Assembly (NCBI GenBank): GCA_903928915.1
Contig: CAIYSL010000032.1
Span: 1-64,000 of the forward strand
Direction: 5' to 3'
DNA from: an uncultured Syntrophobacterales bacterium
GTDB taxonomy: Bacteria; Desulfobacterota; Syntrophia; Syntrophales; UBA5619
DNA: 64,000 bases
Part shown: positions 1 to 64,000 of the stretch, piece after piece
Numbering within the stretch: the first letter of the stretch is position 1
Layout: each line of letters starts with the position of its first letter
The notes under the pieces: model-generated
What the model was told of the DNA's origin: nothing
What the model saw: the letters and a program-made list of their open reading frames with translations, nothing else
Database searches by the model: none
Program-made: the position numbers and the translations under genes

Positions 1-71
1 AGTTTACGACCTGGAATTGAGGTCTTAGACAAGCTTGACAAGCTGATTATCACAAATTTATCACAATCGGC

Positions 72-112
72 AAAAAAAGAGGGTTACAAACCGCGTTTAC
101 GACTCGTAACCC
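72..112 (-). terminator. Intrinsic terminator of tRNA-Phe
   Basis: Read on the minus strand, a 7-bp stem (GGGTTAC/GTAACCC, 81-87 with 106-112) is followed almost directly by a run of seven T. It lies 12 bases past the tRNA 3' end, as expected for a rho-independent terminator of that transcript. Confidence 0.7.
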
Positions 113-123
113 CTTGAATTTAC

Positions 124-199
124 TGGTGGGCCAGGACAGAATTGAACTGTCGACACTCGGATTTTCAGTCCGATGCTCTACCGACTGAGCTACCGGCCC
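124..199 (-). tRNA. tRNA-Phe (GAA anticodon)
   Basis: The minus strand gives a complete 76-base cloverleaf: acceptor stem GGGCCGG/CTGGCCC, D arm, anticodon stem CGGA with loop CTGAAAA (anticodon GAA), T arm with TTCAATT loop, and an encoded 3' CCA. It delivers phenylalanine to UUC/UUU codons. It has its own promoter and terminator and stands as a single tRNA gene. Confidence 0.97.
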
Positions 200-235
200 T
201 TGCTTTGGCAAAAGTACCGCCGAAACGGAACGTTT

Positions 236-262
236 TCTATAAAATATAGCCCCCTTTGTCAA
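236..262 (-). promoter_or_regulatory. Candidate sigma70 promoter for tRNA-Phe
   Basis: On the minus strand TTGACA (262-257) is followed after 15 bases by TATAGA (241-236), about 36 bases upstream of the tRNA 5' end. The spacer is shorter than the ideal 17. The -35 box overlaps the stop codon of the RDD gene. Confidence 0.55.
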
Positions 263-1002
263 GGTATATTTCGGGGAACAACTCTCCTTGCGTCGGCGGG
301 GGGTGCCGGCTCCGGGGCAGGGGGTGCCGCACCCGGGCTCGGCCCGGCGACCGGGAGGGCGGGTTGACCGGCGGTATCCGATCCTGGCGCGGCCGCGGTA
401 CCGGGAGCACCGGCAGCATCTGTCTCCGGCGTGATGACCGCAACTGGCCGTGCATCCACCGCGCCGAGGATAGTTACGCCAGCTGCCGGCGGGCAGGACC
501 CGCCGGCAGCCGGGGGCGCCGCGGAATCCGGCTGCAGGCCATCCGCCGTCCGGACGACGAGGGTGGCGGCGATCTTGTCGTGCCATGCCTGCTTTCTCCC
601 GTCTACGGCGATCCAGAGGTAACCGAGCGACAGGAAGAAACTCGACACATAGGTAGCCGCCCAGCGGAGGAAGGCAGCCCCGAAGGTCATCTCCTCTCCC
701 GAGACCCGGACGACCTTGAGCTTCAGCAGCATCTTGCCCGGGGTCTGCCCCACGCTGCCGTGGAACCAGGTGAAGTAGAGCATGTCGGTGACGAACAGCG
801 CCCCCAGGTACAGAAGGATGAAAGGGCCGATCCCCTTCAGGGGGTTGCCGCCGGCGATGATGCGGTGGGCGGAAAACCCGCCGAGCGCCAGCGCGGCGAT
901 GGCGACCAGCAGCAGAAACACCGCGATCGCGTACAGGATGAGTTTGTCGACGGCATAGGCCAGCAGGCGCCGCCAGAACCCAGCGTACAGCCTGCCGGTC
1001 AT
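259..1002 (-). CDS. RDD family membrane protein
   Basis: 247-residue integral membrane protein of the RDD family, whose members are poorly characterised membrane proteins. The first 150 residues hold the family features: an N-terminal segment ending in AYAVDKLIL, several hydrophobic helices, GQTPGKMLLKLKVV, and near the domain end the conserved DGRKQAWHDKIAATLVV. After that comes a tail of about 90 residues rich in Ala and Pro with no predicted fold. Its ATG overlaps the rsmE stop (ATGA, 999-1002), so it is the last gene of a coupled prmA-rsmE-RDD operon. Function unknown; family assignment is firm. Confidence 0.85.
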   Translation of the reverse strand: MTGRLYAGFWRRLLAYAVDKLILYAIAVFLLLVAIAALALGGFSAHRIIAGGNPLKGIGPFILLYLGALFVTDMLYFTWFHGSVGQTPGKMLLKLKVVRVSGEEMTFGAAFLRWAATYVSSFFLSLGYLWIAVDGRKQAWHDKIAATLVVRTADGLQPDSAAPPAAGGSCPPAAGVTILGAVDARPVAVITPETDAAGAPGTAAAPGSDTAGQPALPVAGPSPGAAPPAPEPAPPADARRVVPRNIP

Positions 1003-1772
1003 AGCGGCCTCCCCCTGTCGGCGCCGCCGATGGCGCCCCGTTCGTACTGAAGGATGGCGAGCACCGCCAGCGCCGCCGTCTCGACGCGGAGCACCCGCCT
1101 GCCCAGACCCACCGGCAGGAAGCCCGCCCCCTCAGCCTGACCGATTTCGTCCCGGGTGAATCCCCCCTCCGGTCCGATCGCCACCTGGATGCGCTTCATC
1201 CCTGCCTGGCGCGGGTCCCGGAGCACCTCGCGGACGCCGCGGGCCGTCTCCTCCTCCCAGGGAATCAGCCGCAAGGCCCCCCCGGGCGACGCGGCGAGCA
1301 TCCCGCTGAAGGAGGCGATCTCCGCGACCGCGGGGATGTCGGCCCTGCCGCACTGGCGGCTGGCCTCGACGGCGATCTTCTGCCAGCGCTGCGTCTTCTC
1401 GGGCCTCTTCGCCGCCGGCCAGCGGGGGATCGAACGGGAGGCCAGGAAGGGGACGATCTGCCGGACCCCCAGTTCGGTGGCGTGCCGGACGATCCCGTCC
1501 ATCTTGTCCGCCTTGGGAATCGCCTGGCAGAGGGTGATCTCGATCCCGTCGCGGGGGACGGGGCGCCGGCTGGTGACCTCCAGGACAAGACCTTCCTCGC
1601 CGCCCTGCCGGATTACGGCGTCGTACTCCCAGTCGCTCCCGTTGAACAGGACGAGCGGGTCCCCCGGCCTGAGCCGCAGGACCGACTGGAGGTAGCGCAC
1701 CTGGTCCTCGGCGGCGGCGCAGCGGTCTCCCGTCGCCAGCGGCCGGGGGAGGTAGATCCGCGGGAGAGTCAC
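999..1772 (-). CDS. rsmE: 16S rRNA (uracil-1498-N3)-methyltransferase RsmE
   Basis: SPOUT-class methyltransferase that methylates U1498 of 16S rRNA using S-adenosylmethionine. Hallmarks are PRIYLPRP at the N-terminus, the PKADKMDGIVRHATELG block, the knot motif IGPEGGFTRDEI and the C-terminal LGRRVLRVETAALA. The start chosen is GTG at 1772, which gives 257 residues beginning VTLPRIYL as in the family. It forms a GTGA overlap with the prmA stop codon. An in-frame ATG at 1811 would add 13 residues inside prmA and is less likely. Its own stop overlaps the start of the RDD gene. Confidence 0.93.
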   Translation of the reverse strand: MTLPRIYLPRPLATGDRCAAAEDQVRYLQSVLRLRPGDPLVLFNGSDWEYDAVIRQGGEEGLVLEVTSRRPVPRDGIEITLCQAIPKADKMDGIVRHATELGVRQIVPFLASRSIPRWPAAKRPEKTQRWQKIAVEASRQCGRADIPAVAEIASFSGMLAASPGGALRLIPWEEETARGVREVLRDPRQAGMKRIQVAIGPEGGFTRDEIGQAEGAGFLPVGLGRRVLRVETAALAVLAILQYERGAIGGADRGRPL

Positions 1773-2719
1773 GGCCTGGCGCTCCCTTTCTTCAGGACGT
1801 AGCAGACCCACTCCTTCTCGGTGATCAGACGGTGGAGGGCCAGGGAATCGTCGATGAACCGGGATTCGATGTCGGGCCGGTTCTGCTCGATGATCCCGGA
1901 GATGACGATGTAGCCGTCCGGCGCGATCAGGCGCATCAGGGCGGGGCGCAGTTTGAGCAGGATCTTTGCCGTGAGGTTCGCCACGATCAACTGGAAGGAC
2001 TCCGAGACCGTGGCCACGTCGCGGGCGGCGACCTCGACCCGGTCCTCGACCTGGTTGATCATGACGTTCTCATGGGCGATCTCGATCGCCTTCTGGTCGA
2101 TGTCGACGCAGAGGACCCGCTCGGCGTCCAGCTTCGCGCAGGCGATGCCGAGGATGCCCGTCCCGGTGCCCACGTCCAGGACATGCCAGTGGTCGAAGGC
2201 CCTGCCCTTGAGAAACAGCTCCTCGATCGCGTCGAGGCACATCCGCGTGGAGGCGTGCTGGCCGGTGCCGAAGGCCATGCCGGGATCGATCTCGATGACG
2301 ATGTCCCGGCCCGACGGCGAAAAGCGCTCCCAGGTCGGTTTGATGACGAGGTTCCGGCTCACCCGGAGCGGTTTGAAATACTTCTTCCACGCCTCGCCCC
2401 AGTCGGGGTCGCGGATGATCTCTGTCCGGAAGGTCGGCTTGGCGAGCTCCGGGAAGATCTCCGCCAGGCTGTCGATGTAGGTCGTAAGGGCCGCGAGCCG
2501 CTGCTCCCGGCGCACATCCAGGGGGAGGAAGGCCGTCAGCGCCTCCTGCTCCGCCGATTCGGGAAACCCGTTCTGCGGTTCCAGGGATTCCTGGAAGGCC
2601 CCCTGCGCGCCGATTTCGGTCAGGAAGTTGGTCAGGGCGTCGATCATCGCCGGCGGGGCGAAAATCTCGATCTTCAGCCAGTCGCCCTTCTTGTCGTCTC
2701 TTCCGGTCTGCTCGGGCAT
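1769..2719 (-). CDS. prmA: Ribosomal protein L11 methyltransferase PrmA
   Basis: 316-residue SAM-dependent methyltransferase that methylates ribosomal protein L11. The N-terminal substrate-recognition part (residues 10-110) is followed by a class I methyltransferase fold: DPGMAFGTGQHAST just before motif I, motif I VLDVGTGTGILGIA, the acidic CVDIDQKA, and VANLTAKILL in the motif IV position. It is first in the operon prmA-rsmE-RDD, pairing two translation-machinery methylases. A strong promoter lies at 2758-2786. Confidence 0.95.
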   Translation of the reverse strand: MPEQTGRDDKKGDWLKIEIFAPPAMIDALTNFLTEIGAQGAFQESLEPQNGFPESAEQEALTAFLPLDVRREQRLAALTTYIDSLAEIFPELAKPTFRTEIIRDPDWGEAWKKYFKPLRVSRNLVIKPTWERFSPSGRDIVIEIDPGMAFGTGQHASTRMCLDAIEELFLKGRAFDHWHVLDVGTGTGILGIACAKLDAERVLCVDIDQKAIEIAHENVMINQVEDRVEVAARDVATVSESFQLIVANLTAKILLKLRPALMRLIAPDGYIVISGIIEQNRPDIESRFIDDSLALHRLITEKEWVCYVLKKGSARP

Positions 2720-2757
2720 GGTCCTGTCACCTTTCGTCTCGCCGTGGCGGGAGGTAT

Positions 2758-2786
2758 TGTATACCCCGCCGGAGATTTTTTTTCAA
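2758..2786 (-). promoter_or_regulatory. Sigma70 promoter of prmA operon
   Basis: Minus strand TTGAAA (2786-2781), 17-base spacer, TATACA (2763-2758), 39 bases upstream of the prmA ATG. Both boxes are close to consensus. Confidence 0.7.
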
Positions 2787-2796
2787 GCTGCTTGAA
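2782..2796. promoter_or_regulatory. Palindrome overlapping prmA -35 box
   Basis: Perfect inverted repeat TTCAAG-CTG-CTTGAA that covers most of the prmA -35 element and lies between divergent prmA and the heme operon. Its place suggests a repressor operator, but no regulator is recognised. Confidence 0.35.
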
Positions 2797-2900
2797 TTTC
2801 CAGGGTCTTCATGGTAGCCTCGGGGCGCGTCCCGGGGCGGCGTCCCCGGATACTCCGCATCCCGGCGGAAACCGGAGGGGCAAGGAATAAGGAAGCGGCG

Positions 2901-3551
2901 ATGCGGTATTATCCCCTGTTTCTGGACATAGCCGGAAGGCGCTGCGTCGTAGTCGGCGGCGGGGCCGTTGCGGAGCGGAAGGTGGCGCGGCTCCTGGCCT
3001 GCGGGGCCGCGGTGGAGGTGGTGGCCGGTTCGCTGACGCCGGCGCTCGCGGCGCTCACGGCCGAAGGGCGGATCGCCCACTGCGGGACCGCGTATGACGA
3101 GGACTGCCTCTGCGGCGCCTTCTTCGTCATCGGCGCCACCGACGACGCGGCGGTGAACGAGCGGGTCTCCCGGGACGCCCGGCTGCGGGGCATCCTGGTG
3201 AACATCGTCGACGACCCCGACCGGTGCGACGCCATCCTCCCGGCCCTCTGCGAGCGGGGGGAGCTGGCCATCGCCGTCTCGACCGGCGGTAGGAGTCCCG
3301 CGCTGGCCAAGAAACTCCGGCTGGAACTGGAGGCGGCCTACGGCCCGGAGTACAGGACCCTGGTCGAGATCCTGGGTGAGCTGCGGGAAAAGGTGATCGC
3401 CCGGGGAGGTTCCGCGGCCGAGCACCGGGGGCTTTTCGAGGCGGTTGTCGCGTCGGACATCCTGGCGCAGATCCGCGCCGGCTGCTGGGACCGGGTGGAG
3501 GCGCTGATCCGGGAGCTGACGGGCGTAGCGATGGAGGTGAGGGGGCGATGA
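2901..3551 (+). CDS. Precorrin-2 dehydrogenase / siroheme synthase N-domain (CysG-N/Met8-like)
   Basis: 216-residue NAD-dependent enzyme that oxidises precorrin-2 to sirohydrochlorin and may also insert iron. Seen are the Rossmann start VVVGGGAVAERKVARLL, then FVIGATDD, VDDPDRCDAILPA and the family signature AVSTGGRSPALAKKLR. The start at 2901 is chosen because MRYYPLFLDI matches the family and a GGA-type site precedes it; the frame is open 90 bases further up. It is the first gene of the heme operon and overlaps ccsA by ATGA. The methylase domain of full-length CysG is instead supplied by the cobA-hemD fusion downstream. Confidence 0.92.
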   Translation: MRYYPLFLDIAGRRCVVVGGGAVAERKVARLLACGAAVEVVAGSLTPALAALTAEGRIAHCGTAYDEDCLCGAFFVIGATDDAAVNERVSRDARLRGILVNIVDDPDRCDAILPALCERGELAIAVSTGGRSPALAKKLRLELEAAYGPEYRTLVEILGELREKVIARGGSAAEHRGLFEAVVASDILAQIRAGCWDRVEALIRELTGVAMEVRGR

Positions 3552-4366
3552 TCGGAATCGTGCTGTTCAAGACTGCGCTGGCCGTCTATCTGGCCTCGGC
3601 GGTGGTCTACGGGATCTCGCTCTGGGGCAGGAAGGTCCAGACTGCGCGGATCGCCACATGGCTGATGCTGGCGGCCCTCGTCATCCACACCCTTTCCTTC
3701 GCCTCCCGCTGGCTCATTGCCGGCGTAAGCCCGGTTGTCGGCATCCACGATGCCCTCTCCTTTTTTGCCTGGGTCATGGCGACGGCATACCTTGCCATGC
3801 AGCTCCGCACCAAGACGCGGGTCCTCGGGGTCTTTGTCTCGCCGGTGATATTCCTGATCATGGTCGTCGCCTCCGTGAAACTGGGGGGGGACGTGGCCGC
3901 GTCGGCCGCCCTCCAGGGTTCGCTGGTGATGTTTCACGTCACCTTCTCCGTGACCGGCGAGGCGCTGTTCGCGGTGGCCTCCTGCGCCGGGCTGATGTAC
4001 CTGGCGCAGGACAACATGCTCAAGAAGAAAAAAGAGGGGAGCCTGATCCGGCTCTTCCCGTCGCTCCGCGACCTGGACAGGATCAACCACCTCTGCCTCG
4101 CCTGGGGGTTTACCCTTTTGACGTTCGGCATCCTTGCCGGTTCGGGCTGGGCCCGGATCGTGTGGGGGAGCCACTGGCAGTGGGACACCAAGCAGATCTG
4201 GACGCTCCTGGCCTGGGGGTCCTACGGGTTTCTCCTGTATCAGCGGCTGGTCATCGGCTGGCAGGGGCGCAAAGCGGCCCTCTGGTCGCTGGTGGTGTTC
4301 GGCGCGCTCATTATCCTTCTGATCCTGGAGAAGGTGTTGTTCCCGTCGGTCCACAAATTCGTGTGA
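3548..4366 (+). CDS. ccsA: Cytochrome c assembly protein (CcsA/ResC, HemX-like)
   Basis: 272-residue polytopic membrane protein with about eight hydrophobic segments and the tryptophan-rich WWD-type signature WGSHWQWDTKQIWTLLAW near residues 203-220. Family members handle and deliver heme across the membrane for cytochrome c maturation; closely related HemX proteins sit next to hemA in many bacteria. The position just before hemA, four bases away, fits either name. The start overlaps the stop of the precorrin-2 dehydrogenase gene. No partner CcsB gene is seen here. Confidence 0.85.
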   Translation: MIGIVLFKTALAVYLASAVVYGISLWGRKVQTARIATWLMLAALVIHTLSFASRWLIAGVSPVVGIHDALSFFAWVMATAYLAMQLRTKTRVLGVFVSPVIFLIMVVASVKLGGDVAASAALQGSLVMFHVTFSVTGEALFAVASCAGLMYLAQDNMLKKKKEGSLIRLFPSLRDLDRINHLCLAWGFTLLTFGILAGSGWARIVWGSHWQWDTKQIWTLLAWGSYGFLLYQRLVIGWQGRKAALWSLVVFGALIILLILEKVLFPSVHKFV

Positions 4367-4370
4367 CGCT

Positions 4371-5630
4371 ATGCAACTGGTCCTCATCGGCATGAACCAT
4401 AAGTCGGCCCCGGTCGACATCCGGGAGCGGCTGCAGCTCTCCTGCGGGGAGGCGGAGAGTCTCCTCCCGGAGCTGCTGCGCCAGGGGGGCATCCGCGAGG
4501 CGCTGTACCTTTCCACCTGCAACCGGGTCGAGGTCGTGGCCCGCGTCACCGATTCCGCGGAATCGATCGCGGCGCTCAAGTCCTTCATCTTCCGCCAGGG
4601 GAACCTCGGCGTGGAGGAGCTGGACAGGTGCCTGTACCTCTACCGCGACCTGGAGGCGGTCCGCCATCTCTTCCGCGTGACGGCAAGCCTCGACTCGATG
4701 ATCATGGGCGAGCCGCAGATCCTCGGGCAGATGAAGGACGCCTACCGGGCGGCGGTGGAACGCCGGACCACGGGGATCCTCCTCAACCGGCTCTCCCACC
4801 ACGCCTTCCGGGTGGCCAAGCGGGTGCGGACGGAGACGGGGATCGCCGGCAACGCCGTGTCGGTCAGCTACGCGGCGGTCGAGCTGGCGAAGAAGATCTT
4901 CGGCGATTTCAAGAAGCGGTCGGTCCTGTTGATCGGCGCCGGCGAGATGTCGGAGCTGGCCGCCCGCCATCTGATCCGCCAGGGGGTAGCCACCATCTAC
5001 ATCGCCAACCGGACCTTCAGCCGGGCCGAGGATATGGCGGCCCAGTTCCAGGGGACCGCCGTGGCCTTCGAGAAGTTTCCCGAGCTCCTGCCCGAGGTTG
5101 ACATCGTCATCGCCTCCACCGGCGCCCCCGGGTACATCATGGACGCGCCGATGGTGAAGGCGGCCTTCGGCAGGCGGCGGAACCGGCCGCTGTTTCTGAT
5201 CGACATCGCCGTTCCCCGGGACATCGACCCCGCGGCCGGGGAGATCGACAACGTCTACCTGTACAACATCGACCACCTCCAGGACGTGGTCGACACCAAC
5301 AAGGAGACGCGCAGGAACGAGGCCCTGAAGGCCGAGGAGATCATCGCCGAGGAGATCGCGGCCTTCGAGTCGTGGTTCAATACCCTGGCGGTTGTCCCGA
5401 CGATCGTGGCGCTCCGCGACAAGATGGAGGGGATCAGGAGCGGGGAGCTGGAACGCGCCGCCTCCTGGCTGCGGGGGCTGAGCGAGGAGGACCGCAGCCG
5501 GGTCGAGATCCTGGCCGCCTCGATCATCAACAAGGTCCTCCACGATCCCATGACCGGCCTCAAGGAGGAGAGCAAGGACAAGGATGCGCTGCCCTTCGTG
5601 GCGGCCATCCGGAGACTTTTCAACCTGTAA
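4371..5630 (+). CDS. hemA: Glutamyl-tRNA reductase HemA
   Basis: 419-residue NADPH-dependent enzyme that reduces glutamyl-tRNA to glutamate-1-semialdehyde, the first committed step of the C5 tetrapyrrole pathway. The catalytic cysteine is Cys50 in STCNRVEV. The NADPH domain follows (SVLLIGAGEMSELAARHL, near residues 180-200) and a C-terminal helical dimerisation domain ends the protein. It begins four bases after ccsA and is followed by hemC with an almost consensus ribosome site at its stop codon. Confidence 0.97.
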   Translation: MQLVLIGMNHKSAPVDIRERLQLSCGEAESLLPELLRQGGIREALYLSTCNRVEVVARVTDSAESIAALKSFIFRQGNLGVEELDRCLYLYRDLEAVRHLFRVTASLDSMIMGEPQILGQMKDAYRAAVERRTTGILLNRLSHHAFRVAKRVRTETGIAGNAVSVSYAAVELAKKIFGDFKKRSVLLIGAGEMSELAARHLIRQGVATIYIANRTFSRAEDMAAQFQGTAVAFEKFPELLPEVDIVIASTGAPGYIMDAPMVKAAFGRRRNRPLFLIDIAVPRDIDPAAGEIDNVYLYNIDHLQDVVDTNKETRRNEALKAEEIIAEEIAAFESWFNTLAVVPTIVALRDKMEGIRSGELERAASWLRGLSEEDRSRVEILAASIINKVLHDPMTGLKEESKDKDALPFVAAIRRLFNL

Positions 5631-5640
5631 GGAGGACAGT

Positions 5641-6570
5641 ATCAACCAGAAACTGCGAATCGGAACGAGGGGAAGCGCCCTGGCGCTGACGCAGTCCACG
5701 TGGGTGGCGGACAGCATCCGACGGCAGCACCCCCGCTGCGAGGTGGAGCTCGTCATCATCAAGACGAAGGGGGACATCATGCAGGACGTCTCCCTGGTCC
5801 AGCTCGGCGGGAAGGGGCTGTTCATCAAGGAGATCGAGGAGGCGCTTCTCAGGAACGAGGTCGACGCGGCCGTCCACAGCATGAAGGACGTCCCGGCCGA
5901 ACTGCCGGAGCGGCTGGAGATCGCCGTGACGCCGCCGCGGGAGGACCCCCGCGACGTCCTGGTGTCGGCGGGAAACCGCAAGCTCGAGGAGATGCCGCGC
6001 GGCGCGCGGATCGGGACCTGCTCGCTTCGGCGCGGGCTCCAGCTGAGGAACCGCATGCCCGACCTGGAAATCGTCTCGCTCCGGGGGAATCTCGACACGC
6101 GCCTGAAGAAGGTGGAGACCGAGGGGCTCGACGGGGTGATCGTGGCAGCGGCGGGGATCCGGCGGATGGGGTGGACCGCCAAAGTGTCGCAGTTCATCCC
6201 GGTGGAGCTGATGCTCCCGGCGGTGGGGCAGGGGGTGCTCGGGATCGAGACCCGGCAGGACGACGCTCAGGCCCGGGGCTTGCTCGCCTTCCTCCACGAT
6301 CCGGTCACCTGGATTGAGGTGGGGGCCGAGCGCGCCTTCCTGAAACGGCTGGACGGGGGCTGCCAACTCCCGATCGCCGCGTATGCGAAGAAGACCGGGG
6401 AGACCCTCGCAGTCGAGGGGCTGGTCGGCAGCGTCGACGGACGGGTGATGATCCAGGACGCGGTGAAGGGCCCTGCCGCCGAGTTCGACGCGCTGGGCAG
6501 GGAGCTGGCCGAGCGGATTCTGGGCCGGGGCGGGCGGGCCATCCTCGACGAGGTCTACCGGGAGAAGTGA
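5641..6570 (+). CDS. hemC: Porphobilinogen deaminase HemC, apparent AUC start
   Basis: Hydroxymethylbilane synthase, which polymerises four porphobilinogen units. Family blocks are KLRIGTRGSALALTQ, HSMKDVPAELP, GTCSLRRGLQL, RGNLDTRL and the dipyrromethane-cofactor cysteine in LDGGCQLPIAAYA. No ATG, GTG or TTG stands where the protein should begin. The sequence TAAGGAGGA (5628-5636), nearly perfect Shine-Dalgarno, is followed five bases later by ATC AAC CAG AAA CTG, so translation most likely initiates at AUC (5641). The next in-frame ATG upstream (5584) lies inside hemA with no site. Product is 309 residues. Confidence 0.93.
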   Translation: MNQKLRIGTRGSALALTQSTWVADSIRRQHPRCEVELVIIKTKGDIMQDVSLVQLGGKGLFIKEIEEALLRNEVDAAVHSMKDVPAELPERLEIAVTPPREDPRDVLVSAGNRKLEEMPRGARIGTCSLRRGLQLRNRMPDLEIVSLRGNLDTRLKKVETEGLDGVIVAAAGIRRMGWTAKVSQFIPVELMLPAVGQGVLGIETRQDDAQARGLLAFLHDPVTWIEVGAERAFLKRLDGGCQLPIAAYAKKTGETLAVEGLVGSVDGRVMIQDAVKGPAAEFDALGRELAERILGRGGRAILDEVYREK

Positions 6571-6584
6571 TTCAGGAGCGATCC

Positions 6585-8111
6585 ATGGCGGAAGCGGGGA
6601 GAGTGGCGATCATCGGTGCGGGACCGGGCGATCCGGGGCTGATCACCCTGCGCGGGGTGCAGTGCATCCGGGAGGCCCGGGTGATCGTCTACGACCACCT
6701 GGTCAGCCCGGAGCTTCTCCGTTATGCGGGCCCGGAGGCCCGTCTGGTCTATGCCGGCAAGCAGGGCGGCCGGCACACCTTCTCCCAGGGGGAGATCAAC
6801 GAGATCCTGGTGGCGGAGGCAAGGCAGGGGGCGATCGTGGCGCGGCTCAAGGGCGGCGATCCCTTCATCTTCGGCCGGGGCGGCGAGGAGGCGGAGGTCC
6901 TCAAGGCGGCGGGCATCCCCTTCGAGGTCGTCCCCGGGGTCAGCTCCGCGGTCGCGGCGCCCGCCTACGCGGGGATCCCGCTCACCCACCGGGGCCACAC
7001 CGCTTCGGTGGCCTTCGTCACGGGCCACGAGGACCCGACCAAGGGAAAAAGCTGCCTCGACTGGGAGAAACTCGCCGGGGCGGGGACGCTGGTCGTCCTG
7101 ATGGCGATCAAGAACCTGGCCTCGATCACCCGGAATCTGATCGACCACGGGAAAGACGCGGCCACGCCCGCCGCCCTGATCCGTTGCGGGACCACGCCCG
7201 ACCAGGAGACGCTCACGGGCGCCCTCGGCGATATCGCGCAAAAGGCCCAGGAGCGGGGATTCGCCCCGCCGTCGATCCTCGTCATCGGCGGCGTGGTCGG
7301 CCTCCGGGAAAACCTCAGCTGGTTCGAGACGAAGCCCCTGTTCGGCCGGGGGATCGTCATCACCCGGCCCGAGGCCCAGGCCGAGGGGTTCGGGGAGCTG
7401 CTCCGGCTGGCCGGGGCGCGGGTGATCTCCTTCCCGGTGATCCGGGTCGCGCCGCCGCAGGACTGGGACAGCCTCGACGCTGCGCTGGACCGGATCGAGG
7501 GGTACCGCTGGATCATCTTCACCAGCGCCAACGGCGTGGAGTTCTTCTTCCGCCGGCTGCGGGAGCGCGGCCGGGACCTCCGCGACCTCAAGGGGGTGAG
7601 GATCGCCGCGATCGGCCCGGCCACCGCCGCGACGATCGACAGCCGGGGAATCCGGGTGGACCTCGTCCCCGAGGAGTTCATCTCCGAGGGGGTGGTCAGG
7701 GCATTCGCCGGGGAGGAGCTTCGCGGCAGCCGGGTCCTCCTGCCGCGGGCCGAGGAGGCGCGCGACGTCATCCCCGAGGGGCTCGCCGGCCTGGGGGCTC
7801 GGTGCGATATCGCCACGACCTACCGGACCGTCCGTTCCGACCGGAAGGCCTCCGAGCTGGAGCCCCTGTTTGCCGACGCCAAAGTGGACGCGCTCACCTT
7901 CACGAGCCCCTCGACGGTGAAGCACTTCCTGGGGATCATGGGCGAAGGGTTCCGCATCCCCGCCGGGGTCCGGGTGGCCTGCATCGGACCGGTCACGGCC
8001 GCGGCGGCCCGGAAGGCGGGGCTCAGCGTGGACATCCTCCAGGAACGCTACACGATCCCCGGGATGGTGGAGGCGCTTGCCGCCCATTTCGGTACGGAGA
8101 AGCGCGCCTGA
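6585..8111 (+). CDS. Uroporphyrinogen-III methyltransferase / uroporphyrinogen-III synthase fusion
   Basis: 508-residue fusion. Residues 1-250 are a CobA/SUMT methylase (GAGPGDPGLITLRG, GGDPFIFGRGGEEAE, VPGVSSAVAAPAYAG) that makes precorrin-2. Residues 260-508 are a HemD-type synthase (GIVITRPEAQAEG, IIFTSANGVEFFF, LTFTSPSTVKHF) that closes hydroxymethylbilane to uroporphyrinogen III. The start at ATG 6585 follows CAGGAG by six bases; a GTG at 6567 is in frame but overlaps hemC. Having both activities with no hemE in sight points the pathway toward siroheme and AhbD-type heme formation. Confidence 0.94.
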   Translation: MAEAGRVAIIGAGPGDPGLITLRGVQCIREARVIVYDHLVSPELLRYAGPEARLVYAGKQGGRHTFSQGEINEILVAEARQGAIVARLKGGDPFIFGRGGEEAEVLKAAGIPFEVVPGVSSAVAAPAYAGIPLTHRGHTASVAFVTGHEDPTKGKSCLDWEKLAGAGTLVVLMAIKNLASITRNLIDHGKDAATPAALIRCGTTPDQETLTGALGDIAQKAQERGFAPPSILVIGGVVGLRENLSWFETKPLFGRGIVITRPEAQAEGFGELLRLAGARVISFPVIRVAPPQDWDSLDAALDRIEGYRWIIFTSANGVEFFFRRLRERGRDLRDLKGVRIAAIGPATAATIDSRGIRVDLVPEEFISEGVVRAFAGEELRGSRVLLPRAEEARDVIPEGLAGLGARCDIATTYRTVRSDRKASELEPLFADAKVDALTFTSPSTVKHFLGIMGEGFRIPAGVRVACIGPVTAAAARKAGLSVDILQERYTIPGMVEALAAHFGTEKRA

Positions 8112-8137
8112 TGCACTGAGGCGGCCCGCAGGGCCCG

Positions 8138-9226
8138 TCAGCCCTTCCTGCGGCGACCGTTGCCGTCCGCGGCGAGTAGCGCGGCCGCGACCGAGTCGGG
8201 AGACACGTCGACGGGTTCGTGGTGGATGAACTCGCCCTCGGCGCAGGCGCGGTCGGCCACGCGGTGCAGATCCTCCCGCGAAACAGCGGCAAGGCCGATG
8301 TCTGCCAGGGTGGTCGGCAGGCCGACCGATTCGCAGAAGCCGTACACTTCGTCGATCAGCGCTTTCGGTCGATCGGTGAGAAACAGCGACGCGAGCACGC
8401 CGATTGCCACCTTTTCCCCATGGTAGTACGCGTGGGTCGGGGCGAGGACTGTCAGGCCGTTGTGGATGGAATGGGCGGCGGCCAGCCCGCCGCTCTCGAA
8501 CCCCAGACCGCTCAACAGGGTGTTGGCTTCGACGATGTGCTCCAGCGCCGGGGTGACGGCCCGCTCCTCGCAGGAGATCTTCGCGGCCAGGCCGTATTCG
8601 ATCAGGGTGTCGTAGCAGAGCTGCGCCAGGCTATAGCCCGTCAGGGAGCCTTTTCCGCCCGCTTCGTTGTTCGACCGGGACTGCCGGCAGGATTCGGCCT
8701 CGAACCGGGTCGCCAGGGCGTCGCCCATCCCGGAAACGAGAAAACGGACGGGGGCATGGGCGATGATCCCGGTATCCACCAGGACGAGGTTGGGATTTTT
8801 CCGCTGGTAGAGGGAAGAAACGACCTCGCCGCCTTCGGTATACACCACGGCGCAGGAGCTGCACGGGGCGTCGGTCGAGGCGATGGTCGGCACGACGGCA
8901 ACGGGAACGCCCAGGCGGTCGGCGACGATCTTGCTGGTGTCGATCGTCTTCCCGCCGCCGATGCCCACGATGAATTCGCACCGGAGGGCTTCAGCTCGGG
9001 CGGTGAGACGCTCGATCTCCGGTTCGCAGCACTCCCGGTTGAACAGCTCCCATTCCAGGTGGACCGCCGCCGACTGCGCCTGCAGCTCGTCCAGCAGGTT
9101 CCGGTGGGCGGACGGGGCGAGGATGGACAACCCCCGCTTGCCGAACCGCGCCAGCTCCGCGCCCAACCGGGCGAATGCCTGATACCCCTGCACGTAGCGC
9201 CCGGGAAAAACTGTGGTGGTGATCAT
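8138..9226 (-). CDS. gldA: Glycerol dehydrogenase (iron/zinc-containing alcohol dehydrogenase family)
   Basis: 362-residue NAD-dependent dehydrogenase of the GldA type, oxidising glycerol to dihydroxyacetone. The nucleotide site is GIGGGKTIDTSKIVAD followed by VPTIASTDAPCSS; metal ligands are the Asp in GMGDALATRFEAES and two His in AAAHSIHNG and THAYYHGEKVAIG. It lies convergent to the cobA-hemD fusion and divergent from hemB, so it is an outsider between two heme gene groups. Related families (glycerol-1-phosphate dehydrogenase) are possible, but the motif set favours GldA. Confidence 0.88.
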   Translation of the reverse strand: MITTTVFPGRYVQGYQAFARLGAELARFGKRGLSILAPSAHRNLLDELQAQSAAVHLEWELFNRECCEPEIERLTARAEALRCEFIVGIGGGKTIDTSKIVADRLGVPVAVVPTIASTDAPCSSCAVVYTEGGEVVSSLYQRKNPNLVLVDTGIIAHAPVRFLVSGMGDALATRFEAESCRQSRSNNEAGGKGSLTGYSLAQLCYDTLIEYGLAAKISCEERAVTPALEHIVEANTLLSGLGFESGGLAAAHSIHNGLTVLAPTHAYYHGEKVAIGVLASLFLTDRPKALIDEVYGFCESVGLPTTLADIGLAAVSREDLHRVADRACAEGEFIHHEPVDVSPDSVAAALLAADGNGRRRKG

Positions 9227-9273
9227 CGCGCTGCCCTCCGTTGTTTCAGTGATGGTTGGCCCTGTCCGGTGGA

Positions 9274-9302
9274 AGCGTAGGAAAAACTCACCGCCATGTC
9301 AA
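9274..9302 (-). promoter_or_regulatory. Candidate sigma70 promoter of gldA
   Basis: Minus strand TTGACA (9302-9297), 17-base spacer, TACGCT (9279-9274), 48 bases before the gldA ATG. The -35 is perfect, the -10 moderate. Confidence 0.5.
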
Positions 9303-9377
9303 GCGAAGTCCCGCGCTGACGGTGTGTCCGGACACCGTCCCTTGGTTCCTCCGGGCCCCTGTCCGCGCATAAGGAGA

Positions 9378-9406
9378 TTGCATTCCCCGGAGATACCTGT
9401 TAAATT
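9378..9406 (+). promoter_or_regulatory. Candidate promoter of hemB-ahbD
   Basis: TTGCAT (9378-9383), 17-base spacer, TAAATT (9401-9406), 42 bases before hemB. A GC-rich hairpin (GACGGTGT/ACACCGTC, 9318-9339) lies upstream without a T run. Confidence 0.45.
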
Positions 9407-9447
9407 TACCGGGTATCCGCGACGCGATCAACCCATGAGGAGGCGCT

Positions 9448-10425
9448 ATGAATTTCCCCGAGTACCGGCCGCGCAGACTGCGACAGAACGAAAATTTCCG
9501 GAGGATGATCCGGGAGACGACCCTCTCGGTCGATAACCTGATCTACCCGATGTTTGCCGTGCCCGGGACGAAGGTGAAGAAACCGATCACCTCGATGCCG
9601 GGGATCTTTCAGCTCTCCGTCGACTACATCGTCAAGGAGACCCAGCGCGTGAAGGCGCTGGGGGTCCCCGCGGTCCTGCTGTTCGGGATCCCCGAGGAGA
9701 AGGACGAGGTCGCCTCCGGGGCGATGGCCGCCGACGGGATCGTCCAGCGGGCGATCAAGGGGATCAAGGAGAAGGTCCCCGACATCCTGGTCATCACCGA
9801 TGTCTGCCTGTGCGAGTACATGAGCCACGGCCACTGCGGCATGCTGGAAAAGGGGGAGGTGGACAACGATGCCACCCTGGAGGTCCTGGCCGAGACGGCG
9901 GTCTCCCACGCGCGGGCCGGGGCGGACGTGGTCGCTCCGTCGGCGATGATGGACGGCCAGATCGGCGCGCTCCGCGAGGGGCTCGACGAAGCCGGGTTCG
10001 ACAACCTCCCGATCATGGCCTATTCGGCGAAATATGCCTCCTGCTTCTACGGCCCCTTCCGAGAGGCCGCGGAGAGCGCCCCCGCCTTCGGCGACCGGCG
10101 GGCCTACCAGATGGACCCGGCCAACTCCGACGAGGCGATCCGGGAGATCACCCTCGACGTGGCCGAGGGGGCGGACGTCATCATGGTCAAGCCTGCCCTG
10201 GCCTACCTCGACGTGATCCGTCGGGCCAAGGAGGAGTTCGACCTGCCCGTGGCCGCCTACAACGTGAGCGGCGAGTACTCGATGATCAAGGCCGCCTCCC
10301 AGATGGGCTGGCTGGACGGCGAGCGGGCGATGTGGGAATCGCTGACGTCGATCCGCCGCGCCGGGGCGGACATGATCATCACCTATTTCGCACCCGACGT
10401 GGCGCAGGCGTTGGCGGCCAAGTAA
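9448..10425 (+). CDS. hemB: Delta-aminolevulinic acid dehydratase (porphobilinogen synthase) HemB
   Basis: 325-residue enzyme condensing two 5-aminolevulinate molecules to porphobilinogen. The metal site is the zinc type, with three cysteines in [14 protein letters not shown] rather than the aspartates of magnesium enzymes. Schiff-base lysines lie in [13 protein letters not shown] and [17 protein letters not shown] precedes the ATG. It is followed four bases later by ahbD, a tight pair that separates early and late steps of the same pathway from the main hemA operon. Confidence 0.97.
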
Positions 10426-10429
10426 GAAA

Positions 10430-11527
10430 ATGGATGAGAACATGAAGCCGGAACAGTCGCGCAAATTGCCCGCCACGCTCAGGATGGTCGCCTGGGAGAT
10501 CACCCGGAGCTGCAACCTGGCCTGCGTCCACTGCCGCGCCTCGGCCCTCTGCGGCCCTTACGCGGGGGAGTTGGACACGGAGAAATGCCTGCGCCTGATC
10601 GACGAGATCGCCCAGGTCGGGAACCCCGTGGTCATCCTCACCGGCGGTGAGCCGCTCCTCAGGGCGGACATCTACGAGATCGCCGCCTACGGCGACTCGA
10701 AGGGACTCCGGATGGTCCTGGCCACGAACGGGACCTTCCTGACCGACGAGGTGGTCAAGAAGCTGATCGCCGCGGGGATCCGGCGGGTCAGCGTGAGCAT
10801 CGACGGCCCCGACGCGGCCTCCCACGACGCCTTTCGCTGCGTGCCCGGGGCCTTCGACCAGGCGCTCGCCGGGATCGAGGCGATGAAGCGGGCGGGTCTG
10901 GAGTTCCAGATCAACACCACGATCACCCAGAAGAACCTGACGCAGATCAAGGAGATCCACGAGCTGGCCCACCGGCTGGGCGCCGCGGCGCACCACATCT
11001 TCCTGCTCGTCCCGACGGGGCGGGGCAAGGAGATGGCCTCGCAGGCGATCACCGCGCTCGAATACGAAGAGACGCTCAACTGGTTCTACGAGGAAGGGAT
11101 GGAATGCGGGATCCAGCTGAAGGCCACCTGCGCCCCCCACTATTTCCGGATCTTCCACCAGCGGAAGAAGGAGCGTCCCGGCGCCCCGGCGCATGTGCCG
11201 GCGGCGGGCGGGGGCCAGCACCCGCTCCACACCATGTCCCGGGGCTGCCTGGGCGGGATCTCCTTCTGCTTCATCTCCCACACCGGCCAGGTCCAGCCCT
11301 GCGGCTATTTGGAGCTCGACTGCGGCCAGCTCACCAAGCAGAGCTTTCCGGAGGTCTGGAACAACGCCAATGTGTTCCGCGACTTCCGCGACCTCAGCCT
11401 CTACGAGGGGAAGTGCGGTCGCTGCGAGTTCATCCGGGTCTGCGGCGGGTGCCGCGCCCGGGCCTACGAGGCAACCGGAAACTACATGGCCGAAGAGCCG
11501 CTGTGCATCTACGAGCCTAAGAAATAA
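10430..11527 (+). CDS. ahbD: Heme b synthase AhbD-like radical SAM enzyme
   Basis: 365-residue radical SAM protein. The iron-sulfur motif is CNLACVHC (near residues 28-35), the glycine-rich LTGGEPLL follows, and a C-terminal SPASM-like cysteine set includes CGRCEFIRVCGGC. The N-terminal LRMVAWEITRSCNL and the stretch AAAHHIFLLVPTGRGKE are as I recall for AhbD, which decarboxylates the propionates of Fe-coproporphyrin III to give heme b in the siroheme-dependent pathway. NirJ-type proteins of heme d1 synthesis are the alternative; linkage to hemB favours AhbD. AhbA, AhbB and AhbC are not in this window. A second ATG at 10442 could be the start. Confidence 0.85.
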   Translation: MDENMKPEQSRKLPATLRMVAWEITRSCNLACVHCRASALCGPYAGELDTEKCLRLIDEIAQVGNPVVILTGGEPLLRADIYEIAAYGDSKGLRMVLATNGTFLTDEVVKKLIAAGIRRVSVSIDGPDAASHDAFRCVPGAFDQALAGIEAMKRAGLEFQINTTITQKNLTQIKEIHELAHRLGAAAHHIFLLVPTGRGKEMASQAITALEYEETLNWFYEEGMECGIQLKATCAPHYFRIFHQRKKERPGAPAHVPAAGGGQHPLHTMSRGCLGGISFCFISHTGQVQPCGYLELDCGQLTKQSFPEVWNNANVFRDFRDLSLYEGKCGRCEFIRVCGGCRARAYEATGNYMAEEPLCIYEPKK

Positions 11528-11530
11528 ATG

Positions 11531-11552
11531 GGGACAGATACCTATTTATCGG
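11531..11552 (+). repeat. Direct repeat copy 1 beside EF-hand gene
   Basis: 22-base sequence GGGACAGATACCTATTTATC plus two bases, 19 of 22 identical to the copy at 11991-12012. It lies just after ahbD and reaches the EF-hand ribosome site. Confidence 0.6.
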
Positions 11553-11567
11553 AGGAGAGAAGAGACG

Positions 11568-11972
11568 ATGACGATGCGGATCTGGATTGCGGGTGTGGTT
11601 GCGGCTTTTCTCCTCACCGGCGGCGCCGCCAATGCCGCGGCGCCCGATTTCGGGGGGCTCGACCGGGACAACAACGGATATCTCGACGAGAAGGAGATCA
11701 GCGGAGCTGCCCCGGAGGTGCTGAAAAAATACGACAAGGACGGCAGCGGCTCCCTGGACCGGGCCGAGTTCGAGGCCGCCGGCGGCACCCGCTCCCGGTT
11801 CGAGTTCCTGGATAAGGACAAGAACGGCCGGGTGGACATCGACGAGTTTCGCAGCGCCGCGATCGAACGGTTCAAACAGGTCGACACCGACCGCAACGGC
11901 AGGATCGACATGCAGGATTGGAGCAAGCTGCGGCAGCCGATCCAGAACCCGATCCTCTTTTTCTATTTCTGA
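11568..11972 (+). CDS. Secreted EF-hand calcium-binding protein
   Basis: 134-residue protein with a signal peptide (MTMRIWIAGVVAAFLLTGGAANAA) and four EF-hand-like loops in a row: DRDNNGYLDEKE, DKDGSGSLDRAE, DKDKNGRVDIDE and DTDRNGRIDMQD, all with Asp at positions 1, 3 and Gly at 6. It probably binds calcium in the periplasm; the partner is unknown. GGAGGAGAG precedes the ATG. The gene is enclosed by two near-identical 22-base direct repeats, which suggests it was inserted or duplicated as a unit between ahbD and polA. Confidence 0.85.
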   Translation: MTMRIWIAGVVAAFLLTGGAANAAAPDFGGLDRDNNGYLDEKEISGAAPEVLKKYDKDGSGSLDRAEFEAAGGTRSRFEFLDKDKNGRVDIDEFRSAAIERFKQVDTDRNGRIDMQDWSKLRQPIQNPILFFYF

Positions 11973-11990
11973 CCGAGACGGGAATAACTA

Positions 11991-12012
11991 GGGACAGATA
12001 CCCATCTATCGA
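11991..12012 (+). repeat. Direct repeat copy 2 beside EF-hand gene
   Basis: GGGACAGATACCCATCTATC plus two bases, the second copy (19 of 22 identical) 18 bases after the EF-hand stop codon and upstream of polA. Confidence 0.6.
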
Positions 12013-12075
12013 TTCCCCGGGAGAGGGGAACGCATCACCCGGAGATGCGCGGATTCATCAGGGGTCTTCAGGGGG

Positions 12076-14757
12076 ATGGTCATGACGGAAGAAACAAAGC
12101 GCCCCAAACTGGTCCTCATCGACGGGAGCAACTACCTCTTTCGGGCCTTCTACGCGATCCGCGAACTCTCCAATTCGAAGGGATTTCCCACCAACGCCAT
12201 CTACGGATTCACGACGATGCTGATGAAGCTCCTGCGCGAGCAGGCGCCGGACTGCGTCGCCGTGGCCTTCGACGTCAAGGGACCCACGTTCCGCCATGAG
12301 GCCTACGCAGAGTACAAGGCCACGCGCCGGGCGGTTCCGGAGACGCTCATCCCCCAGATCCCCTTTGTCAAGGAGGTCGTCCGGGGGCTGAACATCCCCA
12401 TCCTCGAACAGCAGGGGCTGGAGGCGGACGACATCATCGGCACGATCGCCTCCCGGCAGGCAGCCGCGGGGATGGATGTGATCATCGTGTCCGGGGACAA
12501 GGACATGATGCAGCTCGTCTCCGACCGCATCATCATGGTCGACACGATGAAGGACAAGACCTACGACCGCGCCGCCGTGAAGGAGCGCTTCGGTGTCCCG
12601 CCGGATAAGGTCGTGGAGATCCTCGCCCTCACGGGCGACCTCTCCGACAACATCCCCGGCGTCCCGGGGATCGGACCCAAGGGGGCGAGCCGGCTGGTCG
12701 CGCAGTTCGGGGGGGTCGAGGGGATCCTCGCCCACCCGGAGAAGATCTACAACCAGCGGACCCGCGAGGCGATCCTGCAGAACGCCGAGAAGGCCCGCCT
12801 GAGCCGGGAGCTGGCGCAGATCCGGACCGACGCGGAGTTTGCCTTCGATATCGACGCCTGCCACCGGCGGGAGCCCGACCGGGAGAAGCTGGTCGCGCTG
12901 TTCAAGGAGTTCGAGTTCTCCACGCTCCTCCAGGAGCTGCGGGTCGGCGGAGAGACCGGCGCGGACCACCGGATCGTCAGCACCCCCGAGGAGCTCGCCG
13001 CGCTCGTCGCCCGACTCGGCGGGGCGAGCGAGTTCTCCCTCGACCTCCTCCTGACCGAGGCGGAGCCGATGCGAGCCGCAGCCGTGGGCCTTGCCTTCTG
13101 CCCTGCCCCGGGAGAGGCCTATTACCTCCCTGTCGGCCACAGCGACGGAGAACCCCAGCTATCGACCGCCGCGGCGTTGGAGGCGCTCGCCCCCATCCTT
13201 GCCGACCCCGCAAAGGTGAAGCACGGCCACGACCTCAAGACAACGCTGATCGCCTTAGCGGAAAACGGCGCCCCCCTTGCGGGGCTGGGGTGCGATACGA
13301 TGGTGGCCTCGTACCTGCTCAACCCGGCCAAACATGGGTTCGAGCTGGCCGACACGGTCCTCGACCACCTGGGGCGGCAGATCCCGGCGGCAAAGGAGGT
13401 GGTGGGGAGCGGGGCCAAGGCCGTCTCCTTTGCCGCGATCACTGCGGAAAAGGCGGCCGGCTACGCCTGCCGCCGCGTCGATGCGGTGGCAGGTCTCGCC
13501 GCCGACCTTTTTCCCAAGATCGCCGCTGCGGGGATGGACGAGCTCTTCCATGAGGTGGAGATGCCGCTGGTAGGCGTCCTGGCCGCGATGGAGCGCAAAG
13601 GGGTGCTCCTCGACCGGGTGCTATTGAAGGCGATGTCGCGGGAAATCGAACAGCTCCTCAACATGTCCGAGGAGAAGATCTGCCGGCTCGCCGGGGAGAA
13701 GTTCAACATCAACTCCCCGAAGCAGCTCCAGGCGATCCTCTTCGACAAGCTGGGGCTTCCCCGGGGGCGGAAGACCAAGGAGGGGTACTCCACCGACGTG
13801 GAGGTCCTCTCCGCGCTCGCCCTCAGCCACGAACTGCCGGCGGAGATTCTCGCCTACCGCGGGATGGTGAAGCTGAAGTCGACCTACGTCGACGCCCTGC
13901 CCGAGATGATCCATCCCCGGACGGGGAGGGTCCACACCTCCTACAACCAGACGGTGACCGCCACCGGCAGGCTCTCCAGCAGCAACCCGAACCTCCAGAA
14001 CATCCCGATCCGGACCCTCGAAGGGAAGCGGATCCGCCAGGCCTTCATCGCCCCGCCCGGCTGGGTGATCGTCTCGGCGGACTACTCCCAGATCGAGCTT
14101 CGGGTGCTGGCCCACCTCTCCGGCGACGAGGCCCTGCTCCAGGCCTTCCAGACCGGCGAGGACATCCACAGCCGGACCGCCTCGGACATCTTCGGGGTCT
14201 TCCCCGAGATGGTCAACGCCGACATGCGGCGCCAGGCCAAGGTCATCAACTTCGGTGTCCTGTACGGGATGAGCGCCTTCGGGCTCGCCAAAGAGCTGGG
14301 CATCACCCAGAAGCTCGCCCAGGCCTACATCGACGGCTATTTCGAGAAATACGCGAAGGTCCGCCAGTACCTCGACGGCCTCCTCGACCAGGCCCGGCGC
14401 GAGGGGTACGTGACCACCCTGCTCAAGCGGCGACGCTACCTGCCCGAGATCGCAAGCCCCCAGCCCGCGGTCCGGCAGTTCGCCGAGCGAACGGCGATCA
14501 ACGCCCCGATCCAGGGGACGGCCGCGGACCTGATCAAGGTGGCCATGGTCCGGATCCACCGGCGGCTGAGCGCGGAGAAGTTCGGCGCGGCCATGATCAT
14601 GCAGGTCCACGACGAGCTCGTGTTCGAGGCGCCCGTTGCCGAGACCGAGGCCTTGACCGCCCTCGTCCGCCAGGAGATGGAAGGGGTGCTCACCCTCGAA
14701 GTTCCCCTGCGCGTGGAGATCGCCGCCGGCGCGAACTGGGACGAAGCGCACAGCTGA
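12076..14757 (+). CDS. polA: DNA polymerase I, proofreading site degenerate
   Basis: 893 residues. Residues 1-290 form the 5' nuclease (AFDVKGPTFRHE, EADDIIGTIA, SGDKDMMQL, GVPGIGPKGA). Residues 490-893 form the polymerase with motif A SADYSQIELRVLAHL, motif B RRQAKVINFGVLYG and motif C MQVHDELVFEAP, all intact. The middle 3'-5' exonuclease domain is altered: the first motif reads SLDLLLTE (the usual D-x-E has lost its Glu), the second GHDLKTTL (Asn and Asp both changed), while Y-x5-D in YACRRVDA remains. Proofreading is therefore probably lost. An alternative ATG is at 12082. A strong terminator follows. Confidence 0.96.
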   Translation: MVMTEETKRPKLVLIDGSNYLFRAFYAIRELSNSKGFPTNAIYGFTTMLMKLLREQAPDCVAVAFDVKGPTFRHEAYAEYKATRRAVPETLIPQIPFVKEVVRGLNIPILEQQGLEADDIIGTIASRQAAAGMDVIIVSGDKDMMQLVSDRIIMVDTMKDKTYDRAAVKERFGVPPDKVVEILALTGDLSDNIPGVPGIGPKGASRLVAQFGGVEGILAHPEKIYNQRTREAILQNAEKARLSRELAQIRTDAEFAFDIDACHRREPDREKLVALFKEFEFSTLLQELRVGGETGADHRIVSTPEELAALVARLGGASEFSLDLLLTEAEPMRAAAVGLAFCPAPGEAYYLPVGHSDGEPQLSTAAALEALAPILADPAKVKHGHDLKTTLIALAENGAPLAGLGCDTMVASYLLNPAKHGFELADTVLDHLGRQIPAAKEVVGSGAKAVSFAAITAEKAAGYACRRVDAVAGLAADLFPKIAAAGMDELFHEVEMPLVGVLAAMERKGVLLDRVLLKAMSREIEQLLNMSEEKICRLAGEKFNINSPKQLQAILFDKLGLPRGRKTKEGYSTDVEVLSALALSHELPAEILAYRGMVKLKSTYVDALPEMIHPRTGRVHTSYNQTVTATGRLSSSNPNLQNIPIRTLEGKRIRQAFIAPPGWVIVSADYSQIELRVLAHLSGDEALLQAFQTGEDIHSRTASDIFGVFPEMVNADMRRQAKVINFGVLYGMSAFGLAKELGITQKLAQAYIDGYFEKYAKVRQYLDGLLDQARREGYVTTLLKRRRYLPEIASPQPAVRQFAERTAINAPIQGTAADLIKVAMVRIHRRLSAEKFGAAMIMQVHDELVFEAPVAETEALTALVRQEMEGVLTLEVPLRVEIAAGANWDEAHS

Positions 14758-14883
14758 GGTGAAGGCGTTTCTTCACTTTAGCATCCGAACACAAGGCATG
14801 TTATAAGACCGTGCACATATGAGCGACAGTTGACCCTGTTCCATCCCGTACCCATACTGGAGGATCATGGCATGGCTGAACAC

Positions 14884-14917
14884 AACCCCGTCTTTGATGA
14901 AAAGAGCGGGGTTTTTT
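14884..14917 (+). terminator. Intrinsic terminator after polA
   Basis: AACCCCG-TCTTT / AAAGA-CGGGGTT stem with a 5-base loop and one bulge, followed by T6. It lies about 125 bases after polA and just before the AT-richer accessory stretch. Confidence 0.85.
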
Positions 14918-14924
14918 GTTGAAC
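14918..14924 (+). other. Possible integron-cassette insertion point
   Basis: GTTGAAC fits the GTTRRRY core used by integron integrases. It is the last such core before the mrr cassette, directly after the polA terminator. It marks a possible left cassette boundary; a seven-base match alone is weak. Confidence 0.3.
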
Positions 14925-14974
14925 GCGCAGCAGGTGAGAGGTGTTTTATACCGATGCACAAAGGAGATAAATAA

Positions 14975-15904
14975 ATGGCCGTTCCAGATTATCAGAGCGT
15001 GATGTTGCCGCTTCTTCGATTTGCGGCACAAAAGGGAACTGAAATCTCTACCAGCGAAGCGGTTGAAGCTCTGGCAAAGGAATTGCGCCTCACTGAAGAC
15101 GATCTAAAGGAGATGCTCCCAAGTGGCATACAGGCAACCTTCGTTAATCGTATTGGCTGGGCTTCTACATACATGAAAAAGGCTGGATTGCTCGAAGCAA
15201 CACGGAGAGGATTCTACCACATTACCGATCGTGGGAAAGACCTCCTTAAGAAACAGCCCACGACCATTAACGTAAAACTACTCAAGCAATATCCTGAATT
15301 TCTTGAATTTCAACAACTCAAGGGTACAAGAAGCGGGGACAAATCTTCAGAACCTAAGGGGACATCAGACATTTCGACAGCAACGCCATCAGAGGCATTG
15401 GAAGCAGCTTATGAAAATCTCCGTGACGAATTATCTGATGAATTGCTCTCCCGCCTAAAGAAAATATCGCCTGCCTTTTTCGAGCGTGTCGTTGTGGAAC
15501 TACTTGTCAAGATGGGCTACGGTGGTTCACGTGCAGATGCTGGCAAGGCAATAGGTAGGAGCGGCGACGGCGGAATAGATGGAATCATAAAAGAGGACAA
15601 ACTCGGCCTTGATGTTGTGTACATTCAGGCAAAGCGTTGGGATAGCAATCCGGTAGGGAGCCCTGATGTCATGCAATTTGCAGGCGCACTCCAAGCTCAA
15701 AGAGCAAACAAGGGCATCTTTATTACTACCTCCAGATTCACTGATGATGCGCGCAGTTACGTTTCCCAAATCGGAAGTAAGATCGTTTTAATTGACGGCG
15801 AACAACTGACCAGTTTGATGATCGAGCATGATGTTGGCGTATCCACGGTTTCATTGTATCCAGTCAAAAGGGTTGATAGCGATTATTTTGAAGAGAGCAT
15901 CTAA
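14975..15904 (+). CDS. mrr: Mrr-type restriction endonuclease (probable integron cassette gene)
   Basis: 309 residues. The N-terminal 100 form a winged-helix Mrr_N-type domain; residues 160-300 carry the Mrr catalytic PD-(D/E)XK core with GDGGIDGII and the QAK element IQAKRW. The family cuts methylated foreign DNA (type IV restriction). AAAGGAG precedes the ATG. The gene is clearly AT-richer than its surroundings, no methylase partner is present, and its TAA stop is inside the R box of an attC-like site, so it looks like a transferred single-gene cassette. Confidence 0.92.
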   Translation: MAVPDYQSVMLPLLRFAAQKGTEISTSEAVEALAKELRLTEDDLKEMLPSGIQATFVNRIGWASTYMKKAGLLEATRRGFYHITDRGKDLLKKQPTTINVKLLKQYPEFLEFQQLKGTRSGDKSSEPKGTSDISTATPSEALEAAYENLRDELSDELLSRLKKISPAFFERVVVELLVKMGYGGSRADAGKAIGRSGDGGIDGIIKEDKLGLDVVYIQAKRWDSNPVGSPDVMQFAGALQAQRANKGIFITTSRFTDDARSYVSQIGSKIVLIDGEQLTSLMIEHDVGVSTVSLYPVKRVDSDYFEESI

Positions 15905-15973
15905 CAACCGCATTAACTCGGACTGGCAATCACGCTGTGCTCCATTGCCAACCGGTTATGCGGAGCGTTAGGT
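15899..15973 (+). other. attC-like integron recombination site
   Basis: 75-base imperfect palindrome that starts with ATCTAAC (RYYYAAC) and ends with GTTAGGT (GTTRRRY). Inside, CCGCATTAA pairs with TTATGCGG leaving one unpaired T, the extrahelical base typical of attC, and GGCAAT pairs with ATTGCC. The mrr stop codon is in the left core. All these match attC architecture; no integrase gene is in the window. Confidence 0.8.
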
Positions 15974-15976
15974 GAA

Positions 15977-16339
15977 GTGAGAAAGACACAGGCGATGGCA
16001 TTCAGTGACATTGAGTTTGATTACATCGACAAGATTGTCGGCAGGCTCTGCAGGCGTCGCTCACCTGCCCATTTGCACGACAAGATTCGAACGAGATACG
16101 AGATCAAGAACCATGACGTCATTGTCTTTGAGGAGCGACCACGATTCAATGCACGGGATGAGTGGTTGAGAATGGACTGCGCGAAGTTCAAATACAACAG
16201 AACGCGCCAGACATGGAAGCTCTACTGGATGCGCAGGGACAGGAAGTGGCATGCCTATGAGACTGAAAGTAGGAGCACTGGACTGGAAAGTCTTGTGCGC
16301 GAGGTAGACGCTGATCCCTATGGGGCATTCTTCGGGTAG
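15977..16339 (+). CDS. DUF3024-like hypothetical protein
   Basis: 120 residues from a GTG start; an ATG at 15995 would give 114. The pattern of an acidic N-terminal helix, then IRTRYEIKNHDVIVFEERPR, EWLRMDCAKFKYN and WKLYWMRRDRKWHAYE matches my memory of the DUF3024 family, basic proteins of unknown function rich in aromatic residues. It begins right after the attC-like site and may be the next cassette, but no second attC follows. Base use is like mrr, less GC-rich than the core genes. Confidence 0.75.
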   Translation: MRKTQAMAFSDIEFDYIDKIVGRLCRRRSPAHLHDKIRTRYEIKNHDVIVFEERPRFNARDEWLRMDCAKFKYNRTRQTWKLYWMRRDRKWHAYETESRSTGLESLVREVDADPYGAFFG

Positions 16340-16364
16340 ACCACTCAACCAGCGGCGGACCTCC

Positions 16365-16393
16365 TTGACATCCTTCATCCCCTTGGCTATACT
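16365..16393 (+). promoter_or_regulatory. Sigma70 promoter of mazEF
   Basis: TTGACA (16365-16370), exactly 17 bases, TATACT (16388-16393), ending 25 bases before the mazE ATG. One of the best promoters in the window, as is usual for autoregulated toxin-antitoxin operons. Confidence 0.8.
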
Positions 16394-16418
16394 TCGGCTA
16401 TCCATCGGAGGGGTAAAC

Positions 16419-16667
16419 ATGGTGACAAGAATTCAAAAATGGGGAAACAGCCAGGGGGTGCGGCTTGCGAAGCAGGTGCTCGAAGATGCCCAGCTTACGG
16501 TTGGCGAAGACGTGGATGTGACCACACGGGATGGGCTCATCGTCATCGCGCCGGCACGACGCATTCGGGGTAAACGGAGCCTGCGGGAGCTGGTGTCGCG
16601 CATACCCAAAGGCCACAAAGCCGGAGAAACGGATTGGGGCAAGCCGCAGGGCAGAGAGGTCTGGTAG
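16419..16667 (+). CDS. mazE: MazE-type antitoxin (AbrB/SpoVT fold)
   Basis: 82-residue antitoxin. The N-terminal 45 residues form the swapped-hairpin DNA-binding domain (TRIQKWGNSQGVRLAKQVLE, then VTTRDGLIVIAP); the C-terminal half is charged and should wrap the toxin. GGAGGGG lies before the ATG. The stop codon directly abuts the toxin GTG. It should bind its own promoter. Confidence 0.92.
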   Translation: MVTRIQKWGNSQGVRLAKQVLEDAQLTVGEDVDVTTRDGLIVIAPARRIRGKRSLRELVSRIPKGHKAGETDWGKPQGREVW

Positions 16668-17003
16668 GTGAAGGCGCACATTCCGCAGAAAGGCGATTTC
16701 ATCGCCCTGACCTTCGACCCTCAGTCGGGCCATGAGCAGAAAGGGCGTCGTCCTGCCCTGGTTGTGAGCAACACCCTGTTTAACGAGCAAACCGGTCTTG
16801 CCATCGTCTGCCCCCTCACCACCACCGATCGCGGCTACCCCTTCCATGTGGCGGTCGCCGACAACTCGTGCGTGAAGGGGTTTGTGATGGTTGAGCAGGT
16901 GAAGGCCGTCGATTACCGGGCGCGGCAGGCGAGACTCATCGGAAGGGCTGCGGACGACCTCCTCGCCGAAGTGTTGTCGATTCTCGACGCCTGTATCTAC
17001 TGA
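16668..17003 (+). CDS. mazF: MazF/PemK-type mRNA interferase toxin
   Basis: 111-residue endoribonuclease toxin of the MazF/PemK fold. Visible motifs are PQKGDFIALTFDPQSGHEQKGRRPALVVSN with the catalytic arginine, TTDRGYPFHV, and FVMVEQVKAVDYRARQA. It starts at GTG, zero bases after the mazE stop, so synthesis is coupled and likely lower than that of the antitoxin. With mazE it forms a complete module beside the mrr cassette. Confidence 0.93.
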   Translation: MKAHIPQKGDFIALTFDPQSGHEQKGRRPALVVSNTLFNEQTGLAIVCPLTTTDRGYPFHVAVADNSCVKGFVMVEQVKAVDYRARQARLIGRAADDLLAEVLSILDACIY

Positions 17004-17077
17004 GAGGCAAAGCGGTCGTTGTGCCGGCGCGGCAACTTTCCTCGGGAACGATACGTTCTATTAAGGAAGGACACCCA

Positions 17078-17863
17078 ATGACCCCCCCCCTGTACCAGGT
17101 TGATGCCTTTACCTCGCAGATCTTCTCCGGCAATCCGGCCGCTGTGTGCCTGCTGGATGCGTGGATCGGAGACCGGCAGCTTCAGTCCATTGCCAGGGAG
17201 AACAATCTGTCGGAAACCGCGTTCCTTGTCCGCCAGGGGGAAGGGTTCGACCTGCGCTGGTTCACCCCCACGACCGAGGTGGCGCTCTGCGGACACGCGA
17301 CATTGGCAAGCGCCTTTGTCCTTTTCACCTGTCGGAACTGGCCGGCAGAGGAGATCCGGTTTCAAACCCGCACGAGCGGGCAGTTGATCGTTTCCCGGCG
17401 CGGCGATCTTCTGGAGATGGATTTCCCCGCCCGACCCGCGCATGAGCTGACCGCACCTGCCGGGCTTGCTGAAGCATTGGAGGTATCACCGGTGGCTGTC
17501 CTGGGCTCTGCGGAGGATATCCTCGTGGTGCTGGAAAGCGAGAAGGCGGTGCGAGAAGTTCGACCGGACTTCCCCGCCCTGGAGCGGGTCGACTGCCGCG
17601 GCGCGATCGTTACGGCCGGAGGAACCCGGAGCGACTTCGTGTCACGCTTCTTCGCCCCCCGGGTCGGCGTACCCGAGGATCCGGTGACGGGTTCCGCCCA
17701 TTGCGTCCTGATCCCCTACTGGGCGAAGGTCCTTGGCAAGAAAGAGCTCCATGCCCTGCAGGTGTCGAAGCGCGGCGGCGAGCTGTTCTGCGTCGATGCA
17801 GGCGAGCGGGTGAAGATCTCCGGCAGGGCGGTCCTGTATCTGGAAGGCACGATCAACATCTGA
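17078..17863 (+). CDS. PhzF family isomerase
   Basis: 261 residues with two similar halves of the diaminopimelate-epimerase fold. The catalytic glutamate is in NNLSETAFL; further signatures are CGHATLASA and VPEDPVTGSAHC. PhzF-family enzymes isomerise or epimerise varied substrates; only a few work in phenazine synthesis and nothing nearby suggests that. The ATG at 17078 has AAGGAAGG before it. The next gene, a small monooxygenase-like protein, is 13 bases away and probably co-transcribed. Confidence 0.9.
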   Translation: MTPPLYQVDAFTSQIFSGNPAAVCLLDAWIGDRQLQSIARENNLSETAFLVRQGEGFDLRWFTPTTEVALCGHATLASAFVLFTCRNWPAEEIRFQTRTSGQLIVSRRGDLLEMDFPARPAHELTAPAGLAEALEVSPVAVLGSAEDILVVLESEKAVREVRPDFPALERVDCRGAIVTAGGTRSDFVSRFFAPRVGVPEDPVTGSAHCVLIPYWAKVLGKKELHALQVSKRGGELFCVDAGERVKISGRAVLYLEGTINI

Positions 17864-17876
17864 GGAGGTTGCTGTC

Positions 17877-18170
17877 ATGGTCATGGTTATCCTGCACTAT
17901 CCGGCGCTTGCGCCCACCCTTGAGGCGCTGCGGGCCGACAAACAGAAGGATCTGCCGTTTTTCGAGGCCATGCCCGGCCTGATCGACAAGACCTGGGGCA
18001 TCAACGACGAGACGGGCCGCGGGGCGTCGGTCTACCACTTCGAGGACCGGGCCTCTGCCGACGCCTGGTTCAACTCGGAGCGCCAGCGGGAATTCCGCAA
18101 GAAGAACCAGGCTACGATCGAGTACTTCGACGTGGCGGCAATTGCGTTCCGGCGGTCCCTCAAAGGGTAA
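17877..18170 (+). CDS. YdhR-like antibiotic-monooxygenase-fold protein
   Basis: 97-residue protein likely to form a dimeric ferredoxin-like alpha/beta barrel. FFEAMPGLIDKTWGIND, GASVYHFEDRASADAWF and the C-terminal FDVAAIAF resemble YdhR-type putative monooxygenases, whose substrates are unknown. It follows the PhzF gene at 13 bases with GGAGG before the ATG. The assignment rests on length and pattern only. Confidence 0.65.
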   Translation: MVMVILHYPALAPTLEALRADKQKDLPFFEAMPGLIDKTWGINDETGRGASVYHFEDRASADAWFNSERQREFRKKNQATIEYFDVAAIAFRRSLKG

Positions 18171-18250
18171 GTTCTGACAGAGCCCAGCGGGGGACGGGCG
18201 GCCGGCAAACGGTTTCGCTCCAGAGGGAAACCCAGGCGGGGAGGTATTGA

Positions 18251-18847
18251 ATGAGCAAGGAACTGAGCCGCGAGGAGTACAAGCTCCTCGTGGAAAAAGC
18301 GCCCATCATGATCTGGCGGTCCAACCTCACGACGGAGTGCGACTATTTCAACGAGGTCTGGCTTACCTTCACCGGCCGCTCGATGGAGCAGGAGACCGGA
18401 AACGGCTGGGCGGAAGGGGTGCACCCGGAGGATTTCGACCGCTGCCTCAAGATCTACACGGAAAACTTCGGCCGGAGGCAGGCGTTCGAGATGGAGTACC
18501 GCCTCCGCCGGTACGACGGCGCCTTTCGGTGGATCTTCGACCGGGGCGTGCCGTTCTCCGACGAGGCGGGGGCGTTCCAGGGGTTCATCGGAAGCTGCAT
18601 CGACGTGACGGAGCGCAGAGAGGCCCGGGAGGCGCTGAAGCGGGCCCAGGAGTCGGAGATCGAACAGTTGCGGGAGTTGCTTCCCATCTGCGCCTACTGC
18701 AAGAAGATCCGCAACGACAGCAACTACTGGGAACAGATCGAATCCTACATCAGCAAGCATTCGAAGGTGTTATTCTCCCATGGCATCTGTCCGGAGTGCG
18801 CGGCTAAGGTCATGGACGAACTAGGGGCGGATGTGCAGAAGCCCTGA
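18251..18847 (+). CDS. PAS domain protein with C-terminal four-cysteine motif
   Basis: 198 residues, no membrane segment. Residues 8-120 form a PAS/PAC sensor domain ending in FIGSCIDVTERREA. A short coiled linker follows, then a C-terminal module with LPICAYCKKIRND and HGICPECAAKV, that is two CxxC pairs about 35 residues apart, able to bind zinc or another metal. The same tail ends many PAS kinases and response regulators in related bacteria, but here there is no kinase or output domain. Likely a redox or metal-linked adaptor; partner unknown. Confidence 0.8.
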   Translation: MSKELSREEYKLLVEKAPIMIWRSNLTTECDYFNEVWLTFTGRSMEQETGNGWAEGVHPEDFDRCLKIYTENFGRRQAFEMEYRLRRYDGAFRWIFDRGVPFSDEAGAFQGFIGSCIDVTERREAREALKRAQESEIEQLRELLPICAYCKKIRNDSNYWEQIESYISKHSKVLFSHGICPECAAKVMDELGADVQKP

Positions 18848-18849
18848 CC

Positions 18850-18871
18850 CCCTGCCGGCGCCCCGGCAGGG
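18850..18871. terminator. Hairpin between convergent genes
   Basis: Nine-base stem CCCTGCCGG/CCGGCAGGG with a four-base loop between the PAS gene and the DUF2284 gene, which converge here. There is no T run on either strand, so termination would be weak or need another factor. Confidence 0.4.
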
Positions 18872-18888
18872 CAGGCCGATCGCCGGCC

Positions 18889-19431
18889 TCACTCGACGAG
18901 CAGGATGGCGTAGCGGTTCATAGCCTGTGAGTAGCCGGTGAGGACCTCGATCGGGAACCCGAGCTTGCGGACGGTGGCGAACACGTCGATCGCCATCGAT
19001 TCGGGGGAGGGGCGGGCCTGCCGCGGGACCTTGCAGGTCTTCCGGTCGCCCGTGCAGTCGTCCCCGCAGAGGAAACAGCTGTCGCAGCATAGCAGGAACG
19101 CCTTGTAGTACCCTTCCAGGAAGAGTCCCCGCTCCAGCTTGACCAACCCCTGGTTGACCCCGCGGGTCCAGGCGTGGCGGTCCTCGGGATCGGCCACCTG
19201 CTGGCGGAAATGAAAGATCGCCGCGGTGGTGTACTCACTGAACAGCTGCCGCACCTCGGCCACGGACGGAACGTTCGGGGGGCAGGTGGCGTTGCGGCCG
19301 TAGTTGCCGCAGCCGAAGGTGCATTTCGTCCGCACCCACTGGGCGATGACCACCTCGCGGGGATCGACCCAGCGAAAGTCCCGGTAACCATACTCCTGGA
19401 ACAACTGTTCGAGCTGCTGCTGGTCCGCCAT
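18889..19431 (-). CDS. DUF2284 cysteine-rich metal-binding protein
   Basis: 180 residues. Cysteines cluster in KCTFGCGNYGRNATCPPN at the N-terminal side and in CCDSCFLCGDDC plus KTCKVPRQARPS in the second half, the pattern of DUF2284, predicted metal or iron-sulfur proteins common in anaerobes. The C-terminal part (AMAIDVFATVRKLGFPIEVL) is also family-typical. It faces the cfa gene divergently. The function is unknown. Confidence 0.85.
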   Translation of the reverse strand: MADQQQLEQLFQEYGYRDFRWVDPREVVIAQWVRTKCTFGCGNYGRNATCPPNVPSVAEVRQLFSEYTTAAIFHFRQQVADPEDRHAWTRGVNQGLVKLERGLFLEGYYKAFLLCCDSCFLCGDDCTGDRKTCKVPRQARPSPESMAIDVFATVRKLGFPIEVLTGYSQAMNRYAILLVE

Positions 19432-19741
19432 GGGGAATCATCCTTTCTCTTGTTATAGTACTCCGGCAAGGGAGTAGGTCAATCGGCCGACAACGCGCGA
19501 TGAAGGGGGGGCCGTGACACCTGCCGGCCGCCAGTATACGGAGGAGGGCCGGCTCCGTCAATGGGATATGGGCAGCCCTCGTCTCGGATCACTCCGGTTA
19601 CATTTTCCTATGAGTCGACGGGCGCCGAGAAGAGATAATGGTTGAAAAGGGGTGCGAGCGCCGATAGAATACGGGGCATCCGGAGGCACACCACGTCGCA
19701 GCCAGGAGAAATCGGTCTGTTTTCCCAGATTGGAGGTTTCC
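19432..19741. other. Intergenic region, divergent DUF2284 and cfa
   Basis: 310 bases without a gene. It holds the cfa promoter at 19642-19670 and ribosome sites for both flanking genes (GGAGG before cfa). No other structure was recognised. Confidence 0.5.
19642..19670 (+). promoter_or_regulatory. Sigma70 promoter of cfa-like operon
   Basis: TTGAAA (19642-19647), 17-base spacer, TAGAAT (19665-19670), 71 bases before the methyltransferase start. Confidence 0.65.
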
Positions 19742-20860
19742 ATGTCCAAACTGCCAGACTGGATCGCGGTTCTCTTTGACCAGGCGGATGTGCGCATCAA
19801 CGGCGGCCGGCCCTGGGACCTGCAATGCCACGACGAGGCCCTTTTCGAGCGGATCGCCGAAGACGTGTCGCTGGGATTCGGGGAGTCCTACACGGACGGG
19901 ATGTGGGACTGCGAGGCCCTGGATCAGTTCTTCGATCGGGTGCTGACGGCCCACAACGACCGCAAGATCCGCCCCACCCCCGCCATGCTCGTCGAAGCGG
20001 CCAAGGCGAGACTGCTCAATCGGCAGAGCAAGCGTCGCTCGCAGAAGGTCGCCCGGGTCCACTACGACATCGGCAATTCCTTCTACGAGGCGATGCTCGG
20101 CCCGACCATGCAGTACACCTGCGCCTACTGGCAGGGGGGCGCGCAGGACCTCGCCGCCGCCCAGGAGGCTAAGCTGGCGCTCACCTGCCGGAAGCTCGCC
20201 CTCGCCCCCGGCGAGAGGCTCCTCGAACTGGGGTGCGGGTGGGGCGGGTTCGCGCGCTATGCCGCCGAACATTGCGGCGTCGAGGTCACCGCGTACAACA
20301 TCTCCGCGCAGCAGGTGCAGTGGGCCCGGGAGAAGTGCGCGGGCCTGCCGATCGAATTCCGCCTTCAGGACTACCGCGAGGCCGCGGGTCAGTACGACAA
20401 GGTGGCCGCGATCGGGCTGTGCGAGCACGTGGGCTACAAGAACTACCGGAGCTTCCTCGAACTGGTCCGCCGTTGCCTCAAGCCGGGCGGGGTCTTCCTT
20501 CTGCACACCATCGGCCGGAACCGCTCGGTCCATCACACCGACCCGTGGATCGAACGGTACATCTTCCCGGGCGGCATGCTCCCCTCGGTGGCGCAGCTCG
20601 GCGAGGCGCTGGACGACCTGTTCGTCCTGGAGGACTGGCACAGCTTCGGCGCTGATTACGACCGCACTCTGATGGCCTGGAACAGCAACTTCGCAGCGGC
20701 CTGGCCGCGGTTTCGCGAGGAATACGGCGACCGCTTCTTCCGCATGTGGCGGTACTACCTGCTCTCCTGCGCGGGCGCCTTCCGCAGCCGCCAGAATCAG
20801 CTCTGGCAGGTGGTCCTGGCCAGGGACGGCATCCGCGGCGGTTGGAAGGGCGTGCGGTGA
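19742..20860 (+). CDS. Cyclopropane-fatty-acid-synthase family methyltransferase
   Basis: 372-residue SAM-dependent methyltransferase acting on unsaturated acyl chains of phospholipids. Seen are VHYDIGNSFYEAMLG, motif I LLELGCGWGGFARYAA, the CFA hallmark CEHVGYKNYRSFLE and the C-terminal RMWRYYLLSCAGAFR. The start at 19742 follows GGAGG. By itself it could be a cyclopropane synthase, but it overlaps (GTGA) a DHCR24-like FAD oxidoreductase. That pair corresponds to TmsB-TmsA, which add a methylene and then reduce it to a 10-methyl branch. Confidence 0.92.
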   Translation: MSKLPDWIAVLFDQADVRINGGRPWDLQCHDEALFERIAEDVSLGFGESYTDGMWDCEALDQFFDRVLTAHNDRKIRPTPAMLVEAAKARLLNRQSKRRSQKVARVHYDIGNSFYEAMLGPTMQYTCAYWQGGAQDLAAAQEAKLALTCRKLALAPGERLLELGCGWGGFARYAAEHCGVEVTAYNISAQQVQWAREKCAGLPIEFRLQDYREAAGQYDKVAAIGLCEHVGYKNYRSFLELVRRCLKPGGVFLLHTIGRNRSVHHTDPWIERYIFPGGMLPSVAQLGEALDDLFVLEDWHSFGADYDRTLMAWNSNFAAAWPRFREEYGDRFFRMWRYYLLSCAGAFRSRQNQLWQVVLARDGIRGGWKGVR

Positions 20861-22251
20861 CGACCATGAACCCTCGGCAGGGCTTCGACAACTGGGACTC
20901 CTACCGCAGCGTCCGCGAGAAGCTCTCGCGGCTGGTTGCAGCCCGGGGGGACGGGCGTCTCCGCCTGGTCAAGGATACCTCCAACCTCTTCCGCCCGCGC
21001 ACCGCTGCGGAGGGGACGCTGGACATGCGGCGCCTCAACCGCGTGATCGAAGTCGATCCGGAGGCGATGACCGCCGAGGTGGAGGGGATGACGACCTTCG
21101 AGGCGTTCGTCGACGCGACCCTTCCCCGGGGGCTGCGGCCGCCCGTGGTCCCGGAGCTCAAGACGATCACCGTCGGCGGGGCCGTATCCGGGGCAGGGAT
21201 CGAGTCCTCCTCGTTTCGGTACGGGCTCGTCCACGAGAACGTCGAGGAGATGGAGGTCCTCTGCGCCGACGGGACCGTCCGGCTCTGCCGCCCCGACAAC
21301 GAGCATGCGGACCTCTTCCGTGCGATCCCCAACTCCTACGGGACCCTGGGCTACATCCTCCGGCTGCGGGTGAAGCTCTTGGCGGCGCCCCCCTATGCGG
21401 CGCTCACCCATTGGCGCTACCGCGACCGCGTTCAGTTTCTCGCCGCCCTGGTCGCCGCCTGCGGCAGAGGGGCCGCAATGCCGGACTTCGTCGAGGGGGT
21501 CGTCTTCGCCCCCGACGATTTCGTCCTCACCACGGCCAGGCTCACCGACGAGGCGGGTCCGGTCAGCGACTACACGGGGATGGGGATCTACTACCGGTCG
21601 CTCCGGAGCCGCGGCGAGGACCGCCTGACAGTGCGGGACTTCCTCTGGCGGTGGGACCCCGACTGGTTTTGGTGCTCGCGGAGCTTTGGGATGCAGAACC
21701 CCCTGCTGCGGCGGCTGTTGGGCCGCTGGATGCTCCGGTCGAGCTCCTACGGGAAGGCGAAGGCGCTGTACGAACGGTGGGGGATCGAGGAACGGGTAAC
21801 TGCCCTCCGCCGGGCCCTCGGCAGGCCCGTGGAGCTGTCCGAGCAGGTGATCCAGGACGTGGAGATCCCGATCGATCACGCCCCGGAATTCCTCGACTTC
21901 TACTTCCGGGAGATCGACATCCGCCCTTGCTGGGTCTGCCCGCTCCGCCCGTTGGCCGCGGCCGCGGACTGGACCCTGTTCGCGATGAAACCCGGTGCGC
22001 TGTACCTGAACTTCGGATTCTGGGGGAGCGTCCGCAGCTCCGCGGCGAAGGCCGCCGGCCATTTCAACCGCCGCGTGGAGCGGACCGTCCAGGAGCTCGG
22101 CGGACGCAAGTCGCTGTATTCGCGGTCCTACTTTCCCGAAGCGGAGTTCTGGCGGATCTACAACGGCGAGGCCTACGCCCGGCTGAAGGCGAAGTACGAT
22201 CCCCGGGGCGCCTTCGACGACCTGTACCGCAAAGCGGTCCTGGGCGGCTGA
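20857..22251 (+). CDS. DHCR24-like FAD-binding oxidoreductase (TmsA/BfaA-like)
   Basis: 464 residues with an N-terminal PCMH-type FAD-binding domain. The stretch KTITVGGAVSGAGIESSSF followed by RYGLVHENV is close to the sterol delta-24 reductase/Diminuto family, as are CADGTVRLC and PNSYGTLGYILRL. In actinobacteria a relative, TmsA/BfaA, reduces the methylene fatty acid made by the neighbouring CFA-like methylase to a 10-methyl chain. Start taken as GTG 20857 overlapping the methylase stop; ATG 20866 is equally possible. Substrate assignment is inference from this coupling. Confidence 0.85.
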   Translation: MTTMNPRQGFDNWDSYRSVREKLSRLVAARGDGRLRLVKDTSNLFRPRTAAEGTLDMRRLNRVIEVDPEAMTAEVEGMTTFEAFVDATLPRGLRPPVVPELKTITVGGAVSGAGIESSSFRYGLVHENVEEMEVLCADGTVRLCRPDNEHADLFRAIPNSYGTLGYILRLRVKLLAAPPYAALTHWRYRDRVQFLAALVAACGRGAAMPDFVEGVVFAPDDFVLTTARLTDEAGPVSDYTGMGIYYRSLRSRGEDRLTVRDFLWRWDPDWFWCSRSFGMQNPLLRRLLGRWMLRSSSYGKAKALYERWGIEERVTALRRALGRPVELSEQVIQDVEIPIDHAPEFLDFYFREIDIRPCWVCPLRPLAAAADWTLFAMKPGALYLNFGFWGSVRSSAAKAAGHFNRRVERTVQELGGRKSLYSRSYFPEAEFWRIYNGEAYARLKAKYDPRGAFDDLYRKAVLGG

Positions 22252-22261
22252 CCGGCAGCGG

Positions 22262-22630
22262 CTACGGTTTGTCCGGGGGAGTAAAGGACTGCAGCCGGTC
22301 GCGGAAGAACTGCTCCGCCGTGACCGCTGTCCCGTCGCTGAACCGGATCTTGTACGGTTTCCCCGAGCGCGAGGAGCGGCTGGCGCAGTAGCGGATGAAA
22401 TCCTCCGCCGCCTTCACCCGGTCCCCTGCCACCGCGAGCTTCAGGCGCAGGTGGTTCGCCGCCGTTTCGGCGTCGTAGGCGCGGCCGTTCCGGATGAACT
22501 GCGCCCCTGCCAGGGTTTCCACCGCGGCGATCAGGTGGCGGATCTTGGCCTCTTCGAGATCCTGGGCAGGGGCGTAGTCGGCAGCTGCCAGACAGAGGAG
22601 CGCCGTCAGCAACAAGAGCGCGGTCTTCAT
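22262..22630 (-). CDS. DUF5329 (YfeK-like) secreted protein
   Basis: 122 residues: signal peptide MKTALLLLTALLCLAAADYAPA, then a small helical domain with IRNGRAYDAETAANHLRLKL, VKAAEDFIRYCAS and GKPYKIRF as in YfeK-type DUF5329 proteins. The role is unknown. Its ATG overlaps the stop of the metallo-hydrolase gene (ATGA, 22627-22630), so the two are co-translated. Confidence 0.8.
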   Translation of the reverse strand: MKTALLLLTALLCLAAADYAPAQDLEEAKIRHLIAAVETLAGAQFIRNGRAYDAETAANHLRLKLAVAGDRVKAAEDFIRYCASRSSRSGKPYKIRFSDGTAVTAEQFFRDRLQSFTPPDKP

Positions 22631-23799
22631 CGCCCACCCGGCCGGTTCAGGCTCACCTGCGCTTCTCCCGCAGGGCCCCCGGCCCCGGCGGCGCCGGTAA
22701 CCGCCTCAACGGCCCGGCCGATCTGCGGTGCGATGAAGGCTGCGGAGGGAAGATTGCGCTCCTTCACCTGCGCGGCCAGTTCGCTCACCGCGTCGTCGAA
22801 TCCATCGGTCCCCAGCTGGAACACCTGGTAGTGGCAGGCCAGGCTCGTCTGCGCCCCCAGATCGACGTGAGCCTGGACGGCCTCCGCCGGCCCCATGTGG
22901 ACGCTCACGTAGTTGCTGGCCGGGGAGTCCTGGGAGTCCCGCGTCCGGAACGGGGAGATCGGCAGGAGGGCCATCCGGATCGGGGAGAAGCGGCGGCTGA
23001 TCTCCTTGAAATGGGGGCCGTATCCCGTATCCCCGGCGTGGAAGAGGTTGCCCGCCGGACCGGACAGGATAAAGGCGCCCCAGAGGGTCCGGTTGCGGTC
23101 CCAGGGGGTGCGCGCCGAAAAATGCTGCGCCGGGACGAGGGTCACCGTGACCTCCGGCGACAGGGGGACCGACTCCCACCAGTCGAGCTCGGTGACCGAC
23201 GGTATTGCGGCCGCCCGGATCAGTTCGGCATTGCCCAGCGGGGTGATCGCAGCCGGGGTCCCCCTCCGGCCGAGACGCTCCAGTGTGGGGAGGTCGAGAT
23301 GATCGTAGTGGTTGTGGGTGACCAGGACGACGTCGATCGGCGGCAGGTCTTCGAACCGGATGCCGGGCTGCTTGTACCGCCGGGGGCCGGCCCAGGAGAC
23401 CGGGCTGCAGCGTTCCGACCAGATGGGATCGAACAGGATGTTCAGGCCGTCCATCTGGACGAGGAAGGTCGCGTGGCCGACCGGGGTCACCCGGAGCGTC
23501 CCCCGCGGGACCCGGCCGGGCGGGGGCGGTCCCGGTGAAAAGGTCTTTGCCCCCGGCCACTCGGGCCAGGAGTCGCCGAAGACCCAGCGCCAGAGCCACC
23601 GGTAGCGGCTCCGGCTCTGTCCCGCCTCCGGGGGAGGGGCAGCGGGATTGACGGGGTTGAAGTACTTCTCGCCGTCAAAGTGGTCCGAGCCCTGCCGCAG
23701 CTCCATCCGGGGGGTGCGGTGCTCCCCGGTGCATGCCGCGAAGGGCAACGATACGCCGAGCGCCAGAAGCGCGATCAGCACGGTCACTCTTCTTTTCAT
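22627..23799 (-). CDS. MBL-fold metallohydrolase lipoprotein (NAPE-PLD-like)
   Basis: 390 residues. A lipoprotein signal ends LPFAAC, so the mature protein is probably lipid-anchored. The metallo-beta-lactamase core has THNHYDHLD as the zinc motif, then PAQHFSARTPWDRNRTLWG, FHAGDTGYG and a late CHYQVF. The pattern fits the NAPE-phospholipase D/UlaG-like group, which often hydrolyses phosphodiesters or lactones. The substrate is unknown. It heads a two-gene unit with the DUF5329 gene. Confidence 0.85.
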   Translation of the reverse strand: MKRRVTVLIALLALGVSLPFAACTGEHRTPRMELRQGSDHFDGEKYFNPVNPAAPPPEAGQSRSRYRWLWRWVFGDSWPEWPGAKTFSPGPPPPGRVPRGTLRVTPVGHATFLVQMDGLNILFDPIWSERCSPVSWAGPRRYKQPGIRFEDLPPIDVVLVTHNHYDHLDLPTLERLGRRGTPAAITPLGNAELIRAAAIPSVTELDWWESVPLSPEVTVTLVPAQHFSARTPWDRNRTLWGAFILSGPAGNLFHAGDTGYGPHFKEISRRFSPIRMALLPISPFRTRDSQDSPASNYVSVHMGPAEAVQAHVDLGAQTSLACHYQVFQLGTDGFDDAVSELAAQVKERNLPSAAFIAPQIGRAVEAVTGAAGAGGPAGEAQVSLNRPGGR

Positions 23800-23986
23800 A
23801 CTTCGCTGTATCCTTTCGATTTTCTCCCTGCGGACCGCTGCAGGTCCGCGCCGCGGGAAGGGTCGATTCTACCGTTCCTCCCCCGCTGATGCCAGCGAAA
23901 TCTTATCCGGCCCCGGGCACCGGCTGCCGGTTGCACCACCCCCGCAGGGCCGGCCGCGAGGCTGCCCCCGGGGGGCGGAGTGCGGA

Positions 23987-24015
23987 TTGACTTTTCCCCC
24001 TGCTCGACATATAGA
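23987..24015 (+). promoter_or_regulatory. Sigma70 promoter of DUF3187 gene
   Basis: TTGACT (23987-23992), 17-base spacer, TATAGA (24010-24015), 58 bases before the ATG, in the 274-base divergent region after the metallohydrolase gene. Confidence 0.65.
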
Positions 24016-24073
24016 ATCCCCACTGGATCTGAGCGGAGATGTCGCCGGCCATGACCGGCTCGGGGAGGGGACA

Positions 24074-25231
24074 ATGGCGTGGCGCTTTCCGGAAGCTTCT
24101 GTCACCGGAATCATACGCAACAAGCTGCTCGGAGCCTGCGGGGCCTCGGGGGGCCATCCCGTCCGGCTATCGTCCCCATTCCCGGCAGCCTGCCGCGGGG
24201 CGTGGCTGAACCGGATTTCCGGCGGGCAGGCAAAGGCGCTCCTGCTGGTCCTGGCCGTCCTGGTTTCCGCCGGTTTCTGGCCCCGGACAGCTCATCCCTT
24301 TGCCCTCGCCCCCTTCAGCTCGCGAAACCAGAACCCCCTGGTACAGATATACGGCCTGCCCGTTGCGGGCGGCGCAACGGTCGCTCCGCAGGGGCAGGCG
24401 GAGTTTCGCGCCACCCTCGACCACGCCAGCAACTATGTGGACCGGGGCAGCAGCAGGGAACAGCTCATCCTGGACGGGGAAACGACCCGCCTGACCCTGG
24501 GCGGCCGGTATGGGTTCGGCCGGAAGGTTGAGATCGGGGTGGAGGTCCCCTACGTGTACCACGGCGGCGGATTCCTCGACGGGTTCCTCATCAACTATCA
24601 CGATCTGTTCGGGTTTCCCCAGGGGGGCCGCGACGACGCCCCCCGCGACCGCCTGCTGTACCGCTACCGCCGCGACGGGGTGGACAGGCTGCATCTGGCG
24701 AGCTCCGGGGGCGGACTGGGCGACGTCGCAGTGACCGCGGGCCTGCAGCTGTACGACGATGCCGCGCGGCAGCGGGCGGTGGCGCTGCGGGCGGCCCTCA
24801 AGCTCCCCACGGGGCGCAGTTCCTCGCTGTTCGGCAGCGGGAGCACCGACGTCGCCCTCTGGGTCGCCGCCGAGGAGGGGTTCGCGCTGCCGCTCGGGCC
24901 GGGGGGGCTGTTCGGGGCCGCGGGGCTGCTGGTCATGGCCGGAGGAGAGGTCCTGCGCGAACAGCGCCACGACGCCGTGGGGTTCGGTAGCATCGGGGCG
25001 GGCTGGAAGCCGCTGGATTGGCTTGCCCTCAAGCTGCAGGTGGACGCCCACACCCCCTTCTACCGGGCCAGCGATTTTCAACCGCTGGCGGACTTCTCGG
25101 CCCAGCTGCTGATCGGCGGGACGCTCGGCCTGTCGGAGCGGACCTCCCTGGATATCGCCGTATCCGAGGATCTCGCCCGCAAGACGGCGCCCGACGTGGT
25201 ATTTCATTTCAGTGTGATCACGAGGTTTTAG
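24074..25231 (+). CDS. DUF3187 family predicted outer-membrane beta-barrel
   Basis: 385 residues from ATG 24074 (GGGGAGGGG before it). Residues 55-78 are a hydrophobic export signal (ALLLVLAVLVSAGFW), preceded by an unusually long N-terminal region, so the true start may be further in. The rest has alternating beta-strand pattern, GGRYGFGRKVEIGVEVPY, ALRAALKLPTGRSSSLFGSG and a final aromatic residue (HFSVITRF), as in DUF3187 barrels. Function unknown. Confidence 0.8.
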   Translation: MAWRFPEASVTGIIRNKLLGACGASGGHPVRLSSPFPAACRGAWLNRISGGQAKALLLVLAVLVSAGFWPRTAHPFALAPFSSRNQNPLVQIYGLPVAGGATVAPQGQAEFRATLDHASNYVDRGSSREQLILDGETTRLTLGGRYGFGRKVEIGVEVPYVYHGGGFLDGFLINYHDLFGFPQGGRDDAPRDRLLYRYRRDGVDRLHLASSGGGLGDVAVTAGLQLYDDAARQRAVALRAALKLPTGRSSSLFGSGSTDVALWVAAEEGFALPLGPGGLFGAAGLLVMAGGEVLREQRHDAVGFGSIGAGWKPLDWLALKLQVDAHTPFYRASDFQPLADFSAQLLIGGTLGLSERTSLDIAVSEDLARKTAPDVVFHFSVITRF

Positions 25232-25283
25232 CCGCAGGTTTCCGGTTGTTCCGGAGCGGGGTTGTGGTGAGGGAGAGAAATTC

Positions 25284-26324
25284 ATGAAACGCATCGAATG
25301 GCTGCTGGCCCGGAAAGAGGAGACGGTGCTCAACGTCTTCAAGCTCAAGTCCATGCTCCGGGAAAACGACACCGTGGCGATCCTGATGAACGGCTCGCCC
25401 GATCCGGACGCCGTGGCCTCGGCCATGGCGCTCAGGGAGATCCTCAACCAGACGAAACCCCTTGAACGATGCGTCTTCGTTGCCACGGAGCCGGTAAGCA
25501 GGTACCAGAATGCCGAGTTCATCAAGGAGATGAAGGTGGAGATCCAGATGCTCGACCGGGTGGACCTCAAGGAGTTCCGCCTGATCGCCGTCGTGGATGC
25601 CCAGCCGACCTTTTTCAGGGACAAACTGGGGGAGATAAAGCCCCAGATCGTCATCGACCATCACCCCTGCAACACGGTCTGGCACGCCTCCTTCGCCGAC
25701 GTGCGCAAGGGGTATGGGGCGCTCTGCACGGTCATGACGGAGTATCTGCTCGTGGCGCGGGCGAAGATCTCCAAGCGCCTGTACACGGCCCTCTTGTACG
25801 GGATCAAGAGCGACACGGTGAATTTTGAGCGGGACGTGAGTCTCGAGGACATCGGCGCCTACTACCTGACCTTCCAGCGCGCCAACCGGCAGCTCGTCCG
25901 GCGCATCGAGCTCAACCAGATTCCGGAGAAGTTTCTCAAGTACTTCGATTACGCCTGGCAGAACAAACGGCGGTACCGCGACCGGGTGATCATCTTCCTC
26001 GGAACGGTGGAGAGCGCCGACGCCTGCGTCCAGGTGGCAGATTTCTTCCTCCGGGTGATAAACATCTTCTACGTGATCACCGCTGGCATCGTGAAGGACA
26101 AGATGGTCATCATCTTTCGGGGAGACGGGTACCGGCAGGATTGCGGCGCAATCGCCCGGAAGGGCTTCAGCCAGTTCGGCAGCGCCGGCGGGCACCGGAG
26201 TGCGGCGCGCGTGGAGATCCCGGTGGAGACGCTCAAGACCGCCCTGGACGGGGAGATTACCCAGGAGGCGGTGGACAAGTTCCTCGTCCAGCGGCTGAGA
26301 AGGCAGAGACCGCCCGCGGGGTAG
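25284..26324 (+). CDS. DHH/DHHA1 family phosphoesterase
   Basis: 346 residues. The DHH domain has GSPDPDAVASAMAL, VVDAQPTFF and the signature VIDHHPC; the C-terminal DHHA1 domain has GAIARKGFSQFGSAGGHRSAARVEIP. Such proteins hydrolyse short oligonucleotides or cyclic dinucleotides using manganese (NrnA/GdpP type), but this one lacks membrane and PAS domains. GGAGAG precedes the ATG. It converges on fmdB with two hairpins between. Confidence 0.87.
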   Translation: MKRIEWLLARKEETVLNVFKLKSMLRENDTVAILMNGSPDPDAVASAMALREILNQTKPLERCVFVATEPVSRYQNAEFIKEMKVEIQMLDRVDLKEFRLIAVVDAQPTFFRDKLGEIKPQIVIDHHPCNTVWHASFADVRKGYGALCTVMTEYLLVARAKISKRLYTALLYGIKSDTVNFERDVSLEDIGAYYLTFQRANRQLVRRIELNQIPEKFLKYFDYAWQNKRRYRDRVIIFLGTVESADACVQVADFFLRVINIFYVITAGIVKDKMVIIFRGDGYRQDCGAIARKGFSQFGSAGGHRSAARVEIPVETLKTALDGEITQEAVDKFLVQRLRRQRPPAG

Positions 26325-26330
26325 GCGAAC

Positions 26331-26359
26331 AAAAAATCTCCGCAGGGTGCCTGCGGAGA
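26331..26359 (-). terminator. Intrinsic terminator for fmdB transcript
   Basis: Perfect 10-bp stem TCTCCGCAGG/CCTGCGGAGA with a three-base loop; on the minus strand it is followed by ATTTTTT. It ends transcripts coming from fmdB. Confidence 0.75.
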
Positions 26360-26365
26360 GCTGCG

Positions 26366-26397
26366 CTGACCCCTCCCCCGGGCGGGGGAGGGGTCAG
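26366..26397. repeat. Long perfect GC-rich hairpin
   Basis: 14-bp perfect inverted repeat CTGACCCCTCCCCC/GGGGGAGGGGTCAG with a four-base loop, directly next to the fmdB terminator. It looks like a dispersed hairpin repeat rather than a second terminator, as no T run follows. Confidence 0.6.
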
Positions 26398-26406
26398 GGG
26401 TGAGGG

Positions 26407-26679
26407 TTACTCCTCGGTTTTCGTCTTAGCCGGGGATTCGCTCTTCTCCACAGTCGCGGTAGTGCTCTCTTCTTTCTTCTTCTCCCCGCCGGGCGCCTTC
26501 TTTCCGCCGTAGTCGGTCGCGTACCAGCCGCCCCCTTTCAGGTGGAACGAGGAGAGGGACATGACCTTGTGCACCGGGCCCCGGCAGAATTTGCAGGATT
26601 TCGCCGCGGAGTCCGAGATCCCCTGGAACAGTTCGAATTCCTTACCGCATTTCTTGCATTTGTACTCGTAGATTGGCAT
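26407..26679 (-). CDS. FmdB-family zinc ribbon protein
   Basis: 90 residues. The N-terminal ribbon MPIYEYKCKKCGKEFELFQ with a second pair CKFC is diagnostic of the FmdB putative regulatory family; the tail is lysine- and glutamate-rich and probably disordered. FmdB proteins are thought to be small regulators, with little direct evidence. It follows the HExxH gene on the same strand. Confidence 0.9.
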   Translation of the reverse strand: MPIYEYKCKKCGKEFELFQGISDSAAKSCKFCRGPVHKVMSLSSFHLKGGGWYATDYGGKKAPGGEKKKEESTTATVEKSESPAKTKTEE

Positions 26680-26701
26680 TGTGAAGCACCTCCACCAAAT
26701 A

Positions 26702-27232
26702 TTACTGTAGCAGATCGCCGAGCTGGTAGCGGTCGCTGAAGCACTCCAGGACCAGGTTCAGGTCAGTATCGGTGATCGGTTTAAGCAGGTTCCGGGTAAT
26801 ACGGTGTACCTTCTCTTCCTCGTTGGCCTTCTCCGCGTCGGTGGCGTCGAAATTCCCCTCGCCCCGGACGAACCGGATCACGTGGACCAGTTCGTGGGCG
26901 GCGATGTACAACAGGAGCGGCGCCGGCCGGATGAAGGAATGGGCCCGGTCGATGGCGTTGAGGATCCGATCGTCCTGCAGGCAGATCCGGTAGAATTGCC
27001 GTCCCTCGGGCTTGGGTTCCTCGCCGTACTCATACCTGCACAGATGGGCGAAGGCCCCTTCCCGCACCTCCTGTTTGTCCAGGTAGGCGAGGGTCTTCAC
27101 GTCGTACCGGCACTTCTTCCACTCCCCGGGGGTGACGCGAAAATAGCGGCCCGCCAGCTGCTCGGCCTGGCTAAAGCTCCGACCCGCAAGCGATATCTGG
27201 CTGGCGTCAAAGTAACGGCTCATCACCACCAT
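26702..27232 (-). CDS. Conserved hypothetical protein with HExxH zinc motif
   Basis: 176 residues, no signal peptide. A helix with AAHELVHVIRF gives a typical zincin HExxH site about residue 115, followed after 30 residues by EEEKVHRITRNLL, which could give the third ligand. The rest has no family I recognise. Such single-domain metalloprotease-like proteins upstream of fmdB may act on cytosolic substrates. A good promoter lies upstream. Confidence 0.75.
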   Translation of the reverse strand: MVVMSRYFDASQISLAGRSFSQAEQLAGRYFRVTPGEWKKCRYDVKTLAYLDKQEVREGAFAHLCRYEYGEEPKPEGRQFYRICLQDDRILNAIDRAHSFIRPAPLLLYIAAHELVHVIRFVRGEGNFDATDAEKANEEEKVHRITRNLLKPITDTDLNLVLECFSDRYQLGDLLQ

Positions 27233-27259
27233 CCCCGTCGCTGTATCCTAAGTGGCGGT

Positions 27260-27287
27260 AATATATACAGTGAATCGCCCTTGTCAA
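27260..27287 (-). promoter_or_regulatory. Sigma70 promoter of the HExxH-fmdB unit
   Basis: Minus strand TTGACA (27287-27282), 16-base spacer, TATATT (27265-27260), 27 bases before the start codon. It separates this unit from ddl upstream. Confidence 0.7.
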
Positions 27288-27361
27288 TACCCTTTTTCCG
27301 GATGCGGGCAGGGCTGCCGGTTTTCCCCCTGCGGTTCCGGGGGACGCTTCCCAAGGGCTGT

Positions 27362-28462
27362 CTACAGCGGGCCCCGTTTACCGGCGTGGACTTCCAGGGC
27401 CGCCCGGATGATCCGACCGATCAGCTCCGCCTGGGTGACCCCCGAGGCGGCCGCCTGGTGGAACAGGACCGTGGAGGGGGTCATGCCGGGCAGGGTGTTC
27501 GGCTCCAGGACCGCCACCCGGCCGTCCGGTCGCACGAACATGTCGATCCGGGCGTACCCCTTCAGGTCGAGGCTGCGAAAGGTCCTGACGGCTGTCTCGC
27601 GGACCCGTTCGAGCTGCTCGGCCGGAAGCCGGGCAGGGGTCTTGTTCTCCCCCTGGCCATACAGGAATTTATCCTCCAGCGACAGGAGACCGGTGGTGGG
27701 GATCGTCTCCGAGGGGGTCAGGGCTTCCGGGGCATCCACCCCGAGGACGCCGCAGGTCACCTCCATCCCCGCGATGAACTCCTCCGCCAGGGCGAGGTTG
27801 TCCCAGCGGAAGGCATCCGCCAGGGCGGCGGGGAGTTCCTCCGCTGCGGCGACCTTTGCCACGGCGGTGCTGCACCCCTCCCGGTTGGGCTTCACCACGC
27901 AGGGAAACCCGAGCCCGCCGATCTCAGCCGCGACCGCCTCCGGCTCCGCCTCCCAGCGCCGCCGCGTGACGGCCACGGTGCGCGGCACGTCGATGCCGTT
28001 GATCTCCAGTATCCGCCGCGACACGTACTTGTCCATCCCGATCGCCGAGGCCAGGACCCCGGAGCCCGTGTAGGGGACCCCCAGCAGTTCCAGGAGCCCC
28101 TGCATGCAGCCGTCCTCGCCGTACTTGCCGTGGAGACCCAGGCAGACCACGTCCACCCGCTCCGGCAGGGATTCGTAGGGGATGCGGACGGCCTCTTCCC
28201 GCAGGTCGTCCTCGATATCGCTGGTGCTGTTGCGCATCAGCAGTTTGAGCGGGATTTCCCAGAGCGCTCCCCTGCCGTCCATGAAGATGGGAACCGGGTC
28301 GTAGGTCCGGCGGTCGATCTTGGTGAAGATGTTCCTGCCGCTCTCGAGCGAGACCTCCTTCTCCGAGGAGAGCCCCCCCATGATGATCCCGACCCGCAGT
28401 TTCCGGTCGGCCGTTGCGTCGTCCGTCGCCCCCATCTCAGCGGTCCGCCTTGACTCCGGCAT
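27362..28462 (-). CDS. ddl: D-alanine--D-alanine ligase
   Basis: 366-residue ATP-grasp enzyme that makes D-Ala-D-Ala for peptidoglycan. Signatures are GIIMGGLSSEKEVSLESG, LHGKYGEDGCMQGLLELLG with PYTGSGVLASAIGMDK, and NTLPGMTPSTVLFHQAA. The start is uncertain: ATG 28462 or ATG 28435, the latter nine residues in, where the conserved part begins soon after. It stands apart from other cell-wall genes. Confidence 0.94.
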   Translation of the reverse strand: MPESRRTAEMGATDDATADRKLRVGIIMGGLSSEKEVSLESGRNIFTKIDRRTYDPVPIFMDGRGALWEIPLKLLMRNSTSDIEDDLREEAVRIPYESLPERVDVVCLGLHGKYGEDGCMQGLLELLGVPYTGSGVLASAIGMDKYVSRRILEINGIDVPRTVAVTRRRWEAEPEAVAAEIGGLGFPCVVKPNREGCSTAVAKVAAAEELPAALADAFRWDNLALAEEFIAGMEVTCGVLGVDAPEALTPSETIPTTGLLSLEDKFLYGQGENKTPARLPAEQLERVRETAVRTFRSLDLKGYARIDMFVRPDGRVAVLEPNTLPGMTPSTVLFHQAAASGVTQAELIGRIIRAALEVHAGKRGPL

Positions 28463-28522
28463 GCGCCGGCCGCGTCGCCGCGGTCCCGTTGCGTCGTCCC
28501 ATAGGAATCTCCTCTCCCCCGT

Positions 28523-29065
28523 TCAAGGGGCTTTCGTCGTCTCTGCGTCCGCCGCTGCCGGGGGACGAAAACGGTCAGCCCTATACCACCAATAATCGTT
28601 GTTTGCCAGGGGATCGTAGAATTTCAGCACCCCTCCGGCGACGACCTGCGGGGCCGAGCGCGCCTCGTCGGGTTCGTGCTGCAGCCGATCGAAGGTCATG
28701 ACCGCGCCGATCAGGGCGCCGTGCTTCTCGATCGCCTCCAGGGCGTAGTGGGAGCAGGAGGGGTGGTAGGCGCAGCGCTGTCCCCACAAGGGGCCCAGGT
28801 AGTGCTGGTAGAAATGGACCGGGGCGCTGGCAATCTTCTCCAGGACCCCCCGGTGCACCCCTGCCGGATCGCCTGCCGACGCCTCTGCGCGGAGGCGCGT
28901 CCGGGGAGCGCGCAGGAGCCCCTCGTCCGCCTGCGCCGCGTCGGGCAGGGGAAACAAAAGCAGGAGAACCGCGCCCAGCAGGATCGCGGCCAACGGCCCG
29001 GGGCAACCCCGGCGGCCGGGGGCTGCGGGACGGCAAAGGCGCGTAAGGAGCGGGAAGGGATGCAT
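28523..29065 (-). CDS. YidD-like protein with exported N-terminal extension
   Basis: 180 residues; ordinary YidD proteins have about 70-90. The YidD core is in the middle: FYQHYLGPLWGQRCAYHPSCSHYALEAIEKHG, a membrane-associated helper of YidC insertion. It is preceded by a hydrophobic segment (PLAAILLGAVLLLLFPL) and linker and followed by a polar tail with YWWYRADRFRPP. The next gene upstream encodes a TPR membrane protein 13 bases away, so the pair may act together in envelope biogenesis. Confidence 0.85.
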   Translation of the reverse strand: MHPFPLLTRLCRPAAPGRRGCPGPLAAILLGAVLLLLFPLPDAAQADEGLLRAPRTRLRAEASAGDPAGVHRGVLEKIASAPVHFYQHYLGPLWGQRCAYHPSCSHYALEAIEKHGALIGAVMTFDRLQHEPDEARSAPQVVAGGVLKFYDPLANNDYWWYRADRFRPPAAADAETTKAP

Positions 29066-29078
29066 GGGATTTTCGCCC

Positions 29079-30026
29079 TCAGAACGGGTAGGTGAAGATG
29101 ATCGCTGCGCCGGCGGGCCGGCCGAGCTCGCTCTCCCGGAGGTTCAGCCGCTGCAGGCCGCTCCGGAACCGGTCCTCGTCGACCTGCCGGTTGTACTTGT
29201 GGACGCCGCCCACAGCCCCGTAGACGTTGCCCGAATACCAGCCCAGCTCGAACAGGGTCAGGATCGCGCCGAGGGCGGGGTTGTCCGAGTCGAAGGCCTT
29301 CCAGGCGGCAACGATGAACAGGCTGTTCAGGAAGAAGGAGGTGAGCCCGTCCTGGTACCGTTCCGCATACACCTGACCGCTCCCCGGCAGGAGGGCGGAC
29401 AGGACCCCGGCGGTGAGCGGCGATTTGTACCGGACAGTCCGTTTCTCCTCCAGAAGCCTCTCTATCTGCCCGGTCTCCGGTGCGGCCTCCGGGTGGCGCA
29501 GCCGGTCCCTGAGGAGCCGCTCGGCCTCGTCGAAACGGTTCTGGCGGATGAGCAGGAGGATCTCCCAGCGCGCCGCCTCTGCCCGCTTCGTCCGGTCGGG
29601 GGAGCTGATGACGAGCTGAAACAGGCGCTCCGCCTCCGCCGCGTTTCCCTGTTTGACCAGCGCGATTGCCTTGTGAAACAGCGCCTCGTTCGCCAGGGGG
29701 GGATCGGGATAGCGGGCGAGCATCTCGTCGTAGGCAGCGATCGCTTCGGCCCATTCCTGGCCGAGCAGGTAGGCGTCGCCGATCATCTTGGCCATCTGAC
29801 CGGCCCGCGCCCCGTTCGGGAATAGGGAGAGGTAGCGCTTCGCCTCGGTGATCGCCCGGTAGTACTCGCCGGCGGTGAACAGCTCGGCGCCGAACTGCCG
29901 GATCTCCCGTTCCCGCAGCTCGAGGTACTGCGCCGGGAATTCGCCGGCGGCGCAAAGACCGGGTTGCGGCAGAAAGATGCTCAACAGAAGCAGGGCAACG
30001 GAGAGAGTCTTCACGATCGGGTCCAT
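29079..30026 (-). CDS. TPR protein with C-terminal membrane segments
   Basis: 315 residues: signal peptide (TLSVALLLLSIFLPQPGLCAA), then TPR-like repeats over residues 35-180 (GEYYRAITEAKRYLSLFPN, EWAEAIAAYDEMLARYP, GNAAEAERLFQLVI, NRFDEAERLL), then small hydrophobic helices with PLTAGVLSALLPGSGQVYAERYQDG, the motif seen in DUF5683/TM2-like proteins. It is upstream of the yidD-like gene on the same strand. Role unknown; probably periplasm-facing envelope protein. Confidence 0.75.
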   Translation of the reverse strand: MDPIVKTLSVALLLLSIFLPQPGLCAAGEFPAQYLELREREIRQFGAELFTAGEYYRAITEAKRYLSLFPNGARAGQMAKMIGDAYLLGQEWAEAIAAYDEMLARYPDPPLANEALFHKAIALVKQGNAAEAERLFQLVISSPDRTKRAEAARWEILLLIRQNRFDEAERLLRDRLRHPEAAPETGQIERLLEEKRTVRYKSPLTAGVLSALLPGSGQVYAERYQDGLTSFFLNSLFIVAAWKAFDSDNPALGAILTLFELGWYSGNVYGAVGGVHKYNRQVDEDRFRSGLQRLNLRESELGRPAGAAIIFTYPF

Positions 30027-30200
30027 TTGCGTAACATACCGGGAGTCGCTGTTCGCATCCCTTTACCCCGAAGGGGCCGAAAAATCAACATCCCTTCAAT
30101 GCGAAGAATCAGCGCAGCGAAGCTAATTTTATGGCGTCCGGGGTGATTTTGCGTTATACAGGAAGGCCGTTTCGGCGGGGAGTCGAAAGGAAAAGGCGAT

Positions 30201-30587
30201 ATGGAGGGCTCAATCAGAGGACGGATCGCCGGCCGGCTGGCCCGGGTGCGGTTCGTGCGCGAGGCGATGGCAGAGCGGGCGGACCTCGCATCGCTCAGGG
30301 GGCGGCCGACCCCCCGGGAGTGGGTAGGTCTGGGGCTGGTGGGGGTCAGCTATCTCATCGGCTGGCCGGCCGTCGGCCTGCTGGCGCTGATCGCCTACCG
30401 GATGGACGAACCGCTTCTCCTTGTCGCCGGCGGGCCGGCCATCTACGGCTTTTCCCACGTCGTCTTCTGGGCCGGCTCCTGGCTTGCCGGCGCGCGGTAC
30501 GCGGGGGTCATCCTCCGCTGGGCGGCGCGGCGGATCGTCGAGAGGCTGGGGGGCGCCACGGCGCCGCCGACGGTTTCGAAACCATGA
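30201..30587 (+). CDS. Small two-helix membrane protein, first gene of lipid cluster
   Basis: 128 residues with two hydrophobic segments (VGLGLVGVSYLIGWPAVGLLALIAY and LLLVAGGPAIYGFSHVVFWAGSWLA) and basic flanks. No family recognised. Its TGA overlaps the ATG of the radical SAM gene, so it is translated with the cluster. It could anchor cluster enzymes at the membrane; that is a guess from position. Confidence 0.7.
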   Translation: MEGSIRGRIAGRLARVRFVREAMAERADLASLRGRPTPREWVGLGLVGVSYLIGWPAVGLLALIAYRMDEPLLLVAGGPAIYGFSHVVFWAGSWLAGARYAGVILRWAARRIVERLGGATAPPTVSKP

Positions 30588-31933
30588 AGGTACTGCTCAT
30601 CTCCGCCAACACGACCAACGCCCCGCATCCGGTGTACCCGCTGGGCCTCGACTACGTCGCCGGGGCCCTGGCGCCGCGGCATCAGGTCAGGATCCTAGAC
30701 ATGAACCTGGCTCCGGGCCCCGGGGAGCTGGAGACGGCGGTCCGGGAGACGGCCTGGGGGCTGATCGGCATCTCCATCCGGAACATCGACAACGTGGACG
30801 CCCTGGCGGTGAAGAGCTTCATCCCCGGGTACGAGCGGATCGTCCGGCTGGTCCGGGGCTGTTCGGCCGCCCCGGTCGTCCTGGGCGGGAGCGGGTTTTC
30901 CATCTTCCCGGGGGAGCTGATGGCGCGGCTCGGCGCGGATTTCGGCGTTGTCGGCGCGGGGGAGGCGATCCGTCCCCTTGCCGACGCCCTCGAAGCAGGG
31001 ACGGACCCCTGTGTCCTGCCCGGGATTACCTGCCGGGGGCGGTCCCCCGGGGGCGCCGCTGCCCGGGGAGGGGATGTGTCCCGGCAGACCTGCCCCGACG
31101 AGGCACAGCTCCGGTACTACCTCGGGCGGGGGGGCATCCTGAACCTGCAGACGAAGCGGGGCTGTCCCTTTCACTGTGTCTACTGCACCTATCCCCATAT
31201 CGAGGGCCGCCAATTCCGGCTGTATCCCCCCGACGGGGTCGCCCGTGAGGCCCGCCGGCTCCAGGAGCTGGGCGCCCGGTATCTGTTTCTCACCGATTCC
31301 GCCTTCAACGGCGACGAGGACCACGCCCTGGCCGTGGCCCGCGCCTTCCGGAGCGCGGGGGTGGAGGTCCCCTGGGGGGCCTTTTTCGCCCCGCTGCGTC
31401 CCCCCGGAGGCTTCTACGACCGCATGGCCGAGGCGGGGCTGACCCATGTGGAGTTCGGGACGGAGACGCTCTGCGACCCCCAGCTGCGGCGGTACGGGAA
31501 ACCCTTCACGAGCGCGGACGTGTTCATCGCCCACGAGCAGGCCCGCCGGGCCGGGCTGTACATCGCCCACTACCTCCTGCTGGGGGGGCCCGGCGAGGAC
31601 CCCCACACCGTCGCGGAGACCCTGGAGCGTACCGAACGACTGGAGAAGGCGGTGTTTTTCGCCTTTTGCGGCATCCGGATCTTCCCCCACGCCCCGCTGT
31701 ACCCCCTCGCCCTGGAGGAGGGACAGATCGCGCCCGGCCAGGACCTCCTGACACCGGTGTTCTACCGGTCCCGGGGGATCGGGACTGCGGAGATCCTGGC
31801 CCGGGTGAAGGAAAAGGCCGCAGGCCGGGTGAACTGGGTCACGGGCGACGGCGGCGACGAGACCGAGCGGATCGTGACGCGGATGCACCGCCGCGGCAGG
31901 CCGGGTCCGCTCTGGGAGCTCCTGCTGAGATGA
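30584..31933 (+). CDS. B12-binding-domain radical SAM enzyme (lipid cluster)
   Basis: 449 residues. An N-terminal cobalamin-binding-like Rossmann domain (MKVLLISANTTNAPHPVYPLGLDYVAGAL, with GLIGISIRNIDN and VVLGGSGFS) is followed by the radical SAM barrel with KRGCPFHCVYC at about residues 200-210. B12 radical SAM enzymes methylate unactivated carbons or rearrange rings. It overlaps its upstream and downstream neighbours by ATGA. The substrate is probably an acyl chain of this cluster. Confidence 0.88.
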   Translation: MKVLLISANTTNAPHPVYPLGLDYVAGALAPRHQVRILDMNLAPGPGELETAVRETAWGLIGISIRNIDNVDALAVKSFIPGYERIVRLVRGCSAAPVVLGGSGFSIFPGELMARLGADFGVVGAGEAIRPLADALEAGTDPCVLPGITCRGRSPGGAAARGGDVSRQTCPDEAQLRYYLGRGGILNLQTKRGCPFHCVYCTYPHIEGRQFRLYPPDGVAREARRLQELGARYLFLTDSAFNGDEDHALAVARAFRSAGVEVPWGAFFAPLRPPGGFYDRMAEAGLTHVEFGTETLCDPQLRRYGKPFTSADVFIAHEQARRAGLYIAHYLLLGGPGEDPHTVAETLERTERLEKAVFFAFCGIRIFPHAPLYPLALEEGQIAPGQDLLTPVFYRSRGIGTAEILARVKEKAAGRVNWVTGDGGDETERIVTRMHRRGRPGPLWELLLR

Positions 31934-32781
31934 ACCGCGGCGATGCACCGCAGAAAGCCCTGTCGCCGGCCCTCGGCACCGGGATCGCGGCCTTCGCCCT
32001 CTCGGCGGCGCTGCTGCCCCTCTGGGCCGATCTGGCCGTCCTCCCGCTGGTGCTCTTCGTGGTAGTCTGTTTCGCGGCGTCTCTCTTCCCCGGGGCCGGG
32101 TTCTTCCTGGCCGTGACGAGCCGGGGCAGGGGAGAGGCCAGGGCGGTGGCGCTCACCTTCGACGACGGCCCCGATCCCGAGGCGACCCCGCTGCTGCTCG
32201 ACCTGCTCGACCGGCACCGGCTGGGGGCGGCCTTTTTCGTCATCGGGGAAAAGGCAACGCGCCATCCGGGGCTTGTCCGGGAGACCCTCCGGCGGGGCCA
32301 CGAGGTGGCAAACCATTCCTTTCGGCACGACCCGCTCTTGATGTTCCGCTCGCGGCCGCGGCTGCGCGACGAGATCGGCCGCACCCAGGAGGCGCTGGCC
32401 GCCGCCGGCATCCGGCCGCGCCTCTTCCGTCCCCCCGTGGGGGTCACCGGCCCCCGGCTCGCCGGGGTCCTGGCGGAGCTGGGGCTGGAGTGCGTCACCT
32501 TCAGCTGCCGGGCCGGCGACTTCGGGAACCGGAGGATCGCCTCGCTGGGCCGGACGATCCTGAGGCGGGTCCGCCCCGGGGCGATCATCCTCCTCCACGA
32601 CTGCTCCCCGCCCGGGCAGGGGAGGGTCGCCGAGTGGCTGGCGCAGGTAGAGGAGATCATCGCCGGGCTCAGGGCAGGGGGATACGAAATCGTCCCTCTT
32701 TCCGCCCTGATCGGGCGGGCGGTGATGGATCGGCTGCCGCAGCCGGCAGGTGATTTTCCCTTGACACCCGGCCGTCCCTGA
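31930..32781 (+). CDS. Membrane-anchored polysaccharide deacetylase (NodB fold)
   Basis: 283 residues. Two N-terminal hydrophobic helices (residues 15-60) precede a NodB homology domain with ALTFDDGPDPEATP, the zinc motif HSFRHD, FRPPVGVTGPR and LHDCSP. It removes acetyl groups from N-acetylated sugars in known relatives. In this cluster it may process a sugar head group or play another de-N-acylating role. Start ATG 31930 overlaps the radical SAM stop. Confidence 0.87.
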   Translation: MNRGDAPQKALSPALGTGIAAFALSAALLPLWADLAVLPLVLFVVVCFAASLFPGAGFFLAVTSRGRGEARAVALTFDDGPDPEATPLLLDLLDRHRLGAAFFVIGEKATRHPGLVRETLRRGHEVANHSFRHDPLLMFRSRPRLRDEIGRTQEALAAAGIRPRLFRPPVGVTGPRLAGVLAELGLECVTFSCRAGDFGNRRIASLGRTILRRVRPGAIILLHDCSPPGQGRVAEWLAQVEEIIAGLRAGGYEIVPLSALIGRAVMDRLPQPAGDFPLTPGRP

Positions 32782-32896
32782 CGCTACTGAACGGTGCGGA
32801 GACGCCGCAGCCGAACCCGCGGCGACCGGCGGGCAACCAGCGGCCGCGGCTCTGGAATCGGGATACTGCCCGTCGGGCGTCCCGGGAGGAGGGGAG

Positions 32897-33265
32897 ATGG
32901 AGGAGCGATTCCGGCAGGGGGTTACGGAACTTTCGGCCACGGCCGAGCGGATCGATGCCGCGGCCGCCGTGGACGGCGATTCTCCCTGGTTTGCCGGCCA
33001 TTTCCCGGGCAATCCGATCCTGCCGGGGATTGCGATCCTCAGCCTGGCAAAGGAGGCGATCCTCACCGCGGAGCTCAGGCAGGGGCGGCGCGTTGCGATC
33101 ACCGGGGTCGGCAGGGTCCGGTTCCGCCTGCCCGTCAAGCCCGGCGACCGGATGGCCTTCGCGATCGCCCGGGAGGAACTGCCCGGCGGGACGGCCTATC
33201 ACGTTTCCGTCAACCTGAACGGTGAGGCGGCCTGCACCGGGACGTTCACGGCGCGGCCGGAATAA
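32897..33265 (+). CDS. FabZ-like hotdog dehydratase
   Basis: 122 residues of the single-hotdog 3-hydroxyacyl-ACP dehydratase type. Diagnostic is WFAGHFPGNPILPGIAIL, with the active-site histidine in HFPG, and VRFRLPVKPGDRMAF. The usual FabZ glutamate helix is replaced by LSLAKEAIL, which keeps a Glu. GGAGGAGGGG precedes the ATG. It should introduce double bases of unsaturation into ACP-bound intermediates together with the nearby ketosynthases and ACP. Confidence 0.85.
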   Translation: MEERFRQGVTELSATAERIDAAAAVDGDSPWFAGHFPGNPILPGIAILSLAKEAILTAELRQGRRVAITGVGRVRFRLPVKPGDRMAFAIAREELPGGTAYHVSVNLNGEAACTGTFTARPE

Positions 33266-33365
33266 ATATCTTGACAAAAAACGGGCTTTTTTGCACAAGG
33301 ATGAAACTTTTCGCATCCATGTCGGGTGCGCGGGTAAGATGCGGGAAACCGTGGAGGTTATAAAC

Positions 33366-33644
33366 ATGCCGGAGAGCAAAGAGGCCCGGGAGCTGGTCCT
33401 CCGGATCGCCGAGATTATCATCGGGGAGTTGAAGCTCGAAGAGATCACGCCGGAGACGTTCGATCCGGACATGGACCTGGTGGACGAGCTCGGGGTGGAC
33501 AGCATGGACCTGGCGACCGTGGCGCTCGTCCTGCAGGACGAATACGGGGTCTTCATCGACGAGGACGACTACCCCACGTTGAAGACCGTCCGGCTGATTG
33601 CCGAATACCTGAGCGCGAAGATGGCGGCGGGGAAGAATGCGTAG
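33366..33644 (+). CDS. Acyl carrier protein 1 of lipid cluster
   Basis: 92 residues, acidic four-helix carrier. The phosphopantetheine serine lies in ELGVDSMDLATVALVLQ at about residue 42. GGAGG before the ATG at 33366. It is one of three ACP genes in the cluster and sits between the FabZ-like gene and the two radical SAM genes, suggesting that radical enzymes act on ACP-bound chains. Confidence 0.93.
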   Translation: MPESKEARELVLRIAEIIIGELKLEEITPETFDPDMDLVDELGVDSMDLATVALVLQDEYGVFIDEDDYPTLKTVRLIAEYLSAKMAAGKNA

Positions 33645-33671
33645 CGGTGCCCGGCTGCGGGGCGGGCAGGG

Positions 33672-34859
33672 ATGATGAATGAAGGCGGGTGCGGCGGTAT
33701 GGAGCCTGCATCGATGGTGAACGCGGCAAGCGGCTGGCGGCAGGGCGATCACGCCGCCGCGGAGCCCGTGCGCCGCCAGGACGCGCCGGCAGAGGGTGCG
33801 GTCCCCCGCCGCTGGAAGTTTTCCGAACTGCTGGCCGAACCGGCGGTCGGCGAGCGCTGGGAGAAGGTCCGGCGGTATTTTTTCCTCCGCGAGTCCACCT
33901 ACGACATGACGAACCGGTGCAACATCCGGTGCGACGGCTGCTACTACTACGAGGGGGCGAAGCAGTTCGCCTGCGAAAACGATGACCCCGAGGCCTGGCG
34001 CGGGCTGATGCGGCAGGAAAAGTCCCGTGGGATCACCTACGTGGTCCTGGCCGGGGCCGAACCCTCGCTCGTCCCCGAGCTGCTGGCCGTCTGCTTCGCC
34101 GAGATGCCGCTGGGGTGCATCGCCACCAACGGGGTCCGCCGCATCGCCGACGCCGTGGGCTACCGTCTCCACATCTCCGTCTGGGGCAACGACGCTACCA
34201 GCTTCCGGGTCCGCAAGGCCCGGGGCATGCTCGGCCGCCAGATCGAGAACTACCGCGGCGACCCCCGGGCCGTCTTCGTCTACACCTTTACGCGGGAGAA
34301 CATCGGCGAGGCCGCCGCGGTCGTGGGGACCCTGGCGGACGCCGACTGCCGGGTCACCTTCAACGTCTTCTCCGCGCCGGTCGGCTACAGCGGGCCGCTC
34401 CGGCACGATGCGGCCTCGCTTCTCCGCACGCGGGAGGTGATGGGGGAGATGCGGGAGCGCTACCCCCGCCACGTGCTGTTTTCCCCGTACAACGTCGTGG
34501 CCCACACCCACGGTCGGGGGCTCCACGACCTGTTCGGCTGCTCCTATCCCCGGCGGAACGCCTCCACGGCGATCGGCCTGGGCCGCTCCTTCCGTCAGTT
34601 CAGGGCCGACCTCACCTGGGACCGCGACGCGGCCTGCTGCGTGCCCGACACGGATTGCGCCGACTGCCGCCACTACGCGGCCGGGAGCGCCGTGGTGACG
34701 GCCCGGCTGTACCGGCACGTGACGGACCCGCTGTCCTTCAAGGCCTGGCTCGATTACGTGGACACCTACCTGGCCGTCTGGGTGATGGGATACGAACCGG
34801 GGGAGGCGCTCTGTCCGGAGTTGATCGACCCCCCGGAGGGGAGAGGGTCAGGGACGTAG
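33672..34859 (+). CDS. Radical SAM protein A of tandem pair
   Basis: 395 residues. After a variable 70-residue lead comes YDMTNRCNIRCDGCYYYEG with the CxxxCxxC cluster. Unusual is LAGAEPSL in place of the common GGEP. Late cysteines CCVPDTDCADC near residue 325 may bind a second iron-sulfur cluster. It is clearly homologous to the next gene (same TNRCN-RC-GC core and similar WGND/WGDE stretch), so the pair arose by duplication. Start is uncertain; ATG 33675 and 33702 are also in frame. Confidence 0.87.
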   Translation: MMNEGGCGGMEPASMVNAASGWRQGDHAAAEPVRRQDAPAEGAVPRRWKFSELLAEPAVGERWEKVRRYFFLRESTYDMTNRCNIRCDGCYYYEGAKQFACENDDPEAWRGLMRQEKSRGITYVVLAGAEPSLVPELLAVCFAEMPLGCIATNGVRRIADAVGYRLHISVWGNDATSFRVRKARGMLGRQIENYRGDPRAVFVYTFTRENIGEAAAVVGTLADADCRVTFNVFSAPVGYSGPLRHDAASLLRTREVMGEMRERYPRHVLFSPYNVVAHTHGRGLHDLFGCSYPRRNASTAIGLGRSFRQFRADLTWDRDAACCVPDTDCADCRHYAAGSAVVTARLYRHVTDPLSFKAWLDYVDTYLAVWVMGYEPGEALCPELIDPPEGRGSGT

Positions 34860-35858
34860 ATGCAGACCGTCAGCACGCTTCTGAGTGGTGAATGGTACGA
34901 GCGGTACCGGGCGATCTCCCGCCTGAACATGCGCAGCTCCATCTACGACGTAACCAACCGCTGCAACCTCCGCTGCAAGGGGTGCTTCTTTTTCTCCTCC
35001 GACGAGCACACTGCCGCCCCCGAGGAGACCGACATCGGCCGCTGGGAGGCCTTCGTGGAGAAGGAACAGGCCCGGGGGGTCAACCTGGCCATCCTGATCG
35101 GCGGCGAGCCGACCCTGTATCTCGACCGCGTCGCGGCCTTCTACAAGCGTCTCCCCACCTACTGCGCAACCAACGGCCTGATCAAGATCCCCCGCGACCG
35201 GTTTCCCGACATGATGGTGGGGATCTCGCTCTGGGGCGACGAGGAGGACGAGAAGCTCCTGCGGGGTAAGGACGCCTTCTCGATCTCCAGCAAGAACTAC
35301 GCCGGCGACCCCTACACCTACTACCTGTACACCATCACCCCGCGCCAGCTCGGCCGGACCGAGCGCGTGATCAAACGGATCGACGATGCGGGGCTCAAGG
35401 TCCACATGCAGCTTCTGTCCAACGACGAGGGGGTGGAGGGGTTCTCCTGGACGCCCTCCCAGCTGGCCGACATCCGCGCCGAGATGGACGCCATGCTCGC
35501 GCAGTACCCCCGGACCGTGATCTCCTGCAGGTACTACCACGAGGTCATCACCACCGGCCGGATGCTGGGGCGGCCCTTCGGCTGGAACGAGTGCCCCTCC
35601 GTGACGGAACCCCTCGACACCCGCGACCCGCGGCCCAAGAGGCTGATCCGGTTCATCCGCTGGGCCGCCGACCTCCAGACGATGCACCGCTGCTGCACCT
35701 CCGCGACCCGGGACTGCCGGACCTGCAAGGACGGCGCCGCCCACATGAGCTGGGTGATGGTGAATAAAAGGGACCACCTGCGTTCGACCGAGGACCTCCA
35801 GAACTGGATCGAAGTGTACGAGATGTTCGCCAAGCTGTACAAGTTTCTCCCCTGGTGA
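34860..35858 (+). CDS. Radical SAM protein B of tandem pair
   Basis: 332 residues beginning the base after the previous stop. IYDVTNRCNLRCKGCFFFSS carries the SAM cluster; LIGGEPTLYLD is the glycine-rich SAM contact, and HRCCTSATRDCRTCKDGAAH near residue 285 is a probable auxiliary cluster. Paralogue of protein A but shorter at the N-terminus. No peptide substrate gene is nearby, which argues against RiPP chemistry and for acyl-chain chemistry. Confidence 0.88.
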   Translation: MQTVSTLLSGEWYERYRAISRLNMRSSIYDVTNRCNLRCKGCFFFSSDEHTAAPEETDIGRWEAFVEKEQARGVNLAILIGGEPTLYLDRVAAFYKRLPTYCATNGLIKIPRDRFPDMMVGISLWGDEEDEKLLRGKDAFSISSKNYAGDPYTYYLYTITPRQLGRTERVIKRIDDAGLKVHMQLLSNDEGVEGFSWTPSQLADIRAEMDAMLAQYPRTVISCRYYHEVITTGRMLGRPFGWNECPSVTEPLDTRDPRPKRLIRFIRWAADLQTMHRCCTSATRDCRTCKDGAAHMSWVMVNKRDHLRSTEDLQNWIEVYEMFAKLYKFLPW

Positions 35859-35888
35859 ACGGCCCTTCCCCGTTGCGAGATGTAGACC

Positions 35889-37139
35889 ATGGATGATAGG
35901 CGACCGGTAATCCTGGGATACGACGCCGTCTCCCCGCTCGGCACCGAGCTGGAGACGCAGTGGGGGCGCGCCGCTTCCGGCGAAAGCGGGGTGGGGGAGC
36001 TGACCCGCTTCCCGCTCCGGGAGGGGTTTCCCGTCCGGATCGCCGGACAGGTCCCGGCGTTCGACGCTGCCCCCTATCCTTTTCTCAAGCCCCGCGAGCT
36101 CGCCCACTGGACATCGCCGATCTTCCCCCACAGCCTGCTGGTGGTCCACCGGGCCCTGCGGCGGGCCGGGCTGGAGATCACCCCGGAGCTCGCGCCGCGG
36201 GTCGCCGTCACCTTCGGCACCGCCATCGGCGGGCTCGACGCCCTGATCGCCGCGGACCGGGGGCTGGTCGCGACGGGGAAGCTCCCCCAGCCCTTCATGA
36301 ACCCGAACTCCTGCATCAACATGGCAAGCGGCAAGGTCTCGATCCTGACCGGAGCAACCGGCCCGATCGCCTCGATCATCACCGCCTGCGCCACCGGGTG
36401 CAGCTCGCTCATCCTGGGGGCGCTGTTCATCAGTCAGGGGATGGCCGATGCGGCCGTCTGCGGGGCCGTGGACTTTCCGCTGGTCGAGCCGATCGTGGCC
36501 GGGTTCGCCACGATGAACGGCACCTACCGCCCTAAGGAAGGAGAGCAGCCGCTGCCGCCCGGCGAGGCGAGCCGCCCCTTCTCCGTTGACCGGCGGGGGT
36601 TCGTCGTATCGGAAGGGGCCGGCTGCATCGTGATCGCCTCCCGGGGGGTTGCGCGTGCGCACGGCCTGCCGTACAATGCCGAGCTCGCCGGGTGGGCCAT
36701 GACCGCCGACGCCCATCATGTCGTGGCCCCGCACCTGCCCACGGTCACCCGCTGCATTGCTGAGGCCGTCCGCCACGCGGGGATCGGCCCTGGCGACATA
36801 GCCGCAGTCAACGCCCACGCCGCCTCGACCAAGGTGGGCGACCAGGTCGAGGCCGACGCCCTCCGGGCGGTGTTCGGCGCGAACACCCCGCCGGTCTCGG
36901 CCAACAAGTCGCTGATGGGGCACGCCATGGGCGCCACCAGCGCCATCGAATCGATCTTCGCGCTCGAGGGGATGCGCCGCGGCGTGCTCCTGCCTACGAT
37001 CAACCATCGTCCCGACCCGGCGATCGACCTGGACTGCGTGAGCGAAGGGGCCCGCCCCCTTTCCCAGGAGTTCGTCCTGAAAAACGCCTTCGGGTTCGGC
37101 GGCTGCAACGCATGCCTTGTGTTTCGCCGCGTCAACTGA
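35889..37139 (+). CDS. Ketosynthase 1 (FabF-like) of lipid cluster
   Basis: 416-residue condensing enzyme. The catalytic triad is intact: Cys in ITACATGCSS, His in VNAHAASTKVGD (the usual HGTST is HAAST) and His in ANKSLMGHAMGA. The C-terminal FGFGGCNACLVF is typical. It extends ACP-bound chains with malonyl-ACP. It closes the first block of the cluster; a gene-poor stretch follows. Confidence 0.93.
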   Translation: MDDRRPVILGYDAVSPLGTELETQWGRAASGESGVGELTRFPLREGFPVRIAGQVPAFDAAPYPFLKPRELAHWTSPIFPHSLLVVHRALRRAGLEITPELAPRVAVTFGTAIGGLDALIAADRGLVATGKLPQPFMNPNSCINMASGKVSILTGATGPIASIITACATGCSSLILGALFISQGMADAAVCGAVDFPLVEPIVAGFATMNGTYRPKEGEQPLPPGEASRPFSVDRRGFVVSEGAGCIVIASRGVARAHGLPYNAELAGWAMTADAHHVVAPHLPTVTRCIAEAVRHAGIGPGDIAAVNAHAASTKVGDQVEADALRAVFGANTPPVSANKSLMGHAMGATSAIESIFALEGMRRGVLLPTINHRPDPAIDLDCVSEGARPLSQEFVLKNAFGFGGCNACLVFRRVN

Positions 37140-37477
37140 TATTGAAGGACCCATCGGAAACAACCACCGGTTCCGGAATTCGGAGTATCGACGGCGATAT
37201 GCTGCTCCACTCGACCGGTGAGGGGTTTTAATGGGAACACCGTTCCCTTCGCGCTCAGGATCTTTTTTCGACCCTGCTCCTCCTCGCTCCGTTGCACCGG
37301 CAAAACTCGCGCCTTCGGCGCTCAGACAGTTGCCGCTGCGGACGCTGCGCTCGTGGGGCAGGGTAGCCCGAAAATCGCTCCAAATCGCGCTTCCGGGAAT
37401 CGACGTGCCCGGGCGCCAAGGGCGCCGAAATAAGCGTTGGCTCCAGAGCGCCTTGTCATAATAAGAGGGGATGAACC
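37140..37477. other. Gene-poor stretch inside the lipid cluster
   Basis: 338 bases with no supportable gene. Short open frames run on both strands but none has a ribosome site, a homologue I recognise or normal length. The sequence has several GC-rich partial inverted repeats (for example GCGCCTTCGGCGC near 37311). It may be a decayed gene or a dispersed repeat. Confidence 0.4.
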
Positions 37478-37673
37478 ATGGATACGGTCTTTGAGTTCGC
37501 TCTAGATCTCTTGTACAGCATCGGCGCATTTCTCTGTTGGATAGGAAAGGGGCGCAAGACAACGTTTGAGGAAGAACTCTCGGAAAAGTACAAGATTAGA
37601 AATGCATCGATAGCCCGTTGTCCTGTTCGCAATCATCGCTGCTTTGATAATCTATGTTGCTAACTATTCATAA
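37478..37673 (+). pseudogene. Small membrane protein gene, probably frameshifted
   Basis: ATG 37478 has a good site (AAGAGGGGATG upstream) and encodes MDTVFEFALDLLYSIGAFLCWIG and an acidic/basic middle to EKYKIRNAS. After about 37611 the frame turns into Cys/Arg-rich nonsense and stops at 37663. In the +1 frame the same bases read PVVLFAIIAALIIYVANYS and then stop at 37673, an obvious membrane helix. So one base has probably been lost near 37611, or the assembly is off by one. The stretch is AT-richer than its surroundings. No family recognised. Confidence 0.6.
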
Positions 37674-37723
37674 TATTTATGATACCGCCGTGAACGGCGG
37701 TTGATTTTGCTGTTGAGGTACGG

Positions 37724-38995
37724 ATGCGGGCACCACTGAATCGACGGGTATTCGTGATCGGCTACGGGGCGGCGACGCCGCTGGGGAGGACCTTTCCCGG
37801 GACGTGGGAGCGGGCCGTGCGCGGCGAGGCGGGATTTAGGAAGGTGACCCGCTGCAAGGTCGAGTCGGTCTGCGACGTGGTGGGGGAGATCCCGGACTGG
37901 GACCCGCGGGCCCTGGAGTTCGTCGATGCCAAGGAGGCGTACAACTGGGACGCCGCCTTCGTGATCCTCACCATGGCGGTCTGCAGGGAGGCCCTGGCCC
38001 ACGCCCGCCTGCCGATGGACGAGGAGACCTCCCCGCGGACGGCCTGCCTGATCGGCTCGGCGATCAACGGCGTCGACGCCTTCCGCACGGCCATGCTCCA
38101 CTTCCAGGAGAAAGGGCCGCTGAAGATCAGCCCCTACCTCCTGCCCAACCTCTGCGCCAACCTCCCCGCGGGCAAGGCGGGGATGCTCCTGGGGTTCACG
38201 GGACCGGTGTTCTCCCCCCAGGGGGCCTGCGCCTCGGGGAACCACGCCATGGGGATCGGGGCCCGGATGATCCGCGACGGGGACTGCGACTTCGTCCTCG
38301 CCGGCGGGGTCGACACCCCGATCCTGCCGGAGATCATCCATGGGTTCGCCAACATGAACGCCACGATCAAGGTCCTCCCGGGGGACCGGGCCGCTGCGGA
38401 CCCCGGCCTGGCCTCGCGTCCCTTCAGCCGCGACCGGCGGGGCTTCGTCCTTTCCGAAGGAGCGGGGGTGATCGTGCTGGCCGCCGAGGAGATGCTCGAT
38501 CGGTACGGGCTTCAGGCCCGGGCCGAGGTGCTGGGGGTGGGCTGTACCTCCGACGCATACCATTTCACCAAGCCGAACCCCCCCACGATCGTCCGGGGGA
38601 TCCGGGAGGCGATCGCCGACGCCGGGATCGCGCCCAGCGACATCGGGTACATCAACGCCCACGGCACCTCCACGCCGAAGGGGGACCAGGTCGAGGTCGA
38701 CTGCCTGCGCGAGGTCTTCGGAAAAGAGCTGGAGCGGATTCCCGTCTCCTCGAACAAGTCGCAGATCGGCCATACCCTGGGGGCTGCCGCGGCCATCGAG
38801 GGCGCCTTGGCCATCGAGGGGATGCAGCAGGGGATCGTCCTGCCCACGATCAATCACCTCGCCGATCCCAAGCTCGCGGACATCGACTGCGTGCCGAACC
38901 AGGCCCGCCGCCATGCCCACGAGCTGGTCTTGTCGAACGCCTTCGGGTTCGGCGGCACGAACTGCTGCGTAGTCTTTCGGGGGGTGGCGCCATGA
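37724..38995 (+). CDS. Ketosynthase 2 (FabF-like) of lipid cluster
   Basis: 423 residues with intact triad: Cys in PQGACASGNHAM, His in INAHGTSTPKGD and His in NKSQIGHTLGAAAA; ends FGFGGTNCCVVF. Like ketosynthase 1 it has the acidic, Phe-rich N-terminal half of FabF relatives rather than a KAS III fold. Its stop overlaps the thioesterase start (ATGA). It starts the second block, which adds release and esterification enzymes. Confidence 0.93.
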   Translation: MRAPLNRRVFVIGYGAATPLGRTFPGTWERAVRGEAGFRKVTRCKVESVCDVVGEIPDWDPRALEFVDAKEAYNWDAAFVILTMAVCREALAHARLPMDEETSPRTACLIGSAINGVDAFRTAMLHFQEKGPLKISPYLLPNLCANLPAGKAGMLLGFTGPVFSPQGACASGNHAMGIGARMIRDGDCDFVLAGGVDTPILPEIIHGFANMNATIKVLPGDRAAADPGLASRPFSRDRRGFVLSEGAGVIVLAAEEMLDRYGLQARAEVLGVGCTSDAYHFTKPNPPTIVRGIREAIADAGIAPSDIGYINAHGTSTPKGDQVEVDCLREVFGKELERIPVSSNKSQIGHTLGAAAAIEGALAIEGMQQGIVLPTINHLADPKLADIDCVPNQARRHAHELVLSNAFGFGGTNCCVVFRGVAP

Positions 38996-39483
38996 AGCCG
39001 AAACCCTTCCGTCCGGAGGCTGTCGCCGACGACGGCCGGTACTGGCGCGACACAGCCACGGGGCTCTGCTGGCACCGCTCGGCGATGCGGACGCTCTACG
39101 CCGACACGGACCGCTCCGGAGTCGTCTACCACGCCAACTACCTGCGGTTTTTCGAGTTCGGCCGGGCCTCGCTGATGCGCGACGCCGCCTACCCCTACCG
39201 GGAGATCGAGGAGAGCGGCTTTGTCTACCCGATCATCGACCTGGGGATCCAGTTCCACCAGCCCCTGTACTACGACGATCCGATGTGGATCTACACCCGG
39301 CCCGCGGAGCTCCAGCGGGTCCGGCTCCGGTTCGACTACGTCATCACACATGGGGAGAGCGGGGCCGATGTCTGCCGCGGCTTCACCCGCCACTGCGCCC
39401 TCAACTCCCGGGGGATCCCCGTGGCCGTCGATCCCAAGACCGTCCAGCTATGGAAGACCTTTCCCGGCCCGGCGAAACGATAA
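38992..39483 (+). CDS. YbgC-like hotdog thioesterase (4HBT)
   Basis: 163 residues. MRTLYADTDRSGVVYHANYLRFFEFGRASLMRDA is the 4HBT/YbgC signature with the catalytic aspartate in DTDRSG and YHANYLRFFE. Relatives hydrolyse acyl-CoA or acyl-ACP thioesters. It overlaps ketosynthase 2 by four bases and the next gene by 34, so it is tightly bound to the cluster, perhaps for chain release or editing. Confidence 0.9.
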   Translation: MKPKPFRPEAVADDGRYWRDTATGLCWHRSAMRTLYADTDRSGVVYHANYLRFFEFGRASLMRDAAYPYREIEESGFVYPIIDLGIQFHQPLYYDDPMWIYTRPAELQRVRLRFDYVITHGESGADVCRGFTRHCALNSRGIPVAVDPKTVQLWKTFPGPAKR

Positions 39484-40412
39484 CGCTCCCGCTGGCGATA
39501 CCGGTGCGGGCCTACCTGGCCGACCACCGCGTCTCCGACCGGGTGGTGCTGCCGGCCGTGGAGGCCCTGCAGGTGCTGGCCGATACGCTGCCCGCCGGTT
39601 CCGGCGCGGACGTCCTCTGCCAGGAAGAGGGGCGCTTCAGCCACCTGCTCACCGTGGATCCCCGCCAACGGGAGATCACGGCGCTCCACGAATTCATCCG
39701 CTTCGCCGACGGCCGCTGCCGCTCGCGGCTCCTGACCGTTCTTGCGGGCCGGCAGTCAGCCTGGACGCGCAAGGTCGAGCACGCCTCGGTGGTCTTCGCT
39801 GCCGGCAGCAGGGAAGCGAAGCAGGGGCGCGGGGGGCCGCAGCAAAGCGGCGCCGCGGAAGCCTCCGGGGGAGTGAGGGCCTCGGTCGCAGGCCCCGCTG
39901 GGGAATCGGCGGGGCAGGGGGATGCGCTGCCGGCGGTCGTTGCCGGCGAACCGACGGGTCCGGTCTTCACCGTAGCGCCCCGGCGGCTGTACGAGGAGCT
40001 GGTGCCCTTTGGGCCTGCGTACCGGAACGTGGTCGGCGACCTTCGGCTGACCCCGGCGGGCGCCTGGGCGGAGCTCTCCGGGGGCGGCGAGCCCGAAGCG
40101 GCCGGACCCCTCGGCTCCCCCTTTCCCTTTGACGCGGCCCTGCACGCGGCCTGCGCCTGGGGCCAGCGGTACCGCGGCATCGTCGCTTTTCCCGTGTCCT
40201 TTGACCGGCGGGAGATCGTTCTGCCCACTCGGCCGGGGGAAACCTATTCATGCCGGGTCCTCCCCCTGCCGGACCGGGAGGGGGCGCTTTGCTTCGACAT
40301 CCTGATCGCCGGGCCCGGCGGCGGGCCTGCGGAGGTGATCCGGGCGGTGGCGATGCGCGACATCTCCGGCGGGAGGCGCAGGCCCCCCGCCTGGGTGCAG
40401 GAGGGGCTGTAG
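39450..40412 (+). CDS. PKS dehydratase-like double-hotdog protein
   Basis: 320 residues. The first hotdog has VRAYLADHRVSDRVVLPAVEAL with the dehydratase histidine; a low-complexity Gly/Ala linker spans about residues 108-170; the second hotdog has LYEELVPFGPAYRNVV and FDAALHAACAWGQRY with the aspartate, as in polyketide dehydratase (PF14765) domains. Start ATG 39450 lies inside the thioesterase gene. As a free-standing protein this is unusual; it may set the double-bond pattern. Confidence 0.8.
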   Translation: MEDLSRPGETITLPLAIPVRAYLADHRVSDRVVLPAVEALQVLADTLPAGSGADVLCQEEGRFSHLLTVDPRQREITALHEFIRFADGRCRSRLLTVLAGRQSAWTRKVEHASVVFAAGSREAKQGRGGPQQSGAAEASGGVRASVAGPAGESAGQGDALPAVVAGEPTGPVFTVAPRRLYEELVPFGPAYRNVVGDLRLTPAGAWAELSGGGEPEAAGPLGSPFPFDAALHAACAWGQRYRGIVAFPVSFDRREIVLPTRPGETYSCRVLPLPDREGALCFDILIAGPGGGPAEVIRAVAMRDISGGRRRPPAWVQEGL

Positions 40413-41030
40413 ATGCGCCTGGCGGCCTTCATTGCAGCGGCATACCTGGCCGGGTCGGTCAACTTCGCGATCATCGTCCTCGCGCTCCTGGGCAAGGAGG
40501 ACCCGCGGACGCGATTCAGCGGCAACGCCGGGACGACCAACGTCTACCGCCAGGCGGGCAAGGGGTGGGCGGTCCTGGTCCTGCTGTTGGACGTGGGGCG
40601 CGCGGCGGCGTTGGCAGTCCTGGCCCTGGCGCTCCTCCCGGCTGCCTTCGTCCCCTGGGTGGGCCTGGCCCTGGTGGCGGGAAACCGGTTCCCCTGCTTC
40701 CACGGGTTTCGGGGCGGCAAGGGGGTGGCAAGTTTTCTGGGGTTCACCTGCCCGATCGCGCCCTGGATAGCGGCCGCGGCCTGTCTCGCCTGGGTCGCGG
40801 TCCACCGGGTAGTGCGACTCCCCTTCATCGCCTCCTTCTGCATGGTACTGATCCTCGGGGGCGGGATCGCCGCCGCGGGCGGCTGGGAGCCGCTCCCGGT
40901 CGGCGGGACGGCCGCGACAGTGGCGCTGATCGTCTTCAGCCACCGCCGGAACATCGCCGCCCTCCTCGCTGCACCGCGACGGCGGGGCGACGACGATCGG
41001 GAGCGGGGCGATAACGGGCCCTCGTTGTAA
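40413..41030 (+). CDS. PlsY-like acyl-phosphate:glycerol-3-phosphate acyltransferase
   Basis: 205-residue membrane protein with five to six helices. Motif 1 is RFSGNAGTTNVYRQAGKG, motif 2 GFRGGKGVASFLGF and motif 3 SHRRNIAALLA, all PlsY hallmarks. It puts an acyl chain on glycerol-3-phosphate from acyl phosphate. It starts on the base after the dehydratase stop. As a cluster-bound extra copy it probably loads the special chain onto glycerol; a PlsX partner is not present. Confidence 0.9.
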   Translation: MRLAAFIAAAYLAGSVNFAIIVLALLGKEDPRTRFSGNAGTTNVYRQAGKGWAVLVLLLDVGRAAALAVLALALLPAAFVPWVGLALVAGNRFPCFHGFRGGKGVASFLGFTCPIAPWIAAAACLAWVAVHRVVRLPFIASFCMVLILGGGIAAAGGWEPLPVGGTAATVALIVFSHRRNIAALLAAPRRRGDDDRERGDNGPSL

Positions 41031-41061
41031 GGGGAATGTTTCCTAGTTGACGGGATTCTCG

Positions 41062-42498
41062 ATGCGGATCGTTCTGGTTCACCCGGCAGGGTCCAACTGG
41101 ATCCCCGGCCGGAAGGACATCACGGCCACGGCCAACCGGATGGCCCCGCTGGGGCTCCTCTCGATCGCGGCCTTTCTGGAGCGGGAGGGGCACGAGGTGT
41201 TCGTCCATGACTGCCTGGGCCCCGGGGCGGTTGCCGGTACGGCGAAAAACGTTGCCCTGATCCTGGGGCGTGATCCTGATCTGGTGGGGTTCTCCGCCAC
41301 CACGTCGGGGTTCCTCGACGCCCAGGAGACGGCCGCAGCCCTGAAGGACTGCCGTCCCGCGGTCCGGACCGTGTTCGGCGGAGTCCACGTCTCGGCCCTG
41401 GGCGGGAGCCTCCTGGAGCGGTTCGCCGGGATCGATTACCTCTGCCCCGGGGAAGGGGAGGCCACCCTGGCCGCCCTCGCCGCAGGGGAGCGGCCAGAGA
41501 CGATCGACGGGCTGATCCGGATCGACCAGGGGCGGGTCATCGCCAACCCGCCGCGGTCGCCGATTCCCGACCTGGACAGCCTTCCCTTTCCCGCCTACGA
41601 GAAGCTGGCGGGGTTCCCCCGGGGGTACAACCTGCCCTTGTTCAGCTACGTGGAGTTTCCCGGCGCCACGATGGTCACCAGCCGGGGGTGCCCCTACCAG
41701 TGCTCCTACTGCGACCGGTCGGTGTTCAAGCGCGGGTACCGCGCCAACTCTCCGGGCTACATCTACGAGCACATGCGCCACCTGGCGGTACGCTTCGGGG
41801 TGCGGCACCTCAACATCTACGACGACCTGTTCACCGCCGACCGCACGCGGATCGCCGCGCTCTGCGACATGCTGACGAGGCGGCCCCTGGGGATGCGGTT
41901 CAACTGCGCCGTCCGGGTCGGCCACACCGACCGGGAGCTCCTGGCAATGCTCAAGGGGGCGGGGTGCCTGATGGTGTCGGTGGGGATCGAGTCCGCCGAT
42001 CCGGAGATGCTCAAGAGGCACAAGGCCGGCGTGGCACTCGAACAGGTCCGGGAAACCGTGGCGATGATCCAGGCCGCGGGGCTGCGGGCAAAGGGGCTCT
42101 TCATGATGGGACTCCCGGGGGAGACGGAGGAGTCGGTCCGCCGGACGAGCAATTTCGTCCTGTCCCTGGGCCTGGATGACATGAACATGGCCAAGTTCAC
42201 CCCCTTCCCCGGCGCCCCCCTCTGGGAGACGATCCGCGACGAGGGGAGCTTTACGGAGGACTGGCGCCGGATGAACTGCCTGAACTTCGTGTTCGTCCCG
42301 AAGGCGATCGCCTCCCGGGAGCGGCTCGACCAACTGTACAACGAGCACGTGAAGCGGTTCTACACCGACCCCGCCTGGCGCCGGAGATTCCGGGGCCGCC
42401 TCTGGGAGCACCGCCACAGCCTCTGGCACATGGCCCGGCACCTGCCCGCCTTCCTCGCTGCCCGCCGCCAGTTCGAACCGGCCAAGGGGCCCGGTTGA
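41062..42498 (+). CDS. B12-binding-domain radical SAM enzyme 2 (lipid cluster)
   Basis: 478 residues: cobalamin-binding-like domain (MRIVLVHPAGSNWIPGR, then VGFSATTSGFLDA, FGGVHVSAL) and radical SAM domain with SRGCPYQCSYCDRSVF near residues 210-225. The tail has a basic C-terminal helix region. GIESADPEMLKRHK and MMGLPGETEESV are typical of this class. ATG 41062 is chosen; a TTG at 41047 is in frame. Likely an acyl-chain-modifying enzyme or methylase. Confidence 0.88.
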   Translation: MRIVLVHPAGSNWIPGRKDITATANRMAPLGLLSIAAFLEREGHEVFVHDCLGPGAVAGTAKNVALILGRDPDLVGFSATTSGFLDAQETAAALKDCRPAVRTVFGGVHVSALGGSLLERFAGIDYLCPGEGEATLAALAAGERPETIDGLIRIDQGRVIANPPRSPIPDLDSLPFPAYEKLAGFPRGYNLPLFSYVEFPGATMVTSRGCPYQCSYCDRSVFKRGYRANSPGYIYEHMRHLAVRFGVRHLNIYDDLFTADRTRIAALCDMLTRRPLGMRFNCAVRVGHTDRELLAMLKGAGCLMVSVGIESADPEMLKRHKAGVALEQVRETVAMIQAAGLRAKGLFMMGLPGETEESVRRTSNFVLSLGLDDMNMAKFTPFPGAPLWETIRDEGSFTEDWRRMNCLNFVFVPKAIASRERLDQLYNEHVKRFYTDPAWRRRFRGRLWEHRHSLWHMARHLPAFLAARRQFEPAKGPG

Positions 42499-42625
42499 TC
42501 GGCACCGGGGCCCCGGCCGGCACGCCGAAGGTGATCACCGACAGGCTGCACGAGGAGTTCGAACCGGGTCGTCCGCGTTGTTTACGCGGTGACGCAGGGC
42601 TTTCCGTCGACAGACACAATCTTCG

Positions 42626-42661
42626 GAGGCGGACGCACGCACTGCGGCGGGCGTCCGCCTC
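42626..42661. terminator. Hairpin after yeeE pair and radical SAM gene
   Basis: 11-bp stem GAGGCGGACGC/GCGTCCGCCTC with a 14-base loop, 12 bases past the stop of the minus-strand YeeE gene and 128 bases after the converging radical SAM gene. No T run, so strength is unclear. Confidence 0.45.
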
Positions 42662-42672
42662 TGTGGTTATCT

Positions 42673-43200
42673 TCACAGCCCCTTTTTCTCGAACCAGCGG
42701 AACAGAAGAACACCGCCGACGAGGCAGATGACGATGACTATCCAGTGGTTCACCCCGAGCACCTGGGGGATGGTAATCTTCCCGAAGTCACCCCAGGTGA
42801 GTACCGTGGTCTTCAGGATCGGATAGGTTTCCGCAAACAGCGCCGCCCCGGCAAGCATGCCGAGAATGCCCCACAGGGCGTCCCATCTCCCTTCGCCGAG
42901 GGCGCCCATCTGCGTCCCCGGGCAATACCCGAGCACCCCCCAGCCGATGCCGAAGATGATGCCGCCGATGATGTTGCCGCCGAGGATCGTGGCCTTCAGG
43001 GAAAGCTTTGCCAGTCCCAGGTCCACCAGCAGATAGACCCCCACCATGGCGACGAGGATGGAGGTCAGCATGAACTTCACGATGGTCATGTCCACGAGGC
43101 GCAGTGCGCCGACCTGCTTGTCGTACCGGATCACCCTCCCTTTCTGGAGGAGGAACCCGAATATGATGCCGGTGATCAACCCGGTGAGGAGTTCATTCAT
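42673..43200 (-). CDS. YeeE/YedE family sulfur transporter, second subunit
   Basis: 175-residue membrane protein of the YeeE/YedE (Sulf_transp) family, half the length of the fused E. coli type. It has four to five helices and the conserved cysteine in GYCPGTQMGALGEG. Family members import thiosulfate or related sulfur species. It begins inside the last codons of the upstream subunit (ATGAATGA overlap), so both halves are made together, as expected for a heteromeric transporter. Confidence 0.9.
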   Translation of the reverse strand: MNELLTGLITGIIFGFLLQKGRVIRYDKQVGALRLVDMTIVKFMLTSILVAMVGVYLLVDLGLAKLSLKATILGGNIIGGIIFGIGWGVLGYCPGTQMGALGEGRWDALWGILGMLAGAALFAETYPILKTTVLTWGDFGKITIPQVLGVNHWIVIVICLVGGVLLFRWFEKKGL

Positions 43201-43723
43201 GGTTGCCGCCTCCCCGATACAGGATCCGTGCGACGATGATCCCGCCGATAAAGAAACATATGAGGGATAGGTACCCGCTGACTGCTAACTGAAGCGAACC
43301 GCTCAGTCCGTGACCGCTCGGTCAGCCGTCGGCGAGGCGCGCTCCATACATGGCCACAAGGCCGCCGCAGAAGGCGGCGATTCCCCGTTTGCCGAGCCCC
43401 GGACCGAAACGACCTTCCCACATCGAGGGAACCGCCTGGATCCGGAAGCTCTTCGATGTGGTGGAGGCGATCAGTGCTCCGAAGAAGATCCCGATCACGA
43501 ACAGGAACTGCCAGTCGATCTTCGGAAGTTCTTTCTTGAAATACTCCATCGCGGCGACTCGTTCCGCGTTGAACGCCGTCTCGATGAACCCGGCCGAGCG
43601 GACGAACGTTGTGGACGCCCCGACGTATTTCCCGGTGAACCAGACCGAGAACACGAGCAGCAAGCCCGTAAGAGCGCCCGCCAAGTAGGGGTTCCAGCCT
43701 CTGATTTCCTGTCCTTCCTCCAT
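43193..43723 (-). CDS. YeeE/YedE family sulfur transporter, candidate selenoprotein (in-frame UGA)
   Basis: 176 residues if the TGA at 43322-43324 is read as selenocysteine (position 134). GAAAGGAGGAAT precedes ATG 43723. Before the TGA the protein reads as a normal YeeE half (RGWNPYLAGALTGLLL, AMYGARLADG); after it the same frame continues PSGHGLSGSLQLAVSGYLS and a helix ending ILYRGGGNHE, stopping at 43193 inside the next gene. Homologues, as I recall, have ADGCPSGHGLSG, so UGA replaces the conserved Cys. A SECIS-like hairpin follows the UGA at the right distance. A plain truncation at 43322 is the alternative. Confidence 0.8.
43288..43307 (-). promoter_or_regulatory. Bacterial SECIS-like hairpin after in-frame UGA
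   Basis: Minus strand stem ACTGA/TCAGT (43307-43303 with 43292-43288), bulged T, then GC/GC and a five-base loop GGTTC beginning 22 bases after the TGA. Bacterial SECIS elements need a small apical loop with G in its first two bases at about 16-37 bases from UGA; this one fits. Confidence 0.65.
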
Positions 43724-43789
43724 AGGCAATTCCTCCTTTCGCTGTTTCCTTCCGGACCGCCGACCTCCGGCGGCCTGCTCATCCACAAT

Positions 43790-43820
43790 AAAAAACCCCG
43801 CTCCTTTCCAGATTACGGGG
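43790..43820 (-). terminator. Attenuator-like terminator in yeeE leader
   Basis: Minus strand stem CCCCG/CGGGG (43820-43816 with 43800-43796), 15-base loop, then six T. It lies between the candidate promoter (43905-43933) and the yeeE start (43723), so it may terminate early and regulate the transporter, or end an older transcript from upstream. Confidence 0.45.
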
Positions 43821-43904
43821 GTATCGGTCGGCCGGTCCATCGCGCCCTCCGTCATGATTTTTTCGGACGGAATTGGTTCCGCGGGCTATCCTTTTCAAGT
43901 AAGG

Positions 43905-43933
43905 ACAATATCACAAGCCACCGCAAGAATCAA
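43905..43933 (-). promoter_or_regulatory. Candidate promoter of yeeE pair
   Basis: Minus strand TTGATT (43933-43928), 17-base spacer, TATTGT (43910-43905), giving a leader of about 175 bases before ATG 43723. Confidence 0.45.
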
Positions 43934-43991
43934 CATGAGGAGCCTCCCGGCGGCCACGGAGAAACCGCGGACGGCGCGTATCCCGAAGGCG

Positions 43992-44315
43992 GGCGATCTG
44001 AACCTCATCCTCAAGGTCTGGAGCCGCATCCCCGAGGGGTAAAGCAGGGATGACAACCCGAACATCACCTCCTACCTCGGCTACGGGGAACTCTAGCTGG
44101 GGACCATCTGGAAGGACTACCATCTGGCGCTGATGCTCCGCAACAACCTCCGGGGCGACGGGAACCGCAGCGCCCTGCAGTGCGAGGTGAGCTTTCCCCT
44201 GCTTGCGCACCTCAACGGATACGTCCAGTACTTCGCCGGGTACGGCGAGAGCCTGATCGACTACAACCACTTCACGAGCCACATCGACGCCGGCGTGAAG
44301 GGGAAGGGTTGGTAA
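43992..44315 (+). pseudogene. pldA: Phospholipase A1 (pldA) remnant, 3' part, two nonsense codons
   Basis: One frame reads GDLNLILKVWSRIPEG, stop (TAA 44040), SRDDNPNITSYLGYGEL, stop (TAG 44094), LGTIWKDYHLALMLRNNL and, near the end, YVQYFAGYGESLIDYN before the natural stop at 44313. DNPNIT-Y-GY and YGESLIDYN are hallmarks of the outer-membrane phospholipase A barrel C-terminus. The N-terminal half with the catalytic His-Ser region is missing, so the gene is dead. It lies between the yeeE promoter and the broken chemoreceptor. Confidence 0.85.
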
Positions 44316-44524
44316 GAGAGCATTCGGCCGGATAGTAAAGTTTCCCGCCCTTTCGACCGATATAGTCATTGAATCTGTCAGATTCCCGCGATTCTCTTCG
44401 TTTTGAACACCGTTTTCCGCTGCGCGGCGGCCCTGTTGCGCGGCAACGATCCGGCCCGCCGGCGAGGCGGCGCAGGGGTGCGGGGATCTTACCGGGCAGA
44501 CAATTCGGACAAGCGAGGTGGGGT

Positions 44525-46018
44525 ATGAAAAACATCAAGCTGAGCACGAAACTCGTCGCAGGTTTTCTGTTCATCGCCGTGATTTCCGGGATCGTCGGCG
44601 TCGTGGGGATCTATTCCCTCCGGCAGATCACGAAGGCGGATGCGGAACTGTACACCTACAACACGGTTCCGCTGGCCGGCATCGGCTTGCTCGGCGCCAA
44701 CTTTCAGGAGCTCCGGGTCCTCTTTCGGGACGCGAGCGAGGAGCAGGACGAGACCCGGCGCAAGGAGAAGATGACCCAGATCGACCAGCTCAGGAAGGAA
44801 AACGCCGAGAACCTGAAGAAGATCGAAGGGGCCGTCAACACGCCCGAGAAGAAGAAGCTCCTGGAGAACCTGAAGAGCGGTTTGGCGGCGTACAGCAAGC
44901 TGATGGACAAGATGACCGGGCAGATCAATTCCGGTATGGGCGAGGCAGCCAAAGGGGTCCTGCAGACCGACGGTCTGCTCGCGGCACGGCAGCTCAACGA
45001 GGCGATCTCCAAGCTGTTCGATGCGAGCGTGGCCGAGGCGGGCAGGAGCTCGGAAAAGAACAGCAGCCTGGCGGTCAAGTCCAACGTGGTCAGCATGACG
45101 CTCACGGGCGTGAACGTCGTCGCCGCGATCCTCTTCGGGTTCCTGATGACCCTGCTCACCACCCGTCCCATCAACCGCGCCATCGGCGGGTTGATGGGGG
45201 CGGCCGACCAGGTGGGGGAGTAGGCGTCGCAGGTGGCGGGGGCTTCCCAGCGGCTGGCCGGGGCGGCCTCGCAGCAGGCGGCGTCGCTGGAGGAGACATC
45301 CTCCTCGCTGGAGGAGATGTCCTCGATGACCAAACAGAACGCGGACAACGCCGGTCAGGCCAAAGCGATGATGACCGAGGCGAAGGAGGTCTTCGAGGGG
45401 GCAAACGCCCAGATGACGCGCCTGGCCGAGGCGATCGGGCAGATCACCCGGTCGAGCGAGGAGACGGGGAAGATCATCAAGACGATCGACGAGATCGCCT
45501 TTCAGACGAACCTGCTGGCGCTCAATGCGGCGGTGGAGGCGGCCCGGGCGGGCGAGGCGGGGGCGGGGTTTGCGGTCGTTGCCGACGAGGTGCGGAACCT
45601 GGCCCTGCGCGCGGCCGAAGCGGCGCGGAACACCAGCGAGTTGATCGAGCGGACGATCAAAGAGGTGAAGAACGGAAACGAAATGACCGCTTCCACCCAG
45701 GAGGCCTTCCGGTCGAATGCAGACCTCTCCCGAAAGATCGCCCAACTGGTGGACGAGATCGCCGCAGCCTCGCAGGAACAGGCGCACGGCATCGCGCAGT
45801 TGAACACGGCGGTGGCGGAGATGGACCGGGTGACACAGCAGACGGCGGCCGATGCCGAGGAATCGGCCAGCTCCGCCGAGGAGATGAGCGCCCAGGCAGT
45901 GCACATGCGCGGCTACATCGACGATCTGGCGGCCGTGATCGGCGGGAACCGGAATGCCTCCGGCGCCCTCCGCTCCGATTCCGCCCCAGGATCGCTCATC
46001 CCGTCCGGCCAGCAGTAG
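44525..46018 (+). pseudogene. Methyl-accepting chemotaxis protein split by an amber codon
   Basis: Codons 1-232 encode a membrane anchor (KLVAGFLFIAVISGIVGVVGIYSL), a four-helix-bundle sensor domain, and a second membrane helix (VNVVAAILFGFLMTLLTT). TAG at 45221-45223 then interrupts the reading frame. The same frame goes straight on as [16 protein letters not shown] and contains a full signalling domain with the hairpin tip [16 protein letters not shown] and [27 protein letters not shown] at 45233 might restart a soluble signalling domain of 261 residues. Start has GAGGTGGGG before it. Probably a recent nonsense mutation; no cytoplasmic partners nearby. Confidence 0.88.
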
Positions 46019-46593
46019 CAGCAGCGGCGGGGTACGCCCTGGGCGATCCTGTACCGCAGCGCGCTCCCCCAATACCGGCTGCCTGAGCGGCTGCGGGATA
46101 GCCCCGGGGCGACGAGTCCCGGGGGATCGAGGCGCGCCACGTCGCGCTGGCGACCGGGGAGAAGACCTTCCGACGGCAAATTTCCACATCTGGGCCGCCC
46201 GGAGGATCGACGACGGAATCGAGGTCCTGACGGATACCCCTGCAGGCGAGAGGCAGCCTGACGGGGGGTATCCCGCCGGCACCGTCAACGACCTGGTGAG
46301 CCGGCGGCTGAAGGGGATGGCCGACAAACGGGCAAAACACCCCCGGAGGAAAGGTGAGGGGCAGCCCCTTTTGCCATAATAGGCCTTGACTTTGCCGGGA
46401 ATGAGCGTACGGTTAAATCAACATACTGATTGACTCAGCAAAATTGAATAGTTGTCCTTCCCAGAGAGGGAATGGAAAAGGTCTCTCTGCCCTGTCTCTT
46501 ATGATGTGACAGGGCTTTTTTTTTCTGACCCGCCGATTAGGGCGGGGTAACCGAGCAACGGGGGGGGGCCGGCGTGCTCCTGAAGGAGGTACG
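46019..46593. other. Gene-poor stretch after chemoreceptor
   Basis: 575 bases. An open frame to 46379 ends with ANFHIWAARRIDDGIEVLTD, IVNDLV-like text and a basic tail, which might be the end of a decayed gene, but it has no start or ribosome site and no family I know. The only firm structure is the terminator at 46489-46524. Confidence 0.4.
46489..46524 (+). terminator. Strong intrinsic terminator
   Basis: Perfect stem GCCCTGT/ACAGGGC (46489-46495 with 46509-46515), 13-base loop, then nine T. It closes plus-strand transcription of the insert before the next gene. Confidence 0.85.
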
Positions 46594-46896
46594 ATGAACA
46601 TCCATTTGGTTGAACCGGTGAATCGTTTTGTGAAGCTGCGGGACAATGTGTGGGAAAGCGGCGCCTGGGGACTCGACGAGGGGCAGGCCCAGAAATTGGT
46701 CGGCGGGGAGATCTATTTTCATAAGAAGCGGCAGGAGCCTTCATTCTATGGAGGAACGATCCTCGGATACCGGGTACACCCGGAGGGCGAATATCAGGGA
46801 GGGATCGTATTCCAGCTCAAGTACAGCCAGTCATGCAGGAATGTCAGTACGGACAGGTCCGGATGGAGCAAGAATATGAAGATCGTCACAGCGTAG
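46594..46896 (+). CDS. Hypothetical protein, 100 residues
   Basis: GAAGGAGG stands before the ATG and codon use is even, so the gene is likely real. The protein is soluble, without signal or membrane segment, and beta-rich in look (GGEIYFHKKRQEPSFYGGTI, GEYQGGIVFQLKY), with a C-terminal SQSCRNVSTDRSGWSKNMK. I recognise no family. It lies alone between a strong terminator and the second half of the lipid cluster, within the insert. Confidence 0.6.
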   Translation: MNIHLVEPVNRFVKLRDNVWESGAWGLDEGQAQKLVGGEIYFHKKRQEPSFYGGTILGYRVHPEGEYQGGIVFQLKYSQSCRNVSTDRSGWSKNMKIVTA

Positions 46897-47189
46897 ATAA
46901 GTTGAAATAATTCGAAAAGATCGACAGCTACAAGCGAAGCGAATTCATCGAAAAGGGGGATGGGATAAAATGCCCGGGCAGAAAGAGGTGAGCTGCGGCA
47001 TTGCCCGCGCCTGCGTCGGGGAGCCCGAAGCCCTAATCATAACATAGGGGATGCGACAGTCATGAACAGCGACCCGGCAGGAGTGGCCTGCCGATTGGCA
47101 TTTTTTTACGCACGCCACGGCCAAGCGGCGGGAGGAACTATCGCCAACCCGATCTTGCCGCGGGGTGAGATTTCTGTTATGGAAGCCGC

Positions 47190-47621
47190 ATGGATTGCAG
47201 GAGCATCGACATCGAGACCCTCATCCCCCACCGCGACCGCATGCGGCTGATCGCCGCGGTCCTCGCCGTGGACGAAGAGAAGGCCGTTACTACAGCCGTG
47301 GCCAAAGAGAGCTGGCCGCTCGTTTCCGGCGGGTTCGTCGATGCGCTCATTGCGATCGAGCTCGTGGCCCAGACAGCGGCTCTCCTCGAAGGGTGGCGGC
47401 GCCTCCGGACCCGGCAGGGTGGGACGACGGGCTGGCTCGTGGGGATCAAGAAGGCCGAATTCCGGTGCACGCCCATCCCGGTGAACGCGACCCTGGTCAC
47501 GGAGGTCGCCCGGAGCTACGCCCTGGAAGGGTACGCCGTCTTCACCGGGACGGTCGGCATCGGGTCGGAGGAGGTCGCTGCCCTGCAGATCCAGGTATTG
47601 CGCCCGGAGGAGGCCGCCTGA
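47190..47621 (+). CDS. ApeP-like hotdog dehydratase (lipid cluster)
   Basis: 143 residues. DIETLIPHRDRMRLIAAVLAVDEEKA at the N-terminus is the pattern of ApeP-type 3-hydroxyacyl-ACP dehydratases of aryl-polyene clusters (HRxxM), followed by FVDALIAIELVAQTAALLEG (helix) and KKAEFRCTPIPVNATL. It would give a second dehydratase function for polyene formation. It starts the third cluster block, with an ACP, a CrtI-like enzyme and an acyltransferase following. Confidence 0.8.
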   Translation: MDCRSIDIETLIPHRDRMRLIAAVLAVDEEKAVTTAVAKESWPLVSGGFVDALIAIELVAQTAALLEGWRRLRTRQGGTTGWLVGIKKAEFRCTPIPVNATLVTEVARSYALEGYAVFTGTVGIGSEEVAALQIQVLRPEEAA

Positions 47622-47689
47622 TACGTCACCAGGAGGGGGACCCGAAACGGGACGTCCTCACCCCTCGTCGGAAGAGAGAACACAAAACC

Positions 47690-47947
47690 ATGGAAAACCT
47701 AATCGCTGAACTGAAGGACAAGATCATCGCCACCCTGTCGCTCCTGGACGTCACCCCGGAGGATATCGGCGACGACACCCAACTCGTGGGGGGCGACCTC
47801 GGGATCGACTCGATAGACGTTCTCGAGCTGGTCCTGATGCTGGAGAAGGATTACGGCGTCAAGATCGAAAGCAAGGACATGGGTGTCCAGGCCTTTGCCT
47901 CAGTCCGCGCCCTCGCCGAATTTGTCGGGAAGAATCGCGGAAAATGA
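47690..47947 (+). CDS. Acyl carrier protein 2 of lipid cluster
   Basis: 85 residues; phosphopantetheine serine in GGDLGIDSIDVLELVLML about residue 41. Helix pattern and acidic charge fit ACP. Weak ribosome site (GAAGAGAG). Its stop overlaps the upstream-most ATG of the oxidoreductase gene. Confidence 0.92.
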   Translation: MENLIAELKDKIIATLSLLDVTPEDIGDDTQLVGGDLGIDSIDVLELVLMLEKDYGVKIESKDMGVQAFASVRALAEFVGKNRGK

Positions 47948-49509
47948 TGTCCGGCCCCGGGCGCCCCTCGGCACGCGGGCCCGTCACGCGCACCCCCGGA
48001 GGGGCAGTCTCCATGGAATCGGAACGACCCTATGATGCGCTGATCATCGGTGCCGGGATCGGAGGGCTTTCCGCGGGGATCTGCCTTTTGCTCCTCGGCC
48101 AGCGCGTCGCCGTCGTCGAGAAGAACGTCCTTCCCGGCGGCCTGATGCGCGGTTACCGGCGTGCCGGGATGGATTGCCCCGTGGGGGTGCACTACTTCGG
48201 GGCCTTCGGGGAGGGAGAGCCGCTCCGGCGGATCTGCGACTATCTGGGGCTGAGCGACGGGCTGGCGGCGGAACGGATGGGACGCGACAGCCCGATCGAC
48301 CGCTACCACTTCGACGAGTTTACCTTCGATCTTCCCGCGGGCATCGACGCCTTTGCCGCGGCGCTCCGGCAGGCCTTCCCCGCTGAAGGGCAGGCAATCG
48401 GGCGGATCACCGCCGACCTGCTGAGCGCAGCGGAGATGCAGAATTCCTTCGCCTTCCTCTCTCCGCAGCCCCCCCTGTTCGACGCGAAGCTGTACGCGCC
48501 GTTGAGCGCCTATCTCAGCGGGATGGACTGCTCGCCGGGACTGCGGAGCGTCCTGGGGGTGGCGGCACGGTGGATGGGGATGCAGGAGCGCGACTGCCCG
48601 GCCTTCTATCACCACTTCGCCCTTTCCTCTTACCTCCTGTCGGCGTGGCGATTGGCAGGGGCGGGGGCGGACCTGGCAGAGGCGTTTGTCGCGCGGGTCG
48701 AGGCGCTGGGAGGCGAGATGATCTGCGGCGATGCGGTCGCCCAGATCAGCGCCGCAGAGGGGGCGGTCACAGGGGTGAGGCTGGCCTCGGGAAGGGTGCT
48801 GAGCGCTGCCCGCATCGTGGCCGCCATTCACCCCAAACAGGTCATCGCGATGCTGCCCGCGGGGCTGGTCAAGCCCCGCCATGCCCGTCTGGTCGCGGAA
48901 CTGGCCGAGACGGAAAGCCTGTTCGCGCTGAATGCTGCCGTGGATGCCGCAGCCCATCCGGCCCTGCCCCATAACGTCTTCCGGCTCCGGACGGACAGGG
49001 AGGGGACGATCACCGACGGGGTGTTCTCCCAGATGCGCCGAGCGGAAAAGGGGAAGAACCTCCTCGTGCTGATCACGAAGAGCCCCTACCGGGAATGGCA
49101 ACGATGGGAGCGTTCGGCCACGGGCAGCCGCGGGCCGGACTACGCCGAAGAGAAGGCCCGCCGGGCCGGCCGGCTGCTTCGGGAGGCGGAGGGGCTCTTC
49201 GGCTCCCTGGCCGACGCGACGCTCCTGGACGCCTACACGCCGCTCACCCTGCGGGATTGGGTGGGGACGCCGGAGGGGTCGCCGTACGGGATCATGCGTT
49301 CGATGCGCCAGCTGCCCGCGCTGGCCGCGCTCTCCCGCCTGGCGCCGGCGGGGCTGACCTTTGCCGGCCAGAGTGCCCTGTCGCCGGGGGTGCTGGGGAC
49401 GCTGCTGGGTTCGCTGCATGCCGTCCGGCAGGTGATCGGCCCGCACCGTTTTGCGGCAGAGGTGTTCGGGCCGCTCGCGGGAAGCCGGAAAAAGCGGGAG
49501 CTGCGATGA
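47944..49509 (+). CDS. CrtI-like FAD oxidoreductase (phytoene desaturase/retinol reductase type)
   Basis: 521 residues from ATG 47944; ATG 48013 gives 498 and is closer to the family start. Dinucleotide fold LIIGAGIGGLSAGICLLLLGQ, then VVEKNVLPGGLMRGYRRAG, and a C-terminal FAD contact (LTFAGQSALSPGVLGTLLGS). Relatives desaturate, isomerise or saturate polyene chains. In candidate ladderane clusters CrtI-like enzymes accompany radical SAM and FabF genes. Last codons overlap the acyltransferase start by ATGA. Confidence 0.87.
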   Translation: MMSGPGRPSARGPVTRTPGGAVSMESERPYDALIIGAGIGGLSAGICLLLLGQRVAVVEKNVLPGGLMRGYRRAGMDCPVGVHYFGAFGEGEPLRRICDYLGLSDGLAAERMGRDSPIDRYHFDEFTFDLPAGIDAFAAALRQAFPAEGQAIGRITADLLSAAEMQNSFAFLSPQPPLFDAKLYAPLSAYLSGMDCSPGLRSVLGVAARWMGMQERDCPAFYHHFALSSYLLSAWRLAGAGADLAEAFVARVEALGGEMICGDAVAQISAAEGAVTGVRLASGRVLSAARIVAAIHPKQVIAMLPAGLVKPRHARLVAELAETESLFALNAAVDAAAHPALPHNVFRLRTDREGTITDGVFSQMRRAEKGKNLLVLITKSPYREWQRWERSATGSRGPDYAEEKARRAGRLLREAEGLFGSLADATLLDAYTPLTLRDWVGTPEGSPYGIMRSMRQLPALAALSRLAPAGLTFAGQSALSPGVLGTLLGSLHAVRQVIGPHRFAAEVFGPLAGSRKKRELR

Positions 49510-50300
49510 AGGGCGGGGCGCGGGGCAGCGGGCGAAGCGCTCTGCACAAACCCTGGGATCGCCTGCGCGACATCACCGTCACGCTGATCCTCTGGGCATA
49601 CTACATCATGGGATTCATCCTGCTGTTCTCGCCGTTCTATCTTGCGACGCTGCTGCGCGCCGAGGGGCGCGAGGAGGCCTTTCAACGGTGGAACTACCGC
49701 CTCCACCGCTCTTTCTTCGCCCTTCTGAGGAGGCTTGCCCCCCGGGTACGATGGCTGATCTCCGGAGAAGTGAAGGAGATCCGGTCTTCCCTGATCGTCG
49801 CCAACCACCTCTCGTTTCTCGACCCGATCCTCTTCGTATCGCTGTACGAACGGCAAAAGACGATCGTCAAGAGGGACTATTTCCGCCTCCCGGTGTTCGG
49901 CTGGATCCTGAGGAGCTCGGGGTATATCCCGTCGCTTGCGGGGGGGCTGTTCGCCGCGGACATGGCCGAGCAGATCAAGAAGATGCGGCAGTACCTTGCC
50001 GCGGGCGGGAACCTGTTCATCTTCCCCGAGGGGCACCGCTCCCGCGACGGCCGGCTCGGCCCCTGCGACCCGGGGGCCTTCAAGATCGCCCGGCTCTGCC
50101 GCGCCACCCACCTCCGGGTGGTGCGCATCCGGGGGACCGACGGCCTGTTTCCCCCCGGCAGGTTCCTGTTTGACACCCGCGCTGAACGGGCGATCGAGGT
50201 CGAGCTGGCAGGAACGATCGAGCTGGACTACGAAAGCGAAGCCTTCTCCTCCGCTCGGCTGATGGAGGAGGCGCGGTCGCTCCTGGAGAGGAACGCATAG
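49506..50300 (+). CDS. Lysophospholipid acyltransferase family protein (PlsC-like)
   Basis: 264 residues. After an N-terminal hydrophobic helix (LILWAYYIMGFILLF) the acyltransferase motifs are NHLSFLDPI (the H-x4-D site) and FPEGHRSRDGRL, then RGTDGLFPPGRF. Acylates lysophospholipid or a glycolipid, using acyl-ACP or CoA. Together with the PlsY gene it could place cluster-made chains at both glycerol positions. Confidence 0.9.
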   Translation: MKGGARGSGRSALHKPWDRLRDITVTLILWAYYIMGFILLFSPFYLATLLRAEGREEAFQRWNYRLHRSFFALLRRLAPRVRWLISGEVKEIRSSLIVANHLSFLDPILFVSLYERQKTIVKRDYFRLPVFGWILRSSGYIPSLAGGLFAADMAEQIKKMRQYLAAGGNLFIFPEGHRSRDGRLGPCDPGAFKIARLCRATHLRVVRIRGTDGLFPPGRFLFDTRAERAIEVELAGTIELDYESEAFSSARLMEEARSLLERNA

Positions 50301-50303
50301 ACC

Positions 50304-51797
50304 ATGCGCGTCGTCCTGATCTCCATGCCCGATGTGATCCCGATCGTGATCCACGAGATGGCGCTCCACATGCCCAACCACGGCATCGCCTGCGTCGGGG
50401 GAAACATCGACGCCGGCCATGAGGTGTATCTGATCGACCTGGTGCGAAAACGGCGGGCCATCGCCGCCTATCTCAGCCGGACCCTGAAACGGATTGCCCC
50501 CGGTCTGATCGGACTGTCGGCCATGACGTGGCAGTACCCGACCTGCCTGGCCCTGATCAGGTTCCTCCGGACCATCCTCCCCGACGTGAAGATCGCCCTC
50601 GGGGGGTACCACGCGACCCTGATGGGCGATCAGATCGCCGCCTCCCCCGAAGCGGCTTCGCTCGATTTCATCTGCCGGGGCGAGGGGGAGGAGACCTTCC
50701 GGCGTCTGGTCAACGCCCTGGCGGGGACGGACCGGCTCGCAGCGATCCCGTCGCTCTCCTACCGGCTCTCCGGCGGCTGGGTCCACAACGAGCGCGGGGG
50801 GTTGTGCGATCTGGCGACGCTGCGGCTGCCCATCCGCGATCACCGGCGCCTGACGGGCGGGTACCACTTCATGTACTCGCCGATCGAGGTGCTGGAGACG
50901 TCCCGCGGCTGTACGCGCCACTGCAATTTCTGCAGCATCAGCCACCTGTACGGCAGGTCGTACCGGACCTACCCCGTCGAACGCATCCTCGCCGACCTCG
51001 ATGACATCTACTTCAACCGCAGAACCCGGCTGGTCTTCGTCGCCGACGACAACATGGTCCTGAACCCCGCCTGGGTCGACCGGCTGTGCGACGCCATCAT
51101 CTCCCGGGGGTACCGGGGTCTCAGGCTGATCGTCCAGGCCGACTGCCTCTCCATCGCCCGGAACGAGGCGATGGTGGCGAAAATGGCCGCGGCCGGCTTC
51201 CGGGGGGTGTTCTTGGGGATCGAGAGCGTGTCGGCGGACAACCTCCGGGCGATGGACAAGGCTGACCTGGGCGCTCAGGCGCGGCAGGCCGTTGAGAACT
51301 GCCACCGCCACGGGATGATGGTGATCGGCGGCCTGATCTTCGGGCTGCCCGACGACGACGAGGCGGCCATCCGGCGAAACTACGCCTTCCTCGGCGAATT
51401 GGGGGTGGATGCGGCGTACTGCCAGCTCCTCACCCCCTATCCCCAGACCCGGCTCCGCGAATCGCTGCTCAGCGAAGGGCTGGTGACCAACCCCGACCGT
51501 TACGAGCGCTACAACGGCCTCTGGGCGAACGTGAAGACCCGCCATCTGGCGGCGGAGCGGCTCCAGTACGCCTTCTGGCTCGAGCGGCAGACCACCCTGG
51601 GCTGGTGGAAACCCTCGGCCTTTGCCGAGGGCCAGGGCAGGCTCTGGACCCCCTTCTGGAGCCGCATCGTCAAGCCGGTCATGAAGCATTTCGTCGACGG
51701 TCAGACCCGCAGGGTCGGCTGGGAGGGGCGGTATCGCGGGTACCTGAACCACCTGGAGGCGATGAACCGCTTCCCCGACCTGGACAGATACAAGTAA
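50304..51797 (+). CDS. B12-binding-domain radical SAM enzyme 3 (lipid cluster)
   Basis: 497 residues: cobalamin-binding-like domain (MRVVLISMPDVIPIVIHEM, LSAMTWQYP, ALGGYHATLM), then the SAM cluster SRGCTRHCNFCSISHL near residue 200 and GVFLGIESVSADNL. A C-terminal extension with Trp-rich text (WLERQTTLGWWKPSAF) is seen. Same class as the two other B12-type genes in the cluster. Three bases separate it from the acyltransferase gene. Confidence 0.88.
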   Translation: MRVVLISMPDVIPIVIHEMALHMPNHGIACVGGNIDAGHEVYLIDLVRKRRAIAAYLSRTLKRIAPGLIGLSAMTWQYPTCLALIRFLRTILPDVKIALGGYHATLMGDQIAASPEAASLDFICRGEGEETFRRLVNALAGTDRLAAIPSLSYRLSGGWVHNERGGLCDLATLRLPIRDHRRLTGGYHFMYSPIEVLETSRGCTRHCNFCSISHLYGRSYRTYPVERILADLDDIYFNRRTRLVFVADDNMVLNPAWVDRLCDAIISRGYRGLRLIVQADCLSIARNEAMVAKMAAAGFRGVFLGIESVSADNLRAMDKADLGAQARQAVENCHRHGMMVIGGLIFGLPDDDEAAIRRNYAFLGELGVDAAYCQLLTPYPQTRLRESLLSEGLVTNPDRYERYNGLWANVKTRHLAAERLQYAFWLERQTTLGWWKPSAFAEGQGRLWTPFWSRIVKPVMKHFVDGQTRRVGWEGRYRGYLNHLEAMNRFPDLDRYK

Positions 51798-51875
51798 GGC
51801 TTGATATGGGCGAAAATACCGATTATAACGCTCCGGTGAACGAATCGTCAGACTACCGTGGGTGACAGGAAACCG

Positions 51876-52145
51876 ATGACACGAGATGAGATAACCGGCG
51901 CGGTGCTCGAAATATTCCGCCGCGAGTTCGAGATGGCAAACCCCGGCCTCGACGACGACCTGCGCGAGACCGGCGAATTCGACAGCGTGGACGCCATCGA
52001 ACTCCTGCTGGAGATCGAACGGCTCCTCAACCGCGAACTCACCCACGAGGAGAAGCAGATGGCCATGGAGATCCGCACGATCCGCCAGGTCATCGACTAC
52101 GTCGAGATGCTGGCGGTGAAGGGACAGGGCAATGGAAACCGGTAG
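51876..52145 (+). CDS. Acyl carrier protein 3 of lipid cluster
   Basis: 89 residues from ATG 51876; GTG 51858 is also in frame. The phosphopantetheine site is ETGEFDSVDAIELLLEIE with the serine near residue 35. A basic C-terminal tail (MLAVKGQGNGNR) is unusual for ACP. Precedes a set of three ketosynthases, so it may be the carrier for the main condensing set. Confidence 0.9.
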   Translation: MTRDEITGAVLEIFRREFEMANPGLDDDLRETGEFDSVDAIELLLEIERLLNRELTHEEKQMAMEIRTIRQVIDYVEMLAVKGQGNGNR

Positions 52146-52193
52146 GACCGCCACAGCGGCGCCCTCGGCACGGCAGGAGGCCCCGGAACGCCC

Positions 52194-53432
52194 ATGAGGG
52201 GACGCAGGGTCGTCATAACCGCCTGCGCGGCGATCTCGCCGATCGGCCACGGCCGCGCGGCGATCGTGGAGAGTCTCCGGCGGGGCGTCTCCGGCGTGAA
52301 GCCGCTGAAGGAGGACCACCTCCTGGCGCGGTTCATCCACTCGCGGGTGTTCGGGACGGTCGATTACCCCGTGGAGTACGATTTCAAGCGGACCCACCGC
52401 AAGACCATGGGGCCGGTGGCCTACTATGCCTGCCAGGTGGCCAAGGAGACCCTCGAACAGTCGGGCCTCTCCCCGGAATTCATCACCTCGGGACGTCTCG
52501 GGGTGGCCTTCGGGTCGACCCACGGGAGCCCCTCGGTCCAGCGCGATATCTACCGGACCTTCTTCACCGGCGCTCAGGGCGAATTCTCCACGATCGGGGC
52601 CGTCGACTACCTCAAATCGATGGTCCACACCACGGCGGTGAACATCACCAAGATGTTCGGGATCACCGGACGGGTGATCTCTTCCTCCACGGCCTGCACC
52701 ACGGCGAGCCAGTCGATCGGCTACGGCTACGAGGCGGTGAAATTCGGCATGCAGGACGCCATGCTCTGCGGCGGGGCGGACGAGTACGACACGACCACCG
52801 TCGCGGTGTTCGACAACCTCCTGGCCTGCTCCACCGCCTACAACGACCGGCCCGCGTGCACCCCGCGGCCCTTCGACCGCGGCCGCGACGGGCTGGTGGT
52901 GGGGGAGGGGGCCGGGGCGCTGCTGCTCGAGGAGTACGAGCATGCCCGGGCCCGCGGCGCGAACATCCTCGGGGAGGTGGTCGGGTTTGCCTGCAACAAC
53001 AACGGCGGGGACCTGATCCTGCCGAACATGGCCGGGATCCGCGAGACCCTCCGGCTCGGGCTCGGCGACGCGGAGCTCAGCGCCGACCAGGTGGACTTCG
53101 TCAGCGCCCATGCCACGGGGACCAAGATGGGAGACGTCATCGAGGCCCAGGCGATCCACGCCGTGTACGGCAGCCACCCCCTGGTGACGGGGTTCAAGGG
53201 GCACATGGGGCACACCATGGGCTCCTGCGGGGCCATCGAGACGATCTTCGTCCTGTACCTGATGGGGGAGGGGTTTGTCGCCCCGACGCTCAACCTCGAG
53301 GAGCCCGACGAACGGTGCGCCATGATCCGCCACACCCCCGGCCTGCAGGAGCGGCAGATCGACGTGGCCGCGATCCAGAATTTCGCCTTCGGCGGCGTCA
53401 ACACCAGCATCCTGATTAAGCGGTTTTCCTGA
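52194..53432 (+). CDS. Ketosynthase 3 of lipid cluster
   Basis: 412 residues. Intact triad: Cys in SSTACTTASQS, His in VSAHATGTKMGD and His in FKGHMGHTMGSCGA; ends FAFGGVNTSILI. Compared with FabF the first His motif is HATGT. Followed six bases later by ketosynthase 4. Probably makes the chain elongation of the second condensing set. Confidence 0.93.
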   Translation: MRGRRVVITACAAISPIGHGRAAIVESLRRGVSGVKPLKEDHLLARFIHSRVFGTVDYPVEYDFKRTHRKTMGPVAYYACQVAKETLEQSGLSPEFITSGRLGVAFGSTHGSPSVQRDIYRTFFTGAQGEFSTIGAVDYLKSMVHTTAVNITKMFGITGRVISSSTACTTASQSIGYGYEAVKFGMQDAMLCGGADEYDTTTVAVFDNLLACSTAYNDRPACTPRPFDRGRDGLVVGEGAGALLLEEYEHARARGANILGEVVGFACNNNGGDLILPNMAGIRETLRLGLGDAELSADQVDFVSAHATGTKMGDVIEAQAIHAVYGSHPLVTGFKGHMGHTMGSCGAIETIFVLYLMGEGFVAPTLNLEEPDERCAMIRHTPGLQERQIDVAAIQNFAFGGVNTSILIKRFS

Positions 53433-53437
53433 ACTCC

Positions 53438-54697
53438 ATGGAAAGAAACGGTGCGCGGGGGCGGGTAGTGGTGACCGGGCTGGGAAGCATAAACGCCCTG
53501 GCCGCAGACACGGACAGCTTCGCCGCGGCGCTTAGGCGGGGCGAGTGCGGCATCGGCCCGATCGACCTGTTCGACACGCAGGGGTTCCGCACCCACACGG
53601 GCGCCCAGGTGAAGGACTTCGCTCCCCTGAGCGCAATCCCGCGATCCTTTTCCCGCAGGCGGATGTCCCGCTCCGACCTCTTCGCCCTGGCGGCCGCCGT
53701 GCAGGCGCTGAAGCAGGCGGGGCTCGACCCGATCCCCGCGCACCTCCGCGACGGGATGGGGGTCGCGATCGGCGGCGGGGCCGGCGGCCTCCTCGAAGCA
53801 GAGGCGTTCTTTCAGGACTACCTCCGCCGGGGGGCCGGCAAGGCCCGGTTCTCCCGCCTCGCCCCGGTCAACTGCGCCTCCTCGGCCAACCACCTGGCAC
53901 TGCACTTCGGCCTCTGGGGACCGAAGACCACGCTGATGACGGCCTGCTCCTCGGGGGCGACGGCGATCGGCCTGGGCAGGGACCTGATCGCGACCGGCGC
54001 TGCGGAGGCGATGATCGTGGGGGGGACCGAGCCGCTTAGCCGGCTCACCTTCGCCTCGTTCAACGCGCTCCAGGCTGTGGACCCCGCGTACTGCCGCCCC
54101 TTCTCCGGGAACCGCGCGGGCCTGACCCTCGGCGAGGCGGCAGGGATCCTGATCCTCGAATCGCTGGCCGGCGCCCTGGCCCGGGGAGCGCCGATCCTCG
54201 GCGAGGTGCTGGGCTACGGCGTCACCTGCGATGCGCACCACATGACCGCGCCGGACGTAGGGGCCTCGGGCGCGGCCCGGGCGATGCGGGCGGCGCTCGC
54301 CGACGCGGGCCTGCCGCCCGAAGCGGTGGATTACCTCAACGCCCACGGCACGGGCACTCCGCTCAACGACCTGATGGAGACCCGGGCGATCAAGGAGGTA
54401 TTCGGCGGCCGCGCCGGGAAGATTCCGGTCAGCTCGACCAAGTCGATGCACGGCCACACCCTGGGAGCCTCCGGGGCGCTGGAGGCGGTGGTCTCGCTTT
54501 TGGCCATCAACGAGGGGTTCATCCCCCCCACGATCCACTGGGAGACTGCGGACGCGGAGTGCGACCTCGACTACGTCACCGAGGGCGCCCGTGCCGTCGC
54601 GCCGGGGGTGGTCCTGTCCAACTCATTCGCCTTCGGCGGGAACAACACGACGGTGATCTTCGGCCGCTATCGGGAAGGGCAGGGCCCCCATGGATAG
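53438..54697 (+). CDS. Ketosynthase 4 (KS-alpha-like) of lipid cluster
   Basis: 419 residues, intact triad: Cys in LMTACSSGATAI, His in LNAHGTGTPLND and His in KSMHGHTLGASGA. It overlaps the next gene by eight bases, and that gene is a ketosynthase relative without a triad. This pair matches the KS-alpha/chain length factor (KS-beta) arrangement of type II polyketide synthases and aryl-polyene clusters. Confidence 0.93.
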   Translation: MERNGARGRVVVTGLGSINALAADTDSFAAALRRGECGIGPIDLFDTQGFRTHTGAQVKDFAPLSAIPRSFSRRRMSRSDLFALAAAVQALKQAGLDPIPAHLRDGMGVAIGGGAGGLLEAEAFFQDYLRRGAGKARFSRLAPVNCASSANHLALHFGLWGPKTTLMTACSSGATAIGLGRDLIATGAAEAMIVGGTEPLSRLTFASFNALQAVDPAYCRPFSGNRAGLTLGEAAGILILESLAGALARGAPILGEVLGYGVTCDAHHMTAPDVGASGAARAMRAALADAGLPPEAVDYLNAHGTGTPLNDLMETRAIKEVFGGRAGKIPVSSTKSMHGHTLGASGALEAVVSLLAINEGFIPPTIHWETADAECDLDYVTEGARAVAPGVVLSNSFAFGGNNTTVIFGRYREGQGPHG

Positions 54698-55934
54698 ACG
54701 GGTCTGGATCACCGGGATCGGCATGGTCACCCCGATCGGGGCGGGGAAGGAGGCATTCGGCCGGGCCCTGCGGCGGGGCGAGGCGGGGATCGGCGAGGTT
54801 GCTGCCTTTTCCACGGCCGGGTTGACCTCGCACCTCGGGGCGGAGGTCCGCGGATTTCAGCCGCGGGACTTCGTGTCGGTGAAGAACCTGCGGAAGATGG
54901 ACCGCCTTTCGGCCATGACCACGGCCTCGGTCCGGATGGCCGCGGACGACGCGGGCCTCAGGATCGACGCGGCGAGCCGCGATCGGATCGGGATCATCAT
55001 GGGGACCGCCTTCGGCAACACCGAGCACAAGGTCCTGACTGCCCGGGTGCTGTTCACCGAAGGTCCCGCCATGGTGAACCCGATCCACGTGCCCAACACG
55101 GTGATGAACGCCCCGGCCGGTCACGCCTCGATCGAGCTGGGGTTCCGCGGGGTCAACACGACGATCAACCATCAGGCCGTCTCGGGCGAAGCGGCCATCG
55201 TCTACGGCGCCATGGAGATCCGGCGCGGCGCGGCGGACGTGATCTTCGCCGGCGGGGCCGACATCCTGTCCCCCTTCTTCTACGAGGCGCTGACCCGCTT
55301 CGCGGCTCTTTCCCCGCAGGGCGGCGGCGCCGAAGGGGCGCGCCCTTTCGATTGCCGGCGGAACGGCCCGGTCGCCGGGGAGGGGTGCGGGATCGTCTGC
55401 CTCGAGGCCGCGGAAACCGCCGCCGGCCGCGGCGCATCCCCCTACGCCGAGGTGACGGGGTGGGGGCTCGCCGCGTCGCCGACCCCGGCCATGGCCTGGC
55501 CCGTGGAGCCCCGTGGCCTCCTGCTCGCCATTCGGCGGGCCCTGAACGCGGCCGGGGTCACTCCGGAGGGGATCGACCTCGTCCAGGCCGCGGCCAGCGG
55601 CGGCCGCGACCTCGACGCCATGGAGGCGGCGGCCTACGCTGAGCTCTTCGGCGGAAGAGGCGCCGGGACTCTGATCACCAGCCTGAAAGGGGCGATCGGG
55701 GAGACCTTCGCCTCGGGAGGCATCCGGGCGGCGGCGCTGGCGCTCTCGCTCAGGGAAGGTCTCGTTCCTCCCGTCGTGGGCCTGGATGAGCCGCTTGCCC
55801 CGCTGCCGCTGGTCAAGGGGGCGGCTGTGCAGAGACCCCTGGGCCGGGCGCTCCTGAGCGGGGCCTCCTTCGGCGGGACCTACGCCTGCGTCCTGTTCGA
55901 GGCCTGCCGGGATTCCCGCCCCTCCGGCTCGTGA
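54690..55934 (+). CDS. Chain-length-factor-like ketosynthase homologue, no active-site triad
   Basis: 414 residues with thiolase fold, GLGMVTPIGA-type start (WITGIGMVTPIGAGKE) and FGGTYACVLF end. All three catalytic positions are changed: where TACxxG is expected it reads NHQAVSGEAA, the NAHGTGT place reads QAAASGGRD, and the GHTLGA place reads KGAIGETFASGG. It cannot condense. As a heterodimer partner of ketosynthase 4 it would measure chain length. Last gene of the cluster. Confidence 0.9.
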   Translation: MDRRVWITGIGMVTPIGAGKEAFGRALRRGEAGIGEVAAFSTAGLTSHLGAEVRGFQPRDFVSVKNLRKMDRLSAMTTASVRMAADDAGLRIDAASRDRIGIIMGTAFGNTEHKVLTARVLFTEGPAMVNPIHVPNTVMNAPAGHASIELGFRGVNTTINHQAVSGEAAIVYGAMEIRRGAADVIFAGGADILSPFFYEALTRFAALSPQGGGAEGARPFDCRRNGPVAGEGCGIVCLEAAETAAGRGASPYAEVTGWGLAASPTPAMAWPVEPRGLLLAIRRALNAAGVTPEGIDLVQAAASGGRDLDAMEAAAYAELFGGRGAGTLITSLKGAIGETFASGGIRAAALALSLREGLVPPVVGLDEPLAPLPLVKGAAVQRPLGRALLSGASFGGTYACVLFEACRDSRPSGS

Positions 55935-56306
55935 ACCAGCGGCCGGCACTCCCCGGCTTTCCGCTGTTGAACTGCAGCCCTCCCTCATCCCCCACTCCGC
56001 GGATCTGCCGTCCGCGGACGGTGATGCCCGGAAGCTGGCACGGATAATGCAAAAAATCACGAAATTGAAGACTAGGGGAGGCCGCGCGGTGGCCATCCCC
56101 CCGGAAGCGACTGCGGCCGGCGCCGTAGGCGCCGGCGGGCTCGCAGCCGCCGACCGGGGGGATCGGTTAGCCCGATACCCGGTGGCCTGCCCGCGATACG
56201 GCGGGGGATTGTTGACGGGGCGTCAAACCTTTTGTCCCGGGAACTTCCCGTCCGGAAGGCGCCGGCAGCGTTTGCCGGGGTCGGTAAACCAGACAGGAGC
56301 TCAGTC
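55935..56306. other. Intergenic region after lipid cluster
   Basis: 372 bases, no gene. It contains GC-rich inverted repeats (near 56117-56137) and the palindrome at 56212-56226. No intrinsic terminator with a T run was seen for the cluster. Confidence 0.5.
56212..56226. promoter_or_regulatory. Palindrome upstream of FecR-barrel gene
   Basis: Perfect inverted repeat TTGACG-GGG-CGTCAA, 80 bases before the FecR-barrel start. It could be an operator or part of a promoter (TTGACG); no -10 at the right distance is convincing. Confidence 0.3.
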
Positions 56307-59300
56307 ATGGAACAGCGCAGGGAAGAAGGTCGGTTGGCGCGGACGATTGTGCGGGCGGGGGCCTTGGTTCTGGTCCACGCACTGTCGCTTTTCTCCTCCC
56401 CCGGCGAGGCGTCGAACCCGGCAAGGATCGTTTCCTTCCGCCCCGAGGCGCTGCGGCTGATCCAGGCCGAGCGCAGCAACGCCTCGGTGGGGATGGAGGT
56501 CGGCTCCGGGAGCGTCCTGCGGACGGGCCGATTCGGGAGCCTGTCCGTTCTGCTGCCGGACTACATGATCCTGAAGATGGACGCGGAGAGTGAGTTCCGC
56601 TATCTCGGCCCCGAGGGAGGGGGCAACAACGGCGTCCTGCGCAAGGGCAAGGTATGGCTGCGCGGAAGAAGCAGGGATGCCCAGTTCGGCATCAGCTCCC
56701 CCACGGCAACGGCCACCATCCGGGGGACGGAGTGGTACATGGAGGTTGCGCGCGACGGCACGACCACCGTCGGGATTATCGACGGATCGGTGCGGGTGGC
56801 CAATCAATTCGGCAGCATCCTGCTCGGCGCGCAGGAAGCGGCGGTGGTGAAACCCGGGGCCGCGCCGGTGAGGGCGGCGCTGATCGTTACGGACAACGCC
56901 GTCAACTGGACTCTGCGTTACCGCCCCCCCTGGGACCGGGAGGACATGCGGCGCGACGGCGAGCCCTTCAGCCGGGTTATCGAACGCACCCTCGCCGCAT
57001 ACCACGCAAACGACGCGGCAACGGCTGCTGCCGCGCTGGAGGAGGCGAAGCCGGAGTACGGCAGTACCCCCTCATGGCAGGCCCTTGCCGGATTCCTGCA
57101 GCTGAGCGCGGGCAAGGACCGACAGGCCAAGGCGCTGTTCCTCGGCGTCGCGGAGCGCGCCTCGGACTGGGCTCTTCCCCAGGCGATGCTGGCCGTGGCC
57201 GCAATCGTCGAAGGCGACCCCGTCGAGGCCCGCTCCCGCGCGGACAAGGCGCTCGCGGCGGAGCCGGATTCGGCGCTGGCGATGGTGGCCAAGGCGCTGG
57301 CCCTGAAGGCCGATCTGAAGCTCGACGAGGCCTACGCCGCGAGTCTCGCCGCGGTCGCCCGATCGCCGGGGTTTTCCGCCGCCCGCCTGACCGCGGCCAC
57401 GATCGCCCTGGAGAGCGGCGAGCTTGCCGCCTGCGAACGCCTGCTGGAATCGGTGCCGCCGGGCGGGCCGCACGATGCGGAAAGGACTACCCTGCTGGGG
57501 TACGCACGCCTAGCTGAGGGGTATCCCGTCGAGGCGCTGGATCTCTTCCGGCGGGCAATCACCCTCGACCCCGCGGAAGCCGATGCGGTCATGGGTGAGG
57601 GGATAGCCCTGTTCAACCTCAACCGCCCCCGGGAAGGGGTCGAGGCTATGTCCAAGGCGGCGCTCCTCGCGCCGCGGAACTCCTCGTTTCAGTCCTATCT
57701 GGCCAAGGCCTTCTCCGAGCTGCGACGGTGGGACGACGCCGCGCAGAGCCTGGAGAGGGCAAAGCGCCTGGACCCGAAAGACCCGACCCCGCACCTGTAC
57801 GAAGCGATGCTCAGGTACGCCCAGAACCGCCCGGGAGAGGCGATACGGCTGCTGGAAAAGGCGGCGTCGCTCAACGGCAACCGGGCGGTGTTCCGTTCCC
57901 GGTTCCTGCTCGACCAGGACAGCGCCGTGCTGGCGAGCAACGCGGCCAGGGTCTACCATGAACTGATGTTTCCCCGCGCATCCACGCTGGCCGCCAGCCG
58001 CGCCCTGGAAATCAACCCGGCCGATGAAGGGGCGCACCGGATGCTGTATTTCGCACTCCTCAACGACCCCCGCGCGTACCACCAGGCCGCCGAATCGGAG
58101 CTGACGGCGCTCAGGCATGTCGCCGGCCCGACCAGGGGCGGCGTCATCTTTGACGAGGGAAAGGTGAGCCCCTACCAGGAGATGTTCGCCAGGGCGGGCG
58201 CGGACGTGACGCCCGGCGGCATGCATTTCTTCTCGGAAAACGGCGACACCCGGACCACCCAGCTGAACGGTTCCGCCTCGGTGGCCGTGAAAGCAGCGGC
58301 ACCCCTGGCCTTCTCCGTGCTCGGTCTGCGGGGCGAGACGAACACCGACGTGAATACGTCCAGCAGCCAGGCCTACCCCGGATACGCGCTGTCGACGGAC
58401 ATGAGCATGAAGCAGCAGCTGGATACGGGTTACGCCAACGCCTTCATCAAGTGGCGTCCCACCTGGTCGCTCGACCTGTACTCCGATCTGACCTTCATCC
58501 AGACCGAGACGAAGAGCGATACGGCCGTCCTGTCCGGCATGACCATCCCCGGGTTCGAGACCCCCGGGACCACCACGACGACCCTGTCCCGGACGAAAGG
58601 GGACACGGCCAGCTACCGGCTGGGCGGAAGGCTGAAGCTTCCCGGCGACGTCCAGGCCCTGGCCAACTACCTCCAGCGGGACGATTCCACGCGACTGGGC
58701 GCCGAAACCGACATCGAACGGATGGCAACGACCCGCATGAGCGGCGGCCAGAATACGCTCCGGAGGATCGCGCAGGCTGCCCTGTGGAAGCGGGCCGGCC
58801 GCCACGACTTCCAGGCCGGCGCGCGTTACTCCGAGGGCAAGGACAGCATGAACAGCACGAGCGTCTACCTGCCGACCGCGACCACGACGACCTTCGAGGC
58901 GGGCATGCGGGATGAAACCCGTTCGGCCTATTTCCATCACCAGGTTCGCCTGACCGATGATCTGCGGGCGGCCTGGGCCCTGTTCGCCTACGACCTGCAC
59001 TACCGTCTCGCGGACGGCAGGGGCCATTCCACCTCCCTACTCCACCCGTCCGCCGGGGTAAGCTGGGATATCACCGGAAACTGGCGGGCCCGCGCGGCGT
59101 ACATCGAAAGTCTGGTGGGCGATCGGGCGGAGCGGCTGCAGCCGGTGATGCTCGCCGCGTTTCCGCTCGTTTCTGCCAACATCTTCGACGCCTATACCTT
59201 CGAGGAGCAGTTGACGCTGACCCATAAGACGTCGAATGCCGGCCTCGATTTCACCCTCCCCCGGATCCCTCTGTTCAGCGGGGTCGAGGTAAGCCTGGAC

Positions 59301-59747
59301 AGGGACGAGAGCTCGCGCTTCGCGGCCGCAGGTGGCGAGGCGCGGGAGGTCAGGAAGAACTCGGCCGGCCGGGTGAGCGCCTATCTGGAAACCCTCCTCA
59401 CCGACCGGCTGGCCGGGAACCTCAGTTACCGCTTCTCCGAATACGAGGTCCCGGATAAGCGCTACGAAAACGCAGCGGAAGCGGGCCTCGCCTATTTTTT
59501 CCCCAACGGTCCGGCGTTGAAGCTGAAGGCGGGCTACGCGGAGCGCCGTCCCGACTCGCCACAGCCGTTGACGGGCAAGGAGGCGGTGTTGATCTGGGAG
59601 CCGCTGGTCGTCTGGAACCTGCTGGACAACGCCCTCAGGCTGGAGCTGAAGGGCCGCTACGAGGACCGGAACGCGGAGAGCGCCGCGGGCGAGCCGAAGC
59701 ATTCCTCAGCCTGGTGGACGCGGCTGACGGCAACGGTATACTTCTGA
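56307..59747 (+). CDS. FecR domain - TPR - outer-membrane beta-barrel protein
   Basis: 1146 residues. Signal peptide (ALVLVHALSLFSSPGEA), then a FecR-type domain about 55-175 (MEVGSGSVLRTGRFGSLSVLL, TATIRGTEWYMEV), TPR-like repeats 230-620 (PVEALDLFRRAITLDPAEADA, PGEAIRLLEKAASLN), and a C-terminal 450-residue barrel with many amphipathic strands ending in SAWWTRLTATVYF, terminal Phe. Likely an outer-membrane protein whose FecR domain senses or scaffolds in the periplasm. AGGAG precedes the ATG. The adjoining genes are a CHASE2 cyclase and a hybrid kinase, a combination often seen with FecR proteins. Confidence 0.83.
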   Translation: MEQRREEGRLARTIVRAGALVLVHALSLFSSPGEASNPARIVSFRPEALRLIQAERSNASVGMEVGSGSVLRTGRFGSLSVLLPDYMILKMDAESEFRYLGPEGGGNNGVLRKGKVWLRGRSRDAQFGISSPTATATIRGTEWYMEVARDGTTTVGIIDGSVRVANQFGSILLGAQEAAVVKPGAAPVRAALIVTDNAVNWTLRYRPPWDREDMRRDGEPFSRVIERTLAAYHANDAATAAAALEEAKPEYGSTPSWQALAGFLQLSAGKDRQAKALFLGVAERASDWALPQAMLAVAAIVEGDPVEARSRADKALAAEPDSALAMVAKALALKADLKLDEAYAASLAAVARSPGFSAARLTAATIALESGELAACERLLESVPPGGPHDAERTTLLGYARLAEGYPVEALDLFRRAITLDPAEADAVMGEGIALFNLNRPREGVEAMSKAALLAPRNSSFQSYLAKAFSELRRWDDAAQSLERAKRLDPKDPTPHLYEAMLRYAQNRPGEAIRLLEKAASLNGNRAVFRSRFLLDQDSAVLASNAARVYHELMFPRASTLAASRALEINPADEGAHRMLYFALLNDPRAYHQAAESELTALRHVAGPTRGGVIFDEGKVSPYQEMFARAGADVTPGGMHFFSENGDTRTTQLNGSASVAVKAAAPLAFSVLGLRGETNTDVNTSSSQAYPGYALSTDMSMKQQLDTGYANAFIKWRPTWSLDLYSDLTFIQTETKSDTAVLSGMTIPGFETPGTTTTTLSRTKGDTASYRLGGRLKLPGDVQALANYLQRDDSTRLGAETDIERMATTRMSGGQNTLRRIAQAALWKRAGRHDFQAGARYSEGKDSMNSTSVYLPTATTTTFEAGMRDETRSAYFHHQVRLTDDLRAAWALFAYDLHYRLADGRGHSTSLLHPSAGVSWDITGNWRARAAYIESLVGDRAERLQPVMLAAFPLVSANIFDAYTFEEQLTLTHKTSNAGLDFTLPRIPLFSGVEVSLDRDESSRFAAAGGEAREVRKNSAGRVSAYLETLLTDRLAGNLSYRFSEYEVPDKRYENAAEAGLAYFFPNGPALKLKAGYAERRPDSPQPLTGKEAVLIWEPLVVWNLLDNALRLELKGRYEDRNAESAAGEPKHSSAWWTRLTATVYF

Positions 59748-59764
59748 TCACGTCGGTGCGGAGC

Positions 59765-61816
59765 ATGATGTCAAGACTGAGAACTCCGGGGACGGTCGTC
59801 GCGATCGCCGCCGTTTCCCTGCTCGTCGCCTCGACGGGGTTCTGGGGCACCCTGGAGCGGTACCTCTACGACCTGCACGTCCGGGGGGCGATCGGCCTCA
59901 TACCTCCCGAACCCCTCGTCATCGTCGCCATCGACGACGCGACGCTGAATGTGATGGCGGACCGCCTGGGAGGCATGAAATGGCCCTACCCGCGGGCGGC
60001 GCACGCAAAGGTGGTGGAGAATCTCGCCCGACTCGGGGCACGGGCCGTGTTTCTTGACATCCTGTTCGATATTCCTTCCGGGTACGGCGCGAAGGACGAC
60101 GAGGCGCTCGAGCGGGCACTGCGGCGTCTCCCCGCAGTGCTGGCGGCCGAGACGGAACGGGGCGTCCGCAACCTTCCGCTGGAGCGGTTCATCGCCGCCG
60201 GGGCCCGGCCCGGCAATGCGATCGTGCCGGTGGATGCGGACGGCGTCGTCCGGGACACCTTCGGCGGCCCGGGGTTTCCCAAAGGGTTCGCGAGTTCCCT
60301 CGGCTATTTCCTGGGCGGGTGGGGGGGCTACGGCGAAGGGCGGAGCGCCGCCCGCGGGGAGGCGCTGCCCAGCGCCGCCGAGGCCGCACTGCCACTCCTC
60401 GGCCGCGGGGAGAGCGGCGGGGGCGTGCCGGATCCGGGGATGATCCGCTTTTTCGGCCCGCCGGGGAGTTTCAGAACCGTATCGTACTTCGAACTGTACG
60501 ACGACGTCCTGGCCCAGCAGCACCGGGATCTTCTGGCCGGCAGGATCGCGCTGTTGGGACGCGCCCTGTACGCCCCGCTGACGCCCGGTCAGCAGAGTGA
60601 CCTCTTCCTGACACCGTACCGGCCCCATTTCATGGCCGGAGTGGAGATCCACGCCCACGCCCTCGCCTCGCTCGTCGCCGGACGGAGCATCCGGCTGGTG
60701 CCGGCATGGGTCTATCCGCCGCTGTTCATCGCCTGGGCGATCGCCTGCACGGTCCTGTTCGGGCGGATCAAGCAGCCGCTGGTCGAATTCCTTGCCCTCG
60801 TCGGAATGGCGGCCGCCCTGGAGGGGGCGGCCTACTGGCTGCTTCACCAGGACTTGGTCCTGCAGGTGGGGCCTCTGCTGATCTTTTCCAGCCTCTATTT
60901 CGTCACAGCAGCACTCCAGAAGTACATCCGGGAGCGGGACGCGAAACTGCTCATCCGGGCACAGCTGTTTCGGTACCTTCCGGAGCGGGTGGCAACGCAC
61001 ATGATTTCCCGGCCCCTCCGGATGGCCATGGCGGGGGACCGGTCGGAAATTACGGTCCTGTTCGCCGACCTCGCCGGCTTTACCACCCTCTCCGAGGCCT
61101 TGCCGACCGACACGGTGATAACCCTGCTGCAGGGGCACCTCAAGGAGATGACCGAAGCGATATTCACCCATGAAGGGACCCTCGACAAGTTCCTGGGCGA
61201 CGGCGTGATGGCCTTCTGGGGCGCGCCCGACCCACAAGAGCGGCAGGCGGACATGGCGATCGCGGCCGGGCGGGAAATGCTGCAGCGGGTGGAACGGGCG
61301 AATGCCGAACGGGAGAAGACCGGTCTTCCCGCGCTCCGCCTGCGGATCGGCATCCACAGTGGCGAGGCGGTGGTGGGCAATGTGGGGTCAAGCCTGTACA
61401 TCGACTATACCGCGATCGGGGACACGGTGAACACGGCGTCGCGCACCGAGGGGATCAACAAGTTCTTCGGGACGAGGATGCTCGTCTCGGACGCATGTTT
61501 GGCGCGGGCAGGGGAGGCGGCGCGGGAGGGGATGTTACTGGTCGGACGGGTGAGCGCCAAGGGGAAAAAGAAGGCAATATCCTACTACACCCCCGCTGCT
61601 GCCGCGGCTGAGACCGAGCTCTTTCATGAGCTCGGCGGGGCGCTGGAATTGCTGGACAGGCGGGAAAGCGACAGGGCCGCGACGGCCCTGTCGGCGCTGC
61701 TCGCGAAGAATCCCGGCTTTGGACCGGCGCGGTTTCACCTGGAGCTGCTTATCGGCGGCGCGCCTCTGCGGTACGACGAGGAGGGGCGCCATTACCGCTC
61801 GCTGGATGAGAAATGA
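59765..61816 (+). CDS. CHASE2 domain class III adenylate/guanylate cyclase
   Basis: 683 residues from ATG 59765 (ATG 59768 or GTG 59714 possible). One N-terminal helix, a periplasmic CHASE2 sensor (residues about 45-300; VIVAIDDATLNVM, WPYPRAAHAKVVENL), three membrane helices (about 320-395), then the cyclase domain with VLFADLAGFTTLSE and FLGDGVMAFWG metal aspartates, substrate lysine in GTLDKFLG and IDYTAIGDTVNTASR. The Lys plus Asp/Thr set suggests ATP as substrate. It should couple an envelope signal to cAMP. Overlaps the kinase gene by ATGA. Confidence 0.9.
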   Translation: MMSRLRTPGTVVAIAAVSLLVASTGFWGTLERYLYDLHVRGAIGLIPPEPLVIVAIDDATLNVMADRLGGMKWPYPRAAHAKVVENLARLGARAVFLDILFDIPSGYGAKDDEALERALRRLPAVLAAETERGVRNLPLERFIAAGARPGNAIVPVDADGVVRDTFGGPGFPKGFASSLGYFLGGWGGYGEGRSAARGEALPSAAEAALPLLGRGESGGGVPDPGMIRFFGPPGSFRTVSYFELYDDVLAQQHRDLLAGRIALLGRALYAPLTPGQQSDLFLTPYRPHFMAGVEIHAHALASLVAGRSIRLVPAWVYPPLFIAWAIACTVLFGRIKQPLVEFLALVGMAAALEGAAYWLLHQDLVLQVGPLLIFSSLYFVTAALQKYIRERDAKLLIRAQLFRYLPERVATHMISRPLRMAMAGDRSEITVLFADLAGFTTLSEALPTDTVITLLQGHLKEMTEAIFTHEGTLDKFLGDGVMAFWGAPDPQERQADMAIAAGREMLQRVERANAEREKTGLPALRLRIGIHSGEAVVGNVGSSLYIDYTAIGDTVNTASRTEGINKFFGTRMLVSDACLARAGEAAREGMLLVGRVSAKGKKKAISYYTPAAAAAETELFHELGGALELLDRRESDRAATALSALLAKNPGFGPARFHLELLIGGAPLRYDEEGRHYRSLDEK

Positions 61817-63984
61817 ACGACGATAGAATCTTTACCGACCCGGCCGGGAGATTCCGGCGCTGGACCGCTGCCCTGGAGAAACGCTTCCTGCCCCCCTACG
61901 TCTGGGAGAGCGATATGCTCACCCTCTGGCACGAACGGATCCTGTTCGTCACCTGCTTCCTCGCCGCCGTTCTGGGGCCGGTCGCCCTGATCCCCTCGCT
62001 CATCCTCGCCTATGTGGAGGGGCTGTGGGGGGTCATCGCCCTGGATTCGTTCGCTTACGGGACGGCCGTGGCCATCCTGTTCGGCCGCCGCCTGCCGCTG
62101 AACCTCCGCGCCTGGCTCGCCTGCCTGCTGCTGTACGTGCTGGGGGTCGGCCTGCTGTTCATGCTGGGAAGCGTGGGGGCCGGCTACCTCTGGCTGTTCG
62201 GCGCATCGGTGATGGTGGGGGCGCTGATCGGGCTTCGGGAGTCGCTCTTCGCGGTGCTGATGAATTTCGCTGCCCTGATGGCCGTGGGCCTGTACATCGC
62301 CTTCGGCCGGCCGGAGTGGCTTATCGATCCGACCAATGCCGTCGAGCGGTGGATGGTGATGTCGCTCAGTTTCATCCTCCTGAACACCTTCGTCACCCTG
62401 ACCACGGCGATGATGCTCGGGGGGCTGCAGAAGGCCCTGTCCAAGGAGCTGGAGATGGGAAAGAGCCTCCGGCAGAGCGAGGAGCGGTTCCGGGCCGCCT
62501 TTCATACGAGCCCCGATGCGATCGCCATCACCGGCATCGACGACGGCAGGTATGTGGACATCAACGACGGGTTCACGGCGATGCTGGGGTACCACCGGGA
62601 GGCAGTGGTCGGAAGGACGATCGCGGAGCTGAAGATCTGGAAGGACCCAGAGGACAGGGTGCGCTTCCTTGAGGAGTTGCGCGCCAAGGGGGTCGTGAAC
62701 AACATGGAGGTCCGCTTCGCCGACAACCGCGGCGTCGTCAAGACGGGGCTGATTGCAGCGACCTTGTACGACTACCACGGCCAATCCCACCTCCTGTCGG
62801 TGACCCGGGACATCACGGCGCTGAAGGTGACCGAGCATCAGCTGCAGCAGGCCCGCAAGATGGAGGCGATCGGGATCCTCGCCGGGGGGGTGGCCCATGA
62901 TTTCAACAATATCCTGCAGGTGATCAACGGGTATACCCAGCTGCTGCTGATGGAAAAGGACGAGTCCGATCCGGACCACCCGCAGCTCGGCGCGATCGAG
63001 AAGGCGGTCGAACATGCGGCGCAGCTCGTCCGGCAGCTGCTCGCCTTCAGCCGGAAGGCCGAAGCCCGGCCCGTTTCCCTCGACCTGAACCGGGAGATCC
63101 TCAATGTACGGAAGGTCCTCGAACGGACCCTGCCCAAGATGATCGCGATCGACCTTCATCTCGGCAGGGACCTGGCGCCGGTCATTGCCGACCCGGTGCA
63201 GGTCGAGCAGGTCCTGTTGAACCTCGCAACCAACGCCGCCGATGCCATGCCAGACGGGGGAACGCTCCTCGTAGAAACCGAACAGATATGGCTGAGCGAC
63301 GATTACCTGGATACCCATGCCGGGGTGAGCGCCGGGGGGTACATCCTGCTGTCCGTTTCGGATACGGGAGTGGGGATGGCCAAAGAGGTCGTCGACCACA
63401 TCTTCGAGCCCTTCTTCACCACGAAGGAGTTCGGCAAGGGAACGGGCCTCGGGCTTGCCTCGGTGTACGGGATCGTCAAGAGCTATGGGGGCCACATCAC
63501 CTGCTACAGCGAAGTCGAGCGGGGAACGACCTTCAAGATCTATCTGCCCGTTGCACAACGGCAAGCGGCAGCGGAAGAGGGGGAGGGCGATGAAACGGTA
63601 CCGCGGGGCGGCGACGAAACCATCCTGCTGGTGGACGATGAAGAACCGATCCGCAGGTTCGCAGCGGCAGTCCTGGAGCGGTTCGGGTACCGGGTCATCA
63701 CCTGCGGAAGCGGGGAAGAGGCCATCGAAGCGATCCGCCGGTCCGATGGGGAGTTCGCCCTTGTCATTCTCGACCTGGGGATGCCCGGCATGGGCGGGCA
63801 TCGCTGCCTGCAGGAGATCCGGAGTAACAACCCCTCGGCCAAGGTGCTGATCGCCAGCGGCTACTCGCTCAACGGCCAGGTACAGCGAAGCCTCGCCGCA
63901 GGCGCGGCTGGGTTCATCGGGAAGCCCTATCGCATCAATGCCCTGCTGCGGAACGTGCGGGAGATACTCGACGCGGGGCGGTAA
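61813..63984 (+). CDS. Membrane PAS hybrid histidine kinase with receiver domain
   Basis: 723 residues. Six to seven hydrophobic helices (residues 40-205) form a membrane sensor; a PAS/PAC domain follows (220-340; FHTSPDAIAITGIDD), then HisKA with AHDFNNILQVING (His about 362), HATPase with LATNAADAMPDGG and GKGTGLGLASVYG, and a C-terminal receiver with VDDEEPIRR, phospho-Asp in VILDLGMPG (about 653) and the GKPY lysine. The receiver is terminal, so a further phosphotransfer partner may exist elsewhere. Starts four bases inside the cyclase gene. Confidence 0.93.
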   Translation: MNDDRIFTDPAGRFRRWTAALEKRFLPPYVWESDMLTLWHERILFVTCFLAAVLGPVALIPSLILAYVEGLWGVIALDSFAYGTAVAILFGRRLPLNLRAWLACLLLYVLGVGLLFMLGSVGAGYLWLFGASVMVGALIGLRESLFAVLMNFAALMAVGLYIAFGRPEWLIDPTNAVERWMVMSLSFILLNTFVTLTTAMMLGGLQKALSKELEMGKSLRQSEERFRAAFHTSPDAIAITGIDDGRYVDINDGFTAMLGYHREAVVGRTIAELKIWKDPEDRVRFLEELRAKGVVNNMEVRFADNRGVVKTGLIAATLYDYHGQSHLLSVTRDITALKVTEHQLQQARKMEAIGILAGGVAHDFNNILQVINGYTQLLLMEKDESDPDHPQLGAIEKAVEHAAQLVRQLLAFSRKAEARPVSLDLNREILNVRKVLERTLPKMIAIDLHLGRDLAPVIADPVQVEQVLLNLATNAADAMPDGGTLLVETEQIWLSDDYLDTHAGVSAGGYILLSVSDTGVGMAKEVVDHIFEPFFTTKEFGKGTGLGLASVYGIVKSYGGHITCYSEVERGTTFKIYLPVAQRQAAAEEGEGDETVPRGGDETILLVDDEEPIRRFAAAVLERFGYRVITCGSGEEAIEAIRRSDGEFALVILDLGMPGMGGHRCLQEIRSNNPSAKVLIASGYSLNGQVQRSLAAGAAGFIGKPYRINALLRNVREILDAGR

Positions 63985-64000
63985 GAACGGCCCGCCCGGC

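Follow-up and report, generated by a model that had tools for sequence, protein, structure and literature searches.

An mrr integron cassette at a truncated attI motif behind a dispersed leader element in a Syntrophales genome

We analyzed a stretch of 64,000 nucleotides (the window) from an uncultured Syntrophobacterales bacterium and found that its mrr gene is, with near certainty, an integron gene cassette. The gene ends in a genuine attC site and is preceded by the left part of an attI motif, which in turn follows a leader element with many copies in the order. As the best explanation, which we consider likely, the cassette would have been delivered in trans to a leader-attI site that belongs to a dispersed platform, and the junction was later altered by a deletion. 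The features of the locus are listed in Table 1.

Table 1. Features of the mrr locus (positions in the window).
Feature	Position	Strand	Details
Conserved leader, ~90 bp	14828-14917	+	nhmmer 69.6 bits, R3 covariance model 83.4 bits
Leader promoter-like hexamers	14830-14858	+	TTGACC-N17-CATACT; consensus match only
Leader GGAGG and start codon	14859-14863; ATG 14867	+	
Leader reading frame, 35 codons	14867-14974	+	open through hairpin and attI remnant
Leader hairpin	14886-14917	+	CCCCG..CGGGG-TTTTTT
attI, left remnant	14930-14955	+	AGGTGTTTTATAC 14939-14951, ACCGAT 14950-14955; truncated, presumably by a 20-bp deletion
mrr gene cassette	14953-15967	+	homology to mrr cassettes elsewhere spans 14953 to 15972
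mrr, 309 aa	14975-15904	+	Mrr_N and Mrr_cat, Pfam 104.6 and 127.7 bits; PADLOC mREase_IV, E 1.5e-96
attC of mrr cassette	15899-15973	+	R'' ATCTAAC 15899-15905, R' GTTAGGT 15967-15973
DUF3024 gene, PADLOC candidate PDC-S43	15977-16339	+	Pfam 107.5 bits, PADLOC 114.3 bits; alternative ATG 15995
Possible left half of DUF3024 attC	16343-16361	+	ACTCAAC then CAGCGGCGGACC; by eye, tentative
MazE/MazF-type toxin-antitoxin pair	16365-17003	+	genes 16419-16667 and 16668-17003; own sigma70-like promoter

The element at the 3' end of mrr has the architecture that the preliminary description had assigned to it. An RYYYAAC R'' core, a GTTRRRY R' core, complementary inner boxes and an extrahelical base are all present; in sequence order the site reads ATCTAAC AACCGCATTAACTCGGACTGGCAATCACGCTGTGCTCCATTGCCAACCGGTTATGCGGAGC GTTAGGT, and the stop codon of mrr (TAA, 15902-15904) does lie inside the left core. 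Folding of both strands resulted in a z-score of about -4.3 relative to dinucleotide shuffles (0 and 1 of 200 shuffles were equally good). When the window was scanned exhaustively for boxes and arms, the site ranked first with a score of 47, the next unrelated site reaching 40. A simple scanner for attC, written by hand, proved too stringent for the relatives and was replaced by covariance models. For the model search that had been suggested as a check, 14 attC sites from annotated class 1 plasmid integrons were chosen in order to avoid circularity. This independent model yielded two matches in the 64 kb, the best of which was the site at mrr (21.0 bits, E = 0.0075); the second scored 12.1 bits. 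A wider model, whose training set also takes in environmental attC sites and among them this one, gave 50.3 bits. In an Rfam search at the gathering threshold a tRNA was the sole match.

The palindrome forms a strong hairpin immediately 3' of the stop codon, as would be expected if it were a terminator or some other mrr-linked repeat instead of an attC. We regard this as extremely improbable, since the independent attC model matches the palindrome, its boundary boxes fit attC, and copies with 75-95% identity occur without mrr, regularly spaced in arrays. The preliminary description had also named a palindrome conserved with mrr in genomes never containing integrons as evidence against an attC; across the order, intI above the cut-off was found in 59 and attC in 122 of 155 genomes.

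The protein itself is ordinary. It shares Mrr_N, Mrr_cat and the PADLOC family mREase_IV with the Mrr type IV restriction endonucleases, and the two domains cover its full length. With both domains intact, we take it to be a methyl-directed type IV restriction endonuclease. A relative with a solved structure was sought by sequence and none was found. The gene is indeed AT-rich: its GC content is 46.7%, whereas polA has 66.7% and the whole window 66.2%. Relatives with up to 93% identity occur in metagenome-assembled genomes (MAGs) of Syntrophaceae, Spirochaetes, Gammaproteobacteria, Hydrogenedentota, Verrucomicrobia, Nitrospirae and others, where contamination may affect the taxon of any single MAG.

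The surroundings of these relatives are those of a cassette. The DNA similarity begins at 14953-14961 in many loci, and in L014, L017-L019, L021 and L031 it extends to 15969-15973 and thus comprises the gene together with its attC. An upstream attC ends right at the mrr start region in L019, L021, L022, L025, L031, L032 and L049, in the first six of these 19 nt 5' of the start; the arrangement in L024 is the same within one base, and that in L042 fits weakly. In L019, L021, L022, L024, L025, L031 and L032 mrr is located between attC sites. Locus L025 contains a full array of intact intI, two attC sites, mrr and another attC, and its IntI is 58.9% identical to the integrase from the genome of the window over 336 aa. 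The earlier assignment of mrr to an integron-type cassette is supported by the independent attC model, by relatives from other phyla that are flanked by attC, and by the presence of an intI in this genome. A search of the open-access literature for papers on Mrr cassettes found nothing relevant.

The left edge of the cassette differs from the one initially suggested. In many loci of other genomes homology to the mrr cassette starts at 14953-14954, and intact mrr cassettes elsewhere carry GTTAGATGCA at this edge. The heptamer GTTGAAC exists at 14918, where the preliminary description had placed the edge, but lies 35 bases away from the start of homology at 14953 and was therefore rejected. Intact relatives read ...GTTAGATGCACAAAGGAG and the window reads ...TTTTATACCGATGCACAAAGGAG. 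The intact crossover core (G|TTRRRY) is absent: the window has TACC|GATGCAC where intact cassettes have GTTA|GATGCAC. Hence the original first cassette bases TTA were lost, while GAT (14953-14955) is common to attI and the cassette. In locus L013, which encodes a 93% identical Mrr, the left edge is ...AGCACCGATCCATATAAACAATGTTAGATGCACAAAGGAG, about 200 bases 3' of a C-terminal intI remnant. This junction is intact and is composed of attI-ACCGAT|CCATATAAACAATGTTAGAT|GCACAAAGG-mrr. Removal of CCATATAAACAATGTTAGAT, i.e. the 20 bases between two copies of GAT, results in ACCGATGCACAAAGGAG, which is exactly the sequence of the window at 14950-14959. As judged by this comparison, the junction in the window would be an L013-type attI/cassette junction after a 20-bp deletion between the GAT copies.

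A sequence matching the left part of attI is present in the window; the right part, including the crossover point, is lost. The 13-mer AGGTGTTTTATAC at 14939 fits the upstream motif of attI sites following codirectional intI genes (L211-L221) and is also in line with L012, L013 and L017. A matrix was built from ten attI sites located after codirectional intI genes. On both strands of the window the 13-mer was the best match (21.4 bits, next 14.4 bits), it remained first after the three closest training sites had been dropped, and only 2 of 2.42 million positions in the pool of other loci scored as high; these figures are post hoc, as the motif was spotted only after inspection of the window and no test had been planned beforehand. 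In L215-L217 and L219 the codirectional intI gene precedes CCGATCCATATAAACAATGTT, after which a cassette follows, and the same 21 bases are found directly 5' of mrr in L013. A palindrome of the type GGGATATTATACCGATCCAGATAATATCCC was observed within ~40 bases after codirectional intI genes in L215-L221 and in L013. It shares the center CCGATC with the attI end and is possibly a regulatory or integrase-binding site. A conserved peptide FYADPYK was considered as an explanation for the palindrome TTTTATGCCGATCCATATAAAA and is less likely than a DNA site, since in some copies (L338, L334) the palindrome is preserved by matched changes in both arms.

The preliminary description had left a choice between integrase-driven insertion at a secondary site and a relict chromosomal integron. 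In the former case a single cassette would have entered an attG site next to the terminator. Cassettes are known to insert at non-classical attG sites (Loot et al. 2024, cited in PMC11023631), and the mrr cassette does lie outside any integrase-bearing array. However, the left junction lacks the GTTA of the cassette, the sequence upstream of the junction matches an attI remnant instead of being an arbitrary target, and L013 retains an intact attI junction. A fresh, clean insertion is unsupported because the cassette's own TTA would remain at the left junction, yet it is absent. Insertion at a secondary site is thus very unlikely. The relict part of the proposal is supported: the locus would be a frozen attI/cassette relict.

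The hairpin upstream of the attI remnant had been taken for a housekeeping terminator directly preceding the cassette. The hairpin exists, but it is the 3' end of a dispersed leader and does not belong to polA. For the empty-site comparison that had been suggested, twelve relatives were read at polA; beyond this gene none of them is syntenic, and all have a different downstream region. Searches with nhmmer and R3 found seven leader copies in the genome of the window and about 78 in 40 of the 155 genomes of the order, patchily distributed over families; the maximum of nine copies was observed in one genome (G151). A second copy in the window (43790-43883, minus strand, R3 66.9 bits) has no recognizable attI after it, and its frame is open for 172 codons. 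The repeat at 14826-14924 was at one stage interpreted as an unrelated small RNA, which was revised as other copies precede attI and attC.

A protein-coding micro-gene was rejected as a general rule for the leader, since the codons past M-D-W-L are not conserved among the copies and many copies stop at once. In the window the TAA of the leader frame touches the ATG of mrr (TAAATG), as expected for translational coupling, an arrangement that is not general among the copies. Transcription might end at the hairpin and its T run and so not reach mrr. The GGAGG motif may fall outside the transcript because it is so near the -10-like hexamer.

In order to assess the pairing of leaders and attI, we searched a sample of 61 leaders with enough sequence for the 16-base core CCGATCCATATAAACA within 220 nt after the leader. 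With up to two mismatches the core was found after 10 of the 61 leaders, compared to none in both the upstream control and the shuffled sequences; with up to four mismatches the numbers were 16, 1 and 0, respectively. About 45 of the 61 (roughly three quarters) have no recognizable core and several leaders precede ordinary genes, e.g. an HU-like gene on contig C105 of the same genome as the window; the leader may therefore be a general regulatory element that is used with attI only sometimes. The 21-mer CCGATCCATATAAACAATGTT is identical after the leader in L244/L263 and after intI in L013, L215, L216, L217 and L219. An intI profile search of G014, the genome of L244/L263, found none.

The attC sites near leaders are strongly biased in orientation. 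All 18 matches are on the strand of the leader and none is on the opposite strand; with respect to the nearest leader 15 are located downstream at 0.3-1.9 kb and three upstream, two of the latter (L316, L318) being also downstream of another leader. If the four quadrants were equally likely, the probability of this bias would be ~1e-7 by our own estimate, which is not a tool output. A clear order of leader, gene and attC was found in L263, L317, L319 and on contig C68 of the same genome (L354), with the attC 9-22 nt past the stop codon. A full-length integron integrase was sought in about 500 kb around leaders; none was found, just weak or short partial matches (25-49% identity). The close genomes are all draft MAGs, and gaps in the assembly can account for the lack of an intI.

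These data bear on another history, in which the locus is an ordinary degraded chromosomal integron (intI-attI-mrr-DUF3024) whose intI was deleted and which was joined by a resident leader by chance. The order is rich in codirectional intI-attI units, and C-terminal intI remnants are located upstream of mrr in L013, L017 and L027, both of which would fit. Against it, the same joining of leader and attI core is seen, with no intI nearby, in further genomes from several families (L263, L277, L315, L317, L325, L326, L335); being recurrent, it is no local accident. We consider chance joining unlikely and prefer delivery in trans to a leader-attI site.

Several of the proteins encoded behind leaders are related to defense. 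Besides Mrr in the window they comprise a second Mrr-like nuclease (L332), Thoeris ThsB (L316), the defense candidate PDC-S11 (contig C68 of the same genome) and an SMC-like ATPase that weakly matches several defense families (L326). The ThsB-like TIR gene (L316:8377-8949, G154:C72) directly follows its leader, and the same contig stretch contains another leader and two attC sites. On comparison of these sites, dispersed leader-attI sites without integrase that hold single, often defense-related cassettes are the probable reading.

The preliminary description had asked for a search of the genome for intI and other attC sites. One IntI exceeded the curated cut-off (C68:3167-4123, 414.7 bits, cut-off 265); one attC lies beside it and further attC sites are located on contigs C18, C52 and C78. 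No intI-like match was found in the window. The only clear integron integrase of the genome, on C68, is of a divergent type of ~445-446 aa, unlike the codirectional type whose attI this one resembles. Compared with the usual IntI start it is extended at the N-terminus by ~100 aa (L010:2834-4171), and versions of 430-530 aa occur in many relatives of the order. Beside it a divergent BrnT/BrnA-like pair with an attC was observed; an IS3-type element comes next, and then the contig ends. A small ORF and a MazF-like ORF followed by an attC are located near the end of contig C52 (L161:562-1174) and form a second toxin-antitoxin-like cassette in this genome.

The mrr cassette was described as solitary, which holds only in part: the gene that follows has cassette relatives, and the intI and further attC sites are present elsewhere in the genome. 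Homologues of this DUF3024 gene carry an attC right after their stop codon in L186 and L189. By this analogy the gene is probably a second cassette whose own attC was lost or truncated. The attC model gave no match over the region after it. Papers on DUF3024 in integrons were sought in the open-access literature and nothing relevant was found. Relatives of the MazEF pair in L115 and L118 adjoin attC remnants, and the promoter of the pair in the window agrees with the sigma70 consensus in 11 of 12 positions.

Based on these comparisons we propose the following history. An integron integrase acting in trans would have inserted the mrr cassette at an attI behind a leader without an adjacent integrase. 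A later 20-bp deletion between the two GAT copies would have removed the crossover GTTA and thereby fixed the cassette in place. Beyond it lie the DUF3024 cassette, whose attC would have decayed, and the MazEF pair. Transcription of mrr would come from upstream, probably from the leader, and the predicted Mrr would be expected to cleave modified DNA that enters the cell. The leader-attI unit would be one of many copies in the order, each of them able to hold a cassette delivered in trans.

The mrr cassette resembles those of class 1 and sedentary chromosomal integrons in its RYYYAAC...GTTRRRY cores, the folded site, the stop codon in R'', the promoterless gene with its own ribosome site and the attC-flanked relatives. 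It differs in that it lies outside any detectable intI array and that its left crossover point is deleted. IntegronFinder distinguishes complete integrons, In0 and CALIN and has no class for attI without intI (PMC9024848). Like CALIN and single-attC elements the locus has an attC without a neighboring integrase, and it adds a recognizable attI and a shared leader upstream; for CALIN, which require at least two attC sites, the locus has one by the model and a second that is at most a possible half. Codirectional ('reverse') integrons are typical of Spirochaetota (PMC9668308) and share the attI end CCGATCCATATAAACAATGTT; there attI follows intI, whereas here it follows the leader. In attI1 of class 1 integrons, ORF-11 mediates translational coupling; GGAG and the ATG of a short frame through attI that ends at the first cassette are found there as well (PMC8876359), and the leader frame ending at the ATG of mrr recalls this coupling. 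The minimal core of attI1 is AAACAAAGTTRRRY (PMC12901181) compared to AAACAATGTTRRRY in the window. Unlike attI1/ORF-11, the leader has a strong hairpin with a T run inside the frame, no adjacent intI and many copies per genome.

Defense genes in integron cassette arrays are already known (PMC12444791), and the window, taken by itself, shows a degraded example of something familiar. The novelty rests in the set of leader-attI sites. In the open-access literature we found no description of orphan or multiple attI, or of dispersed attI sites without integrase behind a shared leader, and such sites look like an undescribed way of holding single defense genes. More tentatively, and at somewhat less than even chances, many genomes of the Syntrophales type may possess a distributed integron, with numerous scattered leader-attI expression sites without integrase in place of one array. 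Each site could then carry a single cassette or a few, commonly with anti-phage genes, that a trans-acting integrase would have brought in, a picture to be taken with the same reserve. In a classical integron good expression is limited to the cassettes nearest attI. If the proposal is true, many attI sites with leaders of their own would allow several captured cassettes, stored around the chromosome, to be expressed at once. Such sites would be overlooked by search tools in which an integron is defined through intI and attC clusters, and they would be places to seek new defense genes.
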